Shown here: piece by piece, positions 1 through 64,000 of the stretch
How the letters are laid out: each line of letters starts with the position of its first letter
Position numbering within the stretch: position 1 is the first letter of the stretch
Origin: Cerioporus squamosus
Taxonomy: Eukaryota > Basidiomycota > Agaricomycetes > Polyporales > Polyporaceae
Assembly (NCBI GenBank): GCA_022592435.1
Contig: JABYQS010000162.1
Location: forward strand, 16,676-80,675
Direction of reading: 5' to 3'
DNA length: 64,000 nucleotides
The notes under the pieces: generated by a model
What the model was told of the DNA's origin: nothing
Databases searched by the model: none
The model's input: the letters and a program-made list of their open reading frames with translations, nothing else
Program-made: the position numbers and the translations under genes

Positions 1-2
1 GA

Positions 3-146
3 AAGCTCGGCGCGCCTGGGGTGCCGGTGGGGCCCACGCATCCGTTCGTGCAGATGCAGCTGCATGCGATGGCGGGCATGCTAAACCAACCTGGTGCGCT
101 TGCTGGGTCGGTCCGGGCGATGTTGCGTAGCAGGAAACGCCGGTAG
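3..146 (+). CDS. C-terminal end of an unidentified protein (partial)
   Basis: A reading frame enters from the left edge and stays open for 47 codons to a TAG at 144-146. The tail is rich in Gly, Pro and Ala and ends in a basic cluster (RSRKRR). I do not recognise the family. It would be convergent with the membrane-protein gene that ends at 461, which fits the spacing. The piece is too short to exclude chance, so confidence is low. Confidence 0.35.
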   Translation, partial: KLGAPGVPVGPTHPFVQMQLHAMAGMLNQPGALAGSVRAMLRSRKRR

Positions 147-460
147 ACGCTACAACGTCCAAGTTCCATGGGCTCAGGTTCCATTTGTCCGCTTGACGGG
201 TGTATGTATGTCAGAAGCCGTATAACGACGGCAAGGAAGGACAGATACCTTTTGCCGAAGATAGGCTGCCTCCGAACGGCCGTTGACCGTACGGACTTAC
301 AATCTTGTGTAATACTAGTGCTTTTCTCTTGTACCTCCTACATGTCACATTCCACAATGGTTGTTTCTTGTTGGACCTGGTCCAGGTGGCGAGATATCTT
401 ACAGCATCTACGCTACAAAATTCCTGTTTTACTGCGTACTGTAGTACACTACGCGAGAAC
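147..460. other. Intergenic stretch between convergent genes
   Basis: I see no coding signal, repeat or RNA gene here. It probably holds the 3' untranslated regions of the two flanking convergent genes. Confidence 0.4.
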
Positions 461-2084
461 CTACTGTACCACCACACTGAGTGAATTCAACTTGGCGGCA
501 ACCTCCACACCGCGGACAAATTCGGCTTCGTCCCCTCCGCGTCCGTCCGCGTCCGATACCGCTGCCTTCACGGACGTCGCCTCGCGCTCGACGTCCGTGT
601 CCGTGTACCCGGTCGTAGAGACACCCCCGCGGGAGCTGTACATGGTCTTGAAGTGGATCGTCGAAAGCTCGCCGCGTCCGCTCGCGCGCTCTGTGGACGT
701 GGCTCGCGAGGTGCCGAGATCCTCGACGGTGAACCCGAGTGCTGAGATGATGATGATCATCGTCGGTACGATGCCCTACGTGCGCGTCATGTGAGCAGTT
801 GTACCGGACAGGGTTTGGGATGGCAGATCGCAGGGAGGAGACTCACGGTGAGCTGCGCGATGGGGTCGTAGACGATGTAGAACGCGTTGCTGTTCGAGAA
901 GTAGAGCACGATCTCGATGAGGACCGCCGCGCTGTAGATCATCGCGGACTCGATGATGAGCATGAACACCTGCATGTAGCGGAAGGAATGCCCGGCGAGC
1001 ACGTGCCCGCTGAGGCCGCGGGTGAGGAACCTGGGAGTGACGGTGAGCCCTCACCCGCGGGACGGGAGACATTTCGAGGACGTACCATAACCGAACTGCA
1101 ATGAGGGCGGTCACAACGGCATTTGTTGCGAATGAGAGGCTGAAGAGGGAGCCGTTCCACCGTGCTAGCGACTGCTCAGACTTCAGGACCTGGTCGTCTC
1201 ATCATGGGAGGGAGCTGGACGTACCGTAGCGAAAGCACTATGTGTCGTCTTTGCGGTCGCAAAGATGTAGGCCTGTCCAAAGCCGCAAACTGCAAGGTGC
1301 AGATAATCAGCATGCTACGTCCACCTCGGATTCTCATGTCAGTAGGCCCCTGCATGCAAAGTTGTCTGTAACGTCGGTGGAGGGAGACATGCTAGACTAT
1401 GAGTCCTGCACTCAATGAGCTTACCCAAGTACGCGATGATTCGGAAACGCCGTTTTCACGGTCATACCTCGATTGACTCCGAAACATATAGGCTCAAGGG
1501 GCCACTCGACGCGAGAATTGCTGTAGTATGGGTCACACTCACTAGCAGACGCGACAATCAAAAGCGCGGGTAGGACACATATCTGCCAGTTCATCGCCCA
1601 CACGTAGTAGCACCTCCAGACCTATGCCGCACCTATGAACGACTGTCGCAAACCCTCCGAGGAATCAGGATTTGGCTCACCACTATGCCATCGCCGAGGA
1701 TGGAGTTGATCGTGTGGATGACGACCTTCGCGACATTCGGTGGCTGGGAGACGTCGGAGAAGAACGCCTCCGGTCCTCCGGGGTCATCGCGGTGGTCGAT
1801 GAAGCCCCAAACGAGACGAGCGAAGCCGAGCGAGACGTGCACGGTCGAGAAGCAGAACATGAGCACGGCGACCCAAAAGATGATGGGGGTGACTCTGCGG
1901 TGGGCGCGGCGGAAGCGGGTTATGTAGATGTAGGACCCGAAGAGACACGCATTGACACCTGCAAATACGGGTGAGCGAGCTGTCTTTTGTGTGGTTGATA
2001 CCGAGAAGACTCGCCGTAGAAGAGGGTCTCGAGCCAGATGGCGACGAGGTACGCCCGGTCGAGGGCTATCTGACCTGCCGCCAT
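461..2084 (-). CDS. Seven-helix integral membrane protein of a basidiomycete orphan family
   Basis: At least six exons on the minus strand join into a polytopic protein of roughly 330 residues. Order: ATG at 2084 with MAAGQIALDRAYLVAIWLET, a helix around FWVAVLMFCFSTVHVSLGFA, the conserved loop FIDHRDDPGGPEAFFSDVSQ, NVAKVVIHTINSILGDGIVV, then WQICVLPALLIVASAS, a helix ending TALIAVRLW, RYMQVFMLIIESAMIYSAAV, and a final helix MMIIISALGF. The C-terminal tail is hydrophilic, Thr/Ser-rich and probably cytoplasmic. The order of conserved loops matches a large, expanded and functionally uncharacterised family seen in Agaricomycetes. It is not a canonical GPCR by any motif I can see. A TATA-like run at about 2137-2152 lies between this gene and the divergent RAD18. 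The fold is clear; the function is unknown. Confidence 0.8.
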
Positions 2085-2136
2085 GGGGTCAGGGAGACGG
2101 GAGACAACACACGGGAGAGGAGGTGAGTCGCGAGTG

Positions 2137-2152
2137 CATATAATATAATTGC
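2137..2152. promoter_or_regulatory. AT-rich TATA-like run in the divergent promoter
   Basis: The run catataatataatt lies in the 317-bp gap between the divergent membrane-protein gene (start 2084, minus) and RAD18 (start 2402, plus). Its distance to the minus-strand start is typical of a core promoter. The call is by position only. Confidence 0.4.
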
Positions 2153-2401
2153 GCGGGGCTCGGTCTCCGGCTTGGACTGGCTCGTGCCTGCACTCAATGT
2201 ACGGCTTCGATTGGCTCACAGGAGAACGACGATCGGCGACATCCTCCTGAGAACTTTCTCCGCGAAGCTTCCCATCAGGGCCTTCTCCGCACGCGTCCGT
2301 CACGCCGTGACCAGGCGCGTTCGTCACGCGTCGCGTCCCACGCCTGCTCCGCCTCCTGCCTCCTCACCCGCGTCCGAATCCCACCTTGTACCGCCTCCGC
2401 C

Positions 2402-4498
2402 ATGGCGTCCATGCTCGACAAGCTGCTCGCCGCCGACATCTCTGATCCTACCGACTTCCCCGACGCTGCAACTGCGCCCGGTCTCCGCGCCTTTGACGAC
2501 GCTGTTCGCTGCACGATATGTCGCGAGTTCTACGACGCGCCAGTCACCCTCACCTGCGGTCATTGCTTCTGCTCAGCGGTGAGTGAGTACTGTGATGCCA
2601 TTGTGCGCATGCATGTTCTGATGACGCGTACACGCTAGTGTATCCGCTCGGCCCTTCCTGAACAACAAACATGTCCAGCATGTCGCAAGACTGCCTCGGA
2701 AGTGCACATACGCAAGGACGTGGCAATGGAGACCGCAGTCCAGGCTTGGAAGAACGCCAGGTGCGCACTCCAGATATACTATCGTATGCACCCCCTCGAA
2801 CCCCCTCCCAAGACCACTCATCCTGCGACTTGCCTGCGAAGAGGCAGCACGGAAAGCACAACCCGTCCAACCATCGCACCCACGCCATGACTCTGCGCAT
2901 TCCGAGCGCTCAGGCAACAAGCGCAGAAGACTCGACTCTCCTAACACCGGATCCGAGGACGAGGTCATCGTAGTACCATCCAGCCCTGCGCCCTCCGGCT
3001 CATTCGTCTCGGATGCTCTCCCAGGTGCGTTGTCTTCTCATCTCATCGCAGCGTCCGGCGCTGGCTTTCGTCTTGGCTTGCGGGCTCGTTGAACGCTACA
3101 TTGCGAGTTCATGCCGCCGTCCATGATGGTCGCGTCCTCTCGAAGGTACTGTTGCACGCAGTGTTCCCAAGTGCACTCCATGTGGCTAGTCTGCATACCT
3201 CTACTGCATGCCCTCTTGTGGCATGCGATCGACGGAACAGCTGCTGCATTCTGAAGTGGCATCCGTACGTTGGTATTGCATCAACTCGGAGAGTTGAATT
3301 TGACCGGGGTCTGACAAACCCGGGTAAGGTGCAGGTCCAACCCCCAAGGCCGCGGGCCAAGGTCCTTCAGTGAAACCCTCGCGTACTGGCGAGTGTTGGC
3401 GCCTCTATAGGGTCAGATCTAGAATCAGACCCGGGGCAAGGTCAACGGGGTCAAGGAGTCGCAGTTGGACCCACCCATCTCTGCCACCGAGCCCGCAGTC
3501 TCGCTTTATATCTCTATACATCGGTGGCAGGCGCTGACCAGTCTCCCATCAGACACCGTGCTCTGCCCAGTATGCCAGAAGCAGGTGCCCTCACAGAAGA
3601 TCAACGCGCACCTTGACAGCAACTGCAAACGACACCTCGCCGAAGGGGGCACGAGCGGGCCCACAGCCGAATCGTCCAAGAGCACGCAGAAGCAGCGCTG
3701 GAACCAGCTCTTCTCGGCTGGGGGCGGCAGCAGCAGCTCGGGACCCTCGGCGAAGGGCAAGGACAAGGACAAGGAGCGAGGCAAGGGCAAGGCGCGGTGG
3801 GTGATCTTCCATCACGCAGTTCCTCTCGTCGCGGCTGAGATTGAGGCGACTTCTGGCTGCGCAGCGCGACCCCAGATGCAGATGACGAACCGGAGCACCT
3901 CCCGAAAGTGGCGTACGACATCCACCCGCAAAAGCGCATCGCCGAGATGCTCGCGGATTGGGACCTCCCGACACACGGAGACAAGACTGCCCTCGCAAAG
4001 CGACACAAAAAGTGCGTGTTCCTGCCTTCCCGCCCCGACCGTGGCGTCTGACTCCCGGCGACGTTTTGAGGTGGATCGTGCTATACAACGCGAATGTCGA
4101 TCGCGCGTCCGCACACCGCCGCACGCTCGATCAGCTCCGGGCCGACCTGCGTAAGGCCGAGGAGGCGGAGCATAAAACGCGCAAGGAGATCGTGGACGAC
4201 CCTGTCGCGTACCAGGTGCGTCCTTGCCCGCTGTGCTTCCGCTCACTAGGTGGCTCACGTGTGCGTGTTCTGTGCCGCTTGCGCGATGCAGAAAGCGAAC
4301 AAGGCGGCGTTCGCGAAGCTTACGGAGGCCGCGAGGCCGAAGAAGGGCGCGCCTCCGACAGCGCCACCGTCGGCGCAAGGGCATGAGGACGGAAGTGATG
4401 CCATGGATGGCACGAAGCCCGAAGCTCTCGACGACAAGCCCGCTGAAGGTACTCCGGCGACGGCGGCAGACGATGTGATAGACATCGACGAAAGCTGA
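2402..4498 (+). CDS. RAD18: RAD18 postreplication-repair E3 ubiquitin ligase
   Basis: Seven exons (2402-2578, 2639-2760, 2813-3024, 3553-3796, 3865-4011, 4071-4215, 4292-4498) give 417 residues in one frame. The N-terminus carries a C3HC4 RING (CTICREF...CGHCFCSACI...CPACRK). A Rad18-type UBZ4 finger follows (VLCPVCQKQV...INAHLDSNC), and then a SAP domain with the diagnostic WDLPTHGDKTALAKRH followed by WIVLYNANVD. This order is unique to RAD18, which with RAD6 mono-ubiquitinates PCNA at stalled forks and acts in the nucleus. The third intron (3025-3552) is 528 nt, about ten times the local norm; the phase-1 junction at its two ends restores the expected frame. The acidic C-terminal tail is species-variable. 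Identification is very secure; the exon 3/4 junction is slightly less so. Confidence 0.95.
3025..3552 (+). other. Unusually long RAD18 intron 3
   Basis: This GT-AG interval of 528 nt separates the linker exon from the UBZ exon, while the other RAD18 introns are 52-76 nt. It contains short imperfect inverted segments: CCGGGGTCTGAC near 3303 and the complement of CCCGGGTCTGAT near 3430-3442. No open frame in it resembles RAD18. A decayed insertion could explain the length. Confidence 0.6.
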
Positions 4499-4677
4499 GC
4501 GCGCATGGTCTTGGTATACGCAGCATTAGATATGTATCATCTAGCATCTTGGTTTCTTGTCCTCTTGGGTTGGAATACAACACACCATTATCTGTACTGG
4601 TACCCTCGGCTCTCCGCCGGCCTTTGTCGGCCCTGCATCCTACATGATCCCATCGCCCTCCATGTCTTCGACGGTGT

Positions 4678-5526
4678 TTAACACTGGCCCACGGGAATTG
4701 GGATGGCAGGAACGGAGTTGGCGAGGAAGAGGACCGAGAACGCGTTCGGGTCCAAGGAATCCTCGTATCCGCCCACGTCGTGCTGCACGCAGCCGATGAA
4801 GATGTTCTGGCACTCTGCCCTCGTACCCGTGAACTGAACCGCGCTAGTATGTAGAAGGGGCAGCAAGTACGCACGTCGCTTCCCTCGCAAATTTGCCAAG
4901 GGTAGACTGCACTCACGAGCAGGGGTCGCAGTTGCACGCGCGGAACTCGGCGGAGCCCTATGTACAGACGAGGACGATCAGTACCCGAGCCCGAGCCCGA
5001 GCGGCACGACAAGTGGTCATGATCGAGTATTGTACGCACCAGATGCCAATAATGACACTCGCAAGACTGGGCGTTGGGCGGCGCGGCGACAACGACCGGG
5101 TCCGCGATCGCCGTGCCAAAGCACAGGCTCTGCGCGTCCTCGAACCCAGGCGCGATCGCCGAGGAGGCGCACACGAGCGTCGGGGTCGCGGTTGCCGCTG
5201 GGACTAGTGGCTCCGGGATCGTACGGCTCGGCGGAGGGCCGATAGACATCAAGCAGGTGTGTTGCTGGAGCTCGGGCGAATTCACGAGGAGGGGGATATC
5301 GTCGCACATGATGTTGGTGGATAGGTCTGTGTCTGAGTCGGTCGTTGGGGAAGGAGCGACCCTGAATACGTTCATGACACGGGGTTGCTGGGGCAGTGCC
5401 CTCAGGCTCGACGCGGTGACCTGCAGAAACGTTCCCATTCATATTGTCAGCATGCACCAATGACAGACGGGCGCTACTAACCACAGTCACCGCCATCAGC
5501 GACAGGACGGCTGCGAGCTTGAGCGT
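4678..5526 (-). CDS. Small secreted cysteine-rich protein, possible non-AUG start
   Basis: Four exons on the minus strand encode about 180 residues. The main exon contains spaced cysteines (NIMCDD, HTCL, LVCASS, SLCFG, SCECHYW). It is followed by a short exon GSAEFRACNCDPCS and a terminal exon AECQNIFIGC...PVGQC, with the stop at 4678-4680. An open stretch of 10 codons precedes the first ATG (5496) and reads TLKLAAVLSL, running into MAVTV. Together these look like a signal peptide whose expected initiating ATG is ACG (5526-5524). A TATA-like TATAAAT lies about 80 nt further upstream. I recognise no named domain. A secreted Cys-rich apoplastic or effector-like protein is the reasonable reading. 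The terminal-exon acceptor (after GTACGAG) was chosen to keep the frame. Confidence 0.6.
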
Positions 5527-6734
5527 ATCGTGTCTGAGATTGGCTCCTGGGAGGTGCTAGGCGAGTCTCTTCGAGGCTGCGTCCCTCAGCCGGGTCGCTC
5601 CAACATTTATACGACGTCTCAGAGGCACCAGTGCGGGTCATGAACGGACGAAGGGGACACGATAACCCGTCGAGTGACACAACGTACCTGAGCCTTCGTA
5701 CAGTATGGGCTTCAGGTCCTGTAGCGTGGTGCCCGGCCCCGACCTAAGTTGACAAGGAAGCCATAAGTTCTCCGGCGTTGTGTTGCCCCGTCTTTGGTTC
5801 GAGTGCCCGGAGGGTGCATAGCCCGGACATCGTCCAGGAACCTACGTCTCCGGAGTCCGCATCCAACCACCGCGACCATCGTAGGTTCTGCCTCAGAGTG
5901 TGCATTGGCCTGTCGCTGCGGAGGAATGCAATTATTGCCGCTATGCGGATGCGCGCGTCATCATACCGAAGGCAAAACGGTTGCTGTAGGTTGGTTGACT
6001 GACCGTCCTGACACGGTTGAATTTTCGGGGTTGTGCCTGGCCGGTGGTGGACGTCTGGCGAGCAATCCATCACTGCAGGATGCCTAAGTAGACTGCTTAG
6101 CGTATACACGAGAATACACGTTCCACACGTTGCGTTACGGTCCGCGCCACATATATCGGGATGCTCGAGGCAGTCTCCAAATGAATGGCCTCCCAGCAGT
6201 CAGTCTCGTGCGTTCGTAGTAGCGGCTACGCACCCACAAGACACGTCGGTGGTATTGGAATGTTTGATAAATAGTGGAGAATGTGAAGAAGTTGTAGTGA
6301 ACTTTACTTTGAGTTTGTCTTTGAGGATGATCCCATCTCACCGCGACATTGAAGATTTGGGCTTCGAGTGATGGATCTGCAGAATTAGTACAGGCATCAC
6401 GACCCCTCGTGTCCTTGAGTGGTGAGTGATACGCCTTGCCTCCCGACATACTGTATACCTGAGAATTCATAGTACCACAGCTCAAGCCGACGAGGGTGGG
6501 GTGCAGACAAGTCTCATTGACGTCGGTGCTTAGTTCGCCCAACGGGTCACAACCAAAATACAAGTAGATGCGTTAGCACTGAAAATCCTACCAACGAGTG
6601 ATGAGCGAATATGCTATGCGGGTACTGATATGCACGCACCGATAAAGTAGATACTGTCGACCAGGAACTATGAGGAGAAAAACCAAGAATTGGGAAGGAA
6701 GCCTTGACATCATCGGTTGCGTGTGCATAGCAGC
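5527..6734. other. 1.2-kb gene-poor stretch
   Basis: Open frames here are short, lack family resemblance and lack paired splice sites continuing into one another. The left part holds the TATA-like promoter of the Cys-rich gene near 5605-5612. I see no repeat array or structural RNA. Confidence 0.4.
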
Positions 6735-9147
6735 TCATCCCTTTGATGGAGATGCACCTGAGACCGAGCTGTCAACGCTCAAGTCGATGAAAACTTCCTT
6801 CCCGTTGGCTCTATCGTGCCAAAAACACCCTGTGAGTTGACCCACCGCAAAAGCAAGACGGTGCAACTCACGAGGTATCGAGTCGCAACCAGTAGCGGTG
6901 GTCAGCGATATGGTGCAGCTGTGGGAACACGAGACATATATCAGAAACATGCGACAAATGAAGCAGCAGCACGACGCACCATGTTGCCTAAGGTCCGGTC
7001 TGGGGGAAGGAACTGGTGGCCAACCGAACATTTGGGCGCGTCCGACGACGCCCACAAGAGTTGTTCGATGTCGGATAGCTTCGCGTCTGGAGGCAAGCGC
7101 AACGCCGCCAGCAAATGCGGCATGTCTGTGCTAGGCGACACCCGAACGATGTCGCCCTCCCAGGGTGGAGAATCGTGATAATCCTGCCAGTGCGCCAGCA
7201 GCTCATTGCACGTCATGTGTCTCGACCCAGAGCGATAAAATCCGCACGATCGGCACTCGAATGTCGACGTGAGCGCGTCGAGCAGTATGTTGTCCGCAGC
7301 CGAGTCGACCTCCGGAACCTTGCGGTCCACTGATCCTTCAGAGTCATAGTCGACGTCAGAGTCGGAATCTTCATCGACCACCCGCTTCTTGCCCTTGCCC
7401 TTCCCTTTCCGCTTCGTGACTGGAGTCTTGCCCTTCTTGGTAGTCTTCGCTATGCCAGACGTCGCGGCTCCCCCACTGGCAGTCTGCCCCGTCGATTGCC
7501 GAACGAGCTCAGCGAGATAATGCTTGGCGGGAGCACGGTATTTCTCCTCCGATTCTTGAAGCAGAGCCGCCTCGATAGCTGCGAATTGCTCCTCTGTGAG
7601 GTCCTCCTCCGGGTCTTCCGCAGCCGTAAGCAAAGCTGCCATGCAAGGCAGTTTCCGTGCAACTTCGAAGTTCGGTAAGGTGCGTTTCTCTGGGTGCAAT
7701 GCACGGTTCTGCTCCCGGTAGACTCGATAACACGTTGTCAACACCTTGATGCGCGAACGCCATTTCGCCTTGAAGGCTTCCTCCTGTTGGCGGGCGCGCT
7801 CCGCGTCAACGATCTTGATTAGCTTAGGCCGTATAGTGTTCCAGACTGGGGAGAGTCAGCCACAAGATCGCACGAGCCAGTGATAGAGCGCGTACTCCTG
7901 GTCGTCAACGGACGAGGCTGGTTAAGTATCTTTCTGAATTCTGAACTCCATCGTGGGAAGTCCTCTGACTTGTACCCAAGCTCTCCCAGCCTCTGCTTGA
8001 TCCTGGTGGAGGGTAAGATATGAGTACTACTTCATGAGCGCAAGAGAAGACAATCCTCACGCGGCAGCGCGATCAGTGGCCACTTCGCCGTCTTGCTCCT
8101 CCTTTGCTTTGCTGTGGGCAGTTTGCCAATCGCGCAGAGTGGTGTCAAACTGAAAGCCCAGGCGAAGGTGATCAGCCATCAACCACGCAAAAGCACGGCG
8201 AATCTCACATCAAGTCTGGCTCGAGTCTCTGCGTTACGCTGTGCAATGAATTCCTGGAGCGCTTGCACTCCTCCTTCGGACTGGATCTTCTTGTATTGCT
8301 TGACGACAGCGAGAAACTCCGGCTCATAGAACTTGTCTCGTTGGTGTTGATCCAGCTTCCCTTCTTGCCACCAGAAAGACCCTGCGGACAGCATGTAGCA
8401 TGAATATGGGATGAGATGAGTCATGAGGCGAACGTACGATAGTCGTGCGCTGCAGGGAGCAGGTTTAACAGCACAGACATGTCATCCTTCACACCTGCTT
8501 CTCTGACCAGCTTCGAACCCAATCTAATGCTGTTCATGACAAACATCAGCCCTGTATACGCATAACTCTCATACTAAACTGACTTCGCTTTCCAGCAAGG
8601 GCCACAGAAGCGTACTCGGGCTGCATAGCTGTACTTCCATGATGCCCTTCCAGCACCGCACGCCTGGTCGTCTGAGTTAGGACATCGAACTTGAGGAGAG
8701 AGCAGCCCTCGACTCACCATACATTGTGCCTCAAACACAAGCGAAGCGTACCGGGGCTCGCTAAATCCTTCCGGACATTCGGGCATAGGAGGATCAAGGT
8801 TCTTGCGCGCCGCCACCCAGATAGAACGCATTTTGCGAGACATGAGTGTTTCCCTTAGCTCCACGGATGCGCGCGAAAGGTGGAGGAGGTCGAGAGGATG
8901 CAAGTGCGACGCGATCTACGAGACACGAGAGGTAGTGCATCAGCGTGCGACAGTACCCCATCGTTAAGAAAGCGCAAACCTCCAAAAACACATCAACTGG
9001 AACGTTCAAGACTTGCATGAGCTTGCCGACATTTCTTCCCTTCGGTGGTTTGCCCTTCGTGTTCTCCACTGGCTTGGGTGGTTTCGGCTGGCGATATCGG
9101 TACCGGAACGTATCGCGCTCTCCTATCTTAGGCTTCAGCTTTTCCAT
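6735..9147 (-). CDS. F-box protein with C-terminal zinc-finger-like tail
   Basis: Many minus-strand exons join into one protein of about 600 residues. The F-box comes from VPVDVFLE joined across an intron to IASHLHPLDLLHLSR, followed by LMSRKMRSIWVAARKN and ACGAGRASWKYSYAARVRFCGPCW. This CxxC-like pair region is typical of basidiomycete F-box proteins. A long charged middle contains KKGKTPVTKRKGKGKGKKR and an acidic cluster. The C-terminal part has ECRSCGFYRSG...RHMTCNELLAHWQDYH, then LHHIADHRYWLRLDTS and a last short exon. Such proteins act as substrate receptors of SCF ubiquitin ligases; the substrate is unknown. The start is ambiguous, because the frame stays open upstream to 9411, so a longer N-terminus is possible. 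I chose the ATG at 9147 because the stretch beyond it is not conserved in character. Confidence 0.75.
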
Positions 9148-9663
9148 TGGGCGCGAGGTGTTTGCAGTGGTGATGACCGGGGGAAGGAGGGGGAAGGTGG
9201 TGGTTGCGGTAGAGGCTGGATCAGTCACGGTCGCTCGGCTATAGACCAAGGTCAGTTCGATCTCCGCCTCACACAGCCACAGACGCGTCGCGTCGGTCCC
9301 GTGATGCGTCACGAACAATGAAAGGCAAAGCTCGAAGCAGACGCCATCGTCAACAGTCAGAACGCAGAACGACTCCAAGTTACATTCATGTTGACAATGC
9401 CCAAAGAACAAACATGCAATGAGTACATTATATTTGCGCGTGAGGTACAGCTATACTCCAGCCAAAGGAGCTTAGACTAGTATGGATACATCAGGAGAAC
9501 CCAGCGAAAGCGAAGATACATAAAGATATCGCTACATTACTCGGCCAATAACGGTTGTCCCAGCATGCGTCCGTAGCGCGAAACGGGTCATAGCAGTTCG
9601 TCAAGTGCGTCCGTACGTCCAGACGTTCGGGCGCGCAAGTCCGAGACCAGCTCGTGGAACGGC
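9148..9663. other. Intergenic region upstream of the F-box gene
   Basis: This 516-bp gap lies between two minus-strand genes. Part of it (to about 9411) stays open in the F-box frame and could be extra coding sequence or 5' UTR. Nothing else is recognisable. Confidence 0.4.
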
Positions 9664-11001
9664 CTATAGGACGGCTCCGAGGATAACTGCGATGACCGCC
9701 ACGACAAACCCAGTGGGGAAGCCACTGCGTAGCGCAGCATTGCTTGTCGGGTTGACAGAAGTCTGCGTTGCCGTGCTGGAGGCAATCGCCTGCGTACCAG
9801 ATGCTGCAGCAGTGGTAGCGGATGCGGCGCTGGCGGTACCCTTCGCATTCGCCAGGAACGCGTCAAAGGTGTTGCCTGTTGCAGGGGCATTGATAGCAAG
9901 CACCATGCCCTGCTTGCAATGGCTGGCGGGGTTCGTTTGCTTGCAGTAGACCCAGATCGGCGCGGTCTGCGGAGAGGATGGTCAGTATCTGCTTGAGCGT
10001 TCATGGGCAGGAGGCACGCACGTCATTGACAGTGATCGTGAATTCAGGAAGGTCAGAAGCGTCGGCTGCTACTGGCATGCTATGGGGATGCTTGCATCAG
10101 CAACAGATGATGACGGGAGAGGAGCAAGATACTCACAACCCCGAGTCAAATCCTGCCAGTCCGTTCGCGCTCGACTCTCCCAGAGGCGTGCACGGGTTCG
10201 CGAAGCTGCTCTGCGTCACGGTGTGGTTCTTGCTCGCGAAGCGGAACGTGACCGTGTCACCGACGTTGGCAGTGAGGTTGTCTGGCGAGAAGGCAAGTGC
10301 ACCATTGGTGCCCACCGTCACAACGTGGGTCGAGGTGGACGAGGACGAGGGAGCCGAAGCAGTAGTGGTCGCCGCCCCAGTCGTCGTCGCATACGTCGTG
10401 GTCTGCGTGGCCCCGTTGACAGTGACGGTCGCAGTGACGGTGACAACACCGGCTGAGGAAGTGGTGGAGACGTTGCCGATAGCGGCCGACTTGAAAGTGT
10501 CGAACTTATCTCCCGGGTTGATCGCGAAGACCATCCCCTGCTGGCAATGGTTGGCCTGGCGGCAGTACACCCAAACCGGGTTGGTGTCGGGAACCGTAAA
10601 TTGAGCAATGGTGAAGTTGCCCGTCTGGTCATCGGGAACGGGCACACTGTTCAGATCCAGACCGTCAGACTCGGAGACGCAGAAGACAGAGGAAGACTCA
10701 CAATCCGGAGTCGAACCCATCAGCCGCTTGAACGCACGGTGATTCGAGCGTGGACTGAGTAACGGTGTGGTTCTTCTGTTTGAATACAAATGTAACCGTA
10801 TCTCCAGGGTCGGCGTTCTGAAGGGAAAGTCAGGACGATCATTCGTGCGGATCAGTGCGAGGTCGTGCGTACCACGAACTCCGGATCATACTTCAAGATC
10901 CCTATCCCACCCACGGTCACTTGGTGGTCAGCGCCGCGAGTCGCTGGAATCACGAGGCCAAAGAGGGCGAAGAGAGGAAGCATCATAGCGAATGGGAGCA
11001 T
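9664..11001 (-). CDS. Extracellular Ser/Thr-rich protein with two cupredoxin domains, GPI-anchor-like end
   Basis: The product has an N-terminal signal sequence (MLPFAMMLPLFALFGLVIPA) and two cupredoxin folds. Each has a DxVTFxFxxKNHTVTQS strand and the C-terminal copper loop: WVYCRQANHCQQGMVFAINP in the first and WVYCKQTNPASHCKQGM in the second. The upstream His together with Cys, His and Met of the loop form a complete type 1 copper set in both domains. A Ser/Thr/Ala linker separates the domains. The protein ends in a small-residue region followed by a hydrophobic tail (FVVAVIAVILGAVL), as expected for a GPI-anchored wall protein. Introns fall at equivalent places around each domain. The family is common in Agaricomycetes, is often called extracellular serine-rich or plastocyanin-like, and its physiological role is unresolved. 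Confidence 0.85.
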
Positions 11002-11549
11002 GTCGAGGGGATGGTCGGACAGTGGTAATAGAGGATTACGAGACTGAAAGCAGCCGGTACGATAGGTCTAGGTGGTGGTAAGAGAACAAGGTGTGGATGT
11101 GGCTGGCTGTCATCTCCACCCTTTTGTAGGTGCCAGTGTGGCCCTTGACGGCAACTGGACAAAAGACAAGACGCGTTAGCACACACGCTGCACGCACCAT
11201 TGTCCGACGCGACCACGTGACCCACTATTGTTCCCTACCCCACAAGCGCCCATTGAATACAATGGCTGGTTAGGCCCGTACAGAGCCCACTCGACACCAA
11301 TTGCCCCGAGCTCGTACGCCATGTCCACGAAGCGCGGACATAGTTCACCAGCTTAATACACGCAGGGGCTGAGTTGGAGGCCGAGAGTCAGGGCAAGTTT
11401 GCTGGAATACTACATAGTACTCGTACAAGTACAAGAGGGTTCATGAATACAGAATAGATGGAACGCTACAACTTCGTGGTATAATAGCAGCAATGTCACG
11501 AAAATCCGCAAAGCAGATTGAATAGCAAGCACAGCAGCGCACCTAGTCG
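11002..11549. other. Intergenic region upstream of the cupredoxin gene
   Basis: No supported gene. It should contain the cupredoxin promoter and the 3' end of the Mug113-like transcript. I see no repeats. Confidence 0.4.
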
Positions 11550-13224
11550 TCAGACATACGCTTCGACGAATCCACCCCATTTCTCGATAACAGGCTTAAC
11601 GATCTCTTCCCACTCCTTGCCTTTGTACCGCCCCTTGGCTCGACGAAACGAGAAAATCTCCTGGTGCACCTTGCCGCCTATAATACAGCTGTCAGTGTGC
11701 GTAACATTGAGGCTCAAGCATAACCTACAGTCAGGGCAAGATGTTCGCGAAACGACCCGGTCGTTCGCACTGCCAGTACCACCCTTTATGTTGGGATAAC
11801 CGAGGTCGAGGTAGGGCGCATTGACAGCGAGGTCCGCCAACTCCAGATGTATGAGTCGTTCGAGTTTATGGCACCAAGGGGCAGGGTCGCCCACTTGGAC
11901 GCGGCCTCGGCCAAGGTTGCCATCGTCCGCGTCCTTCGTGCTCGGCCAGAACCCGCGCAAATGCGTCTGCTTGGACTGGCATTGCTTGTCCCACTCCGCC
12001 AGCCGCTTCGTTAACTTGACTGCGCGGCCCACCTTGATGTGCACGACGTCGGAGCGGGTTGTGTCTGGGCGTGCCTCTATATATGAACGCCGCACTCAAG
12101 AATATAGAGGCCTCACCATCAATGTCGAAGGCGTAGATGTATCCTGGAACATCCGCCACAGAGCGCTTTGTCCTCATCTCCTTGCGCAGCTGGTCCTGGG
12201 TCTCCTTCTGCAAGTATTCAGGTATCCAGTCTGTAACACTTGCAGTTCAGTAGGTCGTGTGTCGTCGCACAAGAGGTCGCCTACCTTTAAACTCCACCCA
12301 CACCCCAGAATCCTTGTGAGACGGGAACTTGACATCCTCAAACGCGGTGTTGATGTGCTGGTGACAATAGTGCGGAAGGTCCTCGCCATTCAGGCGTGAT
12401 AGCGGAGCGGTGACCGCCACCATACGCGTGCACCGTTTGTCCTGCTTCGTCGTCCCGCTGCATTGCACCCTTAGCTCTCCCTTCGTGGAGGATGACGACG
12501 TGGAAGCAGTCGGAGAGGGTGGACTCGACGCGGCCCTTGGACGCTTCGTAGGCGTCTGCGCAGGAGAAGGACGCGATGTAGGAGCAGACGAAGCGGGTTT
12601 GGTTGGAGCAGAATTGGGCGCCTGCTGCAGGCGCGGCCGATGCGGCGTTGCGGGAGGCTGCAGATGACTGGAAGACGGGAACGCATTCGAATCCGAGTAC
12701 GGACGCGTCAGTGTCGAGGGTCGCAAGTGATCCTTCGGCGGGGGAGATGGGATGGAGTTGTCTCCCATCGCGTATTGCATGGTGCGCGATGTTTGTGGAA
12801 CCGGCATGGGGACAGGCGGAGGTGGAGGCACTGGAAGAGGGCCCGGGGCGGGGTATCTGTTGGGCTCCGGGATGATTGTCGGAAACGACGGGGTACTATA
12901 CGCGCCGCCATGGAGGATAGGTGGTGGAGGAACAGCACCGACGAAGAGGGGACCACTAGTAGCCTGTGGCGCACCTGGACGACCATGTGTTGTATGAGGT
13001 GTGAATCCTCCGATGAAGTGAGGAAGACCATCCTGTCTCCTCCCGTCCGATGCGAGCGAGAGTCTTCCAAAGCTGTCCACGATGCCATTGGGATCCGACG
13101 ATGTCGAAGTGCGTCCGCCACTGGTGTGATAGGTCGGCCGGGAGCTCATGGCGGCAGGGTCTAACTCTGGGGGAGGCTTGGGCTTGGGCTTCTTCTTCCA
13201 CAGTGCGAAGACGTCTGGGGACAT
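11550..13224 (-). CDS. Mug113-like protein with T5orf172 (GIY-YIG-related) domain
   Basis: Exon 1 encodes a long Pro/Ser-rich low-complexity N-terminus (MSPDVFALWKKKPKPKPPPE onward). A conserved zinc-like segment follows (VQCSGTTKQDKRCTRMV...LPHYCHQH). The next exons give DWIPEYLQKETQDQLRKEM, PGYIYAFDID, then VHIKVGRAVKLTKRLAEWDK, the hallmark of the T5orf172/DUF1766 domain. The C-terminus is HQEIFSFRRAKGRYKGKEWE...WGGFVEAYV. S. pombe Mug113 is the named relative and is induced in meiosis. The domain is related to GIY-YIG nucleases, but catalytic activity has not been shown for fungal members. Three short phase-consistent introns support the model. Confidence 0.85.
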
Positions 13225-13542
13225 GGCAACGAGTAGCCAAGATCCCTTCTAATGTCCGTACTGGACAGATGCGTGCGTGAGAGGACAAAAGCCATGCCGG
13301 CGACTCGCGAGGTTGACGGTGACAACCAACATGAGGCAATGCGTGGGCGCAAGCCTGTTTTGGTCCTTGGACTTGTACCTTTCCCTCGCCGAGTCACTCT
13401 CGCTCAATCTGTCTTGCGGCTACATATCTCTCAACATTGTGTCATAGCTGCAATCTGGCACGCATCTTGATACGGTCTGACTGAACGCGATTCTGCGCTC
13501 CTTTTGCAATCTTGCAGTCTCTTCGACTATTTACAAGCGGAT
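13225..13542. other. Divergent promoter region, Mug113-like / PDCD5
   Basis: This 318-bp gap lies between divergent starts at 13224 (minus) and 13543 (plus). There is no clear TATA box. It presumably contains both core promoters. Confidence 0.4.
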
Positions 13543-14111
13543 ATGGCGGACCAAGAGTTGGCTGCGATCAGAGCGGCAAGGATGAGCCAGCTTCAGCAGC
13601 AGGGTGGAAACGCGGCAACACAAGGGGAAGACGACGGAGCGAAGCAGGCAGCTGAGGAGCAGATGCGGAGGGATCTCCTCGCCACCGTCCTTGACCCCGC
13701 TGCACGAGAGAGACGTAAGTGATGTAGTCGTCCCAAGGTATGTCCAGCTAATCGCTGATCGGTCCACACACACTCGCCCAGTTGCGCGCATCGCGCTCGT
13801 GAGCCCGGATAGAGCACGCCAGATCGAGGCCATCCTCCTTCGGATGGCCCAGAGCGGGCAACTACGAGGGCGTGTCTCTGAGGAGCAGCTCATCGAACTC
13901 CTCGATCAGGTATGCTCACTTGCTGTACCTATCACTTCCATTGATGTACTGACGGTATGTCTACAGATTGACGGGGCACAGTCTAAGTCCGCACCTTCCA
14001 AGGGTGCGATCATTGTGAGTGTCTTCACTGTGTATCTTGCGCCCTGAGCTCACGGGTGCTCTACAGTTCCAGCATAGGAAGGGAGGCTTCGATGACGACG
14101 ATGACTGGTGA
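13543..14111 (+). CDS. PDCD5 / DNA-binding TFAR19 family protein
   Basis: Four exons (13543-13714, 13782-13909, 13967-14014, 14067-14111) give 130 residues, the usual family length. The protein starts MADQELAAIRAARMSQLQQQ. The core is LARIALVSPDRARQIEAILL with MAQSGQLRGRVSEEQLIELL, and the end is HRKGGFDDDDDW with the expected acidic tail. This small helical-bundle protein is conserved from archaea to human. In fungi it is linked to chaperonin and apoptosis-like processes, but the exact role is unclear. An in-frame ATG 39 bases upstream exists (13504); I prefer 13543 because its product begins like other members. Confidence 0.93.
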
Positions 14112-14981
14112 CCCGAGGATGAAGATGAATCGCTTGTATTATAAACGACCTGCTCTGCATATCGCTATCGTCGACACCTTTGGTGCTGACTTGCGGCGCC
14201 GCCGTATGAGACGCATTCATGTGTATTCCCAATGGACAGGCATATATACTTGTATCGCGGCCCTCGCCGTGGAGGAAGTTGTGGTTATGCTTCAAGTGGT
14301 CGCGTTTCCCAAGCCCTAGTCGAAGAACAGATCTTCGTCCCTTTCGCCGCTACGAACAGGTTCCAAACCCACGCGCAGATCCAGCCAGTGTTCACACAAT
14401 CAGTGTACAAAATGTGCACGCAGGATGTAGTAGAGCTTGCACCGAAGTCTGACTTCACATTGATTTGGATGCACACTGAGAGATCAATCGAACAAAAAAT
14501 AGGCTCAGGAGATGTGTCCAGTAATCGCAGACCCCTCGGGATCAAGCACAAGCTCTATGTGTTATGCGCGTGTCCCAGAGGGCTATTAGCGGGACCGCGT
14601 CCGTCGCGCTCTCTCATGAATGCTCATGCGCTCATGCATCAGCCGTAAGTCAGTAAGTGTGTAAGTAAGTAGGTAGGTAAGTTATCAAGTAGTAGGTATG
14701 TAAGTGAGTAAGTAAGTAATGCAGTAAGAACTTCATAAGGTGGGGCAAGAAGCGGTTCATTAGGCAGTTGTAAGTACGTAAATTGGAATATAACTTGGAT
14801 ATAATTAACGACGAGCGTCTAGAGTCTGGAATAGGATATTTGGTCGTGTTGATTATGTGCCACAGCAAAACTCGGCAAGCGCGCTCGTCTGTCCCGCTTA
14901 CCACTTCTCGTCGCCGTCTTGCCCGTCTTGCACTCTCATCTTCTCGACACTAGTCTCGACGTCGTCCACCGTGCTTTCGCC
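14112..14981. other. Gene-poor stretch with degenerate GTAA repeat
   Basis: No supported gene. The part from about 14645 to 14735 is a low-complexity run based on GTAA/GTAG units (see separate entry). The rest should contain the PDCD5 3' end and the NOT4 promoter. Confidence 0.4.
14645..14735 (+). repeat. Degenerate GTAA/GTAG microsatellite
   Basis: About 90 bp consist largely of imperfect GTAA, GTAG and GTGA tetranucleotides (gtaagtcagtaagtgtgtaa and similar). It is a decayed simple repeat in an intergenic region, with no coding meaning. Confidence 0.7.
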
Positions 14982-17900
14982 ATGGCTACACGAATTCACA
15001 CCAACTCACCTCTGCCAGCTCCGGCCATGCACGCCACACATGCCCTCCCACAGTCCAAGTCGCACGTTCTCGCCGGCGTACAAGACGCGTACTGGAGTGA
15101 CGATGAGGCGGTGTGTATACGTTGAAACCTGTGCGTATATGCCCTCGATCTTGACGGTCTTCGGACACCACAGGACGACGCGGAATGCCCTCTTTGTCTC
15201 GAGGAGATGGACATATCCGATCTCAATTTCAAGCCGTGTCCTTGCGGTTACCAGGTGGGCATCCTGGACTTGGCTTCACACTTCCGTCTCCTCATGCGAC
15301 GTCTCTACTCAGGTTTGCCAATTCTGCTGGCACCATATCAAGGAGAATCTCAATAGCCGCTGCCCTGCGTGCCGGAGAGAGTACTCTGATGAGGCAGTCC
15401 AGTTCAAGCCCATCAACCCAGAGGAGTGAGTACTCGTGTTTTTCTCCGTGTCCACCTATGTCCAGTGCAATGTTCTGCGTCTTCGTGCGCTGCCTCGCAC
15501 GAGGATAGAAAGGCTCGCACGTCGCTACCATCCCGTGTAACGACACCCCAGAACCCTGGAGGAAGGAATGGGGTTATTCAGGAGTGGCCCACCCCCTACG
15601 TGTGGGCATGCATCTTGCTTCTACTTCTCGCAACTGGATACGATTGATCGTCGGCCCCCGTATTGTCTAAATTGAGCGCCCGTCCTTGGGTTGCCCTGGG
15701 AGTCTGTCCGACTATATGCGGTGTCCTTGCACGAGTGTGGGTCGCTATACCTCACTTCCATTCTCCGAAACCTTCTACTCGCAATTGTGTTTATACATGA
15801 CCGTACTCCTCGTTGTGCTTTCTTCGACCACACGTGGACATCCTTTGTACTGACCCATTGTCCTCAGTCACAAGCGCCTGACCCAGCAGAAGAAACAACG
15901 GGAGCGCGAACGCAAGGAGTTGGATGCGCTGGGTCGTCGTCATCTTGCCAACGTACGCGTCGTCCAGCGGAACGTGGTGTACGTTGTCGGGCTGGGTCCC
16001 AGGTTTGCGAAGGAAGAGGTGCGCATCTCCGTCTTCGATCCGATTAGCCATCGGACTGACCCGGAGGCAGTTGATACCTACGCTGCGCTCGAACGAGTAC
16101 TTTGGACAGTACGGCAAGATCTCCAAGATCGTCATCACCAAACGCACACCTCCCGGAGGTCGCGCGCCTGTTGTAGGGCTGTATATCACGTACCACCGTC
16201 GTGAGGATGCCGCCCGTGCAATCGCGGCGGTAGACGGTGCCCCATCCCCGGGTGGCGGAGGGGAGATCATGCGGGCCAGTTATGGGACGACGAAGTACTG
16301 CATGACATTCCTCCGTGGGGTCAGTTGCCCGGACCACAGCTGCATGAATCTTCACGAGTGGGGGGATGAGAAGGATTGCTTCACGAAGGAGGATCTCACT
16401 ACATTGTGCGTATCTTTGACTTCTCGTCCGACTCCTTGTCTTACCATGCCCATAGGAAACACACGATGAAGGATACTGAGACTCGGCGTACCACCACCAT
16501 CAAGAAGGGAGACGAGGCAGAAGGTCAGGTACACTTTCGTTCGGGCATATGCATGTACACTCACCTCCCGTTCAGGCCTTCCTCGTGCCGCCTCGTGGGC
16601 CAACAAGAGCAATACACTCGCGAGTACTGCTTTGCACAACAACACGAATGCGATCAATCCAGGGACACGACAGAGTCGCCGCGCAGGAACCACAACTCGC
16701 CAACAGCGTTCTGGTTCTACGACGGCGCCCGCTGTCCCGGCATTGGCTGAGGTGCGCAGGAAGGCTGCCGCGAAACCGTCCTCACATACCTCCTCATCTC
16801 GTCCTGCTACGCCTTCGACACTACCAAACCGGCCTGTCACCCCCGCTACCACGAAGGCGATGAAGGCAAAGGAGACAGCACCACCCCCTCCACCGCCCGC
16901 CCCGCGGTCACCCACATCATCCGTGGCAGTCGACTCGGACGTTGGCTCTGGCGCGCCAGAGGTTGTGTCTCCTCAATCTCCCAAAACGGCGCCCGTGGCC
17001 AAGGAGCTTCCATCAGCACCTCCGGGGCTGCCAGCCGTTCCACCGGGTCTTTCGCCAGTTGTTCCACCTGGGCTTACTGCTCCCCCCGGTCTTCCCCCTC
17101 CGGTATCGAGAACGGTTTCGGAGACTGCTTCCCCCCAAATATCCTTGCAGCAGTCTCAGTCGTCATATCAGATGTCGACACAAGCTCAGGCTCTGATGGA
17201 GGATATTCGTGCAAGACGCGAGTCTAACATCACCACCGCCGTCCAGAGCCCATTCCCCGACTTCGATCGCATGTTGCAGGCGCTTGGAAACGATACCGAG
17301 TTCGGCGGCTTCAGCTTCAACCTCGATCCGAAGCTTGCAGGGGACGTCCAGGAAGACGCGTTCAACTTGCCTGATATTGGCGCTGATGCTGGTGTGCCTT
17401 TCAACGGGGGTTTCTTCGATGTCTTCCCCGCTCTGCGACCAAGTGGTCAGATCACTTCGAATCCTCTTGGCCCCCCTCCCGGTATCCCGGTTGCTCCGCA
17501 GGGTCAGCGGACTGTATACGATCCACTGACTGGGAAGGGGATCTTGGAACGACAGTCGACAGGATCAAGCTACACTGGCTCGTTCAATCCGTTCGCCGGA
17601 GATGCTGGAGATGAGGCACCCTCACGCAAGTTTTCTCCGGTGGATGAAGAGCGCAAGGTCTCTAGGTTCGGTTTCGCGCGTGGCCGCCAGGGCTCGGCCT
17701 CTTCTTCCCTGCACGCATCGTCTCCTCTTAGCAATGCCGACAGCCTCTCTCATCTGGCGCAGCACCACAATGCCGAGTTCTCTGCACACGCCTCGCAGCA
17801 GTGGCCATTCCCTCCTCGACAGCATGAATACGCCAGCCACTACCAGAGCAACTCTGTTATGAGCTCGCCTTTGGCACAGCACATGCAGGCTGCTCAGCCT

Positions 17901-20322
17901 CCGTTCAACCAGCACGTTCCGCAGATGAACCGTTTCCAGCCTGCTTACGACAATGGTGTCAGTGAGCAGCAGTTGAGGGAGCTGATCATGTCGAGTCGAG
18001 AGCGGACGATCGTCTCGAGGAACGGACCGATGGGTAGGGCTCCTCGAGTTGTATATGTGTAATTTGTTGTTGACTAGCATCCTCTGCTCTTCTCCTATGA
18101 CATACCCCTCTATCATACAGACCAGTCGCCGTACAACCCGGGCCAGCCATTCAATGATCCTGCTATCATGTCAGCGAGAATGGCTTCTCCAAGCCTCAGT
18201 CAAGCCATGCCGAACGGTCGGTTCCCCCCGCCGGGCATTGACAGCTTCGCGTCCCACCCCATGGCGTTCGGCCCTCCGCCTGGCTTGCCATTTCCCGATG
18301 AAGCAGTAGCAAGTCCCGCCCTCACCAACCAGCATGCCTATGGGAGCGGCCCGTCTACAAGCATGGATGTGTCGCAAAGCGGCTCTGCGCATGGTGAGTC
18401 CTTTTCTTTCCGCTTCGTCGGGTGGGCGTCCCAGGTCTGTGTACCGAGCTGCCGTACTTTCAGTGCGGAAACTGTATCATCGGCCTTGAGATCAACCATC
18501 ACAACGGCCCGGTCTCCACTTCCCGTCGCTGCATCCCCCGCACTCTGCTCGCTGTCTCTGTCCTCCCGGTAGGATACTCGTGAAAGTACGTTGACGCTGA
18601 CATACGCTTGTTCTTGTTGGGTCTCTTTCCGCTGCGTTCGACTGTCGTATTCTCGTTCACCCTCACTCCACCCCTATACCCCCGCTACTCGTTCATTCGT
18701 TCTCTCGTTATGCCGTCATTGCAGTGTCGACGGCCCCCTCCCCTGTTCCTCTCGAGTCTCCTGCTTTGTCTTCTTCAGACTTTCCTGCACTGTCCGTGGC
18801 GCCCGAGCAATCCGCTGCTCCCGACGTCCCACAGGGTACCGACTCCTCTGCTGCCGAAACCGAGACGCTCGACACTGCTGCACAGGAGAAGGCCGCGCGC
18901 AAGGCTGCCAAGAAGGCCGCTGCAGCCGAGCGCGCTGCAGAGCGTGCACGTCTCGCCCAGGAGAAGGCTGCCGCTCGTGCTGCCGAGAAGGAGCGTCTCG
19001 CGAAGGAGAAGGCCGCGGAGAAAGAGCGGCAGGCCGCGTTGAAGGCGGAGAAAGAGAGGGCGGCTAAGGAGAGGGCGGAGAAGGAGAAGGCAGAGAGGGA
19101 GAAGGTGGCGAGGGAGCGCGAGCAGGCTGCGAAGGAGCGTGCGGAGAAGGAAGCCGCGGAGAAGGCTGAGCGCGGGCGCGCTGCTGAAGCTCAGCGGGCG
19201 GCCACTGCCGCAGCGAAGGCGAGCAAGCAGGCTGCTACGGCGAAGGCTGGTAAAGCCACGCCGCCGACTCCTGTCGCTGCTTCTCTAGCGGACAAGGGTG
19301 GTCGCAAGGCGCAGGCTTCGAAGCAGAGCACTCCCATCACCCCGCCGCCGTCGGAGCCTGTGGTGCAGGCACCCATCCTCGCCAAGATGCCGAAGAAAAA
19401 CAAGCCTGTCACGAAGCCCATCAAGATCCCGAGGGATGACCATGCAGGCGACGCCGCGTCTACACTTCCATCGGCAGCCGCCTCGGACGCCCCCCAGTTG
19501 CCAGATGGCCGCGACAGCAGCTCGAACAACTCACGCGCCCATTCGGTCGACAGGGCGCCGGTTATTCAGCCTCTTTCAGTGAAGGACATGCTGGCCGAGC
19601 TCCACGTCCAGTTTCCCTGGCTTGACCTACCGAGGCATCCGTTCTTCGACATGTCGAAGATCAACCCGGCCTCGAAGGTGCCGTTGGAGTATGGGCCCCT
19701 TGTCCACGCGCTTTCTGCACTCTCCGTTGGGGGTGGTTCGTTCGCCAACAACATGCCATCCGGTTCGATTGACAACGCAGTCTCGTCGTTCCAGCAACTC
19801 CTGGAGACCCTGACGCAGACCATCTCCGACCTCCTGAGGCTGCTTCCCCGCACGACTTGGGACGACAGCTCCTCATTCGATGGCGTGCTCCGGGACATGT
19901 TGAAGGGTGACGACTTCCTCGAGGACGGTGGAGACGACCAGAACAGCCAAGGCAAGGAGGACGAGGTGGCAGCGCTCACGCTTGCGCTGGAGCGGCGTGC
20001 GCGTTGGATGGAGGTGCAACTCTCAAAGCTTGAGGAGCTCCACCGCGACATCAATACCGCTGCGGTGCGCGCCGTGCTCTCGTTCAACGATAACGGCTGG
20101 GACCCGAACGGTTCTCTCCCGCGGTTGGGCAACACGCTCCCTCGCTTTGACAACATTGGGTTGATCAACCAGGATGGGGAGTACCGGGCGATGTCGGCGG
20201 ACGAGCTGGAGAAGAAGCTGGTTGTGGCGAAGGAGGCGGCGCAGTTTGTGGAGGCGGAGCTGAGGGAGGTGATGCAGAGCTTGCAGGGACTGAAGCCGGT
20301 GGATGAGCACGAGGACTACTGA
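14982..20322 (+). CDS. NOT4: NOT4-type E3 ubiquitin ligase of the CCR4-NOT complex
   Basis: The protein starts MATRIHTNSPLPAPAMHATH and carries the C4C4 RING unique to NOT4/CNOT4 (CPLCLEEMDISDLNFKPCPC, then CQFCWHHIKENLNSRCPACR). After a basic coiled segment (HKRLTQQKKQREREKE-like) comes an RRM (RNVVYVVGLGPRFAKEE ... NEYFGQYGKISKIVITK) and a C3H1 finger (YCMTFLRGVSCPDHSCMNLH). The rest is long and disordered, with Pro-rich repeats, a Lys/Glu/Ala coiled coil around 18890-19250 and a conserved C-terminal module (LPRLGNTLPRFDNIGLINQD). NOT4 ubiquitinates ribosomal and nascent-chain targets and links translation to mRNA decay. Introns are short except one of about 440 nt after the RING exon (about 15427-15867). 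The product is well over 1,000 residues. Confidence 0.93.
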
Positions 20323-20875
20323 GAAGCAGAACGAAAAAGCATTCCGTTGTAACTTTGCCCCTTAATTGACAGCATACGTGGCCACAGCCCCGGCATGAGC
20401 AGTTGCAAGCGCACTACTAGTCTACTACTAGCCTGCTGCACACCTCGGAGAACTGGTGACTCTCGAGGTTACGTACAACCGGGCGTGCGAAGTAAGATGG
20501 AAGCTCTGGCAGGTGACTATAAAGCGTCCCATAGAGGCCAGTACCCCCAAAATGCCTCCTTCACTGCTACCGCATCCACCACGCGTTGGAAGTCGCTCGT
20601 CGGTGAGTTGGATATCTTTGTGCAGAACCTGCAGAGTAGAGGATGAAACGCACTGGGCTCTGAACACCTTGATGTTATGCAATACGCTCCATAACATTAT
20701 GAGCGGCGGCTTAGAAACCCGTTAACTGACCCTAACTCAATTTTACTTTTCCCGCGTAAACGAAATTTGCTCACTCAATTGCTTGTAAGTAGACTTCGTC
20801 AGTGTCCGCTCAATCGACGCCCCTTCATCCACCACGCTCAGGCTACGAGCCTGACTTCTTCTACCTATCTGGTCA
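20323..20875. other. Intergenic region NOT4 - LCP5
   Basis: No coding frame continues from either gene and there are no repeats. It presumably contains the NOT4 3' UTR and the LCP5 promoter. Confidence 0.4.
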
Positions 20876-22162
20876 ATGGCGACGACAAGTGCAAATGACG
20901 CGGCAAACACGCCCGACGACGAGAATGTGGAGGCCTTCTGCGATCTCCTCGACCAGATGAAAGTCAGCATGTCTGCGGCTAGGGATATAGTGAAGACTCT
21001 ACGGGAAAAGTCAGTGTTTACGCATGTCGAAGTCTCCGCAGGACGCTGACGCGTATGGGTTGTTGCAGGCAGAGTACAACATCTGAACTAGATACCCGCG
21101 AGGGAATCTCCCTACTCTCCCTCAAACACCACATGATGCTCTCCTACCTCCAGTCTCTCAGCCTCCTGACAGCTCGACGCGCCATCGGACACTCTCTGGC
21201 GGAACGTTCCCCTCCTCAAGCCCCATTCAGTGCTAAGGACAGGCCTCCCCGCGGCAACGGTGCAGGGGATCGCGTGGACGCTACAGTTGAAGCGAGAGTC
21301 GTGATGGAGAAGGTCAAAGTGTTGGAGGGCCGGATGAAGTATCAAATCGACAAGCTAGTGCGCATCGCGGAGGAGGGAGACTCTGCGAACAAGAATATAA
21401 TCAACGGTGCGTCTCCTTGTACGAGGATCCCTCTCTTCGAGCTATTCAAACCGTTGGTTAGATCCACTCGCGTTCCGCCCGAACCCGCAAGCACTTATGG
21501 ACGACGAAGGCTCCGAGGACGAGGAGGACGGCGGCAGTGTTGCTGGCAACGACCGCGACGGCGTCTACCGTCCGCCCAAGCTCGCTCCTATGCCTTACGT
21601 CGAGCCGAGCAAGTCCAAGGACAAGGACAGGTCGCGCCGTGCTCCAGTCCCGTCCGCCCTCGCGAATCTTGCGCACCTCGACCCCTCGAAACCTTACATG
21701 GAATCGACATCTGGCCTAGGCTCAACGCCTGCTCTGTCGTCCGCCCGTGCGCGCGAACTCAAGCGCATGGTCGATTTCGAGGAGGAAAACTTCACGCGCC
21801 TGGTGATGAAGAAGAAGGAGACGCGCCGGCGAGCACTCGACGAGGCAGACGTCGCGCTCGGTGGGACTGGCATGGCGTCTGCGCGGCGGGGACGCGTCCC
21901 TGGTGTCGGATTGGATGACGAGTTCAGGGATATCATCAAGTCGGTTGGGAGAAGCAAGCAGGGTGTCATTGGAGACGGGTATGAGGAGCTGCGCCAGAGA
22001 GGGAAGAAAGAGAGCGTGTTGGCACGTTCCAGGGCGAGGTCGAGAGACGATGCGCTTGAAGACCTCGGGGACGATGGGCCGAGACAGAGGAAGCGGAGCA
22101 GGTTCGAGAAGGAGGTTAAGGCGTCGAAGAAGAGGGTTCAATCCAAAAGTCGTAGAACGTAG
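20876..22162 (+). CDS. LCP5: Lcp5/neuroguidin-type U3 snoRNP factor (Sas10/C1D family)
   Basis: Exons 20876-21009, 21069-21406 and 21462-22162 give 390 residues. The N-terminal Sas10/C1D helical domain contains LDQMKVSMSAARDIVKTLRE and GISLLSLKHHMMLSYLQSLS, followed by LEGRMKYQIDKLVRIAEEGD. The family signature DPLAFRPNPQALMD crosses the second splice junction and confirms it. The C-terminal half is basic and charged, with RPPKLAPMPYVEPSKSKDKD and a final Arg/Lys cluster (RKRSRFEKEVKASKKRVQSK). Lcp5 associates with U3 snoRNA in the 90S pre-ribosome and is needed for 18S rRNA processing in the nucleolus. Confidence 0.92.
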
Positions 22163-22367
22163 GCTAGCCATTGCTCCGAGTTAGTACTTCGACGTGTCCC
22201 CTGCACGGTGTGGAATGGCATCCCAATGTCCCTCACCCCCACAAAGCTCTGTTGTTTGCAACTCGAAAGCAATGCGATAGCGACGATACAACGAAGGGCC
22301 AGTCTAGTCAATACATGTGTTGTGGGTCACTGCTACAGTTTTGCGTCCTCGTTCCCGCGTCGCGGCA

Positions 22368-25300
22368 CTACCTATTCCTCCAGTTATGCTGCATGTACCC
22401 ATGATGATTCGGTCCCGGGATGGGGAAGAACGGCGGCGTGGCGACGGCGTTCAGGGGGTAATGGTGGTTCCCAGGTCCGCCGAAGTGCGGCTGCTGCAAG
22501 AACGCCCCGCGACCCATGGCGATCTGTGGCATGGGACTCGCAGTGCCCGACGCCGGCGCTGGCGTCGTACTCTGCTGCTGCCCGGGTGGAGCAGGGGGCT
22601 TGAAGTTCTGATAGCAAATATCGCGTCTACCGTCATGTAACGATGATAAGACTAGAAAGACGTACATATTGTCGACCTTCACGGTAGAGCTCCTCGAGCT
22701 TCTTGTCGAACGTGCCTTCAGCCTCCAGCTGCAGATGGACCTTGTATAGCTTAAGTGCCGACAATGCGTCCTCGATCGAGTCGTGGGTGTCCATCTGAAT
22801 GGTCTCATTGAGGACAAACCATGTCAAGAAGCGCAATGATAGTCGCCGCTGGCGGTTCTCCAGGTAGTACAGGTCCACGGTGTCGATTACTTGTTCTGGG
22901 GGGACGAAGATGTCTATGGCAGGGATGATTGTTAGAGCTTCCCATCCACGCCAGCACGGCAATGTGACGAAGATAGGCGTACTGATGATTCGGAAGTCCT
23001 TCGACAGACCATGTCCTATGAAGATGCACCCGCTATCGACGAGTAGGCGTAGCTTCTTATACACAACCTTCAGAGGCGTCAGCGTGTAGCGACTCAAGCT
23101 TGGGTCCAGATCTCCGACTAAGTACGTTCTGATCAGTCAAGGTTCTCAACGGGGAGCGATGGAGAAACGCACACTTGATGCCGGAGAACTCCGTCAGATA
23201 GTCCACGATGATCTCGCTGGTATGGATGTGATCATCGATGAAAGGCACACCCTCCTTGGGCCCGTCGCCTCGCAGGACTGAAACCCGGGCCAACGATAGC
23301 CGTGCAGGACGGATGACCTTCTTCGTGCCGTCTGAACGATACTCCGTCTCCTCCTGTTGCATAGAGACGAACTCGGCGTCGATGGCGATGAGGGTGCCGG
23401 GCTTTGGGAGCTCTTCAGGTCGCAGAGGCTCGTGCTTGATGGCACGCGGATCCCGGTTTCTATAGGGGACCAGAGTCAGTGCTTATGGCGAATGGGTCAA
23501 CAAGATGGCACCTACATGGCGATGTTCGTGTCCCGACAAAGAATAGTGCTGTCCATCTTGTCGGGTAGTCCGCTGAAGTCGAGACGTTGACACACGTCGA
23601 CCCGCTCTAGGTACAGAATTGCAGGAACCTTTAATGCAAAGCCTGTCAAATCGATGGAGCCTCTTGGCATTTGTGGAACGCTTCTTACCTTCCAGCTCGA
23701 CGGGACGCTCAATGCCTCTTCTTCAGTGATGTTCTGCACGGCGAAATCGTTGAAGATAAACCAAGGCTCAGGGTCCGACTCCTCTGCCTCAGGCACTGCG
23801 TCCACCGTGAGTTTTGTGTGTCAAGGATGAATGAGGTGCCTACCTTTGACAATCGCGACAAGATGCGAGTGTGCATCCTTCTCGACCACCTGCACGACCA
23901 TCGCCCTCAGCTCATACACGACCGTCTCGGGGTCGTCCATTCCATCAATGTGGCCCCGAATCTCGATCCTCGGTTTGAGGAACGTCGTACGCCTCTGATC
24001 GCGCCAGAACTTGTGCGTCTCCTCGTTGTGGCAGGCAGCGTTGACGGCCAGAATGGGGGGTAAGTCGCGGGTGCGTATCGAGCGGCGGCTCTCGAACGTC
24101 GCGAACTGCTTGCACGTCTGACACGTCGCCTTGTGCGTCGTCTGGCGGAGCAGCGAGTTGCGGAGGATCGACGCGAAGTCCGTCTCGTGGGCGGGATCGT
24201 TCGTCGGGAGTTTGCGCACGGGGTAGGTTAGGTCGATGAGGTGCGTCATGTTCTCTTTCTCGCGCACCGCGTGGCAGCTCTGGCAGACAATGACGTTCTT
24301 GGCGTCGATGCCGAGCAGTTGGGTAATGGGGGCAGGCGCAGGAGAGAGCAGGTCGGCCGGTCCGAGGTTGGGGAGGAGGGTAGGGTTATGGGGGAAGGAG
24401 TTGCCCTCGGAGCTCAGGTGGTCGATCAGGAAGCGGTGGAAAATCTGAATCATGTGCGCGTAGTTAAGCTCTGTACTTTCGCGCCCATAGTCGATCAACT
24501 CGATGGCGTTGTTCACTGCCTCGCTCGTGAGCACAGAACAGTCGTTCGAGGACGGATCTAACACGTACTCTGGGCTAACACGCCGACGGTCTTGCAGAAG
24601 TTGCTCGACTGACAATTGGTTCCGTGTGCATCTTCGAGCATGCGTGTGACGAAGCCCAGCTCGCACAGGAGACAATGTTCTCGAGGACAGTCCGTCGTGA
24701 TATGTGACTTCGCTAGACGCCTGATGGGGAGCGTATAGTGCATCAGCTGTACCAACGGGTTCGTGTACGAGTTCAGGATGTGCGTCTCCAGGCCGCTGAA
24801 TGACGTGCGGTTATAGAACCTGTAGACGCATCTATGAGGAGGTGCTTTAATCGGATTCTTCATTACACGCACCCGAAGTCGAAGTCCTCAACACCAAACT
24901 TCGAGTACTCGATCTCGACTTTGCGGTAGCATTTTGGGATGATGTCCGGGTTGTACTCATATGTTGGCGTAACAGGCTCGGACTGAGGTCAAGCTCTCGG
25001 TGAATCTAAGGCTGCAATTATTACATAGCAGGACTTACGTCATTGTAACGCGTCCTGCCGCTCCTGAATCGACCGCCGGGCTTCCGCGGTGCAGTGGCAA
25101 CGACATTGCGACGACCTCTTAGCTCCTTGGGCAGTGTTGCATAGGCAATAGAGTCGTTGACCTTGATCGAACTCAGCACTTGCTGAGGGATCTTCGCAGG
25201 AGGCGGGAAGTACATGTTCGAAGGCACGAAATCGTTCGTCCACGATGAGAGCAGCAGCGAGTTGTAGTACGGCAATCCAATCGTGCTCAGAGGACTAGAG

Positions 25301-26530
25301 ACCGCTTGTCAACGTCAGAACCAGGCTCGGGGTGTGAACATGCTCACGTCGACTTCGTCCAATTGATCTCCGGGAGGGCTTCCGGGGCATCCGGCCAGTC
25401 GAGCGGTTTGCCTTCGAACCCGTTGAAGGGCAGCATAGCCTCGTCTTCAGCGGCAGAAAGCAGGTGAATCGCACCGTCGGAGTCACCAAACGCCATGTAC
25501 GCGCCAGTAGGTGAGGCTGCGACTGAGCTGATAAACGACGGCGCATCGAGCTACCAGCTGTGTCTAGCGATGTCCTGCGAAAGGGAGTCGTCGCACGTAC
25601 CTGGTAAAACTCGTTTGAGGATAGGTTGCTTGAGTCCACTATTTGCACGAGGCCTTGGTTGGAGGTGATAGCAAGAGTAGACGGTCGGTTAGGGAACCTA
25701 GTAATGAAGGCAGGCCCAGCTGAGAATGGAATCGGTGGGAGTGCCTTCAAGTTGCGCAAATCGTAGATCTTCACAAGGGGGTCAGGGTACGGTCGCCCTT
25801 GGCTGCGAACTCTCAGCAAAAGTCCGATTGAAGAAGCGTGGGTCCGCACCGAATACCAAGGCCGATAGTGTAGAGAAGCGTAGAAGTCGCCTCAATGCCC
25901 TGTATGCCACTCAGGTGCGCCTTGATCGCGTTTGACCCGTATGACCGTATTGTAGCATCTCGTGGATCGTGCAGGCGGATCCAACCGTCCGCATCTCCGG
26001 AGACAAGGTATGACTGGGAAGCGGTGAAGTGTAGATGGGTCAGGATTGACGGGACCTGGGATCTCCGCAACACGGAGCCAGTCTGAGTGTTCAGGAGGAT
26101 CAACTCTGACGCGCCCGTAGAGACCGCGATGGTGGACGCATTCGAAGGTTTGTCGGAGAAGGTGGTTATTTGATTGCCAGGCCTGAACAGCATGTTCCAG
26201 CCTCGTACTCTACAGCAGGAAAGAAAGGTCTCACTTGAAGTACCAGGCATTCACCCCGCCCTTTCCCCATGCTCCGATGCCCTCACCGGCGACGCCGCAC
26301 GCGATCACATTAGTGTCTGTCGCGGAGATCCTCTTGACGGCAAGGTGACCCCCCACGGGGTAATGCACCCCTCTCAGACCTCGAGGTGTGTAGTTTGCGC
26401 ACACATACCCGGAGTTCGTTCCAGACCAGAGGATATCCGAGACAGGGTCGAAGGAGAGAGCAGTGATCGGCTGAGGCAGAACATCTCTCTGGTAGACGAG
26501 CGAGGGTATCTGGTGGTACGTCGACGACAT
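22368..26530 (-). CDS. PAN2: PAN2, catalytic subunit of the PAN2-PAN3 poly(A) deadenylase
   Basis: The minus-strand gene starts at 26530 (MSSTYHQIPSLVYQRDVLPQ). Order: WD40-like propeller (ALSFDPVSDILWSGTNSGYV, VRGWNMLFRP, YTIGLGI joined to RQGRPYPDPLVKIYDLR), the PAN3-binding linker, an inactive ubiquitin-hydrolase-like domain (LPYYNSLLLSSWTNDFVPSN; THILNSYTNPLVQLMHYTLP) and a DEDDh exonuclease. Catalytic residues are visible: Asp and Glu in AIDAEFV, Asp in FIGHGLSKDFRII, and His and Asp in THDSIEDALSALKLY. The C-terminus is a Pro/Gly/His-rich tail (HFGGPGNHHYPLNAV). Pan2 trims long poly(A) tails in the cytoplasm before CCR4-NOT acts. More than ten short introns all join in phase where I checked. 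Confidence 0.95.
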
Positions 26531-27317
26531 TCAACCGAGCATGTGAGCTGCCAGTACAGTATAGTACAGGCTAAGTGCCGTCGAGGTCGCGGAGGTCAAT
26601 GTCCAAGCTGTGGCGCACGCGCTTCATCTTCAAGTGCTTCATCTCGGGCGTCAAAGCTCTCTGTGTTCCCTGACAATGACCACTGTTCAGTTCTTTGCTT
26701 TACTCCGGATTCCTCGCTCTGTGTTAGCTCTTTGCGCCGCAAGTTGTTGTGAATGACTTTGGAGATGGCCTTGTGTAGTCTTGGCGGTGGTTCGAGCTGC
26801 TAGGGTTCACGGTCAGGAACCACAAAGGTACGGGCATCAGTCGCATTCTCCGTCTCGGAGTCCAGGTGAGAGGACCACAATTACCCTGTCTGATAGTGTT
26901 GAACCACTGACCCAGCTGCTGACAGGAACCATAACGCGGGCCGCACTATGTCGATCGTTCATATCTCTATGCCATTGACTCTATCGGCTTGCTATCACCG
27001 TATCTGTCTCAGGCGCGGGTCGGAGGCCAACGTCCAACCCCCGTACTTGGCATACCAGACCATGGTAGATCGTCCGCAATGTCCGGTTATCTCTGTTCTG
27101 ACAAATCGCACTGCGCTAGCATTCCTTATCGCGTTCCCTGGGGACCCCCGCGGTTGCCGTTACGGTCATTTTCCCCATTTCGTGGCAGTGTTGTGAGATA
27201 ACCGACTATGTCTGTTATCTCTCCGTGCTGCATGCGACCACTACGACCTATCATATATAAGAAGGACATGATCCTCGTTGAGGAGTTTCAGCGCACACCC
27301 ATCGCGCACCGCTCGCC
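26531..27317. other. Divergent promoter region PAN2 / agmatinase
   Basis: This is a 787-bp gap with no supported gene. A TATATAAG at 27252-27259 serves the right-hand gene (see separate entry). Confidence 0.45.
27252..27259 (+). promoter_or_regulatory. TATA box of the agmatinase-type gene
   Basis: TATATAAG lies about 59-66 nt before the ATG at 27318, the right place for a fungal core promoter with a short 5' UTR. Its strength suggests an inducible gene. Confidence 0.6.
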
Positions 27318-28858
27318 ATGGTCTTCTCGCCTCGCCTCAGCGCCGCTGCCTTCGTTGTGAGCCAGGCTGCTCAGGTCCTTGGGGGCATCCAGTACCCCAT
27401 GGGCGTCGTCAACTCGGAGAATGTCAACTCGCTCAACTTCACCGAGATCTTTGCGCCCTACGGCGGCGACATGTCGAACGAGGCATGGGCCAGGACCGCC
27501 TATAACGGCCTGACAAGTTTCGCAAGGGCGGCCCCAATCAGGTGCTTCGGTGCTGACGCCGAGACTGGGTACGACGTTGCTGTAATCGGGGCGCCATTCG
27601 ATACCGCGACCAGCTTCCGCCCTGGGTGAGTGACTTGTATGAACTGGTTGACCATGTGAATGCTTGAATGCTAACGAGTTCGCAGTGCGCGTTTCGGTCC
27701 CAACGGTATACGCAAGGGTTCTCGCCGTCTCGGCATCAACAGAATCAACGTCCCTGCGGGCATCCGTATCACAGACCACCTCGACGTCGTCGACTGCGGC
27801 GATGTCCGTGAGTGCCCAAGAGCCCGTTCGTTGCGGTCGATTTGTTGACCACTTTCGTCAGCGATGGTCCTGACCGACAACAAGGTCGCGCTCCGCCAGC
27901 TCGAGCTCGCGAACGCCGCCCTTCTCTCGGGGACAAGCGTCCATTCATATACGGGAAAGAGCATCGCCAAGGATGGCAAGTTCCATCCACGTGTGTTGAC
28001 TCTCGTACGTGTCATCGCCGTGTTCCTGCATGAATATAGCTCAGCGAGACCACAGGGCGGTGACCACACGATTACTCTGCCCCTGCTCCGCGGTGTCGCG
28101 AGCGTATACGGGCCCGTCAGTGTCATCCACTTTGACAGCCACCTCGATACGTGGAAGCCGAAGCCGATGGCCGACAGCCCTTGGCTCCCTGGCGAAGAGA
28201 TCCCCGTCAGCCATGGCAGCTACTTCTACTACGCGCACAAGGAGGGTCTACTCGCACCCAATAACGCCAACATCGTGAGTTCATACTCATCCTCCTTCTT
28301 GCCCATTATCTCTCATAGTCATCGTCTCATGTAGCACGTTGGTATTCGTGGGGCGATCAATAGCTGGGAGGACTACGAAGATGACTACAAGTTCGGCTGG
28401 ATCATCTCGCACGCGTGGGATGCCGAAGACATGGGCTGGCAAGGCATCGTCAAGAAGATCCGTGAGACGGTTGGCGACAACCCGGTGTACAGTGAGTCCT
28501 CACGCGCGCCGTATGAAATCTCTTTCTAAGTCGCTGACTGGTTCACATAGTCACTCTTGACATTGATGTCATTGACCCCGGTATGGCCCCTGCGACTGGA
28601 ACCCCGGAGATCGGCGGTTTCACCACGAGGGTGCGTCCTGCATCATCGATCGCTTTTGCTCACGGAATCGAATATCTCCTCCGCCCGCAGGAAATAAAGA
28701 AGATCCTCCAGGGTCTCGCTGGTTTGAAGATCGTCGGCGCTGACATCGTCGAAGTCGCGCCCGACTACGACACGCAGGACGAGATCACCCAGATCGCTGC
28801 CGCCAACATCGGCTGGGAGATACTCGGTCTCATGGCCAAGACGCCTTTGACCGAGTAA
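27318..28858 (+). CDS. Agmatinase-type ureohydrolase with N-terminal signal-like segment
   Basis: Seven exons join in phase to a product of about 390 residues. Manganese-binding motifs of the arginase/agmatinase superfamily are present: GGDHTITLP, VIHFDSHLDTW (DxHxD) and LDIDVIDPGMAP (DxDxxDP), plus SHGSYFYYA and the GGFTTREIKKIL segment. Length and the pattern GARFGPNGIR match the agmatinase/SpeB branch rather than arginase. The branch hydrolyses agmatine or a related guanidino compound to an amine and urea. The N-terminus (MVFSPRLSAAAFVVSQAAQV) is moderately hydrophobic and may be a secretion or membrane signal, so the enzyme may act outside the cytosol. Substrate is not provable from sequence. 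Confidence 0.88.
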
Positions 28859-29190
28859 GTTTTAGTCTGCTTGCAGCATCGGATGGGACATGTGAATCAT
28901 GGTGGTCTGGATGGGATATCTGACATGTATAGTGTAGTGTAATGCATAGAATACTTCGGGATTCATCCGTTAACGATTCCAGCTAGGTCTGCAGGCAGCT
29001 TTCCTACCATGGCCGCCCTATACAGGAGGAACAGTACGCATCTTGACATAGATGTGAAGTTGTGGCGACGAGTGGGAAATGAGCTCATGTCGTCGGCGCT
29101 TGCTGGGGAATTCCACCTATACATAGGCAAGTTCTATGCTTGCCCACGCTCCTACGACTTGAACTCGAGCACCGCACAACGTTCAGCGAC
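28859..29190. other. Intergenic region
   Basis: This 332-bp interval between two plus-strand genes has no supported feature. Confidence 0.4.
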
Positions 29191-30027
29191 ATGGGCAACC
29201 CGACAGTAGAGCTCGTATATGCTCCTGCTATGGAACTCGTTCGCCAGGACCCGCACAACAGGGACGTCGTGGCGGCTCCTTTCTCGGTCCTCAAGGCGCA
29301 GGATGGACTTATCAAGTGCATACGTCTCTGTCACGGTCTTGTCCAAGTGTTCCAATATACTAACAATTGGCACTGTGTTCCCTGCGACAGGATCTACTAC
29401 GGGGTCCAGCACGAGGACAAAGCGACGGCATACCATATCATAGGTAGCGTCGTGAACCATGCTGCGATCGCATATGCAGGGACTGACTCGACCTTTCCTG
29501 TCTCATCACGAAGTATGGGAATCATACGAGCATCACAAGAAGCTCATGGACGACACCACGACCTACCCGAAACTGACGGGTTCTGTCGCGTCCGTCTTTG
29601 ACAAATCCAAAGGCCCGGTCACGATGCTGCACATCAACACCACCAACGAGCCCTACAAGGCCTTTGAGGCCCCCGTGGTCGAAATCGCGACCTTCACTCT
29701 CCAGGAGGGTCAGTCCAAATCCGAGCTCGAGGCGCACGTCAAGACCCTCGTGGACGCGGTGAATACCAAGACGGAGGCAGACGGCGTCTTCCACGCTTCG
29801 TGGGGTCCGGTGAGGGAGAACGACAACGCCTTCGTGGTATTCATCGGCTGGACTACCGTCGACGTACGTTTCTTGCGGCGGATCGGTATCGGAAACTGAC
29901 CAGCGGTTGCGATACGCAGGCGCATTGGGGTCTCGTGAAGAACGATCCCGGAGCGATTGACCTCATCGGCAAGTGCAAGGCCATCGCCGACGTCGCGGTT
30001 GTTCACGTCCCATTGGCTCTGTACTGA
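29191..30027 (+). CDS. Dimeric alpha/beta-barrel (ABM-like) protein, paralogue 1
   Basis: Four exons encode about 200 residues starting MGNPTVELVYAPAMELVRQD. The first half is LKAQDGLIK joined to IYYGVQHEDKATAYHII and VWESYEHHKKLMDD, which is the strand-helix pattern of an antibiotic-biosynthesis-monooxygenase-type ferredoxin-like fold with the W-E-S-x-x-x-H-H segment. The second half has KAFEAPVVEIATFTLQEGQS, FHASWGPVRENDNAFVVFIG and a last exon ending VAVVHVPLALY. It therefore looks like two fused half-barrels. No cofactor or catalytic residue is evident. The same exon structure is repeated in the copies at 30573 and 38125. Confidence 0.75.
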
Positions 30028-30572
30028 GAGCGTCGGCGAAGCATATAGTGACTAGTGCGGAATCATATGGAGCGGCGAGGCTCTTATGATCGATATCTGC
30101 AGCTGTACCATGGTGTACCAATGGATAGCTCGGTAACTCCCGAGTCGACGCCTATATATTGCGCGCACGACGCCCCCCGATACCAAATGCACGTAATTCC
30201 AAACCCGTAGGGCCGTACCGCGAGATCTAAACTGACTTACATCTGATACCAACTACAGTTGAATGGGCCTGTGGCCCTGCCATGGGAGAAAACGCCTGAA
30301 GCCGCCACAAAGCTCAGGCTATGTCAGCTTCCGACCGGGCAAGCCGCCGGGCCCGCATACGACATTTACACCGATGGTGCGATTGCAGCGGACTGTAAGC
30401 TGACTATGCGGAGTAAGTAATGCGACTTGTAGCCGAGTATAAAAGCGGTAAGTATGAGATGATCTCGGCGACTTCGATTACGATCGACCTTATAAGCTCG
30501 TTGCGTCTGAGTCCGTTCGCCCACGCTCCTGCGACAACTTGTATCGGTGCAACTCACTGATAGCTTGACGAT
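30028..30572. other. Intergenic region with TATA box of paralogue 2
   Basis: No gene is supported. A TATAAAAG near 30439-30446 lies about 127 nt upstream of the ATG at 30573, so it is the likely core promoter. Confidence 0.45.
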
Positions 30573-31400
30573 ATGCCGACTGTTGAGCTAGTACATGCTC
30601 CTGCTTCGGAGGCGATTCTTCGGGACCCGCACAACAAGGACGCAGCCTTGGCAAATACGATCGCCATCCTCAAGGCACAGGATGGCATGATCAAGTGCGT
30701 AGTCTGATGTCAATTCATCGAGGTCTTGAGCATTGATCATCGGTCCCCATTCCTGCAGATTATATCACGGAGTTCAGCACGAGGACAAGGCGACAGCGTA
30801 CCTCCTCGTCGGTGAGGGTCGACAACTTTTGAACATTGATGCGATGAAGCTGACTCATGTTCTCATCTTCTATAGTATGGGAGTCCTATGAGCACCATGA
30901 GAAGCTCATCAACGATGCGGAGACCTATCCCAAGCTGACAGGCGGCATCACCTCTTTGTTCGATCTCGCGAAGGGCCCGCTTACGATGGTACACGTCAAC
31001 TCCACGAGCGAGCCCTACAAGGCGTTCGAGGCTCCTGTTGCGGAGATCGCGACATTCACGCTGCATGAGGGAAAGTCCAAGTCCGAGCTCGAGGAGCTCG
31101 TGGACAGCCTGGCGAAGCACCTCGCAGAGGTGGTGAGGACCAAAGCCGAGGAGGCTAGCGTCTTCCACGCTTCGTGGGGCCCGGTGAGGGAGAAGGACAA
31201 CGTCTTGGTGCTCTTCATCGGCTGGACCAGCGTCGCTGTGAGTCTATTCTCCAATGATTGTGCATGTTGTTGTCTTCTGATCAGTCACACAGGCGCACTG
31301 GGACGTGGTAAAGGGCGACGCTGGGTCGGGTGAATTCATCGGCAAGCTCAGGGCTATCGCCGACGTTTCGGTCATCCACGTTCCGTTGGATTTGGACTGA
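30573..31400 (+). CDS. Dimeric alpha/beta-barrel (ABM-like) protein, paralogue 2
   Basis: It starts MPTVELVHAPASEAILRDPH and has the same four-exon plan as paralogue 1: YHGVQHEDKATAYLLV, VWESYEHHEKLINDAETYPK, then EPYKAFEAPVAEIATFTLHE, FHASWGPVREKDNVLVLFIG and a final exon ending VSVIHVPLDLD. Intron positions and phases are conserved, so this is a tandem duplicate of the gene 550 bp upstream. The function is unknown. Hydrophilic length differences (an extra AKHLAEVVR segment) are in a loop. Confidence 0.75.
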
Positions 31401-31833
31401 AAGGCGTCAGAGAGGGGTTTGTATCGATTCGAGCGAAGTGGTCGTCTGAATATGTAAAGTGATGTATGAATACTATCATGCCAGTGACGGCTCAAGACTG
31501 TGAAAGAGTACTGTGCGGTGGGCCAGCAGCGGCTAGCTGGAACTTTAGGCCTTTAGGAATCATGTCATCAGCATGTCTTACTATGACTGCGCTAAAGGCC
31601 CGTATGCTCACGAGTAACCCATCCTTACTGAAGACAGCGTGGAGAGAGGCTCATCCGCGTTGGGCGCTCATATGACGTCGGCGTTGAGTAGCAAGGGCTG
31701 TACAAGCCAACTCTGATTGCTTCCATTTTCAGCCACAGATGCTCTCTGCGTAATCCACCACAGTCCACTACATCCATACCATCTACGCTGTCTCATCTAC
31801 TCCCTTTGCTGCCTTGTCTCCTGCTCTGTAGTG
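31401..31833. other. Intergenic region
   Basis: I see nothing beyond likely UTR and promoter sequence of the flanking plus-strand genes. Confidence 0.4.
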
Positions 31834-34704
31834 ATGGCGGACTCAAGGCATAGACCAGACGTCAAAGAAATCAAGTCTGTCCTCTGATTGGGGCTCGGTC
31901 CACAGACTCATCTCTGTAACCACGAACCCTTGCCTCCAGGGACGCGTATGACCACCTGTTCAACACCCGGAACAAGCTAGCAAACCTAAGGGATGCAACA
32001 TTGAGCGGTCGGCTCTTCCAAGGCGCGGGGAATGGCGCGGGAGTCGTGGGGAGGAGCATGGCCTGGAAGGTGTTTGATGGTTCCCTGTATGTACTCCCCG
32101 TCTCGTGCTGATGACATCCAAAGCTGTTCCTCGTACCCGATGAGCCGCTGCAAGAAGTCGCGGATGTTGAAGCCGCGCCGCCGTTGAAGCGTCTGCGAGC
32201 GGGCCGCGAGGACTATCGGAGGTTGCTCATGGATAAGATGCGTGCCCCGGATGGCGGCTATGAGGAGGGCTTCACTGTTCCCGGTTCTGGAGCGTCGCCT
32301 CCACGAACAGAGGGATCGTCCAGCAATCTGGAGAAGAACAATCCTCTGAGCTTGCACGACGAGGTGCGTCTAACTCCCTCCGGCATCACAATTTCGGACT
32401 GATTGGCTTTCAGAACCCATGGCGCGAGTGGTTTGCGGCTGTCGAGCTACGGAAGACTATCCTGCAGGATGTGGAGCGAACGTACGCAGTGCTCCCCACA
32501 TGACGTTCAAACTGGTGTTCATGCACATTCATCTCTCTCGTAGCTTCCCAGACATCACCTACTTCCGCGATGCAGAAGTGCAAGCGGAGCTGACCAACAT
32601 CCTCTACCTATACTCGGACATGCATCCGGATATTGGTTATCGGCAAGGGATGCACGAACTTCTCGCTCCCTTATACTACGCTGTCGACTACGACTCGCTG
32701 TCCGAAGATGCCAACACCGATCCTTCGACCAAAGAGTTCTGCTCGCGAGCATGGGTCGCAGCAGACGCGTGGCTGCTCTTCACCGCCGTAATGAAGAGCG
32801 CAAGTCGGTGGTACGAGTGGCAGGAGGGCAAGTCTCACGGGGATTCATCTCCCCTCCCATCTCACGTGCAACTGAACGTCTCTGGGGACACGAGATTCAA
32901 GGCTTACATCGCTCCCATCGTCGAAGACTGCAACCGTATACAGTCCGTGCTCCTCAAGAGCGTCGACCCCGAGCTATGGAAGGCGATGCAAACCGCTGGC
33001 ATAGAACCGCAAATCTACGGGATGTGAGTCTCAAATACCATGCATACATATCCGCTGGTCCTGACTCGACCGTTCACAGCCGGTGGCTGCGTCTGCTCTT
33101 CACCCGTGAATTCGGTATGGAGGATGCGATGGTCATGTGGGATGGCCTCTTCGCAGTGGATCCAACCTTCAATCTCGCTCAATGGATCTGCGTAGCTATG
33201 CTTGTCCGGATCCGTAACCAGCGTGAGCGTGTTATCAAGTGTCCCTCCAGCGGTTTCTGACGATCGTTTGTAGTGATACCCGCCGACTACAGCAGTCAGC
33301 TCACATACCTGCTCCGATACCCCGCCGATCCTGTGGCAGCTGGTGGAAGCACCGAGTCGGCTCCCGTGCACCATGCAACACTCCTGCTCCGACAAGCCCT
33401 TACGCTGCAAATGTCTCCCACCCCAACAACAGGCGTGTCTGTCATCCACGAGAACAAGAACTTCTTGAATATTTCAGTCGAGGTACCTCCCCCGACATCG
33501 CCCCCAGTGCACCGACGACCGCGGCAAGCGGAGAGGAGCCGCTCTTTCACGAATGCAAACGGGCACCTCGCGCCTGGGGACCCTGGTGGCAGCAAAGGCA
33601 TACATAACCGGCAGGTGTCGACGCCCATGGGTATCCCAGAGACGTTCGCTCGCGGCCTCTTGGAACGAGGGGAGAGCTTGGGCATTAACAAGACTGTCAT
33701 GAATGCCGTCTCCGAGCTAAAGGTGGGTCAACTCATCAGACCTGTATGTTGCAGTGCGCTGACGCTCTTCCTTGCAGAAAAACTTACCAGATCTGTCTGC
33801 TGCTCTGAATCGTCTGCCTCTCTCTCCCCCGCCTGCGAATGCCCTGTACCCGATGTCTCCCGAAAGGCCTGCCACGATGGAGCGTCCACCGTGGGAGCCC
33901 CGTAGTCGCCGAGAGATGGAGAAGGAGATTGCACAGGAGCAGGCCTTGCGACGGAAGCTCGGGGACACGGTCGGATGGATCGTCGACACACTCTTGCTGG
34001 ACGAGGGTGACGTCGCCGAGGAGGCTGCCAAGGAGGTAGTCCAGAAGAGAAAACGCGAAGCGCTTGAGTGTCTTGCGTACGTCCGGGACGTGCTCAAGGG
34101 CACAGTCACTGAGGTCGAGGAAGACCGCCTGCTGGGCGAGGAGGAGGCGAAGCGGAGACGAGAGAAGGACAGGCAGGAGAAGGAGGCCGTATCGGCGCTG
34201 AGCAGGAAGAATTCGACACCGCATCCTCCGAGGCCTGCCGCCATACCCATCGAGGCACGACCGCAAGGAGTTGGGGCGCGTCGCTCCCAGGACTACTTCA
34301 TGCCTCACGCATCGGGGTCCAGTCCGCCCACCAAGGCCGCTGTTTCCGTCCCGATCATCACTCCCACTCAACCCCACCGCCCTCCGCCCATTCCCTCCAT
34401 ACCCGCTTCTGCGAGTGTGTCGTCCGCACTGTCCCCATCTCTTACGCCGAAGTCCACGTACAACGCGCCATGGAACTACACGCGGTCCTCCTTCTCGAGC
34501 TCGGACTCGCCGATTGCGACGCTTCCCCGCGTTCCTCCTCGAACGTCTGCGGTGCTTCCAATCCCGCGTGCCCAACCCCTGCCGGCGTCGTTCATGACGT
34601 CTCCTCCCACCGCAGCCGTTTCCGAGCGGCCGAATACTACTTCGCGCGATCGCAAGCCGAACTTGAAGGAGACTCCGTACGACCCGCTCGGTGCTATACC
34701 GTAG
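31834..34704 (+). CDS. TBC-domain Rab GTPase-activating protein, TBC1D5-like
   Basis: Exon 1 is a short MADSRHRPDVKEIK, joined in phase to DAYDHLFNTRNKLANLRDAT and RSMAWKLFLVPDEP. The TBC domain follows: NPWREWFAAVELRKTILQDV with the arginine finger (IxxDxxR), FPDITYFRDAE, then DIGYRQGMHELLAPLYY with the glutamine finger (YxQ), and RWLRLLFTREFGMEDAMVMW. The insertion between the segments and the overall order match TBC1D5 homologues, which act on Rab7 in retromer and autophagy traffic. The C-terminal third is disordered: a Glu/Arg coiled segment (EEAKRRREKDRQEKEAV) and Pro/Ser-rich stretches ending KETPYDPLGAIP. Both catalytic fingers are intact, so it should be an active GAP. The Rab partner is inferred from the family. 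Confidence 0.88.
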
Positions 34705-35057
34705 AATAGACGGCCCCGCGGTTGAGGAAACATGTGGGGAATCTACTTGTATACCTAGCTATGTAGACTGCTCTCTTCAACTTCAGAATCGCTTCAATTC
34801 CTCGCGTACGCACTGGGGTCCGGTTTGCTGAATGTTTACCGGAACGTCTGCGGGGAAATCACAGGACGCCGATTGGTTTCGGCCACGAACGGGATTTCGG
34901 AGAGCGGATGCTGATCCGTCCGGCATACCACTTCTTGTAAGTACCACCGCGACGACTCGGTAGCTCTGTCTACCTTCCCTCTCCGAATCCCATACTGTAG
35001 TCGCGAGCGACGCCCTTGTTATCCGCGACCTCCTCGTTTATTCGCTAGGTCGACGCG
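34705..35057. other. Intergenic region upstream of the SDH1 copy
   Basis: No feature is recognised in this 353-bp interval apart from presumptive promoter and UTR sequence. Confidence 0.4.
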
Positions 35058-37710
35058 ATGCTCAGAAAAGCTCTCGCCAGGCGGCTTGGCACCTCCGCGA
35101 CCAAAGTCTTTCCACTCCTCTGCCCCAGCGCGCAGGGTCGTTGCAACGAACCCCGTCAAGGCCAGGAGGTCCAGTCGTTTGGCAAGTACCCCATCATCGA
35201 GCATGAATACGATGCTATCGTCGTGTGAGTGATCGCGCTCAATGTGAACATGATATGTCTCTTGACCCCGCATACCCATGCAGAGGAGCTGGCGGCGCTG
35301 GGTTGCGAGCAGCATTCGGTCTGGCGGAGGCTGGGTTCAACACCGCATGTATCACGAAGCTCTTCCCTACTCGGAGTCACACTGTCGCTGCTCAGGTATG
35401 TCGCGCTACTTTCTGTCCTGCCGGGAGCGGTGGTGCTCACTATGTACGACAGGGCGGTATCAACGCCGCGCTTGGCGTGAGTTCACGGTGACATGGTCAG
35501 TTCAGACGAAACAGGATCGATGGAGCCTAAAGAACATGACCGAGGACGACTGGCGATGGCACATGTACGACACCGTGAGTTATGAAATAACCGCTCCCGG
35601 CCACTCGTCTCACGTCCCCGTAGGTCAAGGGATCCGACTGGCTTGGGGACCAGGATGCCATCCACTACATGTGTCGTGAGGCGCCGCACACTGTCATTGA
35701 GGTACGAACGCCGTTTGCTTTACTCGGTCTCCGCTGTAACTCCCCCTTCAAGTTAGCTTGAGCACTTCGGTGTGCCCTTCTTAAGAACGAAGGAGGGCAA
35801 GATCTACCAGCGTGCTTTTGGGGGCCAGTCTCTCAATTACGGCAAGGTGGCCAGGCATACCGTTGCGCCGCTGCCGCCGATCGTACTGGCCACGCCCTCC
35901 TCCACACGCTCTACGGCCAGTCCCTGCGCCACAACACGAACTTCTTCATCGAGTACTTCGCGCTCGATCTGATCATGGAAGACGGCGAGTGCGTTGGTGT
36001 CATGGCGCTGAACATGGAGGACGGGCACTTTGCACCGATTCCGCGCGCACAAGACTGTTCTCGCGACCGGTGGTTACGGTCGTGCGTACTTCAGCTGCAC
36101 GAGTGCACATACTTGCTCGGGTGACGGTAACGCCATGGTTGCGCGTGCTGGTCTTCCCCTGCAGGACCTCGAGTTCGTGCAGTTCCACCCGACTGGAATC
36201 TATGGCGCCGGCTGTCTCATCACCGAGGGTACGTGCAACACGCGATATAGTTAGGGGAGCGTGCTTGCGCTGACACACTAACAGGCTTGCGTGGCGAGCG
36301 TGGCTACCTGCTCAACTCGGAGGGTAAGTGATTCATGGAGCGTTATGCACCGACTGCGAAGGATCTCGCATCTCGCGATGTCGTCTCTCGTTCCATGACG
36401 ATCGAGATCCGTGAGGGCCGTGGTGTTGGTCCTGAGAAGGCCCACATCTACCTGCAGCTCAGCCACCTTCCCGCTGAGATCCTCCACGAACGTCTTCCCG
36501 GTATCTCCGAGACCGCTGCTATCTTCGCCGGCGTCGACGTGACGAAGGAGCCAATCCCTGTGTTACCGACTGTCCACTACAACAGTGTGTGCGTCTCGTA
36601 TTACCCCATGATCATCGCTAATGTCGGCGTGCAGTGGGTGGTATCCCGACCCGCTACACCGGTGAGGTCATCACGCAGGACAAGGACGGCAACGACAAGG
36701 TGGTCCCAGGTCTGTACGCTGCCGGTGAAGCCGCCTGTGTGTCTGTCCACGGTGCAAACCGTCTCGGTGCCAACTCTCTCCTCGACATCGTCGTGTTCGG
36801 CCGTGCTTGCGCGCATCACATCAAGGAGACTCTGACCCCCGACAAGCCACATAAGAAGATCGGTTATGAGGCCGGCCTCCAGAGCGTCGAGTTCCTCGAC
36901 CAGATCAGAAAGTCGGACGGCCCTCTGCCCACAGCGAAGATTCGGTTGGACATGCAGAAGGCCATGCAGGCCGATGCGGCTGTCTTCCGGTACGTACCGA
37001 TGGGAACAACGTGCACTGCCCGAAAACACCGGTGGCACGAGATGAGCTAGTTCGCTATATTGTTCAGGGTCTACATTCCCGCGAGCATCATGCAGATCTA
37101 GACCATCCGGGCATCACGGTACTCTTGCCCGCGCTTGTTTCCGGGTGTTGCACGTTGTGGTTAGCTCTGCACGCGGCGTGGTTAGCTGATTGGGTGGCGG
37201 CAGCATGCAGCAAACTCTCAACGAGGGTGTCGAAAAGCTTCGTTCGATCTACAAAACCTTTGAGCAGGTCGGTATCAAGGACAGGAGCATGATCTGGAAT
37301 TCGTGAGTACCCTCGATCACACCTCGTTGTCGTCTCCCGTCATCGTTGACGGTATTTACGCTCCAGGGACCTCGTTGAGACCCTCGAGCTCCGCAATCTC
37401 CTTCAGTGCGCCGTCCAGACCATCACGGCTGCTGCTGCCCGCAAGGAGTCCCGTGGTGCACACGCGCGTGAAGACTTCGAATGTCCGGAATTCCTTCCCT
37501 GAAATGCGTAGCCAAGCGTTCCCCTTTCTCCTGACGGCGTACTGATTTGTACCCCTAAAGCGCAACGACGAGACCTGGATGAAGCACACCCTCACTTGGC
37601 AGCATGACGTCAACTCTCCGGACGTCGACATCAAGTACCGGAATGTGATTCACAGCACGTTGGACGAGAACGAGTGCAAGTCGGTGCCTCCGTTCAAGCG
37701 TGTCTATTGA
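35058..37710 (+). pseudogene. SDH1: Succinate dehydrogenase flavoprotein subunit (SDH1) copy with several disabling lesions
   Basis: Nearly the whole complex II flavoprotein is recognisable: [16 protein letters not shown] joined to [18 protein letters not shown], the FAD-histidine motif SHTVAAQ joined to [29 protein letters not shown] joined to [32 protein letters not shown], and the end [20 protein letters not shown]. Introns are retained, so it is not a processed copy. Lesions: the mitochondrial leader switches frame twice before 35165 (one base short in AAGGCCAGGAG); one G is missing near 35847 (GGCAAGGTGGCC); one G is extra near 36023 (GACGGGCACTTT); TGA stands at 36329-36331 where the family has GER-F; and the exon ending near 37477 has no GT donor. 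The intron at about 36991-37204 is enlarged. The host must have an intact copy elsewhere, unless the assembly is faulty here. Confidence 0.8.
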
Positions 37711-38124
37711 GCTCCGAACGAGCTGCTGGGCACGCATGGCGAAGCGGATGAGTGTATTCGCAGACGCCTTTCCTATGTCTTTATCCGTCTTCGTAGCAGG
37801 GGGCAATACGATTCTGTTGTAAGATCTCTGGATCTGGCGCGTGGCGGCTAGTACCATCTCCCCGCCCCTGTGTGCTACCATGAGGCCCCTGGGCGGGGCT
37901 GCGATAGGATCCCAATCTGACTGCGCCCGCCATCCGCACCATACGGAATGGGCCATGACGAATCAAGTGTCCTCTACGTGCCATCCGAATACCGAACACC
38001 TGACAACGTTGCCTCTATATAAGCCTACGTCGCTGGAGTTAGGAGATGGCTCTTATCGATCACCTGCACTAGACTGAAACCTGCGCCCGCCCGCCCCCTG
38101 CATCGGCGGAGGAAACAGAGCACC
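37711..38124. other. Intergenic region with TATA box of paralogue 3
   Basis: No gene is supported. A TATATAAG at about 38014-38021 lies roughly 100 nt before the ATG at 38125 and is the probable core promoter. Confidence 0.5.
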
Positions 38125-38965
38125 ATGTCTCTCCCCGTCGTCGAGGTTATTTGCGCGCCCGCCACGGAGGCTTTTCGCGCGAACCCCCGCAGTTTGCCGC
38201 TGGTTGCACCGACGTTCGATATCCTGAAGAAGGTTGATGGGCAGATCAGGTTCGTACCGGCCGCCATGATGCCCCGTCATCTGATTCTCCCAATCTGACG
38301 CCACCTCCCGCGGCCTGCGTCTCCAGGTCTTATTATGGCCTCGAGCACGAAGACAGCAGTCTCGCGTACACTCTCGTAGGTGGGTCCGTAGAGGGGTTGC
38401 CAACTGGCATGCGATCCTCGCGCGAACCTAGAAGCTGACGCTATGCGCTTCGGCAGCATGGGAGTCCCTTGGGCACCACCACGAGCTCATGATAGACGAG
38501 GTGGCGTACCCGCCGCTGGTGGATGCAATACAGAAGATTATCGACCCGTTCAAGTTGAAGATGTTCCACTGCGCGTTCACGAGTGAGCCATATAGAGCTC
38601 TCGAGGCGCCAGTGACGGAACTCGCGACGTTCACGCTGCACGCGGGCCAGTCGAAGGATGCGATGGAGGGGCTGGTGGACAACCTCTCGAACGCCATGAA
38701 CGCCGCACCACGGGAGTCGGGCGTCGTGCACTCGGCATGGGGGCCAACTATTGAGCATAACGATATGGTAGCCTTGTTTATCGGGTGGACAAGTGTGGAG
38801 GTATGTGGTCATGGTCGTCCAGCCTGCTTGCTCCTTGTTGAAGGATGTCCCTAGGCACACCGGAATTTTGTTAGCACGCACCAGGCAACGGCAAACATCA
38901 TCAATAACCTACGGAATATCTCGACCATCAAGGTCGTCCACATTCCACTATCGTGCTACCCATGA
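38125..38965 (+). CDS. Dimeric alpha/beta-barrel (ABM-like) protein, paralogue 3
   Basis: The start is MSLPVVEVICAPATEAFRAN. Exons continue as SYYGLEHEDSSLAYTLV, WESLGHHHELMIDEVAYPPL, EPYRALEAPVTELATFTLHA and HSAWGPTIEHNDMVALFIGW, with a last short exon that I place after the CACCAG acceptor and that ends STIKVVHIPLSCYP. It is more diverged than the tandem pair at 29191 and 30573 and is separated from them by the TBC gene and the SDH1 copy. The intron plan is the same. The function is unknown. Confidence 0.7.
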
Positions 38966-39970
38966 CGTAGGACGAAGACGAGGCAGTTGTACGTACTGTT
39001 GTACGATACGTCTACGAAAGTAGCATCGCAGTCATCTTTCGCAATAGGGGCTTCGCCCGTATCATGTGCAGTGTCAGAGCAGGTCACTATGATCTATCCG
39101 CTCTCTCTCTTCTCACTGCAGTAACAGAGATCGTTTGAGCAGACTCGTGCGGAACAACGTTTCCACAGACTCAGTGCACCTGCCTATTTGCGCATATCGC
39201 TCACAAGGCTTACTCCGTAGCCTTGCTTCTCCCGCAGATTCATGGAGGTGCCCGAGTCTCACGACCCACCGGTAAGTGCTACTTACCCATCGCATGGCTA
39301 CCCATGGTTTGGTAACCGAGGCGGTCTTCCCACTCAGGTTTACCCTCGCATGATTCTGGCACATGGCGTAGGACACCGCATGCACGGAAGCTTCCCGCTC
39401 TATTTGTGCCCTGGGTCGCACACAATTCAACGCGGCATCAGTATTTGGTGCGCCATTCTTTCCACGAACACCTAGTCCTGCGAATGAGTACAACGAAAGA
39501 GGATAGTAGGTCACGCAACCTTCCACTTGCACTGTATACACGTTCCATACCTCCCGCCATCTCTGCCGCCTTCTCACAGGAGGTAATGCGTCTGTCAGCT
39601 TCGAGACCGCTTCTTTCAGGACCGGCGCTGCGATCGCAGGAGTTCTCCGGTCGGAGCAAGATGAAATAACGAGAGCCCATACAATTGGCACTGGAGAGGA
39701 GCAGTGATGTATTGCACACCGCTGCCTCGATCGACTGTTAATACCCCCGAGTCCCACCAGTGGATTATCCAGACCATGATGTCGGGGTGGTGGGTATCAT
39801 CGAGCGTGAGGCATTTATTATACCCTTCTGCCCCTCAGAGTGGATCTCTCTTCCCCATCCCCTCTGTCGGCCAGCAGACGAAGTTCGGGAGCGACAGGTA
39901 AGCCCTCCTCGGAGATTCACTGCCAGACGTCGAATAACGATATTGGACAGCGTTGTGTGTGCCATTCAGT
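38966..39970. other. 1-kb gene-poor stretch
   Basis: Several open frames of up to about 200 codons exist, but none shows a family motif, composition typical of a coding exon, or phase-compatible splice partners. I see no tRNA-like fold or repeat. Confidence 0.4.
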
Positions 39971-40783
39971 ATGCGCACCCCTCCAGCGGTACTTGCCTGC
40001 GTCGCGCTGTTATACCTAGCGGTGCCAACACTTGCAAAGCACGGCGAAGGGGAAGGAATCGGCGACGACGACGACGCCTCTGTATCTTCATCCTCATCGT
40101 CGTCGACACCATCTTTTTCCACCTCTTCCAGTCCCTCTCCATCACCAACCGCCCCGTCGTTTCAGTTCCTCCAGCCCGGAAACACAACCATATGCCAGAA
40201 CGTCATGCTGCGATGGGAAGCCACCAATCTCAACGTCCCCATCACCCTCACCGTAACGAACGACCGCGCAACGGGGTCGACCGCCGGGGTGAACGACAAT
40301 GTACTCATCTCCCGCACACTATCAACAAATGTCTCCGCATCCGCTCATCAGTACATGTGGGTCAACGTGGACGTTCCACAAGGCCTGTATGTCGCTGTCG
40401 CTTTCGATACCTCGCACACCGCCGGGATCTTCTCCCAGTCCCCACCATTCTCGGTGCAGGCCGGGCAAGACTCGGGCTGCCTCACCATTTCCCCTTCCTC
40501 TTCCGGTTCTGTTTCCTCGACCTCGTCGTCGGCCTCAACATCTGCCTCCGCGGGTTCTCAATCAAACAATCCCAGCCCAGCGTCAGCATCAGGCGCGTCC
40601 GCGGAATCGGACACATCGCAGACGAAGAAGCTGAGTCCCGCGGTCCTGGGAGGCGTCGTCGCAGGGGTGGTCGTGGGCGTGATCTTGCTTATCTTCGTCT
40701 TCACGTTCCCGCCCTACTGGAAGGAGTTCCGTCTGAAGCGGGCCAGAGCTCGGAGGCCTGGAGGCCCATACTACCTCTTCTGA
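39971..40783 (+). CDS. Ser-rich secreted/surface protein with one C-terminal transmembrane helix
   Basis: This single-exon gene has about 270 residues. The ATG at 39971 gives a clean signal peptide (MRTPPAVLACVALLYLAVPT, cleaved near LAKHG); another in-frame ATG six codons earlier spoils it. An acidic and Ser-rich stretch follows. The globular extracellular part begins SFQFLQPGNTTICQNVMLRW and has two regions that resemble the fungal Ser-Thr-rich GPI-anchored (Kre9/Knh1-like) beta fold (ITLTVTND, HQYMWVNVDVPQGLYVAVAF). After a second Ser/Ala-rich stalk comes a strong membrane segment (AVLGGVVAGVVVGVILLIFV), then a basic cytoplasmic tail (KRARARRPGG). It is probably a cell-surface protein. Wall sensor is only one possibility. 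Confidence 0.75.
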   Translation: MRTPPAVLACVALLYLAVPTLAKHGEGEGIGDDDDASVSSSSSSSTPSFSTSSSPSPSPTAPSFQFLQPGNTTICQNVMLRWEATNLNVPITLTVTNDRATGSTAGVNDNVLISRTLSTNVSASAHQYMWVNVDVPQGLYVAVAFDTSHTAGIFSQSPPFSVQAGQDSGCLTISPSSSGSVSSTSSSASTSASAGSQSNNPSPASASGASAESDTSQTKKLSPAVLGGVVAGVVVGVILLIFVFTFPPYWKEFRLKRARARRPGGPYYLF

Positions 40784-41223
40784 TTCTTGCGTATGGATGG
40801 ACATTTATCGCAGCTATGATCTTTTCTGGCATTGGTTTCGCCTGGGTCTTGCATTGGTCTTGCATTAGTGTTTGGTATCTCCCCGTCCGAAGTATGATAG
40901 TCACGATCCGCTATCCCATTCTTTCACGTTATTCTTATTCCTGTAGGGTGCAGTAGTAGTGCAGGGACAGTGTAGCTATGTGATGAGAGCGATGTTCTTC
41001 TTGATGCTCGAATTATCCTGTATTATACAACTATTGGGATGTACAACTACAGAAATACAGTGTTCTATCAGTTCGTCTAGCGTATTGGTCAATGGTCAAT
41101 GGGCGATGACGAGGTCCGAAAGCGTTGCAACGAAATGAATAAGATACGGCGTGGCCCTCTGGCTCCAGCAGTGGCGCCACAACAACCACAACCAACCCCA
41201 CCTGCACCTCGCTGAGGACGCTG
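40784..41223. other. Intergenic region between convergent genes
   Basis: This 440-bp gap separates convergent genes and should carry both 3' UTRs. No other feature is seen. Confidence 0.4.
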
Positions 41224-44200
41224 CTACTTCCGGCCGATAGAGCCCATGAAGCTCTTGAGGTCCAGCTCTTGGTACTCCTCCTCCGAGGGTAGGTCTTCCA
41301 GTCCGCGCAGGACGTTCTTCTGGCCGAGCGGTGCCCCGGTCGCGTCCTTGTCCTTCTTCTTGGCCGCCGCTGCGGCGTCCTCCTCTTCTGTAGTGCGCTT
41401 GAAGAGGTCCAGTACGAGCTCCGTATCCATCGACGAGAGACCAGAGTTCTGCTGCGTGACGACCGAGTTGGCGATGTTGAGCTTGAAGCGTTGCAAACTG
41501 GTGTATGCACATCGTCAGTCACCAGTAGGAGCGGAGAGGCAGGAAGATAACGTACCCCATGATCTTCTCCTCCAGCGTACCTTGGTGATCAACCGGTACA
41601 CGTTGACGACCTTCTTCTGCCCAATACGATGTGCGCGGTCCATCGCCTGAAGGTCCTTCATCGGGTTCCAGTCGTGCTCAACGAAGATGACAGTATCGGC
41701 ACCCGTCAACGTCAAGCCCAAACCGCCGACATGTGTGGTGAGGAGCAGACAATCGATGCTCGGGTCCGAGTTGAAAGTCTGCACAACAGCGTGGCGCTTG
41801 TTTGCGTCGGTAGAACCGTCGAGTCGCATGTAGGTCACTGAGGGCATGTGCTGCTTGAAAAGATCGGTCTCGATGATGTCGAGCATCTGCTTCATCTGGC
41901 AGAAGATGAGCACGCGATGCTGTGAAAACGCGCCCGTGGAGGTCTCCTCGGTGTCCAGTAGCTCCGACTTCGTCGCGTCGCCGGTCGCGCTCGGTGCAAG
42001 ACCGATGCCGCAGTCGATGAGAAGTTGACTGCGGATAAACCTTTAGCATGGATTCCGTGAGAAACGGTCCAGGGACGTACCGAAGCGCCTGCAGCTTCGG
42101 AGCATGTTGGATGTCGCTGAGGTCGCCAGAGGATGCACTGGCGCCCGACTTCGAGAGTGCCTCTTTGATCGCATCCTTGTTGCCCTTGAGCACGAGTGCG
42201 GGGTGGTTGCAGAGCTTGCGGAGGTACTGCAGCGACTGGAATACGTGCTGGTGCTCGCCATCTTTCTCCTTATTGGACCGCACAACGTCCTCGGCTTCCA
42301 TCTTCGCACGCGACTTCGAGAAATCGTCGTACAGGAACTTCTGTAGGTCCGACAGCTCACAGTAGTAGTCTTGGATAATCTTGGGTGGCAGATCGTGCAG
42401 GACGTCTTCTTTGAGTCGGCGGAGCAGGAAGGGCAGGACTTGTTTGTGGAGAGCCTCCAACGCCAACGCAGCTGCATGACCGTCAGACTTCGCATCGGTC
42501 TATCAGATACTGAGATACGTACCAGCCTCGCCCGTCTTCGCCTTGCCATCCCGGTGAGACAGGATCGGCTTGCTGAACCGCTCACTGAAGGAAGACTCCG
42601 TGCCGAGGAAGCCGGGCATCAAGAAATCGAACAGACTCCACAACTCTAGGACGTTGTTCTGGATAGGAGTTCCCGAGAGAATCAAGCGGTGGACGGCTCG
42701 GATCTGCTTCACGGCCTTCGTCAGCTTCGTCTTCGCATTCTTGATGATGTGTCCTTCATCGAGGATGCAGTAGTGCCAATTCATGTCTTGGAGACTGCTG
42801 ATGTCGTTGCGAACGACCTCGTAGGAGGTGACGACCACGTCGTAAGTTTTCAGCTTCGGGAGGAGCTTGTACCGTTCTCTCGAGTTTCCGGTGTAGAGCA
42901 CAGGTTTGAGGTTCTCCGTGTACTTGAGAATCTCGTAGTACCAGTGGCCAGTGAGCGTCGGCGGGCAGACGATGAGCGAGGGGAGATGCTTCGAGTCTGG
43001 GGACTTGGTCTCCTTGTACTTCTGCGCTCGTTCATGATGCTTGCTGGCAAGGATACAAATTGACTGGAGCGTCTTGCCGAGACCCATGTCTTCGAGGGAG
43101 TACATGATTAGGATCTATCCCTCTAGTGAATGGGCAGAGACTCACCATCACACAGAATGCCGTGGAGCTGGTATTTCGCCAGGAAAGCGAGCCAGTTGAC
43201 ACCCTCTTGCTGATACTTGCGCAGCTCGGCTTTGATCGTGACCGGGATCTTGTACTGCTCCACCTTGTTTCCGTCGAGCAGTTGCATGAGGAACTGACGT
43301 TCCTCTTCTCGACGCTTGAGCAGATCCTCCGGGAAATTTGGAGGGTCAGGTAGCCCGGCCTACGGAAGCTTCAACACGTGTCTCTCGTGAGCAGAATGTA
43401 GCTGTGACTGACCTCCAGCGGAACCATCTTGACGAGAGACGCAAAAGTGTTCGTGGCTGTCGCTCGAACATCATCGTCCGGATCGCTCATCCGTCCGAGG
43501 ACAGGTACCACCATAAAGATGACATATGGCAAGGCCTTGATATCGAGCTTCTGGACGATGTCTGACCGAAGAGTTCAGCGACCATAACGAACACAATACC
43601 CGAGAAGGCGCTCACGATATATCAGCTCAATCGCACCCTGACGATTGGCGAGGACATCGGCATCCCCGAGGTACGGAACGACAGTCTCGATGACGTATCG
43701 CATCGCATCGAGCGTCAGCACATCGCAGATGGTGGCGAAGCAGCGCGCCGCGGACTGGCGGACGATGGCGAAACGACTCCGGAGGGCAAGGATGACGTGG
43801 GGGAACAGCTCGGTGAAGTTGCGCGAGAGGTCTGCATGGAATGTGGGGACAACCGCCTCGAGGACACTCAGCGAATCGATCACGTCTTGGCCATCCCGCT
43901 TCTCGATCTGCTCGTCCATCTTGCTAACCGAATCTGCGTAGACACGGTAAGCCTCTAGACATCACAGTAGGGACAAGAAGCGTACCCGTAGCGCATGCGG
44001 TGAGCAATCCGCCAGCCATCGCCTGCCACATCTTCGGAACAGCTTGGAGGAGTCGAGGGCCGAACTTTGCAGAGAGCTTCTCGAAGGCAAGCCTCGCACC
44101 TCGACGGGAGAGGCGCGCTTTCGCGGGATCTTCCGTGCCCTTGTGGCCCGGATCCTTGCCGTTGCTGGTCGCTGCGCCCGAATGCTTAGAGAACGAGAGC

Positions 44201-47200
44201 ACGCCGTTGAGGGTTTTCCGGTGGTACAGGAATGTAGGCGTCTGTTCAACATCTTGACACAAGAACGTGCACAAGTTCTTGACGATCTTGTCCGGTGGCT
44301 GGATGATGTCGCGCTGGACGCAGAACTCGACAAACGCCGCCACTGCTGCCGCAGAGTGCGTCTGTAGGTCCAAGTTCTCCTCGTTCTATGTCGCGAGCTG
44401 TTAGCACCGCCACAGACACAGACGAAACCGCGACGACTTACCTTGATACTGTTCATGATGCCCTTCACGATCGGGCTGACCTTGTCAGGGGTGCTGCGGA
44501 AGGCGACAAACGCAGCAGCAAACGCGGCGGCAACTCTGACGTCGTACTGCGCCTTGACTTCGATGTATCGCTCAATGCTGGAGACGACCTTCAGCCGCTT
44601 GTCTTTGATGATCGCGAGCTCGCGCTTCTTCGTCCGACCCAGGCTCTCCTTGAGCTTGTCAAACATCGACCCAACGGCAGCCTGCGCAGTCTCGATAGTG
44701 AAGCATCCAGGTTTCGTGCCCGTGACGTCGATCTCGGTGCCCAGCTGAGGGATGGCAGCCGCCGGAATCTTGCAGTCGTAGGAGAACGACTGGAGGAGAT
44801 TGGAGCACTCGCCATGAATGCGTGCAAGCGTGAAGGCCATCTCGTGGTACGCCGCTGGAGGGTCAGCTTGCAGCCATGCGAGCGTCTTCTGGCTGAGCTC
44901 GGCAGCGAGACCGGAGACTTCGATGAGGAGGGGAGCACCAGCCTCTGCGCGCGCGTCGTACTCTCGCGCCCAGCACTCGGCGATGATAGCAGCAAGGAAC
45001 TTCTGTAGCATGCTGGTGGAATCGATGTAGTGGATGATGATAGGCCGGAATATATCGTCTACGGTGAGCCCCGGTTGTCCCTATATGGAGACCGGTTAGC
45101 TAGCCCTCCAAGTAAAGCGGTGTATATTTACCCACACTTGCCGGCCAGAAGGCGATGATGTGCGCCAGGGCTTCAGAGGCCGCGAGGCGAGCCTGAAGAA
45201 CGACTTCGACAGAGACTAGCGATAGGTCCTGCGCGAGCATGTTCTTATCGACATTGTGCCTCTCGGATGGTCCGCCGTTGTCTGCACCGACTGTCGGGTC
45301 GTAGAAACTTGAACCGTCCAGAGGGAGGCCGAGCGGCGTCATCAACACTGCGTACCACTCCAGCAGCACTTGCTGTGTGAGCGAAGACTCCATCCATCCG
45401 CTGGTGTTGCTCAAGATGGAGAGGACCTCTCGCCAAGTCGTGAGAGTGACTTCGCGAATATCTGAGCGCTCTTCTACCAGGAGATTCTGGAAGAGTAGAC
45501 GGAGGAACGGAATGCTGATCCAGCCCCTCGGCAATGATTGAACGGTCATGAAGGTGTGCAAAGTCTTCACAACCGCTAACCGCACGTCGGCGATCGTATG
45601 CCGGAAGAAAGGGAACAGAGTGGGCGCAAGGACCGTGATGGGATGCCTATGAGTTTGTAAGCATAGGCACCGCATGCAATCACGCAGGGATCACGTACGA
45701 CCGGGACTCGTCTGCTATGATCTCAATGACCTGGTTGTACGTGACAAGTTGACCTGTAACCCCATTGAGCCATGCTGAAAAAGGGCTCAAATATCCGATA
45801 CATACCAAGCAGATCCATGACGGCTCCAACACTGGAACTGAGGTCGTCCTTCATGTCACTGAGACAGCTCCACAGAACCGCGAGAACGCGACTCAATTCT
45901 TCCGGTAGCCGCTCCACGAGATACGCCGCGACTGGAAGCAAACACGACGCAGCAACGGAACGCACATCATCGTCTCGGTCGCTGAGGCTGACTCGAGGTA
46001 TCAGACAGGCTCTTCCGGCAATGAATGCGCACTCACCCAAGCACCGCAGCATCGACGACACCTATCAGCACTTCCTTTCCGTCATCGACGTCCATACCGT
46101 CGTTCTCGGGCACGTCCAGACTGACAAGGTCACTTCGTACAGCGACCTCGTACTTGATTCCGAGCAAGCCAGCATGGCGGACCTCCCAGACATGCGTCTT
46201 GTCCGCGTTCTTGCTGAATCCCTTGCCGTTAGTCGGCTTGACCGTGATCGGGAAGTCCTGTCGGATCATCTGCAGGAGCACGTTGTGCACATGGAGGACC
46301 GATCTTCGCGGCATGTGGAGGAGCAGCGATGCCATAGTCTGCGACACTGTCTCACGTACTGGGGCAACGACCTATAGGACACCGCATCGGGTCAACATCT
46401 CTCATAAGCACCATGCTAGCTAGGCGCCTACCTGGTCTGAAACGAAGTCTCCAAACCTGTCGAGGACAAAGATGCACAAGAACTTCACGGCAAGATCGTT
46501 GCACCATCTCTCGTGAGCAACGAGGTTCTCGTCCCATGATAGGTCGGCTGCTCGGCAACATTAGCGATACAACTGAGATACTTAGACTTAACCACTCACC
46601 CCTCATTCCACCATACTTCCCTTGATGTTTCAAGACTTCTCGCAGCGCCATCGCAGCACCATGTCTGACCTCCCATGCAGCACTGAAGAGGTCGACTTCG
46701 AGGAGCTTGACGAGACCGTCCCACACCCAGCGTCCGGACTGTACCTCAAGAGCTTTCGACTTGCTCTCGGTCTTTGGCGCGACAGCACCGCCCTTACTCG
46801 GGTCGATGACGACGCGATCTTGTGGGGCGCCTTCTGTCGGAGACTTGGGGCTGTCTACTCGATGCTTGGGCGCAGCTTGGTCATCGGACCCTACGAGACG
46901 GGCCCTGCGGCCGGTCAGCGATACTCACGCAGTCCCGTCACTCGAACTTACTTCGCTTGTCCCGCAGCTGTCGCTTGGTACTTGGCGCCAGAACCTTGAG
47001 AGGGCGGCGGTGCACCCACGACTGCGGCGTTCCCGGGTTTCCGTTTGCGCTTTAATCGATTACGCTCTCGCGCAGAGAGTGCCGAGGTATCCTCCGGTAC
47101 CGGTGTGGCGTTCGCAGGAGAAGGCGCCGCTACAGGAGTCGACGACTTGGATCTGTGCGGAACAGGTACAGAACCTTCCTTTTTCACGTTGGCGTCGAAG

Positions 47201-47971
47201 AACTCGTCCGTGGGTGAGCTCGGCACGGTATCTTCCTCCGTCTTCACTGGTGGCGCCATCTCGACGTCCTGCTCTGCTTCGTCGGCGGCGAGCTCTTTGT
47301 CAAGGTCCATGTCATCGCCGAAGTTGTCGAGAAAATCGAGGCCTAGACGGCCCATGGCCTCCTTGCGAGCCTTCTTGACTTCCGACGAGTTGGCAAGGAT
47401 CCCGGTCGGTTTGGTGAACTCCTTGCCGGATGAGGCTAGGAGTAGGGTTCCCTTCTCCATCAGTTCGCGGACAGAGAACGAAGGGAAGTCTGGCGCTGGG
47501 AGAGATGTGGAGGCGCCATATGGTTTGGAGTCCGCGTCGGGGTATGGCATCCACAACGGGACCAATGTGAAGACCTGCGAGAGCGCGGTGGACGCTGCCG
47601 ATCGCGTTTCGTAAGATCTTGAGTGTAGATATGGGAGTATCTGTTCGGAGTCAGATCGCGGCCACAGAAGAGCAATATGTTGTAAGTTGGGCTTACTCGT
47701 GCAACTACGGCCATCAACTCTGACCATCCCGAAGGATCGCCGACAGGGACATGCGGCTGTCGGGCGGTCTTGACGTCGTCCTCGACGAGGGCGACATCGC
47801 TGATGACGCTCTTCGCGGCTAGTTGTGCTATTTGCTTCGCTGCTGTTGTTCTGACGGACGCTGACGACCCCGTGTCCAGCAGGAGTAGGAGCCGGTCCAA
47901 TCTGCGAGAGCGGCGGAGGTCAGAACTACCACAGCGACTGCCTTAAGCGGACGAACACACCTCGACGTCAT
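41224..47971 (-). CDS. MOT1: MOT1/BTAF1, TBP-associated Swi2/Snf2 ATPase
   Basis: The start is a tiny exon, ATG at 47971 plus three codons, spliced to 47900 to give MTSRLDRLLLLLDTGSSASV, the typical Mot1 beginning. A large HEAT-repeat region follows, with WEVRHGAAMALREVLKHQGK and acidic and basic linkers. The Snf2 ATPase has LCDDMGLGKTLQSICILASK (P-loop), the Mot1-specific CILDEGHIIKNAK box, LILSGTPIQNNVLELWSLFD, and the helicase C half with THVGGLGLTLTGADTVIF and AMDRAHRIGQKKVVNVYRLI. The C-terminus is LQRFKLNIANSVVTQQNSGL followed by a final SFMGSIGRK. Mot1 strips TBP from DNA using ATP. Oddity: between RLITK (41579) and the conserved GTLEEKIMG segment, one G of an expected GGG is missing, which breaks the frame about 100 codons from the end. 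Confidence 0.93.
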
Positions 47972-48670
47972 TACGTAACCGACCGGACCGCAACTCCGCG
48001 CTTAAAGATCAAAGACGGGATAACGGGGAAGTTCTCACGGTCGCTCGCCACGACGACTGTTCCTTTTATCATCTCGCCTTCGTGACGGAAATTTGACGCT
48101 GTCACGTGTGACGTGTCATCTGTGTCCCACGGGCGCTTCGCTGATATCACGAACAAAAACTCCGTCCTTCGTCTGACCACAACTGGTCTGCTTTCGACCC
48201 GTCAGCTGAAGAACGGCAGGTGTATACAAGAGCGATGACGGGACCATGCTCGCCTGCAACTTGTGCGGCGAGAGACCTGGTCCCGGATGCACCCGGTCAC
48301 GACCGTAACATGCCAGATCTATGATCGCTAAGATTGGGACCCCGCCACATCACACAACGATGATCTCGCTCCCCAAAATCTGCGCAGAACATCTTCGCCA
48401 GGTCTGCTCGTGGCCTTCGCATCGGTCTGTGAGCTCTGCTCTCGACGAGAGCTTGGACGAGCACGCTAGAAGTCAAAGACGCACAGGTTTCACGCCCGGT
48501 GGCACAGGACCACGGAAGAAGCTGCGTCCATGAACACGCTTCTTTAGCCTCCCATTAATAAGTCCATTGATCCGCACGCTTAAGGTCAGTACTTCCGAGC
48601 TTGTCCAAACAAGGATCTATGCATGAGAGCTGCGTGAAGAATGTCTAACCTAAGGTCGTACTCACCACAG
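47972..48670. other. Divergent promoter region MOT1 / JmjC gene
   Basis: This is a 699-bp gap with no supported gene. Two short open frames on the plus strand (48321-48533 and 48681 onward) lack protein-like composition or are shadows. No TATA box is obvious. Confidence 0.4.
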
Positions 48671-50222
48671 ATGGCTGCAGGTGTTCTTCAACTCTTGCAC
48701 AGTGTCGCAGCAGAGCTCCACGACCCCACATGTCACAACGTTCAAGGTAAGCCGTAGACAACTACGACAGCCTTATCATTTCCTCGCTGACAGCAAGGTT
48801 CACAGAGTTGCTTCTTTGCGACCGGGGCAGTGCGGAAACCCTCTTACAGGCCAGCACGTCCCTCACCGGAACACCTGCTCCGCAACAACTGGATGACACG
48901 CGATCCTCCCTCGTCGAGACTGTGCAGCGGGCCCATAAATATATGGCCTCCTCTGGGGCTGACGGAAGCCGCGGATGGAGAAGAATCTACACCGACGCAT
49001 GCCTGCTCTTAGCGTTCGGTGACATACTCGACTTCTTGTCCTCTGGGGAGAAAGCGCTCGCGTACTCAGCCGTGTCGCGCCTCGACCACGCCATCGTGAT
49101 TGCAGGCGCGCCCGGCGAAGGAAGGATGGACTTGCTTCTCGACTTGATCGCTGGTGTGCAGTCAGAATGCTTTGACATCCAGCGTGACAACCCACCGGTA
49201 CAGCAGACCACTGTTCGTCGTCTTGCACGCACCATAGATGTCGGCCTCCCTAGCGCCATGCAGGGCGTTCCTCATCTCGACAAACCGCCTTCTTTGTCCG
49301 CGTTCGTCTCTCGCTTCTCTCAGCATCCATTCGTTCTCCCCAACTTCCTCTCGGACTGGCCTGCCCTCAACGAGCATCCCTGGAGTTCCCTGGACTACCT
49401 ACGAGAGGTAGCGGGACCTGGTCGTGTGGTTCCAGTTGAAGTAGGAGGGGATTACAGAAGCGACGACTGGACGCAGCGGATGATGCCCTGGGATGAGTTC
49501 CTCTCCAGCCTCGGGGAACAGCATCCGGGGGAGTCGTCCAAGCCAGTTCTGTACCTGGCACAGCATAGCCTATTCAAGCAGTTCCCCGCGCTCAAAGACG
49601 ACATCTACGTACCCGACTATGCGTACTCTGACTTGGACCCGCCGGACAACTATCCGCAATACGTGCCGCCAGCGAGTGAAGAGCGCCTTGTCCTGAATGC
49701 TTGGCTCGGCCCTGCAGGGACCGTCTCCCCTGCCCACACAGTACGTGATTGAGAAGCTCGTGCGCGACAATCTGATTATGATGGCGTTTCAGGACCCGTT
49801 CTACAACTTCTATGGTGCGGGATGCATGTCTCTGCGTTGATGTCCATGCTGACGTCTGTGCAGGACAAGTAGTCGGGCGGAAAACGGTATGGCTCGCACC
49901 ACCAGAGGCTTCTCTCCACATGTACCCCTACCCTTCGCACTCTTCGACTACATCGTCCGAAGGCAGCGCAGACCAGCCCCGGAATCCCGCTGTGAACAAC
50001 GAGAGCCCGTCCATGAGCAACACCTCTCAGGTGGACGTCTTCATTTCGGCTCCCGGAGACATCGACGCGAGCAAATCGGCTTACCCCGACTTTTGGAGCC
50101 ATGCAGTACCTTCCGCCATGTCTGTCACACTCGAACCGGGTGATCTCTTGTTCTTTCCGCCTGGGTGGTGGCATGCCATGCGCAGCGAGGAGACGAGCTT
50201 CTCGGTATCAATGTGGTTTTGA
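48671..50222 (+). CDS. JmjC-domain protein, KDM8/JMJD5-like 2-oxoglutarate oxygenase
   Basis: Exon 1 encodes MAAGVLQLLHSVAAELHDPT and joins in phase to ELLLCDRGSAETLL. A helical N-terminal region (TDACLLLAFGDILDFLSSGE, ALAYSAVSRLDHAIVIAGAP) precedes the JmjC core: PFVLPNFLSDWPALNEHPWS, VPVEVGGDYRSDDWTQRMMP, YLAQHSLFKQFPALKDDIYV. The iron ligands are His and Asp in AHTDPFYNFY (made across two short introns) and the distal His in FFPPGWWHAMRSEE. All three are present, so it should be an active Fe(II) enzyme. The arrangement matches the JMJD5 group, whose members hydroxylate arginine or clip histone tails. A Ser-rich insertion interrupts the barrel between the two halves. The substrate is unknown. 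Confidence 0.88.
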
Positions 50223-50422
50223 GTATAATGGTCCAGCATACATGGATGTCCACGGACCACTTCCATAGAGGTATGCAAGAAGTCCACTCCACGTTGTACG
50301 CCAGCATCGGCCGGGCGAGTGTTCATGAAACATCATCATTGTTTTGGGCGTCTCCAGTAATACTGTAGCCCGGTTATGGGCGCCTGTCCCGTTGTACCTC
50401 CTCGTTCTCTACCAGCATCATC

Positions 50423-52814
50423 ATGTCGAGCAGAGCAGGCGGCCTCTACGGCGGCATCCAGTTCTCCTCCACAAAGCCTTTCTTGTCTACGCAAGGACCT
50501 GCCTCTCCGCCCAATGCACCCACGACAGAGACAGCACCCATCACGACTGCCGCACCCGCTGCGGAGGCTCCTGCCTCAACCCAAAAAGCCGCCGCCTCGA
50601 CCAGCGCGGCAGTAGGTGGTGAATCGGGTGCATCATCCAAGCCCACAGCCGGTATTCCTCCCTTTGCTACAGCCTGCGCGTCGTAGAGCTCGTTATTCAC
50701 GATATCATCGTCCATGCCCACCTCTATTCCCATCGTCGGGATGCCCCCCTCGTCGACCCCACAGGATGGTCCGCGGCACTGGTGTTTGCACCGACGCGTC
50801 GCCAGGCTCTCAAAGCCAAGCCTGCAGCTCCACGGATTCCTGTAGGAGCGGCACTTGCTGCACCCGCGGGGACCCCTGCGAATACGACGATCTCAAGCAC
50901 CGCGGTCGTTTTCGCCCCGCCTTCCCTTGTCGACACCACCGCAGCCAAGACTGAAGAGAAGAAGGAGTCCCAACCGCAAGGACAGGGATGGGGCAGGAAG
51001 GTCAAGCCGCCATCAATGGTCCTGGATGAGGATGTCAACGGCTTCAAGGCGACGCGGGGCGGGAAAAAGGAAGGGGGAGGAAAGAAGAAAGGGAGAAAGG
51101 TGCGTGGTTGGAACTGCAAGAACTTGTCATGTTGGGATTGAACAACTCGCGAAGAACAAAAACGCCCAAGCAGTTGCTGCCTGGAACCCCGACGAGGCGT
51201 ACGATCCCATGCGTCCCAACGATTACAACGAGTTCAAACTTTGGCAACGTCGGGAACGCGAGCGACGACGGGAGCGCATCCTCGAAGAACGCCGGCGTGA
51301 TGACGACCGCAAGCGCTATAGGCGCAGCAGCAGCTATTCAGACAGCTACCACAGTGCTTCCGAAGACGAGCGCCCGCGCAAAGCAGGTGTGTCTAGCCCC
51401 CTATGCATACGTGTCTACGTGGTTTCAACTCATCTCCACAGGTCGCTATGACGAACGGGACCGTGATGAGATGGAAGAAGACTACGATCGGCCCCGAGGG
51501 ATTGGTGCAGCTTCCTCGAGTGCTCCGCCACCTGTTGTCGCAGTCAATGTCAGTATGACGGGAGACGAAGCGTATCAGCGACGGCTGGCATTGTCACAGG
51601 GTTTCCGACCCCCGGAGCCGTCCACGTCGTCGATGATCGTATCCAGCTTGGCGACTACGATACCCGCTTCGTCGTCGTACGAGCCTCCCGAGGTTGAGCG
51701 CGACAGCGACATACCCGGGCTCAGCGCAGTGTCGTCTTTCTCCCCGCCGCCTGCTCCGGCTCCGGTGCCGGTCGCGGCACCAATAGCACAGACTGGCGAG
51801 GAGGCGTACCTGCGTCGACTGGCCATGTCTCAGCAAGGGCCGCAGCCACCTCGTGCTCCGAGTCCTCTTCCCTTCCATGACTCTCCTCCAATCCAGACGC
51901 CGATGGTTCCTCCGCCTATGGTACCTCCACCCCCTGCGTCCGCACCCGCCCCTGGCCCAGCGCTTTCCGCAGACAAGATTCAGAACAGCAAGCAAGCGGC
52001 TGCGGCGATCGCAGCCCGGTTGGCTGCTCTCGCACCGAAGCTAGGCGGTCCCCCTCAGGCTACTCCTTCTCCTCCTGCAGCTTCAAGCGCGCCACCAGAA
52101 GAGCCATCAGGACCTGAAAGCAAGAAGTACGTTCCGTGACCGTCCCACTCTCGCACCACTAACGCTGATCACTGTCCAGGCCCGATCCGCACGGTTTCGC
52201 CGCTCGCCTCATGCGGAAGTGGGGGCACCAAGAAGGCCAAGGCCTCGGTGTTGACGGGAGTGGCATCGTGCATGCGCTCACGGTTGAACAGGTCGCTCAA
52301 GGGAAGAGCGGTAAGGTTGGCAAGGGTGGTAAGGGCAAAGGGAAGGGTGGAAAGCAGGCCCCTGCCATCGGTGGTGCGGCCGCGAAGATGGGGAAAATCG
52401 TCAATATGAACGAGGATGCGAAGACGCGCGAAGATCGGGAGCGGTTTGGGGACCCGAGCCGTGTCGTTGTGCTCACCAACATGGTCGGGCTGGAAGACGT
52501 CGAGGACGAGGAATTGAGGGGAGAGATCGGTACGTTGTCGTTCTCTGCGATAGCGAACAGGCACTGATGCCCCACACTCAGGCGACGAATGCTCGAAGAA
52601 CGGGACCGTTGAACGTGTCGTCGTGCACCCGGTGTACCCCCAACCGGAGGACCCTGACGACGCAGTCCGTATCTTCGTGTTGTTCGCCGGGCCCGCGGGG
52701 GCCTGGAAGACCGTGCGCGAGTTGGACGGGCGGTACTTCGGTGGCCGTAGTGTGCGCGCACGGTACTTCCCCGAGGCCCAGTTCCATGCTGCTGATCTCG
52801 ATGGGCCGTTGTAG
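50423..52814 (+). CDS. SPF45/RBM17-type splicing factor (G-patch plus UHM)
   Basis: The protein starts [21 protein letters not shown] splice from KPTA to [14 protein letters not shown] restores the SPF45 N-terminal motif. Then comes [20 protein letters not shown], an Arg/Glu coil, and two copies of a [19 protein letters not shown] motif. A G-patch follows ([35 protein letters not shown]), and the C-terminal RRM-like UHM ends with [20 protein letters not shown] and [15 protein letters not shown]. This order is that of SPF45/DRT111, which works in second-step and alternative 3' splice-site choice and in DNA damage tolerance. The stop is at 52812-52814. Introns are short. Confidence 0.92.
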
Positions 52815-53279
52815 TTGTGCCGCCTGTATTTTCTTGTCCTTCTTGGTTGTAGACTATCGGCTGCTCTCTGCTATCGTTGTGTTCCTCTATACATAAATCG
52901 CAACGTCTTGTACTCCAGTTCCACATGGGGTGCATGTACTGTCGGGAGGCGTTCGTGGTCTGTCCATTGACCATGGTGTGAGCTCCTGTAAGCGTACGGC
53001 TGATCTCCGGCAGCGGCTCAAGATCACGATATGAATTCGAGTTCACAGACACAAACATGTGGAGTCGCAGTACTGTAGACTAGTTTTCCACCCGTGGCTT
53101 TGCCCCGTGGCGCGTGAGCCTTCGGCTCATCGTTACGTTGCTTCGCCTGCGGCTCAGTGTGCAATAAGTATCTATTTCATTGAAGGGAACTTAGTGAATT
53201 CGTTGGCAGTAAGCCCCGTAGCTGCCCCCGTGAGCCTTTGAACACTTCAATGATCATGATTTCACCTAGACCTTGAATG
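52815..53279. other. Region between SPF45 and the older Copia LTR
   Basis: No gene is supported. Near 53117-53131 there is a perfect 6-bp hairpin (TGAGCC, TTC, GGCTCA). Somewhere between here and 53332 lies the unresolved outer edge of the minus-strand Copia LTR. Confidence 0.4.
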
Positions 53280-53332
53280 GTTGAGGCAAGCTGAGTAAGT
53301 AGGTGACAGGATCTGAGCCGGCGCGAGGGAGA

Positions 53333-53399
53333 CTGAAGACAAAGGAATGTATTCTCAGCGTTCCGGGAAGAGAACGATGATGTAGCGTAGCGTAGATAC
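53333..53399 (-). other. Putative 67-nt intron 2 in the minus-strand LTR leader, made of linker plus spliced A'-B' copy
   Basis: It starts GTATCT right after the first B' and ends at the second B' in a strong acceptor (CATTCCTTTGTCTTCAG). If spliced with intron 1, the leader becomes A'-B' followed by TCTCCC, which is the same sequence as is already present downstream in the LTR. Confidence 0.5.
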
Positions 53400-53420
53400 C
53401 TGAAGACAAAGGAATGTATT

Positions 53421-53474
53421 CTACTGGTGCATGAGCAAAGGGAAACGACGGCAGACATGGGAAAGGAAGCTCAC
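53421..53474 (-). other. Putative 54-nt intron 1 in the minus-strand LTR leader
   Basis: Read on the minus strand, it begins GTGAGC after CGCTGAG and ends CACCAGTAG before AATAC. The same flanks occur joined without it at 53353/53354. Length and consensus match the introns of genes in this window. Confidence 0.75.
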
Positions 53475-53679
53475 CTCAGCGTTCCGGGAAGAGAACGATG
53501 AGGGGAGCTCTACACGACGGGAGTTTTAGAAGACTGTTTGCGAGCTATCGATGGAGTACGTAAGCTAAAGATCTGTATCTAAGAGTGCGTACGGAATGCG
53601 AGCGGAAGCACGAGAGGCAAGGGCGCTTTGACCAACGGAAAAGGAATACGAGACGCCGTCGAGACGGCCGACTACAACA

Positions 53680-53701
53680 CGCCCCCTCAAAGCGGCCGAA
53701 G
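53680..53701 (-). mobile_element. Severed 3' end of the minus-strand Copia body: last codons, stop and polypurine tract
   Basis: Read on the minus strand, the sequence after the target duplication gives the last codons and a TGA (53689-53687), overlapping the polypurine tract GAGGGGGCG that abuts the LTR. It is separated from the rest of the pol gene by the 6.5-kb nested insertion. Confidence 0.85.
53697..53701 (+). repeat. Target site duplication CGAAG, left copy
   Basis: Five bases CGAAG immediately before the TG of the inserted Copia element. The same five occur right after its final CA at 60158-60162. Confidence 0.95.
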
Positions 53702-53967
53702 TGTTGAACTTACTATGGACATTAGTTGCGCATTAGGCGCTATGGGCACAGCCTCTTACGATTAGATCTAAGGCTATGCTTCTTCCTTTCCTTTTAGGGT
53801 ACGTTGTACGAAACCATGTGGTTACCTGGCTTCTCTTTGTTTCCAGTCCATTCCAGTGCGTTCTGCAACGCTCCGGACCTTTCTAGTTCTTTCTAGATAT
53901 CTCTGGGCTGTACTAGACATGCCCTTGTGACCTCGTATTTGTCGTATCTTCGTCATCCTTCGTCATC

Positions 53968-54000
53968 GTCTGAGTCATCCCTACTCGTTCTGACTCAGAC
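53968..54000. promoter_or_regulatory. Paired Gcn4/AP-1-type sites in U3 (10-bp inverted repeat)
   Basis: GTCTGAGTCA and TGACTCAGAC form a perfect 10-bp inverted repeat with a 13-nt spacer, 50-82 nt before the TATA box. Each arm contains the bZIP consensus TGA(C/G)TCA. Gcn4-type factors respond to amino-acid starvation and bind such sites in yeast Ty1 promoters. Function here is inferred. Confidence 0.6.
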
Positions 54001-54049
54001 AGCATTATGCTCTCCTTTCTGTCGCTTACTCATGCTACTCCAGACACAG

Positions 54050-54057
54050 TATATAAG
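54050..54057 (+). promoter_or_regulatory. TATA box of the Copia LTR promoter
   Basis: TATATAAG, about 30 nt before the start of the leader hairpin and exon A (54080-54084). Transcription should start near 54080. The same box occurs in the right LTR at 59913-59920. Confidence 0.8.
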
Positions 54058-54079
54058 GAGGGACTCTTGGGCTTCGTCT

Positions 54080-54107
54080 CCTCAGTCTTTTGCTCTACTG
54101 ACTGAGG
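54080..54107 (+). other. Leader hairpin next to the splice donor
   Basis: CCTCAGTC (54080-54087) and GACTGAGG (54100-54107) form an 8-bp perfect stem with a 12-nt loop that ends one base before the G of GTAAGT. In the second, spliced copy only AGTC remains of the left arm. The structure could affect splice-site access or packaging; that is inference. Confidence 0.5.
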
Positions 54108-54108
54108 A

Positions 54109-54162
54109 GTAAGTACTCGCCTACCTATGCTTACTTATGCTTTACTTACAAGTACTTTGTAG
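54109..54162 (+). other. Putative 54-nt intron 1 in the LTR leader
   Basis: It begins GTAAGT, the best possible donor, and ends ACTTTGTAG. Its flanks, 25 nt on each side (54084-54108 and 54163-54187), recur directly joined at 54208-54257. The same arrangement is at 59972-60025 in the right LTR. Confidence 0.75.
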
Positions 54163-54187
54163 CTCGTGTTGTCCACTCGTCTGCTAG

Positions 54188-54257
54188 GTACTTGTGTCTA
54201 TGCTATTAGTCTTTTGCTCTACTGACTGAGGACTCGTGTTGTCCACTCGTCTGCTAG
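54188..54257 (+). other. Putative 70-nt intron 2 in the LTR leader, made of linker plus spliced A-B copy
   Basis: It begins GTACTT after the first B and ends CTGCTAG, with a branch-point-like CTGAC in the middle. Removing it along with intron 1 gives A-B followed by TCGTTGCG, identical to the sequence already present downstream from 54208. Confidence 0.5.
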
Positions 54258-54294
54258 TCGTTGCGACTTGCCTTCACAGGTTCAGACTTCATCA

Positions 54295-54311
54295 GGTTAT
54301 GAGCCCTGCGC
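54295..54311 (+). other. Primer-binding site matching the anticodon arm of initiator tRNA-Met (half-tRNA primer)
   Basis: GGTTATGAGCCCTGCGC starts at the base after the LTR. Its reverse complement contains GGGCUCAUAACC, the anticodon stem-loop of fungal initiator tRNA-Met with the CAU anticodon, rather than the tRNA 3' end. Drosophila copia and yeast Ty5 use such cleaved half-tRNAs. Confidence 0.85.
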
Positions 54312-54815
54312 TCTGACCGTTGCTAGTCGTCACTCTGCGCGCACCCTTTCTTCGACGACTCCTGCCCGTGCATTCCTCCACTAACTCCCTAGATCTTGAC
54401 TGTGCCCGCCGACACTGCTACCAGGGGGACATTTCTGCGCTCGTGACGCAGCCCTGAGTGCTTTTATTAGCTAGTCATCGTATCTACTGTTGTACATCCT
54501 TTGGCGCTCTCGAGGCGTACAGGATTTCAGGCATCCCTCAGCCAGGCCGTGCACTTGCATCCGCCAGCTGTTGTATCCGGGGTGGTTAGCACCTTAGGAC
54601 CGGAGGACAACCGTTCGGACCCTCCTTACGATACCATTTTCAGTACGATACGTACCTAGTTCTTTCTGGGCACAGTTGGCAACTTCTACCCTCGGCATTG
54701 GCATACTCGGCTTGCTGGTGTTTGAGGTTCACCTGAACAGGTGTCCATCTCTCGTTGCCATCGCACGTGGCTATCTTCAAATCATCGCACTCTCTGAACC
54801 TTTCGCATCGACACG

Positions 54816-57800
54816 GTGGCCTCTACAGACTTCAACTGTAGAAATCTCTTCCACCGATACGACACAACTGACACTCGAGACGTCTGCTGGCTAGAAGACG
54901 AACGTCTCTTTCAAGACTGCGACGACCAACCGTGTCCTAACCGGTTCAACGAGGTTGCCAAACCTGACAACTGTGCATACCCTCATCGTCGTTACATCGA
55001 ACCTGCTTCTGGCCAAGACTGTTGTCCTCTTACCTCAGGATCAGAAGATCAGTCTGAAGAAGACGATCATCTACCATCACCACAACTCCCTCCTGCTCAA
55101 TCTCCTGTTCTACCGGTCGAAGAAGTTCTTCCATCCCCTGAAGTTCTTCCTGTCACTCTCCCATCTCCGTCTCCAGATTCTATCCCTCTCCCTGCACCTT
55201 CAGACACTCCCTATCCTACACCGATCCCATCCGCTCCACCAACTCCTGTCGTAACACTTCCTGCACTACCACCTCTTCTCGATAACACACCAGAACCGAC
55301 TGACTACTCGTATCTCTTTGCGATGTCGGAAGCCGGTCTTGAGAAGACCCTGCCTCAACTCAGAGGTCAGGAAGGATACAAGGAGTGGGCTCGTCAGATG
55401 AAGAGTTATCTGATGATGATTGATGCTTGGGATGTCGTCAGTGGGAGTGTTGCACGTCCTACTCCAGCTGCTGATGGCAGAAATGCCGAAGAAGTGAAGG
55501 CCTGGGGAAAGACGGACAATCGGGCGCAAGGTATCCTCATGTACAAGACTAGTGCTGAGGTGTCCAAGTGCTTCGAAGGGAAGAAGACCGCTAAGGAGAT
55601 CTGGGACGCCTTGAAGGCTACGTACGAGAAGTCGGACAACGGGTACTCCTTCTCCCGGTTCGAACATCTTCTCAACTACCCTTGGTTTGACGAGAGCAAG
55701 TCAATCGTCGACCAGGTGCAGACCTTCATTGGGCTCCTGGATGAGTTAACGGCCAACAGCACGAACACCCTCGCCAACCACATCAAGGTCTTCTGGCTCT
55801 TCTCGAAGATGCCTGACTCGTACCGACCCGCGATCTCCACCATCCTACACACTACCAAGGAGTCTGACCTAACCCTCGAGACGGTCAAGCCCAAGCTCAA
55901 GCTTGAGGACTCCTTGCGTGGGACGTCGATTGGTCAGGCGCACAAGATCTCGAAGCCGAAGCCGAGACCTAGACCTCCTTGCACCCACTGCGGCAAGGAC
56001 AACCATGACTCTTCTAACTGCTACAAGAAGTTCCCGGAGAAGAATCCGCGGAACAAGAAGAAGAGCAAGGACTCTGGCAAGGGTGGTAACGAGGCTGGCA
56101 AAGGCAATGGGAATTCGAACGGACATAACCATGCGCATACTATCTCTACTATCTCCTCTCTTGTACCTGTAGCGAACATCGCAAACGAGCTCTCCGTTTC
56201 TTTCTACAGCGCAGCTGATGCTGCTGAGGGACGCGTCGAGACAATCTGGCTCATGGATTCTGGTGCATCGTCACATGTCACCGGAATCATGTCTGACTTC
56301 ACCAACTATCGTGAGTACACGCAACCTAAGTACTTCAGGACTGCTCAGGATGGTCAAGCGGGTCAGATTGCCTGTCTCGGTGAAGGTACAATTGTGGGAT
56401 ACTCCCTGGTGGATGGAGAGCGAGTCAAAGTCACTCTCAACGACGTCTGCTATATCCCTGCAGCGGGCGAGCAGCGACTCTTCTCCACTGGGATGATTGA
56501 GCGCAAGGGTTCGTTCATCTATCAAGGTGATGGACTTATGAGCATCTTCGACTCAAGGCCTAAGGGCCGAGTCACTTCCGGCTCGACGGTTGAGATCAAG
56601 GGTCGAAAGGTCCTTCAAGGTACCTATATCCCTATGATCAATCTCTATCTCTTCCCTCTCATCGTCGAAGGGAAGAAGACTTCTGGCGATCTTGATGCTG
56701 CATCCCGTGTCCTCGACCATGACTTAGTGCATCGTCGATGGGGTCATCCAGGCAAAGAAGCTGTCAAGCATCTGCCTGATGCGACCACTGGCATGGACGG
56801 CATTGGTCCTCCCTCTGACAAACCCTGCGAAGGTTGTGCGAAGGGCAAGATGACTCGTCGTCCCTTTCCTCCTTCTGAGAAGCGTGCTACAGTCGTTCTC
56901 GCTCTCGTCCACATGGACATTGCAGGACCTCTTGGCACATCGATCGGTGGCTTCAACTACTTCTGTGTCTTCGTCGATGACTGCTCCGGTCTGGCTGCCG
57001 TTTATGCTCTCAAGCGGAAGTCTGATCAGGAGGAAGCCTTCAGACAGTTCAAGTCTTGGGCTGAGAACCAGACGGAGCACAAGATCAAGAAAGTACGTTC
57101 CGATCGAGGGGGGGAGTACATGTCCGACTCGTTCCAAGCCATGCTTCGTGAATTTGGGATTGAGCATGATAAGACAATGCCAGGAACGTCTCAGCAGAAT
57201 GGACGAGCTGAACGCTTCATCCGTACGATCTCTGAGAAGGCTCTATGCATGCTCCACTTTGCTGGCCTTTCTCATGGATTCTGGAAGCTCGCTCTTGATG
57301 CTGCCGTTCACATCTATAACCGTCAGCCGATGAGACGACTTAAGTGGGAGTGCCCCATCACCATCTGGACCGGCAGCAAGCCGGACGTCTCCTACTTCCG
57401 GGTGTTTGGGTGCAAAGCCTACGTACACGTGCAGAAAGACAAACGTCAAGGGAAGCTCGACCAGAAGGCCGTCGAGAGGACGTTTGTGGGCTATGAGCCG
57501 GGTTCAAAGGGGTATCGCCTATGGAACCCGACCACCCGTCAAGTCGAAGTATCTCGCGATGTGATCTTCGATGAGACCGTATTTCCTGCACGTGCAGACA
57601 CCGGCACTCGTCGAGCTACCCCCGACGACAGTCCGTTCCCCGATTACCAGCCACCTGAGGAACCTTCCGACGGTGATGCTGACCTTCCTGTTCCTGATCG
57701 TCTCGACGACGATTCAGATGACGCTCCTCCTCCAGTTCCTCCTCCCGTTCCTCCTGCAGACCCTGCTCCAGCTCCTCCACCTGCTCCAGAGCCGCAGCAA

Positions 57801-59553
57801 CCGCAGCAGCCTGAGCAACCACCACCTGCTCCTCATCCGCAAGCTCCTCGTCACCAACGGCGTCGTCATCCACCTGAGGGTGGAAACACTCCTCCTCTTC
57901 GCTCTCCTCGAGAGAACAAGGGGAAGATGCCAGAACGTCACACCAGAGATAACGTCTACGGTGATGAACCTCCCGCTCAAGTAGATGCACGTACAGATAA
58001 GGACGGTGATCAGCGTGAAGCAGAAGCAATCCTAGCCTCTCTCTTCTATTCGCGGTATAAGTCTGGCATTCCTGAGCATCATAAGGACGCCATGGCTTCA
58101 CCAGATCGTGAGCATTGGATTGCGGCTGAACGTTCGGAGTATGAGTCTCTCATGGCGAACAAGACTTGGGTCTTGGTTCCTCGTCCGAAGGACCGATCCG
58201 TTGTCTCATGTCGCTGGGTCTATGATCGTAAATCAGACGGTCGCTACAAAGCACGTCTGGTTGCACGAGGCTTTACGCAAGTCTATGGGAAGGACTACCA
58301 CGAAACCTTCTCTCCTGTCGCTCGATTCGAGTCTATCCGGTATCTCTTGGCGCACGCTGCCCTAAAGGACTGGGAGATCGATGCGATGGACGTTAAGACT
58401 GCGTTCCTCAACGGGGACTTGGACGAGGAGGTCTACATGGAACAACCCGAGGGCTGGGTCGTGAAAGGCAAAGAGGACTACGTTTGTCTGCTTAAGAAGG
58501 CCATCTACGGTCTTAAGCAAGCCTCTCGCCAATGGAACAAGAAGATTCACGAATCGCTCATCGGACAGGGATTTGTTCGGACATACTCTGATGCCGGAGT
58601 CTATGTATATCGCCGACAAGGGGGGGATTCAGACCCAGACCGTGTCACGATTATTGTCCTCTATGTCGACGACCTACTTCTCATGGGTGACAGTCGAGGG
58701 CATATCGACAAGGTCAAGAAGGCGCTTGGCAAGCAGTATAAGATGACGGACTTGGGTCCTATTCAGCGATTCCTTGGTCTTTGTATACGTCGAGATCGTC
58801 TCTCACGGACACTTGACATCGACCAGGAAGAGTACATCGAGGCCATTCTCGAGAACTATCAGATGGCCAGCTGCAAGCCTGCGCGTACTCCTCTCCCTGC
58901 TGGTGCAGTTATCGAAGCTGCTACCACAGAAGCACCGGCGAAGTTGCGTCAGCGTTTCCAGAGCTTGATGGGCAGTCTTCTCTATGCCTGTCTTGGGACG
59001 CGACCAGATATCTCGTATGCCATCAACCGTCTGGGCAAGTACAGTGCGAACCCTGCCGACGATCACCTTGATAGACTTCTCTATGTCTTAATCCGATTCA
59101 GACTGGGCAGAAGACCGCGACGATCGGCATTCGCAGACCGCTTTCGTCTTCCTGATGGCAGGAGGTGCTGTGTCTTGGGCATCTCGACGTCAACAGACCG
59201 TCTCTCTCTCATCCACTGAGGCAGAGTACAAGGCGGCCTCAGACACTGCTCGTCAGATGATGTGGCTTAGGACGTTTGGCGATGAGTTAGGGGATGACAT
59301 GGGCTCGGCTACGCCGATGTGCGTCGACAACCATGGTGCTATTCACCTTGCGTTGAACCCAGCCATCGACCGGTGTTGTAAGCACGTCGAGACGCACTAC
59401 CACTTCGTACGCGAATATGCCGAGACTCCAAACATGGACATCTATGCTATTCCTAGTGAGGAGAATCTGGCAGATCCGTTGACCAAGAATGCTTCACTGC
59501 ACGTCATGGAGTACTTCGTGGCAAATTCGGGTCTTGTTACCTCCGCGTCTTGA
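54816..59553 (+). CDS. Copia gag-pol polyprotein with RNase H deletion/frameshift
   Basis: One frame of 1,467 codons runs 54816-59219; the true RNase H tail continues in another frame to 59553. Order: acidic and Pro-rich N-terminus; gag (UBN2-like, EGYKEWARQMKSYLMMIDAW); CCHC knuckle (CTHCGKDNHDSSNCYKKFP); protease WLMDSGASSHVTG; HHCC integrase zinc region (VHRRWGHPGKEAVKHL ... CEGCAKGK); integrase core VHMDIAGP, RSDRGGEY and NGRAER; a Pro/Gln-rich hinge; RT with FTQVYGKDYHETFSPVAR, MDVKTAFLNGDLDEEVYMEQ and YVDD. After LDRLLYVL (about 59090) roughly 25-30 expected residues are missing and the frame changes. RNase H then resumes with SDSDWAEDRDDRHSQ, SLSSTEAEYKA and CVDNHGAIHLAL. A shorter gag start at MSEAGLEKTL (55323) is possible. 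Confidence 0.9.
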
Positions 59554-59555
59554 AC

Positions 59556-59564
59556 GAGTGGGAG
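59556..59564 (+). other. Polypurine tract of the intact Copia element
   Basis: GAGTGGGAG lies between the stop codon (59551-59553) and the TG of the right LTR, the standard plus-strand primer position. Confidence 0.8.
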
Positions 59565-60157
59565 TGTTGAACTTACTATGGACATTAGTTGCGCATTAGG
59601 CGCTATGGGCACAGCCTCTTACGATTAGATCTAAGGCTATGCTTCTTCCTTTCCTTTTAGGGTACGTTGTACGAAACCATGTGGTTACCTGGCTTCTCTT
59701 TGTTTCCAGTCCATTCCAGTGCGTTCTGCAACGCTCCGGACCTTTCTAGTTCTTTCTAGATATCTCTGGGCTGTACTAGACATGCCCTTGTGACCTCGTA
59801 TTTGTCGTATCTTCGTCATCCTTCGTCATCGTCTGAGTCATCCCTACTCGTTCTGACTCAGACAGCATTATGCTCTCCTTTCTGTCGCTTACTCATGCTA
59901 CTCCAGACACAGTATATAAGGAGGGACTCTTGGGCTTCGTCTCCTCAGTCTTTTGCTCTACTGACTGAGGAGTAAGTACTCGCCTACCTATGCTTACTTA
60001 TGCTTTACTTACAAGTACTTTGTAGCTCGTGTTGTCCACTCGTCTGCTAGGTACTTGTGTCTATGCTATTAGTCTTTTGCTCTACTGACTGAGGACTCGT
60101 GTTGTCCACTCGTCTGCTAGTCGTTGCGACTTGCCTTCACAGGTTCAGACTTCATCA
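59565..60157 (+). repeat. Right LTR of the intact Copia element
   Basis: This direct repeat of 53702-54294 is offset by exactly 5,863 bp, and I found no difference by eye. It carries the same TATA box, 54-nt intron, and spliced A-B copy (60071-60120). Confidence 0.95.
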
Positions 60158-60162
60158 CGAAG
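60158..60162 (+). repeat. Target site duplication CGAAG, right copy
   Basis: CGAAG directly follows the final CA of the right LTR and equals 53697-53701. On the minus strand it is the CTTCG that encodes part of the last codons of the older element's pol. Confidence 0.95.
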
Positions 60163-63100
60163 CCCAAAGAGTGGAGTGAGGTGCTCGAGCTTGGCACGAG
60201 GCAGAGCCTTCGTGAACAAGTCGGCTGGCATGTCCTCTGTGCGTCGATATGCCAGGGTGATGCGGTTGTCGTCGACTGCCTCGCGGATGAAATGAAAACG
60301 TATATCTATGTGCTTTGTGCGGGGGTGGTAAGTATTGTCCTTGGCAAGTGCCATAGCAGAACGGTTATCAGTATGTAGAAGAACAGGGTGCTGTGCGATA
60401 TCGGGGTGAAGAATGTCTGTAAGAACATACTGGAGCCAAATGGCTTCCTTGGCGGCGTGCGTCAACGCGATGTACTCGGCCTCGGTGCTAGAGAGCGCGA
60501 CCACGTTTTGCTTCTTTGCTGACCAGGAGACGGCGCCCCCACTAATTGTGAAGACGTAGCCGCTAATCGAGTGGCGATGCTCGGTCGAGGAGCCCCAGTC
60601 GGCGTCCGAGAAGCCGAGGAGCCCATCGTTGGTGCCACCATAGACGAGCCAGTGATCACGCGTGCCTTTCAGGTAGCGGATGACGCGTTTGAGCGCGTCC
60701 CAGTGCGCGTGTCCCGGGTTTTGCATGAACTGGGCGAGGGTGGTAACAGCGAAGGCAATGTCAGGGCGCGTGCCCATAGCGGCGTACATGAGCGAGCCGA
60801 CGGCCTCTCGGTACGGGACATTGCGCATGTCCTCGAATTGGCGCGGAGTGGACGGGCACTGGGAGGACGAGAGGACGGCGCCGGGCTGTAGAGGAGTGGA
60901 CAGTGGAGTGGCGTTCTCGAGATTGTAGCGAGCGGCGATGGAGTCGATGTACGCGCGCTGGGAAATGGCAATGGTCCCAGCCGCAGGGTCGTGCCTGACC
61001 TCGATACCGAGGTACCAGTGCAAATCGCCGCGATCTGACAGCTCGAAACACTTGTCCATAGCGTTCTCGAACTCGTCGACGAGGGTGGGGGTTCCAACGA
61101 TGAGGAAGTCGTCGACCGCGGTCGCGACCTCGAGATGTCCGTCCTCCGAGTGCTTGAAGAACACAGTGTGATCGGAGACGCACCTGTCCAACCCCATCTC
61201 ACCCACAGCCCCTGTCAACGTCTTGTACCACCCCCTCCCCGCCTGCTTCAGCCCGTACAACGTCTTCTTCAGCCTGCACACGAGGTGCTCCTCGCCGGGG
61301 CGCGCGCTGCCGGGTGGCTGCCTCATATAGATGGTCTCCTCGAGTTCCCCGTTGAGGTACGCGGACTTGACGTCGAGTTGCCGGACCTTCCAGCCGTAGC
61401 GAGCAGCGAGGGCAATCAGAGTGCGGATAGACGAGAGTTTGGCGACAGGAGCGAATGTCTCGTTGTAGTCCTGCCCAGGGACTTGTGTGAACCCTTGAGC
61501 GACCAGTCGAGCCTTGAATTGCTTGACTTGGCCTTCAGCGTCGCGTTTGATGCGGAAGACGAAGCGCGAGCCGACGATGTTGACGTTGGGCGGTGGCTCG
61601 ACGAGCTCGTAGGTGTCGTGGTCGCGGAGGTTGGCGAGCTCGGCGTTGACCGCGGCTTGCCACTGCTCACGATCAGGTGACTGCAGCGCCTCTTCGAGCG
61701 TCCTCGGCTCCTGGCCTGCTAGCATCGCAAACGCGTAGACTGGCTCTTGCTGAACTTCATCGTCGCTGGCTGGTCCCTCGACATCTACCAACTCCGGCAG
61801 GTCCCAGTCGTCATCGGCCTCCTCAGCTGCAGCGACCGCGCCCATCAACTCCGACGGCTTCAAGCCCTTCGGATAGCGCGACGCGCCTCCTCGACGTCCG
61901 GTCGCGGTCCCTTCTCCCCTTTCCAGACGCCTCACGTACTCCGACGGCTTCCGGATACGGTGGCCACGGCCTAGCAGCGGCTCTGGAGCAGCAGCTTCCT
62001 CGACCACTGGCGCATCTTCCACAGTCGCGGGAGGAACACGACCGGGAGACGGCGGCGGAGATGGATTGGTGGGCGGCGCAGGCTCGGGATGGACGTGCGT
62101 TGAGCTCGATGACTCGGTGAGTGGTTCTCGCGAGGTTTCGGACGCGTTGGGGAGCTCTGGAGACGACTCGGTGGGTTCGGAGGTCGCGGGCGCAGGAGCA
62201 GACGGCGCGGACTGTCCGCCAATCTCCCTCCTCGCCCCCTCGGACTGGACGTCGTCGGCTGCGACTTCCGGTTCGCCATCCTCGACGAACATGACGTTCC
62301 GCTCGACGGTGACGTTCCGGGAGTCGGGCCAATACACACGGTACCCCTTGCTGTGGTCGGAGTACCCGACGAAGCGACCTTCGCGGGCCTTCGACTGCAT
62401 CTTCGGGGCATTCTCTTTGCGTACCCAGACCTTCGCACCGAATTGGTGCAGGTCACGGAGGTCGGGGACCTCTCCGAAGCGAGCCTCGTACGGTGTCTTG
62501 CCGTCGAGTGCTCGTGTGGCCGTCCGGTTCTTGAGCCAGGTCGCGTGGAGGATGGCATAGCTCCAGAGGAATTGGGCAGGCCCGACGCGATCAGCATCGC
62601 TCGGGCGTGTTCTGCAAGTGTCCGATTCACCCTCTCGGCTACGCCGTTCTCCTCCGGCGTGTCGTGGACCGACGTGCGATGGCGTGTTCCCTCTGACTTG
62701 AGGAACACCTCGAACTCCTCGCTGCAGAACTCCCCGCCGTTGTCGGTCTGGAGTTCCTTGACCCGACGCCCTTCCTGTGTCCAGAGATCAGCCACTAACT
62801 CTTTATAGGCTTTGAAGGCTCGATCCTTGGTCTTCGCCGGCACCGTCTTGGTCCAGCGCGTGGCGTCATCGGTCCACATCGTCGCGTGCTTGTTCCCACC
62901 TAGCAACGCGCAGCCTGCGCTCCAGGTATCGGCGTAATCCGGTCGCCGTACTTCTGGCAGGTCGCTCGCGCGTTCCTTCGGGACAGGTGCGCGCGCGATC
63001 TTCGCCTGGACGCAGACCTCACAGATCTCGTCGGTGGAGCCTCCCGTGAGCTTCACACCGCGGATGCGACCCTGCTCGACCATCCTCTTTGCCACAGCGG

Positions 63101-64000
63101 GAGAGATGTGTCCAAGTCGAGCGTGCAGCTCTTGCAGGGTGTACGTAGCCTCGGGCTTGCTGCCCGAATTGGCAGCGGTCCGACTACGGCAGGGTGACGG
63201 ACTTGATAAAGTCCGTTCGAAGATGGGATCCGGCCAATCGTCTTGCCCGTGTCGCGGGAGAACAGCCGACACTCGCCACGCTCGAACACGGTGGAGTAGC
63301 CGGCCTCGTCGGCTCGTCGAATCGACACTAGCCCGAAGGCCATGTCGGGCGCATGGAGTACGCGTTCGAGCGTCACGGCGGTGCTCGTCACCGTTCGGCA
63401 TCTCGACGCGGACACTTCCTTCGCCACAGCCATGAACGACCGCCCGTCGGCTGGTGTGATAGGTCTCGGAGGTTTGAGTTCCGAGTAGGAGGTGAAGCGG
63501 TGGCGATAGGGGAACATGTGCCGGCTGGCACCGCTGTCGTAGACCTCGACCTCCTCGGATGGGGAAGCAGCGCACGCAAAGACCGAGCTGTCAAGCGTGA
63601 TCGCAAACGCGTGTTCGCCGTCATCCTTTACAGCGTTCGCGACGCACCGCCTCCACCTCCGCCTTGTCCGCCGCGACCTCGATTCTTCGGCATCTGGTCG
63701 GGTCCTTGTCCCTCCTTCCCGCCGCCCTTCCGCCAGCAATCGGCCTTGACGTGTCCCCTGCGCTTGCAGTTGTAGCACTCAGGGCCGCTCTTCGACTTGC
63801 TGTTGCCGTTCCGAGACCCACTGCGCGAGCCGAACTTCTGCGGCGGACCACCAGCAGAGAGGGCGGAGTCGTTCGTCGTTTCCTGGTTCGATCGACGGTC
63901 GTACTCCTCAGTGAGGGCCTGAATGACGTCGAGAGGGGACAGAGGGTTGCGTGCAGCGCGCTCGCGGCGATCGACAGAGCCGACAAGACAGCGTCGTAGG
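60158..64000 (-). mobile_element. Older minus-strand Copia element, body (runs off the window)
   Basis: The gag end, protease, integrase, reverse transcriptase and RNase H of a second Copia family are readable on the minus strand from 64000 down to 60158. The element continues with its last codons, polypurine tract and 3' LTR at 53701-53280, beyond the nested insertion. Its 5' LTR and primer site are outside the window. It differs clearly in sequence from the inserted element. Confidence 0.92.
60158..64000 (-). pseudogene. Frameshifted gag-pol of the older Copia element
   Basis: From right to left: CCHC knuckle (CYNCKRRGHVKADCW, near 63735-63775), a frame break near 63640, protease VYDSGASRHMF, a frame break near 63190, LHARLGHISPAVAKRMVEQG and an integrase core with LQTDNGGEF and PEENGVAER. 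There is another break near 62570, where one C seems missing in CTGCCCAATTCC. An intact RT/RNase H frame follows (62400-60158) with ETFAPVAKLSSIRTLIALAA, QLDVKSAYLNGELEETIYMR, an RT centre reading AVDD instead of YVDD, SLMYAAMGTRPDIAFAVTTL and ALSSTEAEYIALTHAAKEAI. The last three codons and stop are cut off by the nested element, so the present frame ends with foreign DEV at 60145. Not functional as it stands. Confidence 0.88.

Follow-up and report, generated by a model that had tools for sequence, protein, structure and literature searches.

Introns in a sequence that is itself reverse-transcribed should disappear after one cycle, and retroelements are therefore expected either to exclude introns from the RNA that is replicated or not to copy its spliced form. 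Ordinary LTRs carry a single collinear R, the same at both ends of the RNA. In foamy viruses and in HTLV/BLV a 5' splice site is located in R, the acceptor lies far downstream and the spliced RNAs are subgenomic; to our knowledge, none of these viruses has an intron wholly within the LTR or a pre-spliced copy of R. Splice signals and end strand transfers have been rearranged by design in engineered split-intron retroviral vectors, none of which, as far as we know, retains an intron in R through a pre-spliced landing site. Ngaro tyrosine-recombinase retrotransposons use a joined A-B copy as the template from which their ends are rebuilt. The repeats of these elements are ordered A-pol-B-A-B (PMC3783388, accessible part). 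The barley Copia element BARE1 has an intron just beyond gag and makes a spliced RNA for translation, and its authors argue that retrotransposons must keep spliced RNA from packaging and reverse transcription (PMC3735527, accessible part). The sole literature match for "intron in the LTR" was the name of a vector, LTR1, engineered to omit the first strand transfer (PMC5542766, accessible part), and no LTR intron is described in the accessible part of PMC5014426. The first-pass annotation knew of no described LTR that works in the way it proposed. In the open-access literature, as judged by titles and abstracts and with most subscription papers outside this scope, no LTR was found that combines an intron within R with a pre-spliced copy of R.

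We analysed a 64-kb stretch of the genome of Cerioporus squamosus, hereafter the window, from an assembly of 54 Mb in 988 contigs. Two nested Ty1/Copia elements occupy 53.3-63.8 kb of the window, with E1 inserted between the 3' LTR of E2 and the end of the E2 pol. Their main features are:

53702..54294, plus strand: E1 5' LTR, 593 bp, TG..CA
54295..54308, plus strand: E1 primer-binding site, GGTTATGAGCCCTG, directly after the LTR
54816..59219, plus strand: E1 gag-pol open frame with Copia gag, integrase and RVT_2
59565..60157, plus strand: E1 3' LTR, carrying an identical A1-intron-B1-linker-A2-B2 series
53697-53701 and 60158-60162: E1 target duplication CGAAG, matching on both sides
53304..53679, minus strand: E2 3' LTR, 376 bp
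60163..63778, minus strand: E2 internal region, with pol over more than one frame and RVT_2 at 60886-61617

The 3' LTR of E1 repeats the 5' LTR 5863 bp downstream, and the match to 59563-60157 is identical at 595 of 595 bases, the final two bases of the CGAAG duplication being counted in. Pfam matches to Retrotran_gag_2 (195-366), rve (697-791) and RVT_2 (1115-1360) fall in a single frame, which stops short of the end of the polymerase region. E1 is a Ty1/Copia (Pseudoviridae) element, with which group it shares a Copia gag, integrase before an RVT_2 reverse transcriptase, direct LTRs bounded by TG..CA and a short target duplication of 5 bp. No tyrosine recombinase domain was found among its Pfam matches, which include the rve integrase core and thus set it apart from Ngaro/DIRS. 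From gag to RT E1 is one open frame, and the intron-like segments studied here sit in the LTR. The RT domains of E1 and E2 are 39% identical, so the two belong to different families. A protein search with the E1 polymerase returned 7138 relatives. Of the 120 that were listed, the top named matches belong to Polyporales (Rhodofomes, Trametes, Dichomitus, Ganoderma), and some names from plants and from other fungi follow further down. No relative in viral contigs was confirmed.

Both E1 and E2 LTRs read U3-A1-B1-A2-B2-C, with a 54-nt GT..AG intron between A1 and B1 and a linker beginning GTA between B1 and A2. In each element A2-B2 equals A1+B1 minus the 54-nt intron, and the DNA holds two alternative copies of R, one of them split by an intron. 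The segments are arranged as follows, those of E2 being read on the minus strand:

54050..54058, plus strand: E1 TATA box, TATATAAGG, 34 nt upstream of A1, a putative promoter element
54084..54108, plus strand: E1 A1, repeat and predicted capped first exon, with a predicted start site at 54084 (CTC/AGTC)
54109..54162, plus strand: E1 intron 1, GTAAGT..CTTAC..TTGTAG, 54 nt, with the CTNAY motif 14 nt before its 3' end
54163..54187, plus strand: E1 B1, repeat and predicted second exon, ending TAG/GTA
54188-54207, plus strand: E1 linker, beginning GTACTT
54208-54232, plus strand: E1 A2, identical to A1 at 25/25 bases
54233-54257, plus strand: E1 B2, identical to B1 at 25/25 bases
54208..54257, plus strand: E1 A2-B2, pre-spliced copy and predicted landing pad, identical to A1+B1 at 50/50 bases
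54188..54257, plus strand: E1 predicted intron 2 (linker, A2 and B2), GTACTT..CTGAC..TGCTAG, 70 nt
54258..54294, plus strand: E1 C, the remaining LTR up to the primer-binding site
53501-53475, minus strand: E2 A1, identical to A2 at 27/27 bases, with the start A predicted at 53499
53474-53421, minus strand: E2 intron 1, GTGAGC..CAGTAG, 54 nt
53420-53400, minus strand: E2 B1, identical to B2 at 21/21 bases
53399-53381, minus strand: E2 linker
53380-53354 (A2) and 53353-53333 (B2), minus strand: E2 pre-spliced copy, 53333..53380
53399-53333, minus strand: E2 predicted intron 2 (linker, A2 and B2), GTATCT..CTTCAG, 67 nt

The split and fused A-B layout that the first-pass annotation described in both LTRs is exact, the A and B copies being 100% identical in each element, and the second-intron intervals that it gave (54188-54257, 70 nt; 53399-53333, 67 nt) are both correct and run from GT to AG. 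Excising exactly 54188-54257 from E1 would yield A-B-C. A single splice from A1 to the A2/B2 border was ruled out, as A2 lacks a terminal AG in E1, C740 and C118. The nearest logical parallel among the described systems is Ngaro, in which a joined A-B also stands beside a split A and B. As far as its accessible description goes, however, the whole coding region of Ngaro lies between A and B, whereas here a 54-nt intron does, inside each LTR; unlike Ngaro, the present elements have a DDE integrase and true LTRs. With foamy virus and HTLV/BLV they share a splice site inside R.

The best explanation of this anatomy, to which we give a probability of about three in four, is that strong-stop DNA made on a spliced leader would land on the pre-spliced copy and so restore the intron-containing LTR. 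Transcription would begin at A1, and the removal of introns 1 and 2 would leave a 5' leader that reads A-B-C, on which a Met-tRNA fragment would prime at the site that follows C. The E1 minus-strong-stop DNA is then predicted to be 87 nt long (A 25, B 25 and C 37) instead of 211 nt. If the 3' LTR of the RNA stays unspliced, this DNA would anneal to A2-B2-C close to the 3' end, a landing preferred over A1 alone because the match is longer, and synthesis would run on through the linker, B1, intron 1, A1 and U3 to give A1-intron-B1-linker-A2-B2-C again. Each cycle would overwrite A2-B2 with a copy of A1+B1, and the pad would track the exons as both drift; landing on A1 instead would give U3-A-B-C. 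The RNA predicted here, with a spliced 5' end and at its 3' end an unspliced LTR containing a pre-spliced R, differs in this respect from that of ordinary LTR elements, and spliced leaders appear to serve as template, in contrast to what the accessible part of the BARE1 report proposes.

The arrangement was searched for with a split-repeat scan of the form A-GT(40-160)AG-B ... A-B, using 9-base seeds and requiring the GT and AG of intron 1. Its hits in the window were the 5' and 3' LTRs of E1 and the LTR of E2, and nothing else; no match was obtained in 179,960 bases of reversed control or on one strand of a 5.12-Mb Markov-1 control. A word across the E1 A2/B2 junction occurs 97 times in the genome at up to two mismatches. 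The E1 survey used 88 of 110 loci, the rest overlapping them except for the omitted LTR of L101 at 68.5 kb of C65. Among the 90 E1 sites resolved, 75 carry the full architecture within about 175 bp, three read U3-AB-linker-AB (two of these with an extra 70-nt unit), four have A-B only (two with U3 in front) and eight are truncated or rearranged. The two sites with the extra unit, C65 and C74, have 890 or more flanking bases in common and thus represent one locus in duplicate. Only 5 of the 18 testable E1 LTR pairs have matching target duplications and 13 do not, so that E1 LTR pairings are unsafe.

The design is present in eight two-intron families, namely E1, E2 (including the diverged C900 copy), C645/C679, C147, C14, C157, C740 and C118, and in a one-intron family, S1. 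The LTR of S1 has one exon, X, and one intron, the 3' portion of which repeats X; this is apparently the design in its simplest form. Families were grouped by eye, without a tree. Among 19 stretches downstream of other Copia RT domains, eight show the design (two-intron in C645, C679, C147, C14, C157 and C118; S1 at C777 and C147) and 11 do not, in which the LTR may fall outside the stretch. Stretches upstream of primer sites (n = 20) gave the two-intron form in C645 and C740, U3-A-B-C relatives in C147 and C679, and five S1 examples, one with an insertion in the intron and one deleted; the design was not seen in the other 11. S1 was first noticed by eye, as were four of its five primer-site stretches, and L145 was also found by the scan that gave C118. 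The identical architecture is retained across families whose A and B sequences are strongly diverged: A+B shared-letter scores between families range from 0.57 to 0.79, against 0.60 for one shuffled pair, and reach 0.91 between E2 and C900.

If A2-B2 is rewritten in every cycle, the two A-B copies should change together, and compensating changes in them had been proposed as a check. Among strict E1 LTRs, A1B1 equals A2B2 in 62 of 72, of which 60 have the window sequence, and 10 are unequal. Two of the equal LTRs have a variant that is present in B1 and B2 alike, and one of these variants recurs in a further copy that the strict count does not include. Identity within E1 alone is weak evidence, since its copies are nearly identical overall and mostly young. 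The E2 lineages do show B1 and B2 changing together, with six B variants across six sublineages, each alike in B1 and B2. Our E2 alignment comprises 12 LTRs (two C152 pieces were left out, and L121 was read separately). In 10 of the 12, B1 is identical to B2 (nine by script, L122 being added after two trailing C bases were trimmed), and the other two carry a private indel. For A1 and A2, manual reading gives identity in 5 of 12 LTRs, compared with two by script, where both C512 rows and C900/L122 fail only by alignment or trimming. The remaining A differences, by reading, are C-to-T or G-to-A changes at CpG plus one inserted base, the substitutions being as expected for old methylated copies. 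Likewise, 5 of the 10 unequal E1 LTRs differ only by C/T or G/A at CpG. A few CpG-type changes confined to B2 or X2 are common to two or three copies in E1 and S1; these count against strict overwriting, which would erase them unless they are recurrent. Between families, A1 matches A2 exactly or with one mismatch (C147), and B1 equals B2 apart from a single base within a run of C in C118 and two substitutions in the copy at C679, where A2 is also short of its first two bases.

This covariation indirectly supports the overwriting of A2-B2. Unspliced RNA could also replicate normally, but A2-B2 would then drift from A1+B1, and no such drift of B2 from B1 is seen in the E2 lineages. Only this homogenisation argues that the spliced route would be the common one. 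The first-pass annotation had also claimed that the design marks RNA that has passed through the spliceosome; this is unsupported, as an unspliced leader would match the 3' LTR equally well and the LTR could be rebuilt by either route.

The signals of the two introns differ in quality. Intron 1 is 51-56 nt long. In 9/9 rows its donor carries G at position +5, and in 9/9 it has CTNAY at a distance of 11-17 nt from the 3' end. It has the GT..AG ends, branch motif, short fungal-type length and exact loss of a spliceosomal intron, and these features make its removal a well-supported prediction. Its signals are identical in the 5' and 3' LTR, yet the model needs the 3' copy to stay unspliced in the templating RNA. 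Intron 2 is GT..AG in 10/10 rows and keeps a length of 52-70 nt although the lengths of A and B vary. The +5G is present in S1 (1/10) and in none of the nine two-intron rows, and CTNAY occurs in 4/10 rows and is absent from 6/10. Intron 2 would nevertheless be removed by the spliceosome, despite its poor donor and branch point. It is the weakest step of the model, because its donor lacks +5G and its branch motif is often missing. One might speculate that weak intron-2 signals help the 3' LTR to stay unspliced.

The borders of the repeats fall where capping and splicing would place them. A1 starts with A, preceded by YC, in 10/10 family rows, and the A1/A2 match opens at that A in seven of the ten (the E1 window copy, C900, C645, C14, C157, C118 and S1 at L145). 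It reaches two bases (TC) further upstream in E2, C147 and C740, is likewise extended by two bases in E1 copies with C before A2, and begins two bases later in the old C679 copy. From the TATA spacing, the initiator and the onset of the repeat, we infer that transcription starts at A1; reverse transcription from the 5' end of an RNA would leave a copy that opens at the cap site. The opposite border is an AG that closes B, with GT next to it after B1, in 10/10 rows (X taking this place in S1). Eight of the rows came from scans that set no such condition and C118 from one that did, and S1 was recognised by eye. The LTRs of C14 and C157 stop at B2, and their AG is made up of the last LTR base and the G that opens the primer site. 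This G is also present in B1, so that removing the segment rebuilds the LTR end and primer site.

Intron 1 has been lost precisely in several copies. In the E2 insertion C512, exactly 54 nt of intron 1 are missing from both LTRs, linker-A2-B2 is kept, the target duplication CAGAC is present on both sides and the LTRs differ by one substitution. Since both LTRs are affected and the target duplications match, the loss came before or during the cycle that made the insertion. A deletion with an AG dinucleotide at each end could also explain it; one between copies of the A or B repeat would not. Exact loss of intron 1 was also found at three E1 sites, two of which are one locus in duplicate. These losses sit in a line without AG microhomology and may be a single event, as all share a B1 variant. 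At C802, which has the target duplication CAATC, the 5' LTR lacks exactly the 70-nt intron 2 and the 3' LTR keeps the architecture; this loss was set aside as proof of splicing, since a B-to-B direct-repeat deletion gives the same product. The U3-A-B-C LTRs (C888, C144, C147:11801 and C679:98530) were set aside likewise, deletion between the direct repeats A1 and A2 giving an identical product. An apparent excess of such LTRs at the 5' end was dropped, because the primer-site search detects 5' LTRs only and most E1 pairs have mismatched target duplications.

The core claim of the first-pass annotation, that a spliced leader lands on a pre-spliced copy and the LTR is rebuilt, has thus held up in its predictions: the E2 covariation, the start at an A after YC, the AG/GT end of B1, the C512 loss and the architecture in diverged families. 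The fused order, the two borders, the covariation and the infrequent by-products are all explained by this one scheme. The weak signals of intron 2 leave some room for a route in which only intron 1 is spliced and reverse transcriptase copies C and B2, then jumps to B1; an A-B-C cDNA would result, and the pad would still be used and renewed. B1 and B2 are perfect direct repeats suited to such jumping, and the B-to-B interval does slip, as seen in the 70-nt tandem units at C65 and C74 and in the exact loss at C802. A jump, however, needs neither the terminal AG of B nor the GT after B1, yet both are present in 10/10 rows in which the rest of B is strongly different. Nor does it call for the constant 52-70 nt of intron 2, or for an AG that straddles the LTR end in C14 and C157 exactly where splicing rebuilds the primer site. 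We regard this route as unlikely.

That A2-B2 is a relic of one old capture of a spliced leader, now without a role, is less probable still. The likeness of the copies would then come from youth or from DNA gene conversion, and the near-identity of E1 copies, 60 of 72 having the window sequence, fits this. E2 sublineages and other families nevertheless vary in B while keeping B1 equal to B2 barring private changes; tracts of 12-25 bp with unlike flanks are poor substrates for conversion, and diverged families keep the architecture. The position of A at the predicted start site, a usual place for downstream promoter elements, might suggest that the repeats are promoter or RNA-structure elements, such as repeated initiator or protein sites, with no splicing involved. 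We find this very hard to credit, since it leaves unexplained the +5G donors and branch motifs in 9/9 rows, the fused A-B order and the C512 loss in both LTRs. An artefact of assembly or annotation might also be considered in a genome so rich in repeats: 13 of 18 testable E1 pairs have unmatched target duplications, so that joins between long repeats may be wrong in places, and one E1 locus is duplicated. The architecture is nonetheless contained within about 175 bp at 75 of 90 E1 sites, recurs in other families and lies inside insertions with matching target duplications (the window E1; the C802 3' LTR), and the chance of an artefact is negligible.

Beyond the landing of the spliced-leader DNA on the pre-spliced copy, we lean on balance towards a broader reading, in which a group of fungal Copia elements would replicate mainly via spliced genomic RNA, with introns permanent in R and a pre-spliced R copy that is both the landing site and the product of every cycle, S1 being its minimal form. 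If this is true, a pre-spliced match at the 3' end of the RNA resolves the conflict over intron loss and gives a retroelement a way to retain introns even where its own sequence passes through reverse transcription. The definition of R in LTR elements would change, and LTR structures that annotation tools would probably label tandem repeats would be explained. It would further suggest selection for a promoter-proximal transposon intron, for which export, expression and escape from silencing are candidate benefits, and would make these elements a natural system for following splicing, strand transfer and repeat homogenisation through genome sequence.

Finally, the primer-binding site of E1 is shared more widely than the introns. 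GGTTATGAGCCCTG looks complementary to an internal stretch of a Met-tRNA, which would resemble the priming of half-tRNA-primed Ty1/Copia elements such as fly copia and yeast Ty5, and half-tRNA priming is predicted for E1. The assembly yielded no uninterrupted tRNA stretch that matches the primer site; six sites with one mismatch to it, which differ from element copies, look like elongator Met-tRNA genes. The 16-mer CAGGTTATGAGCCCTG of the primer site has 58 exact places in the genome and 64 with at most one mismatch. Its 14-mer is conserved immediately 3' of the LTR in E1, E2 and further families, and the Copia families that share this primer site carry zero, one or two LTR introns in this genome.

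Overwriting is the proposed renewal of the pre-spliced A2-B2 copy from A1 and B1 in each cycle via strong-stop DNA of the spliced leader. The elements concerned are a one-intron Copia family, S1, and the nested Ty1/Copia elements E1 and E2. In S1, a single predicted exon X of 23-24 nt is followed by a predicted intron that opens with GTGTGT and has a second copy of X as its 3' part, ending in AG directly before C.

S1 family members in the genome assembly:
LTR loci L126, L127, L145, L157 and L160, on contigs C777, C147, C135, C678 and C691

The second X of both L157 and L160 carries an identical one-sided change at a CpG. Strict overwriting would forbid such a common change, unless it recurred. 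Many of the one-sided differences between A1B1 and A2B2 in E1 and E2 LTR copies are likewise C/T or G/A at CpG, as would be expected from cytosine methylation of old copies.

The base preceding A2 in E1 (window 54207) is T or C, varying among copies, and the two main linker forms, with T versus C at this position, account for 28 and 40 of 72 LTRs, respectively. The C would fit transcripts beginning one base earlier.

Some E1 LTRs lack intron 1 and harbor instead two or three A-B units with a spacing of 70 nt.

E1 LTRs without intron 1:
L048/L049/L101, contig C65, near 71.1-71.3 kb
L054/L055/L056/L102, contig C74, near 71.8 and 74.7 kb

The C65 copy and the C74 copy at 74.7 kb are a single locus in duplicate, with flank identity over at least 890 bases. 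The multiple units could have arisen either by slippage or by the landing of incompletely spliced strong-stop DNA. Target duplications match in only 5 of the 18 testable E1 5'/3' LTR pairs of the assembly, which suggests recombination between elements or misjoined assembly.

No uninterrupted tRNA gene matching the E1 primer-binding site was found in the assembly. Six sites, four of them on contig C933, lie one mismatch from the complement of this region and may be elongator Met-tRNA genes.

Locations of these six sites:
C933:126835-138310
C124:314590
C348:2732

The E1 frame stops at 59219, ahead of the end of the polymerase region. The E2 pol region (window 60145-63778) is distributed across more than one frame, and E1 is inserted in place of its end. 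The flank past the E2 LTR end (window 53240-53303; query positions 399-462) has 14 further matches of 97-100% identity and is therefore part of another repeat. Elsewhere in the window, an open frame at 48808-49752 contains a Cupin_8 domain, and a small gene is tandemly duplicated at 29200-29874 and 30576-31248, about 1.37 kb apart, with 73-78% identity and similar open frames of about 150 amino acids in both copies.
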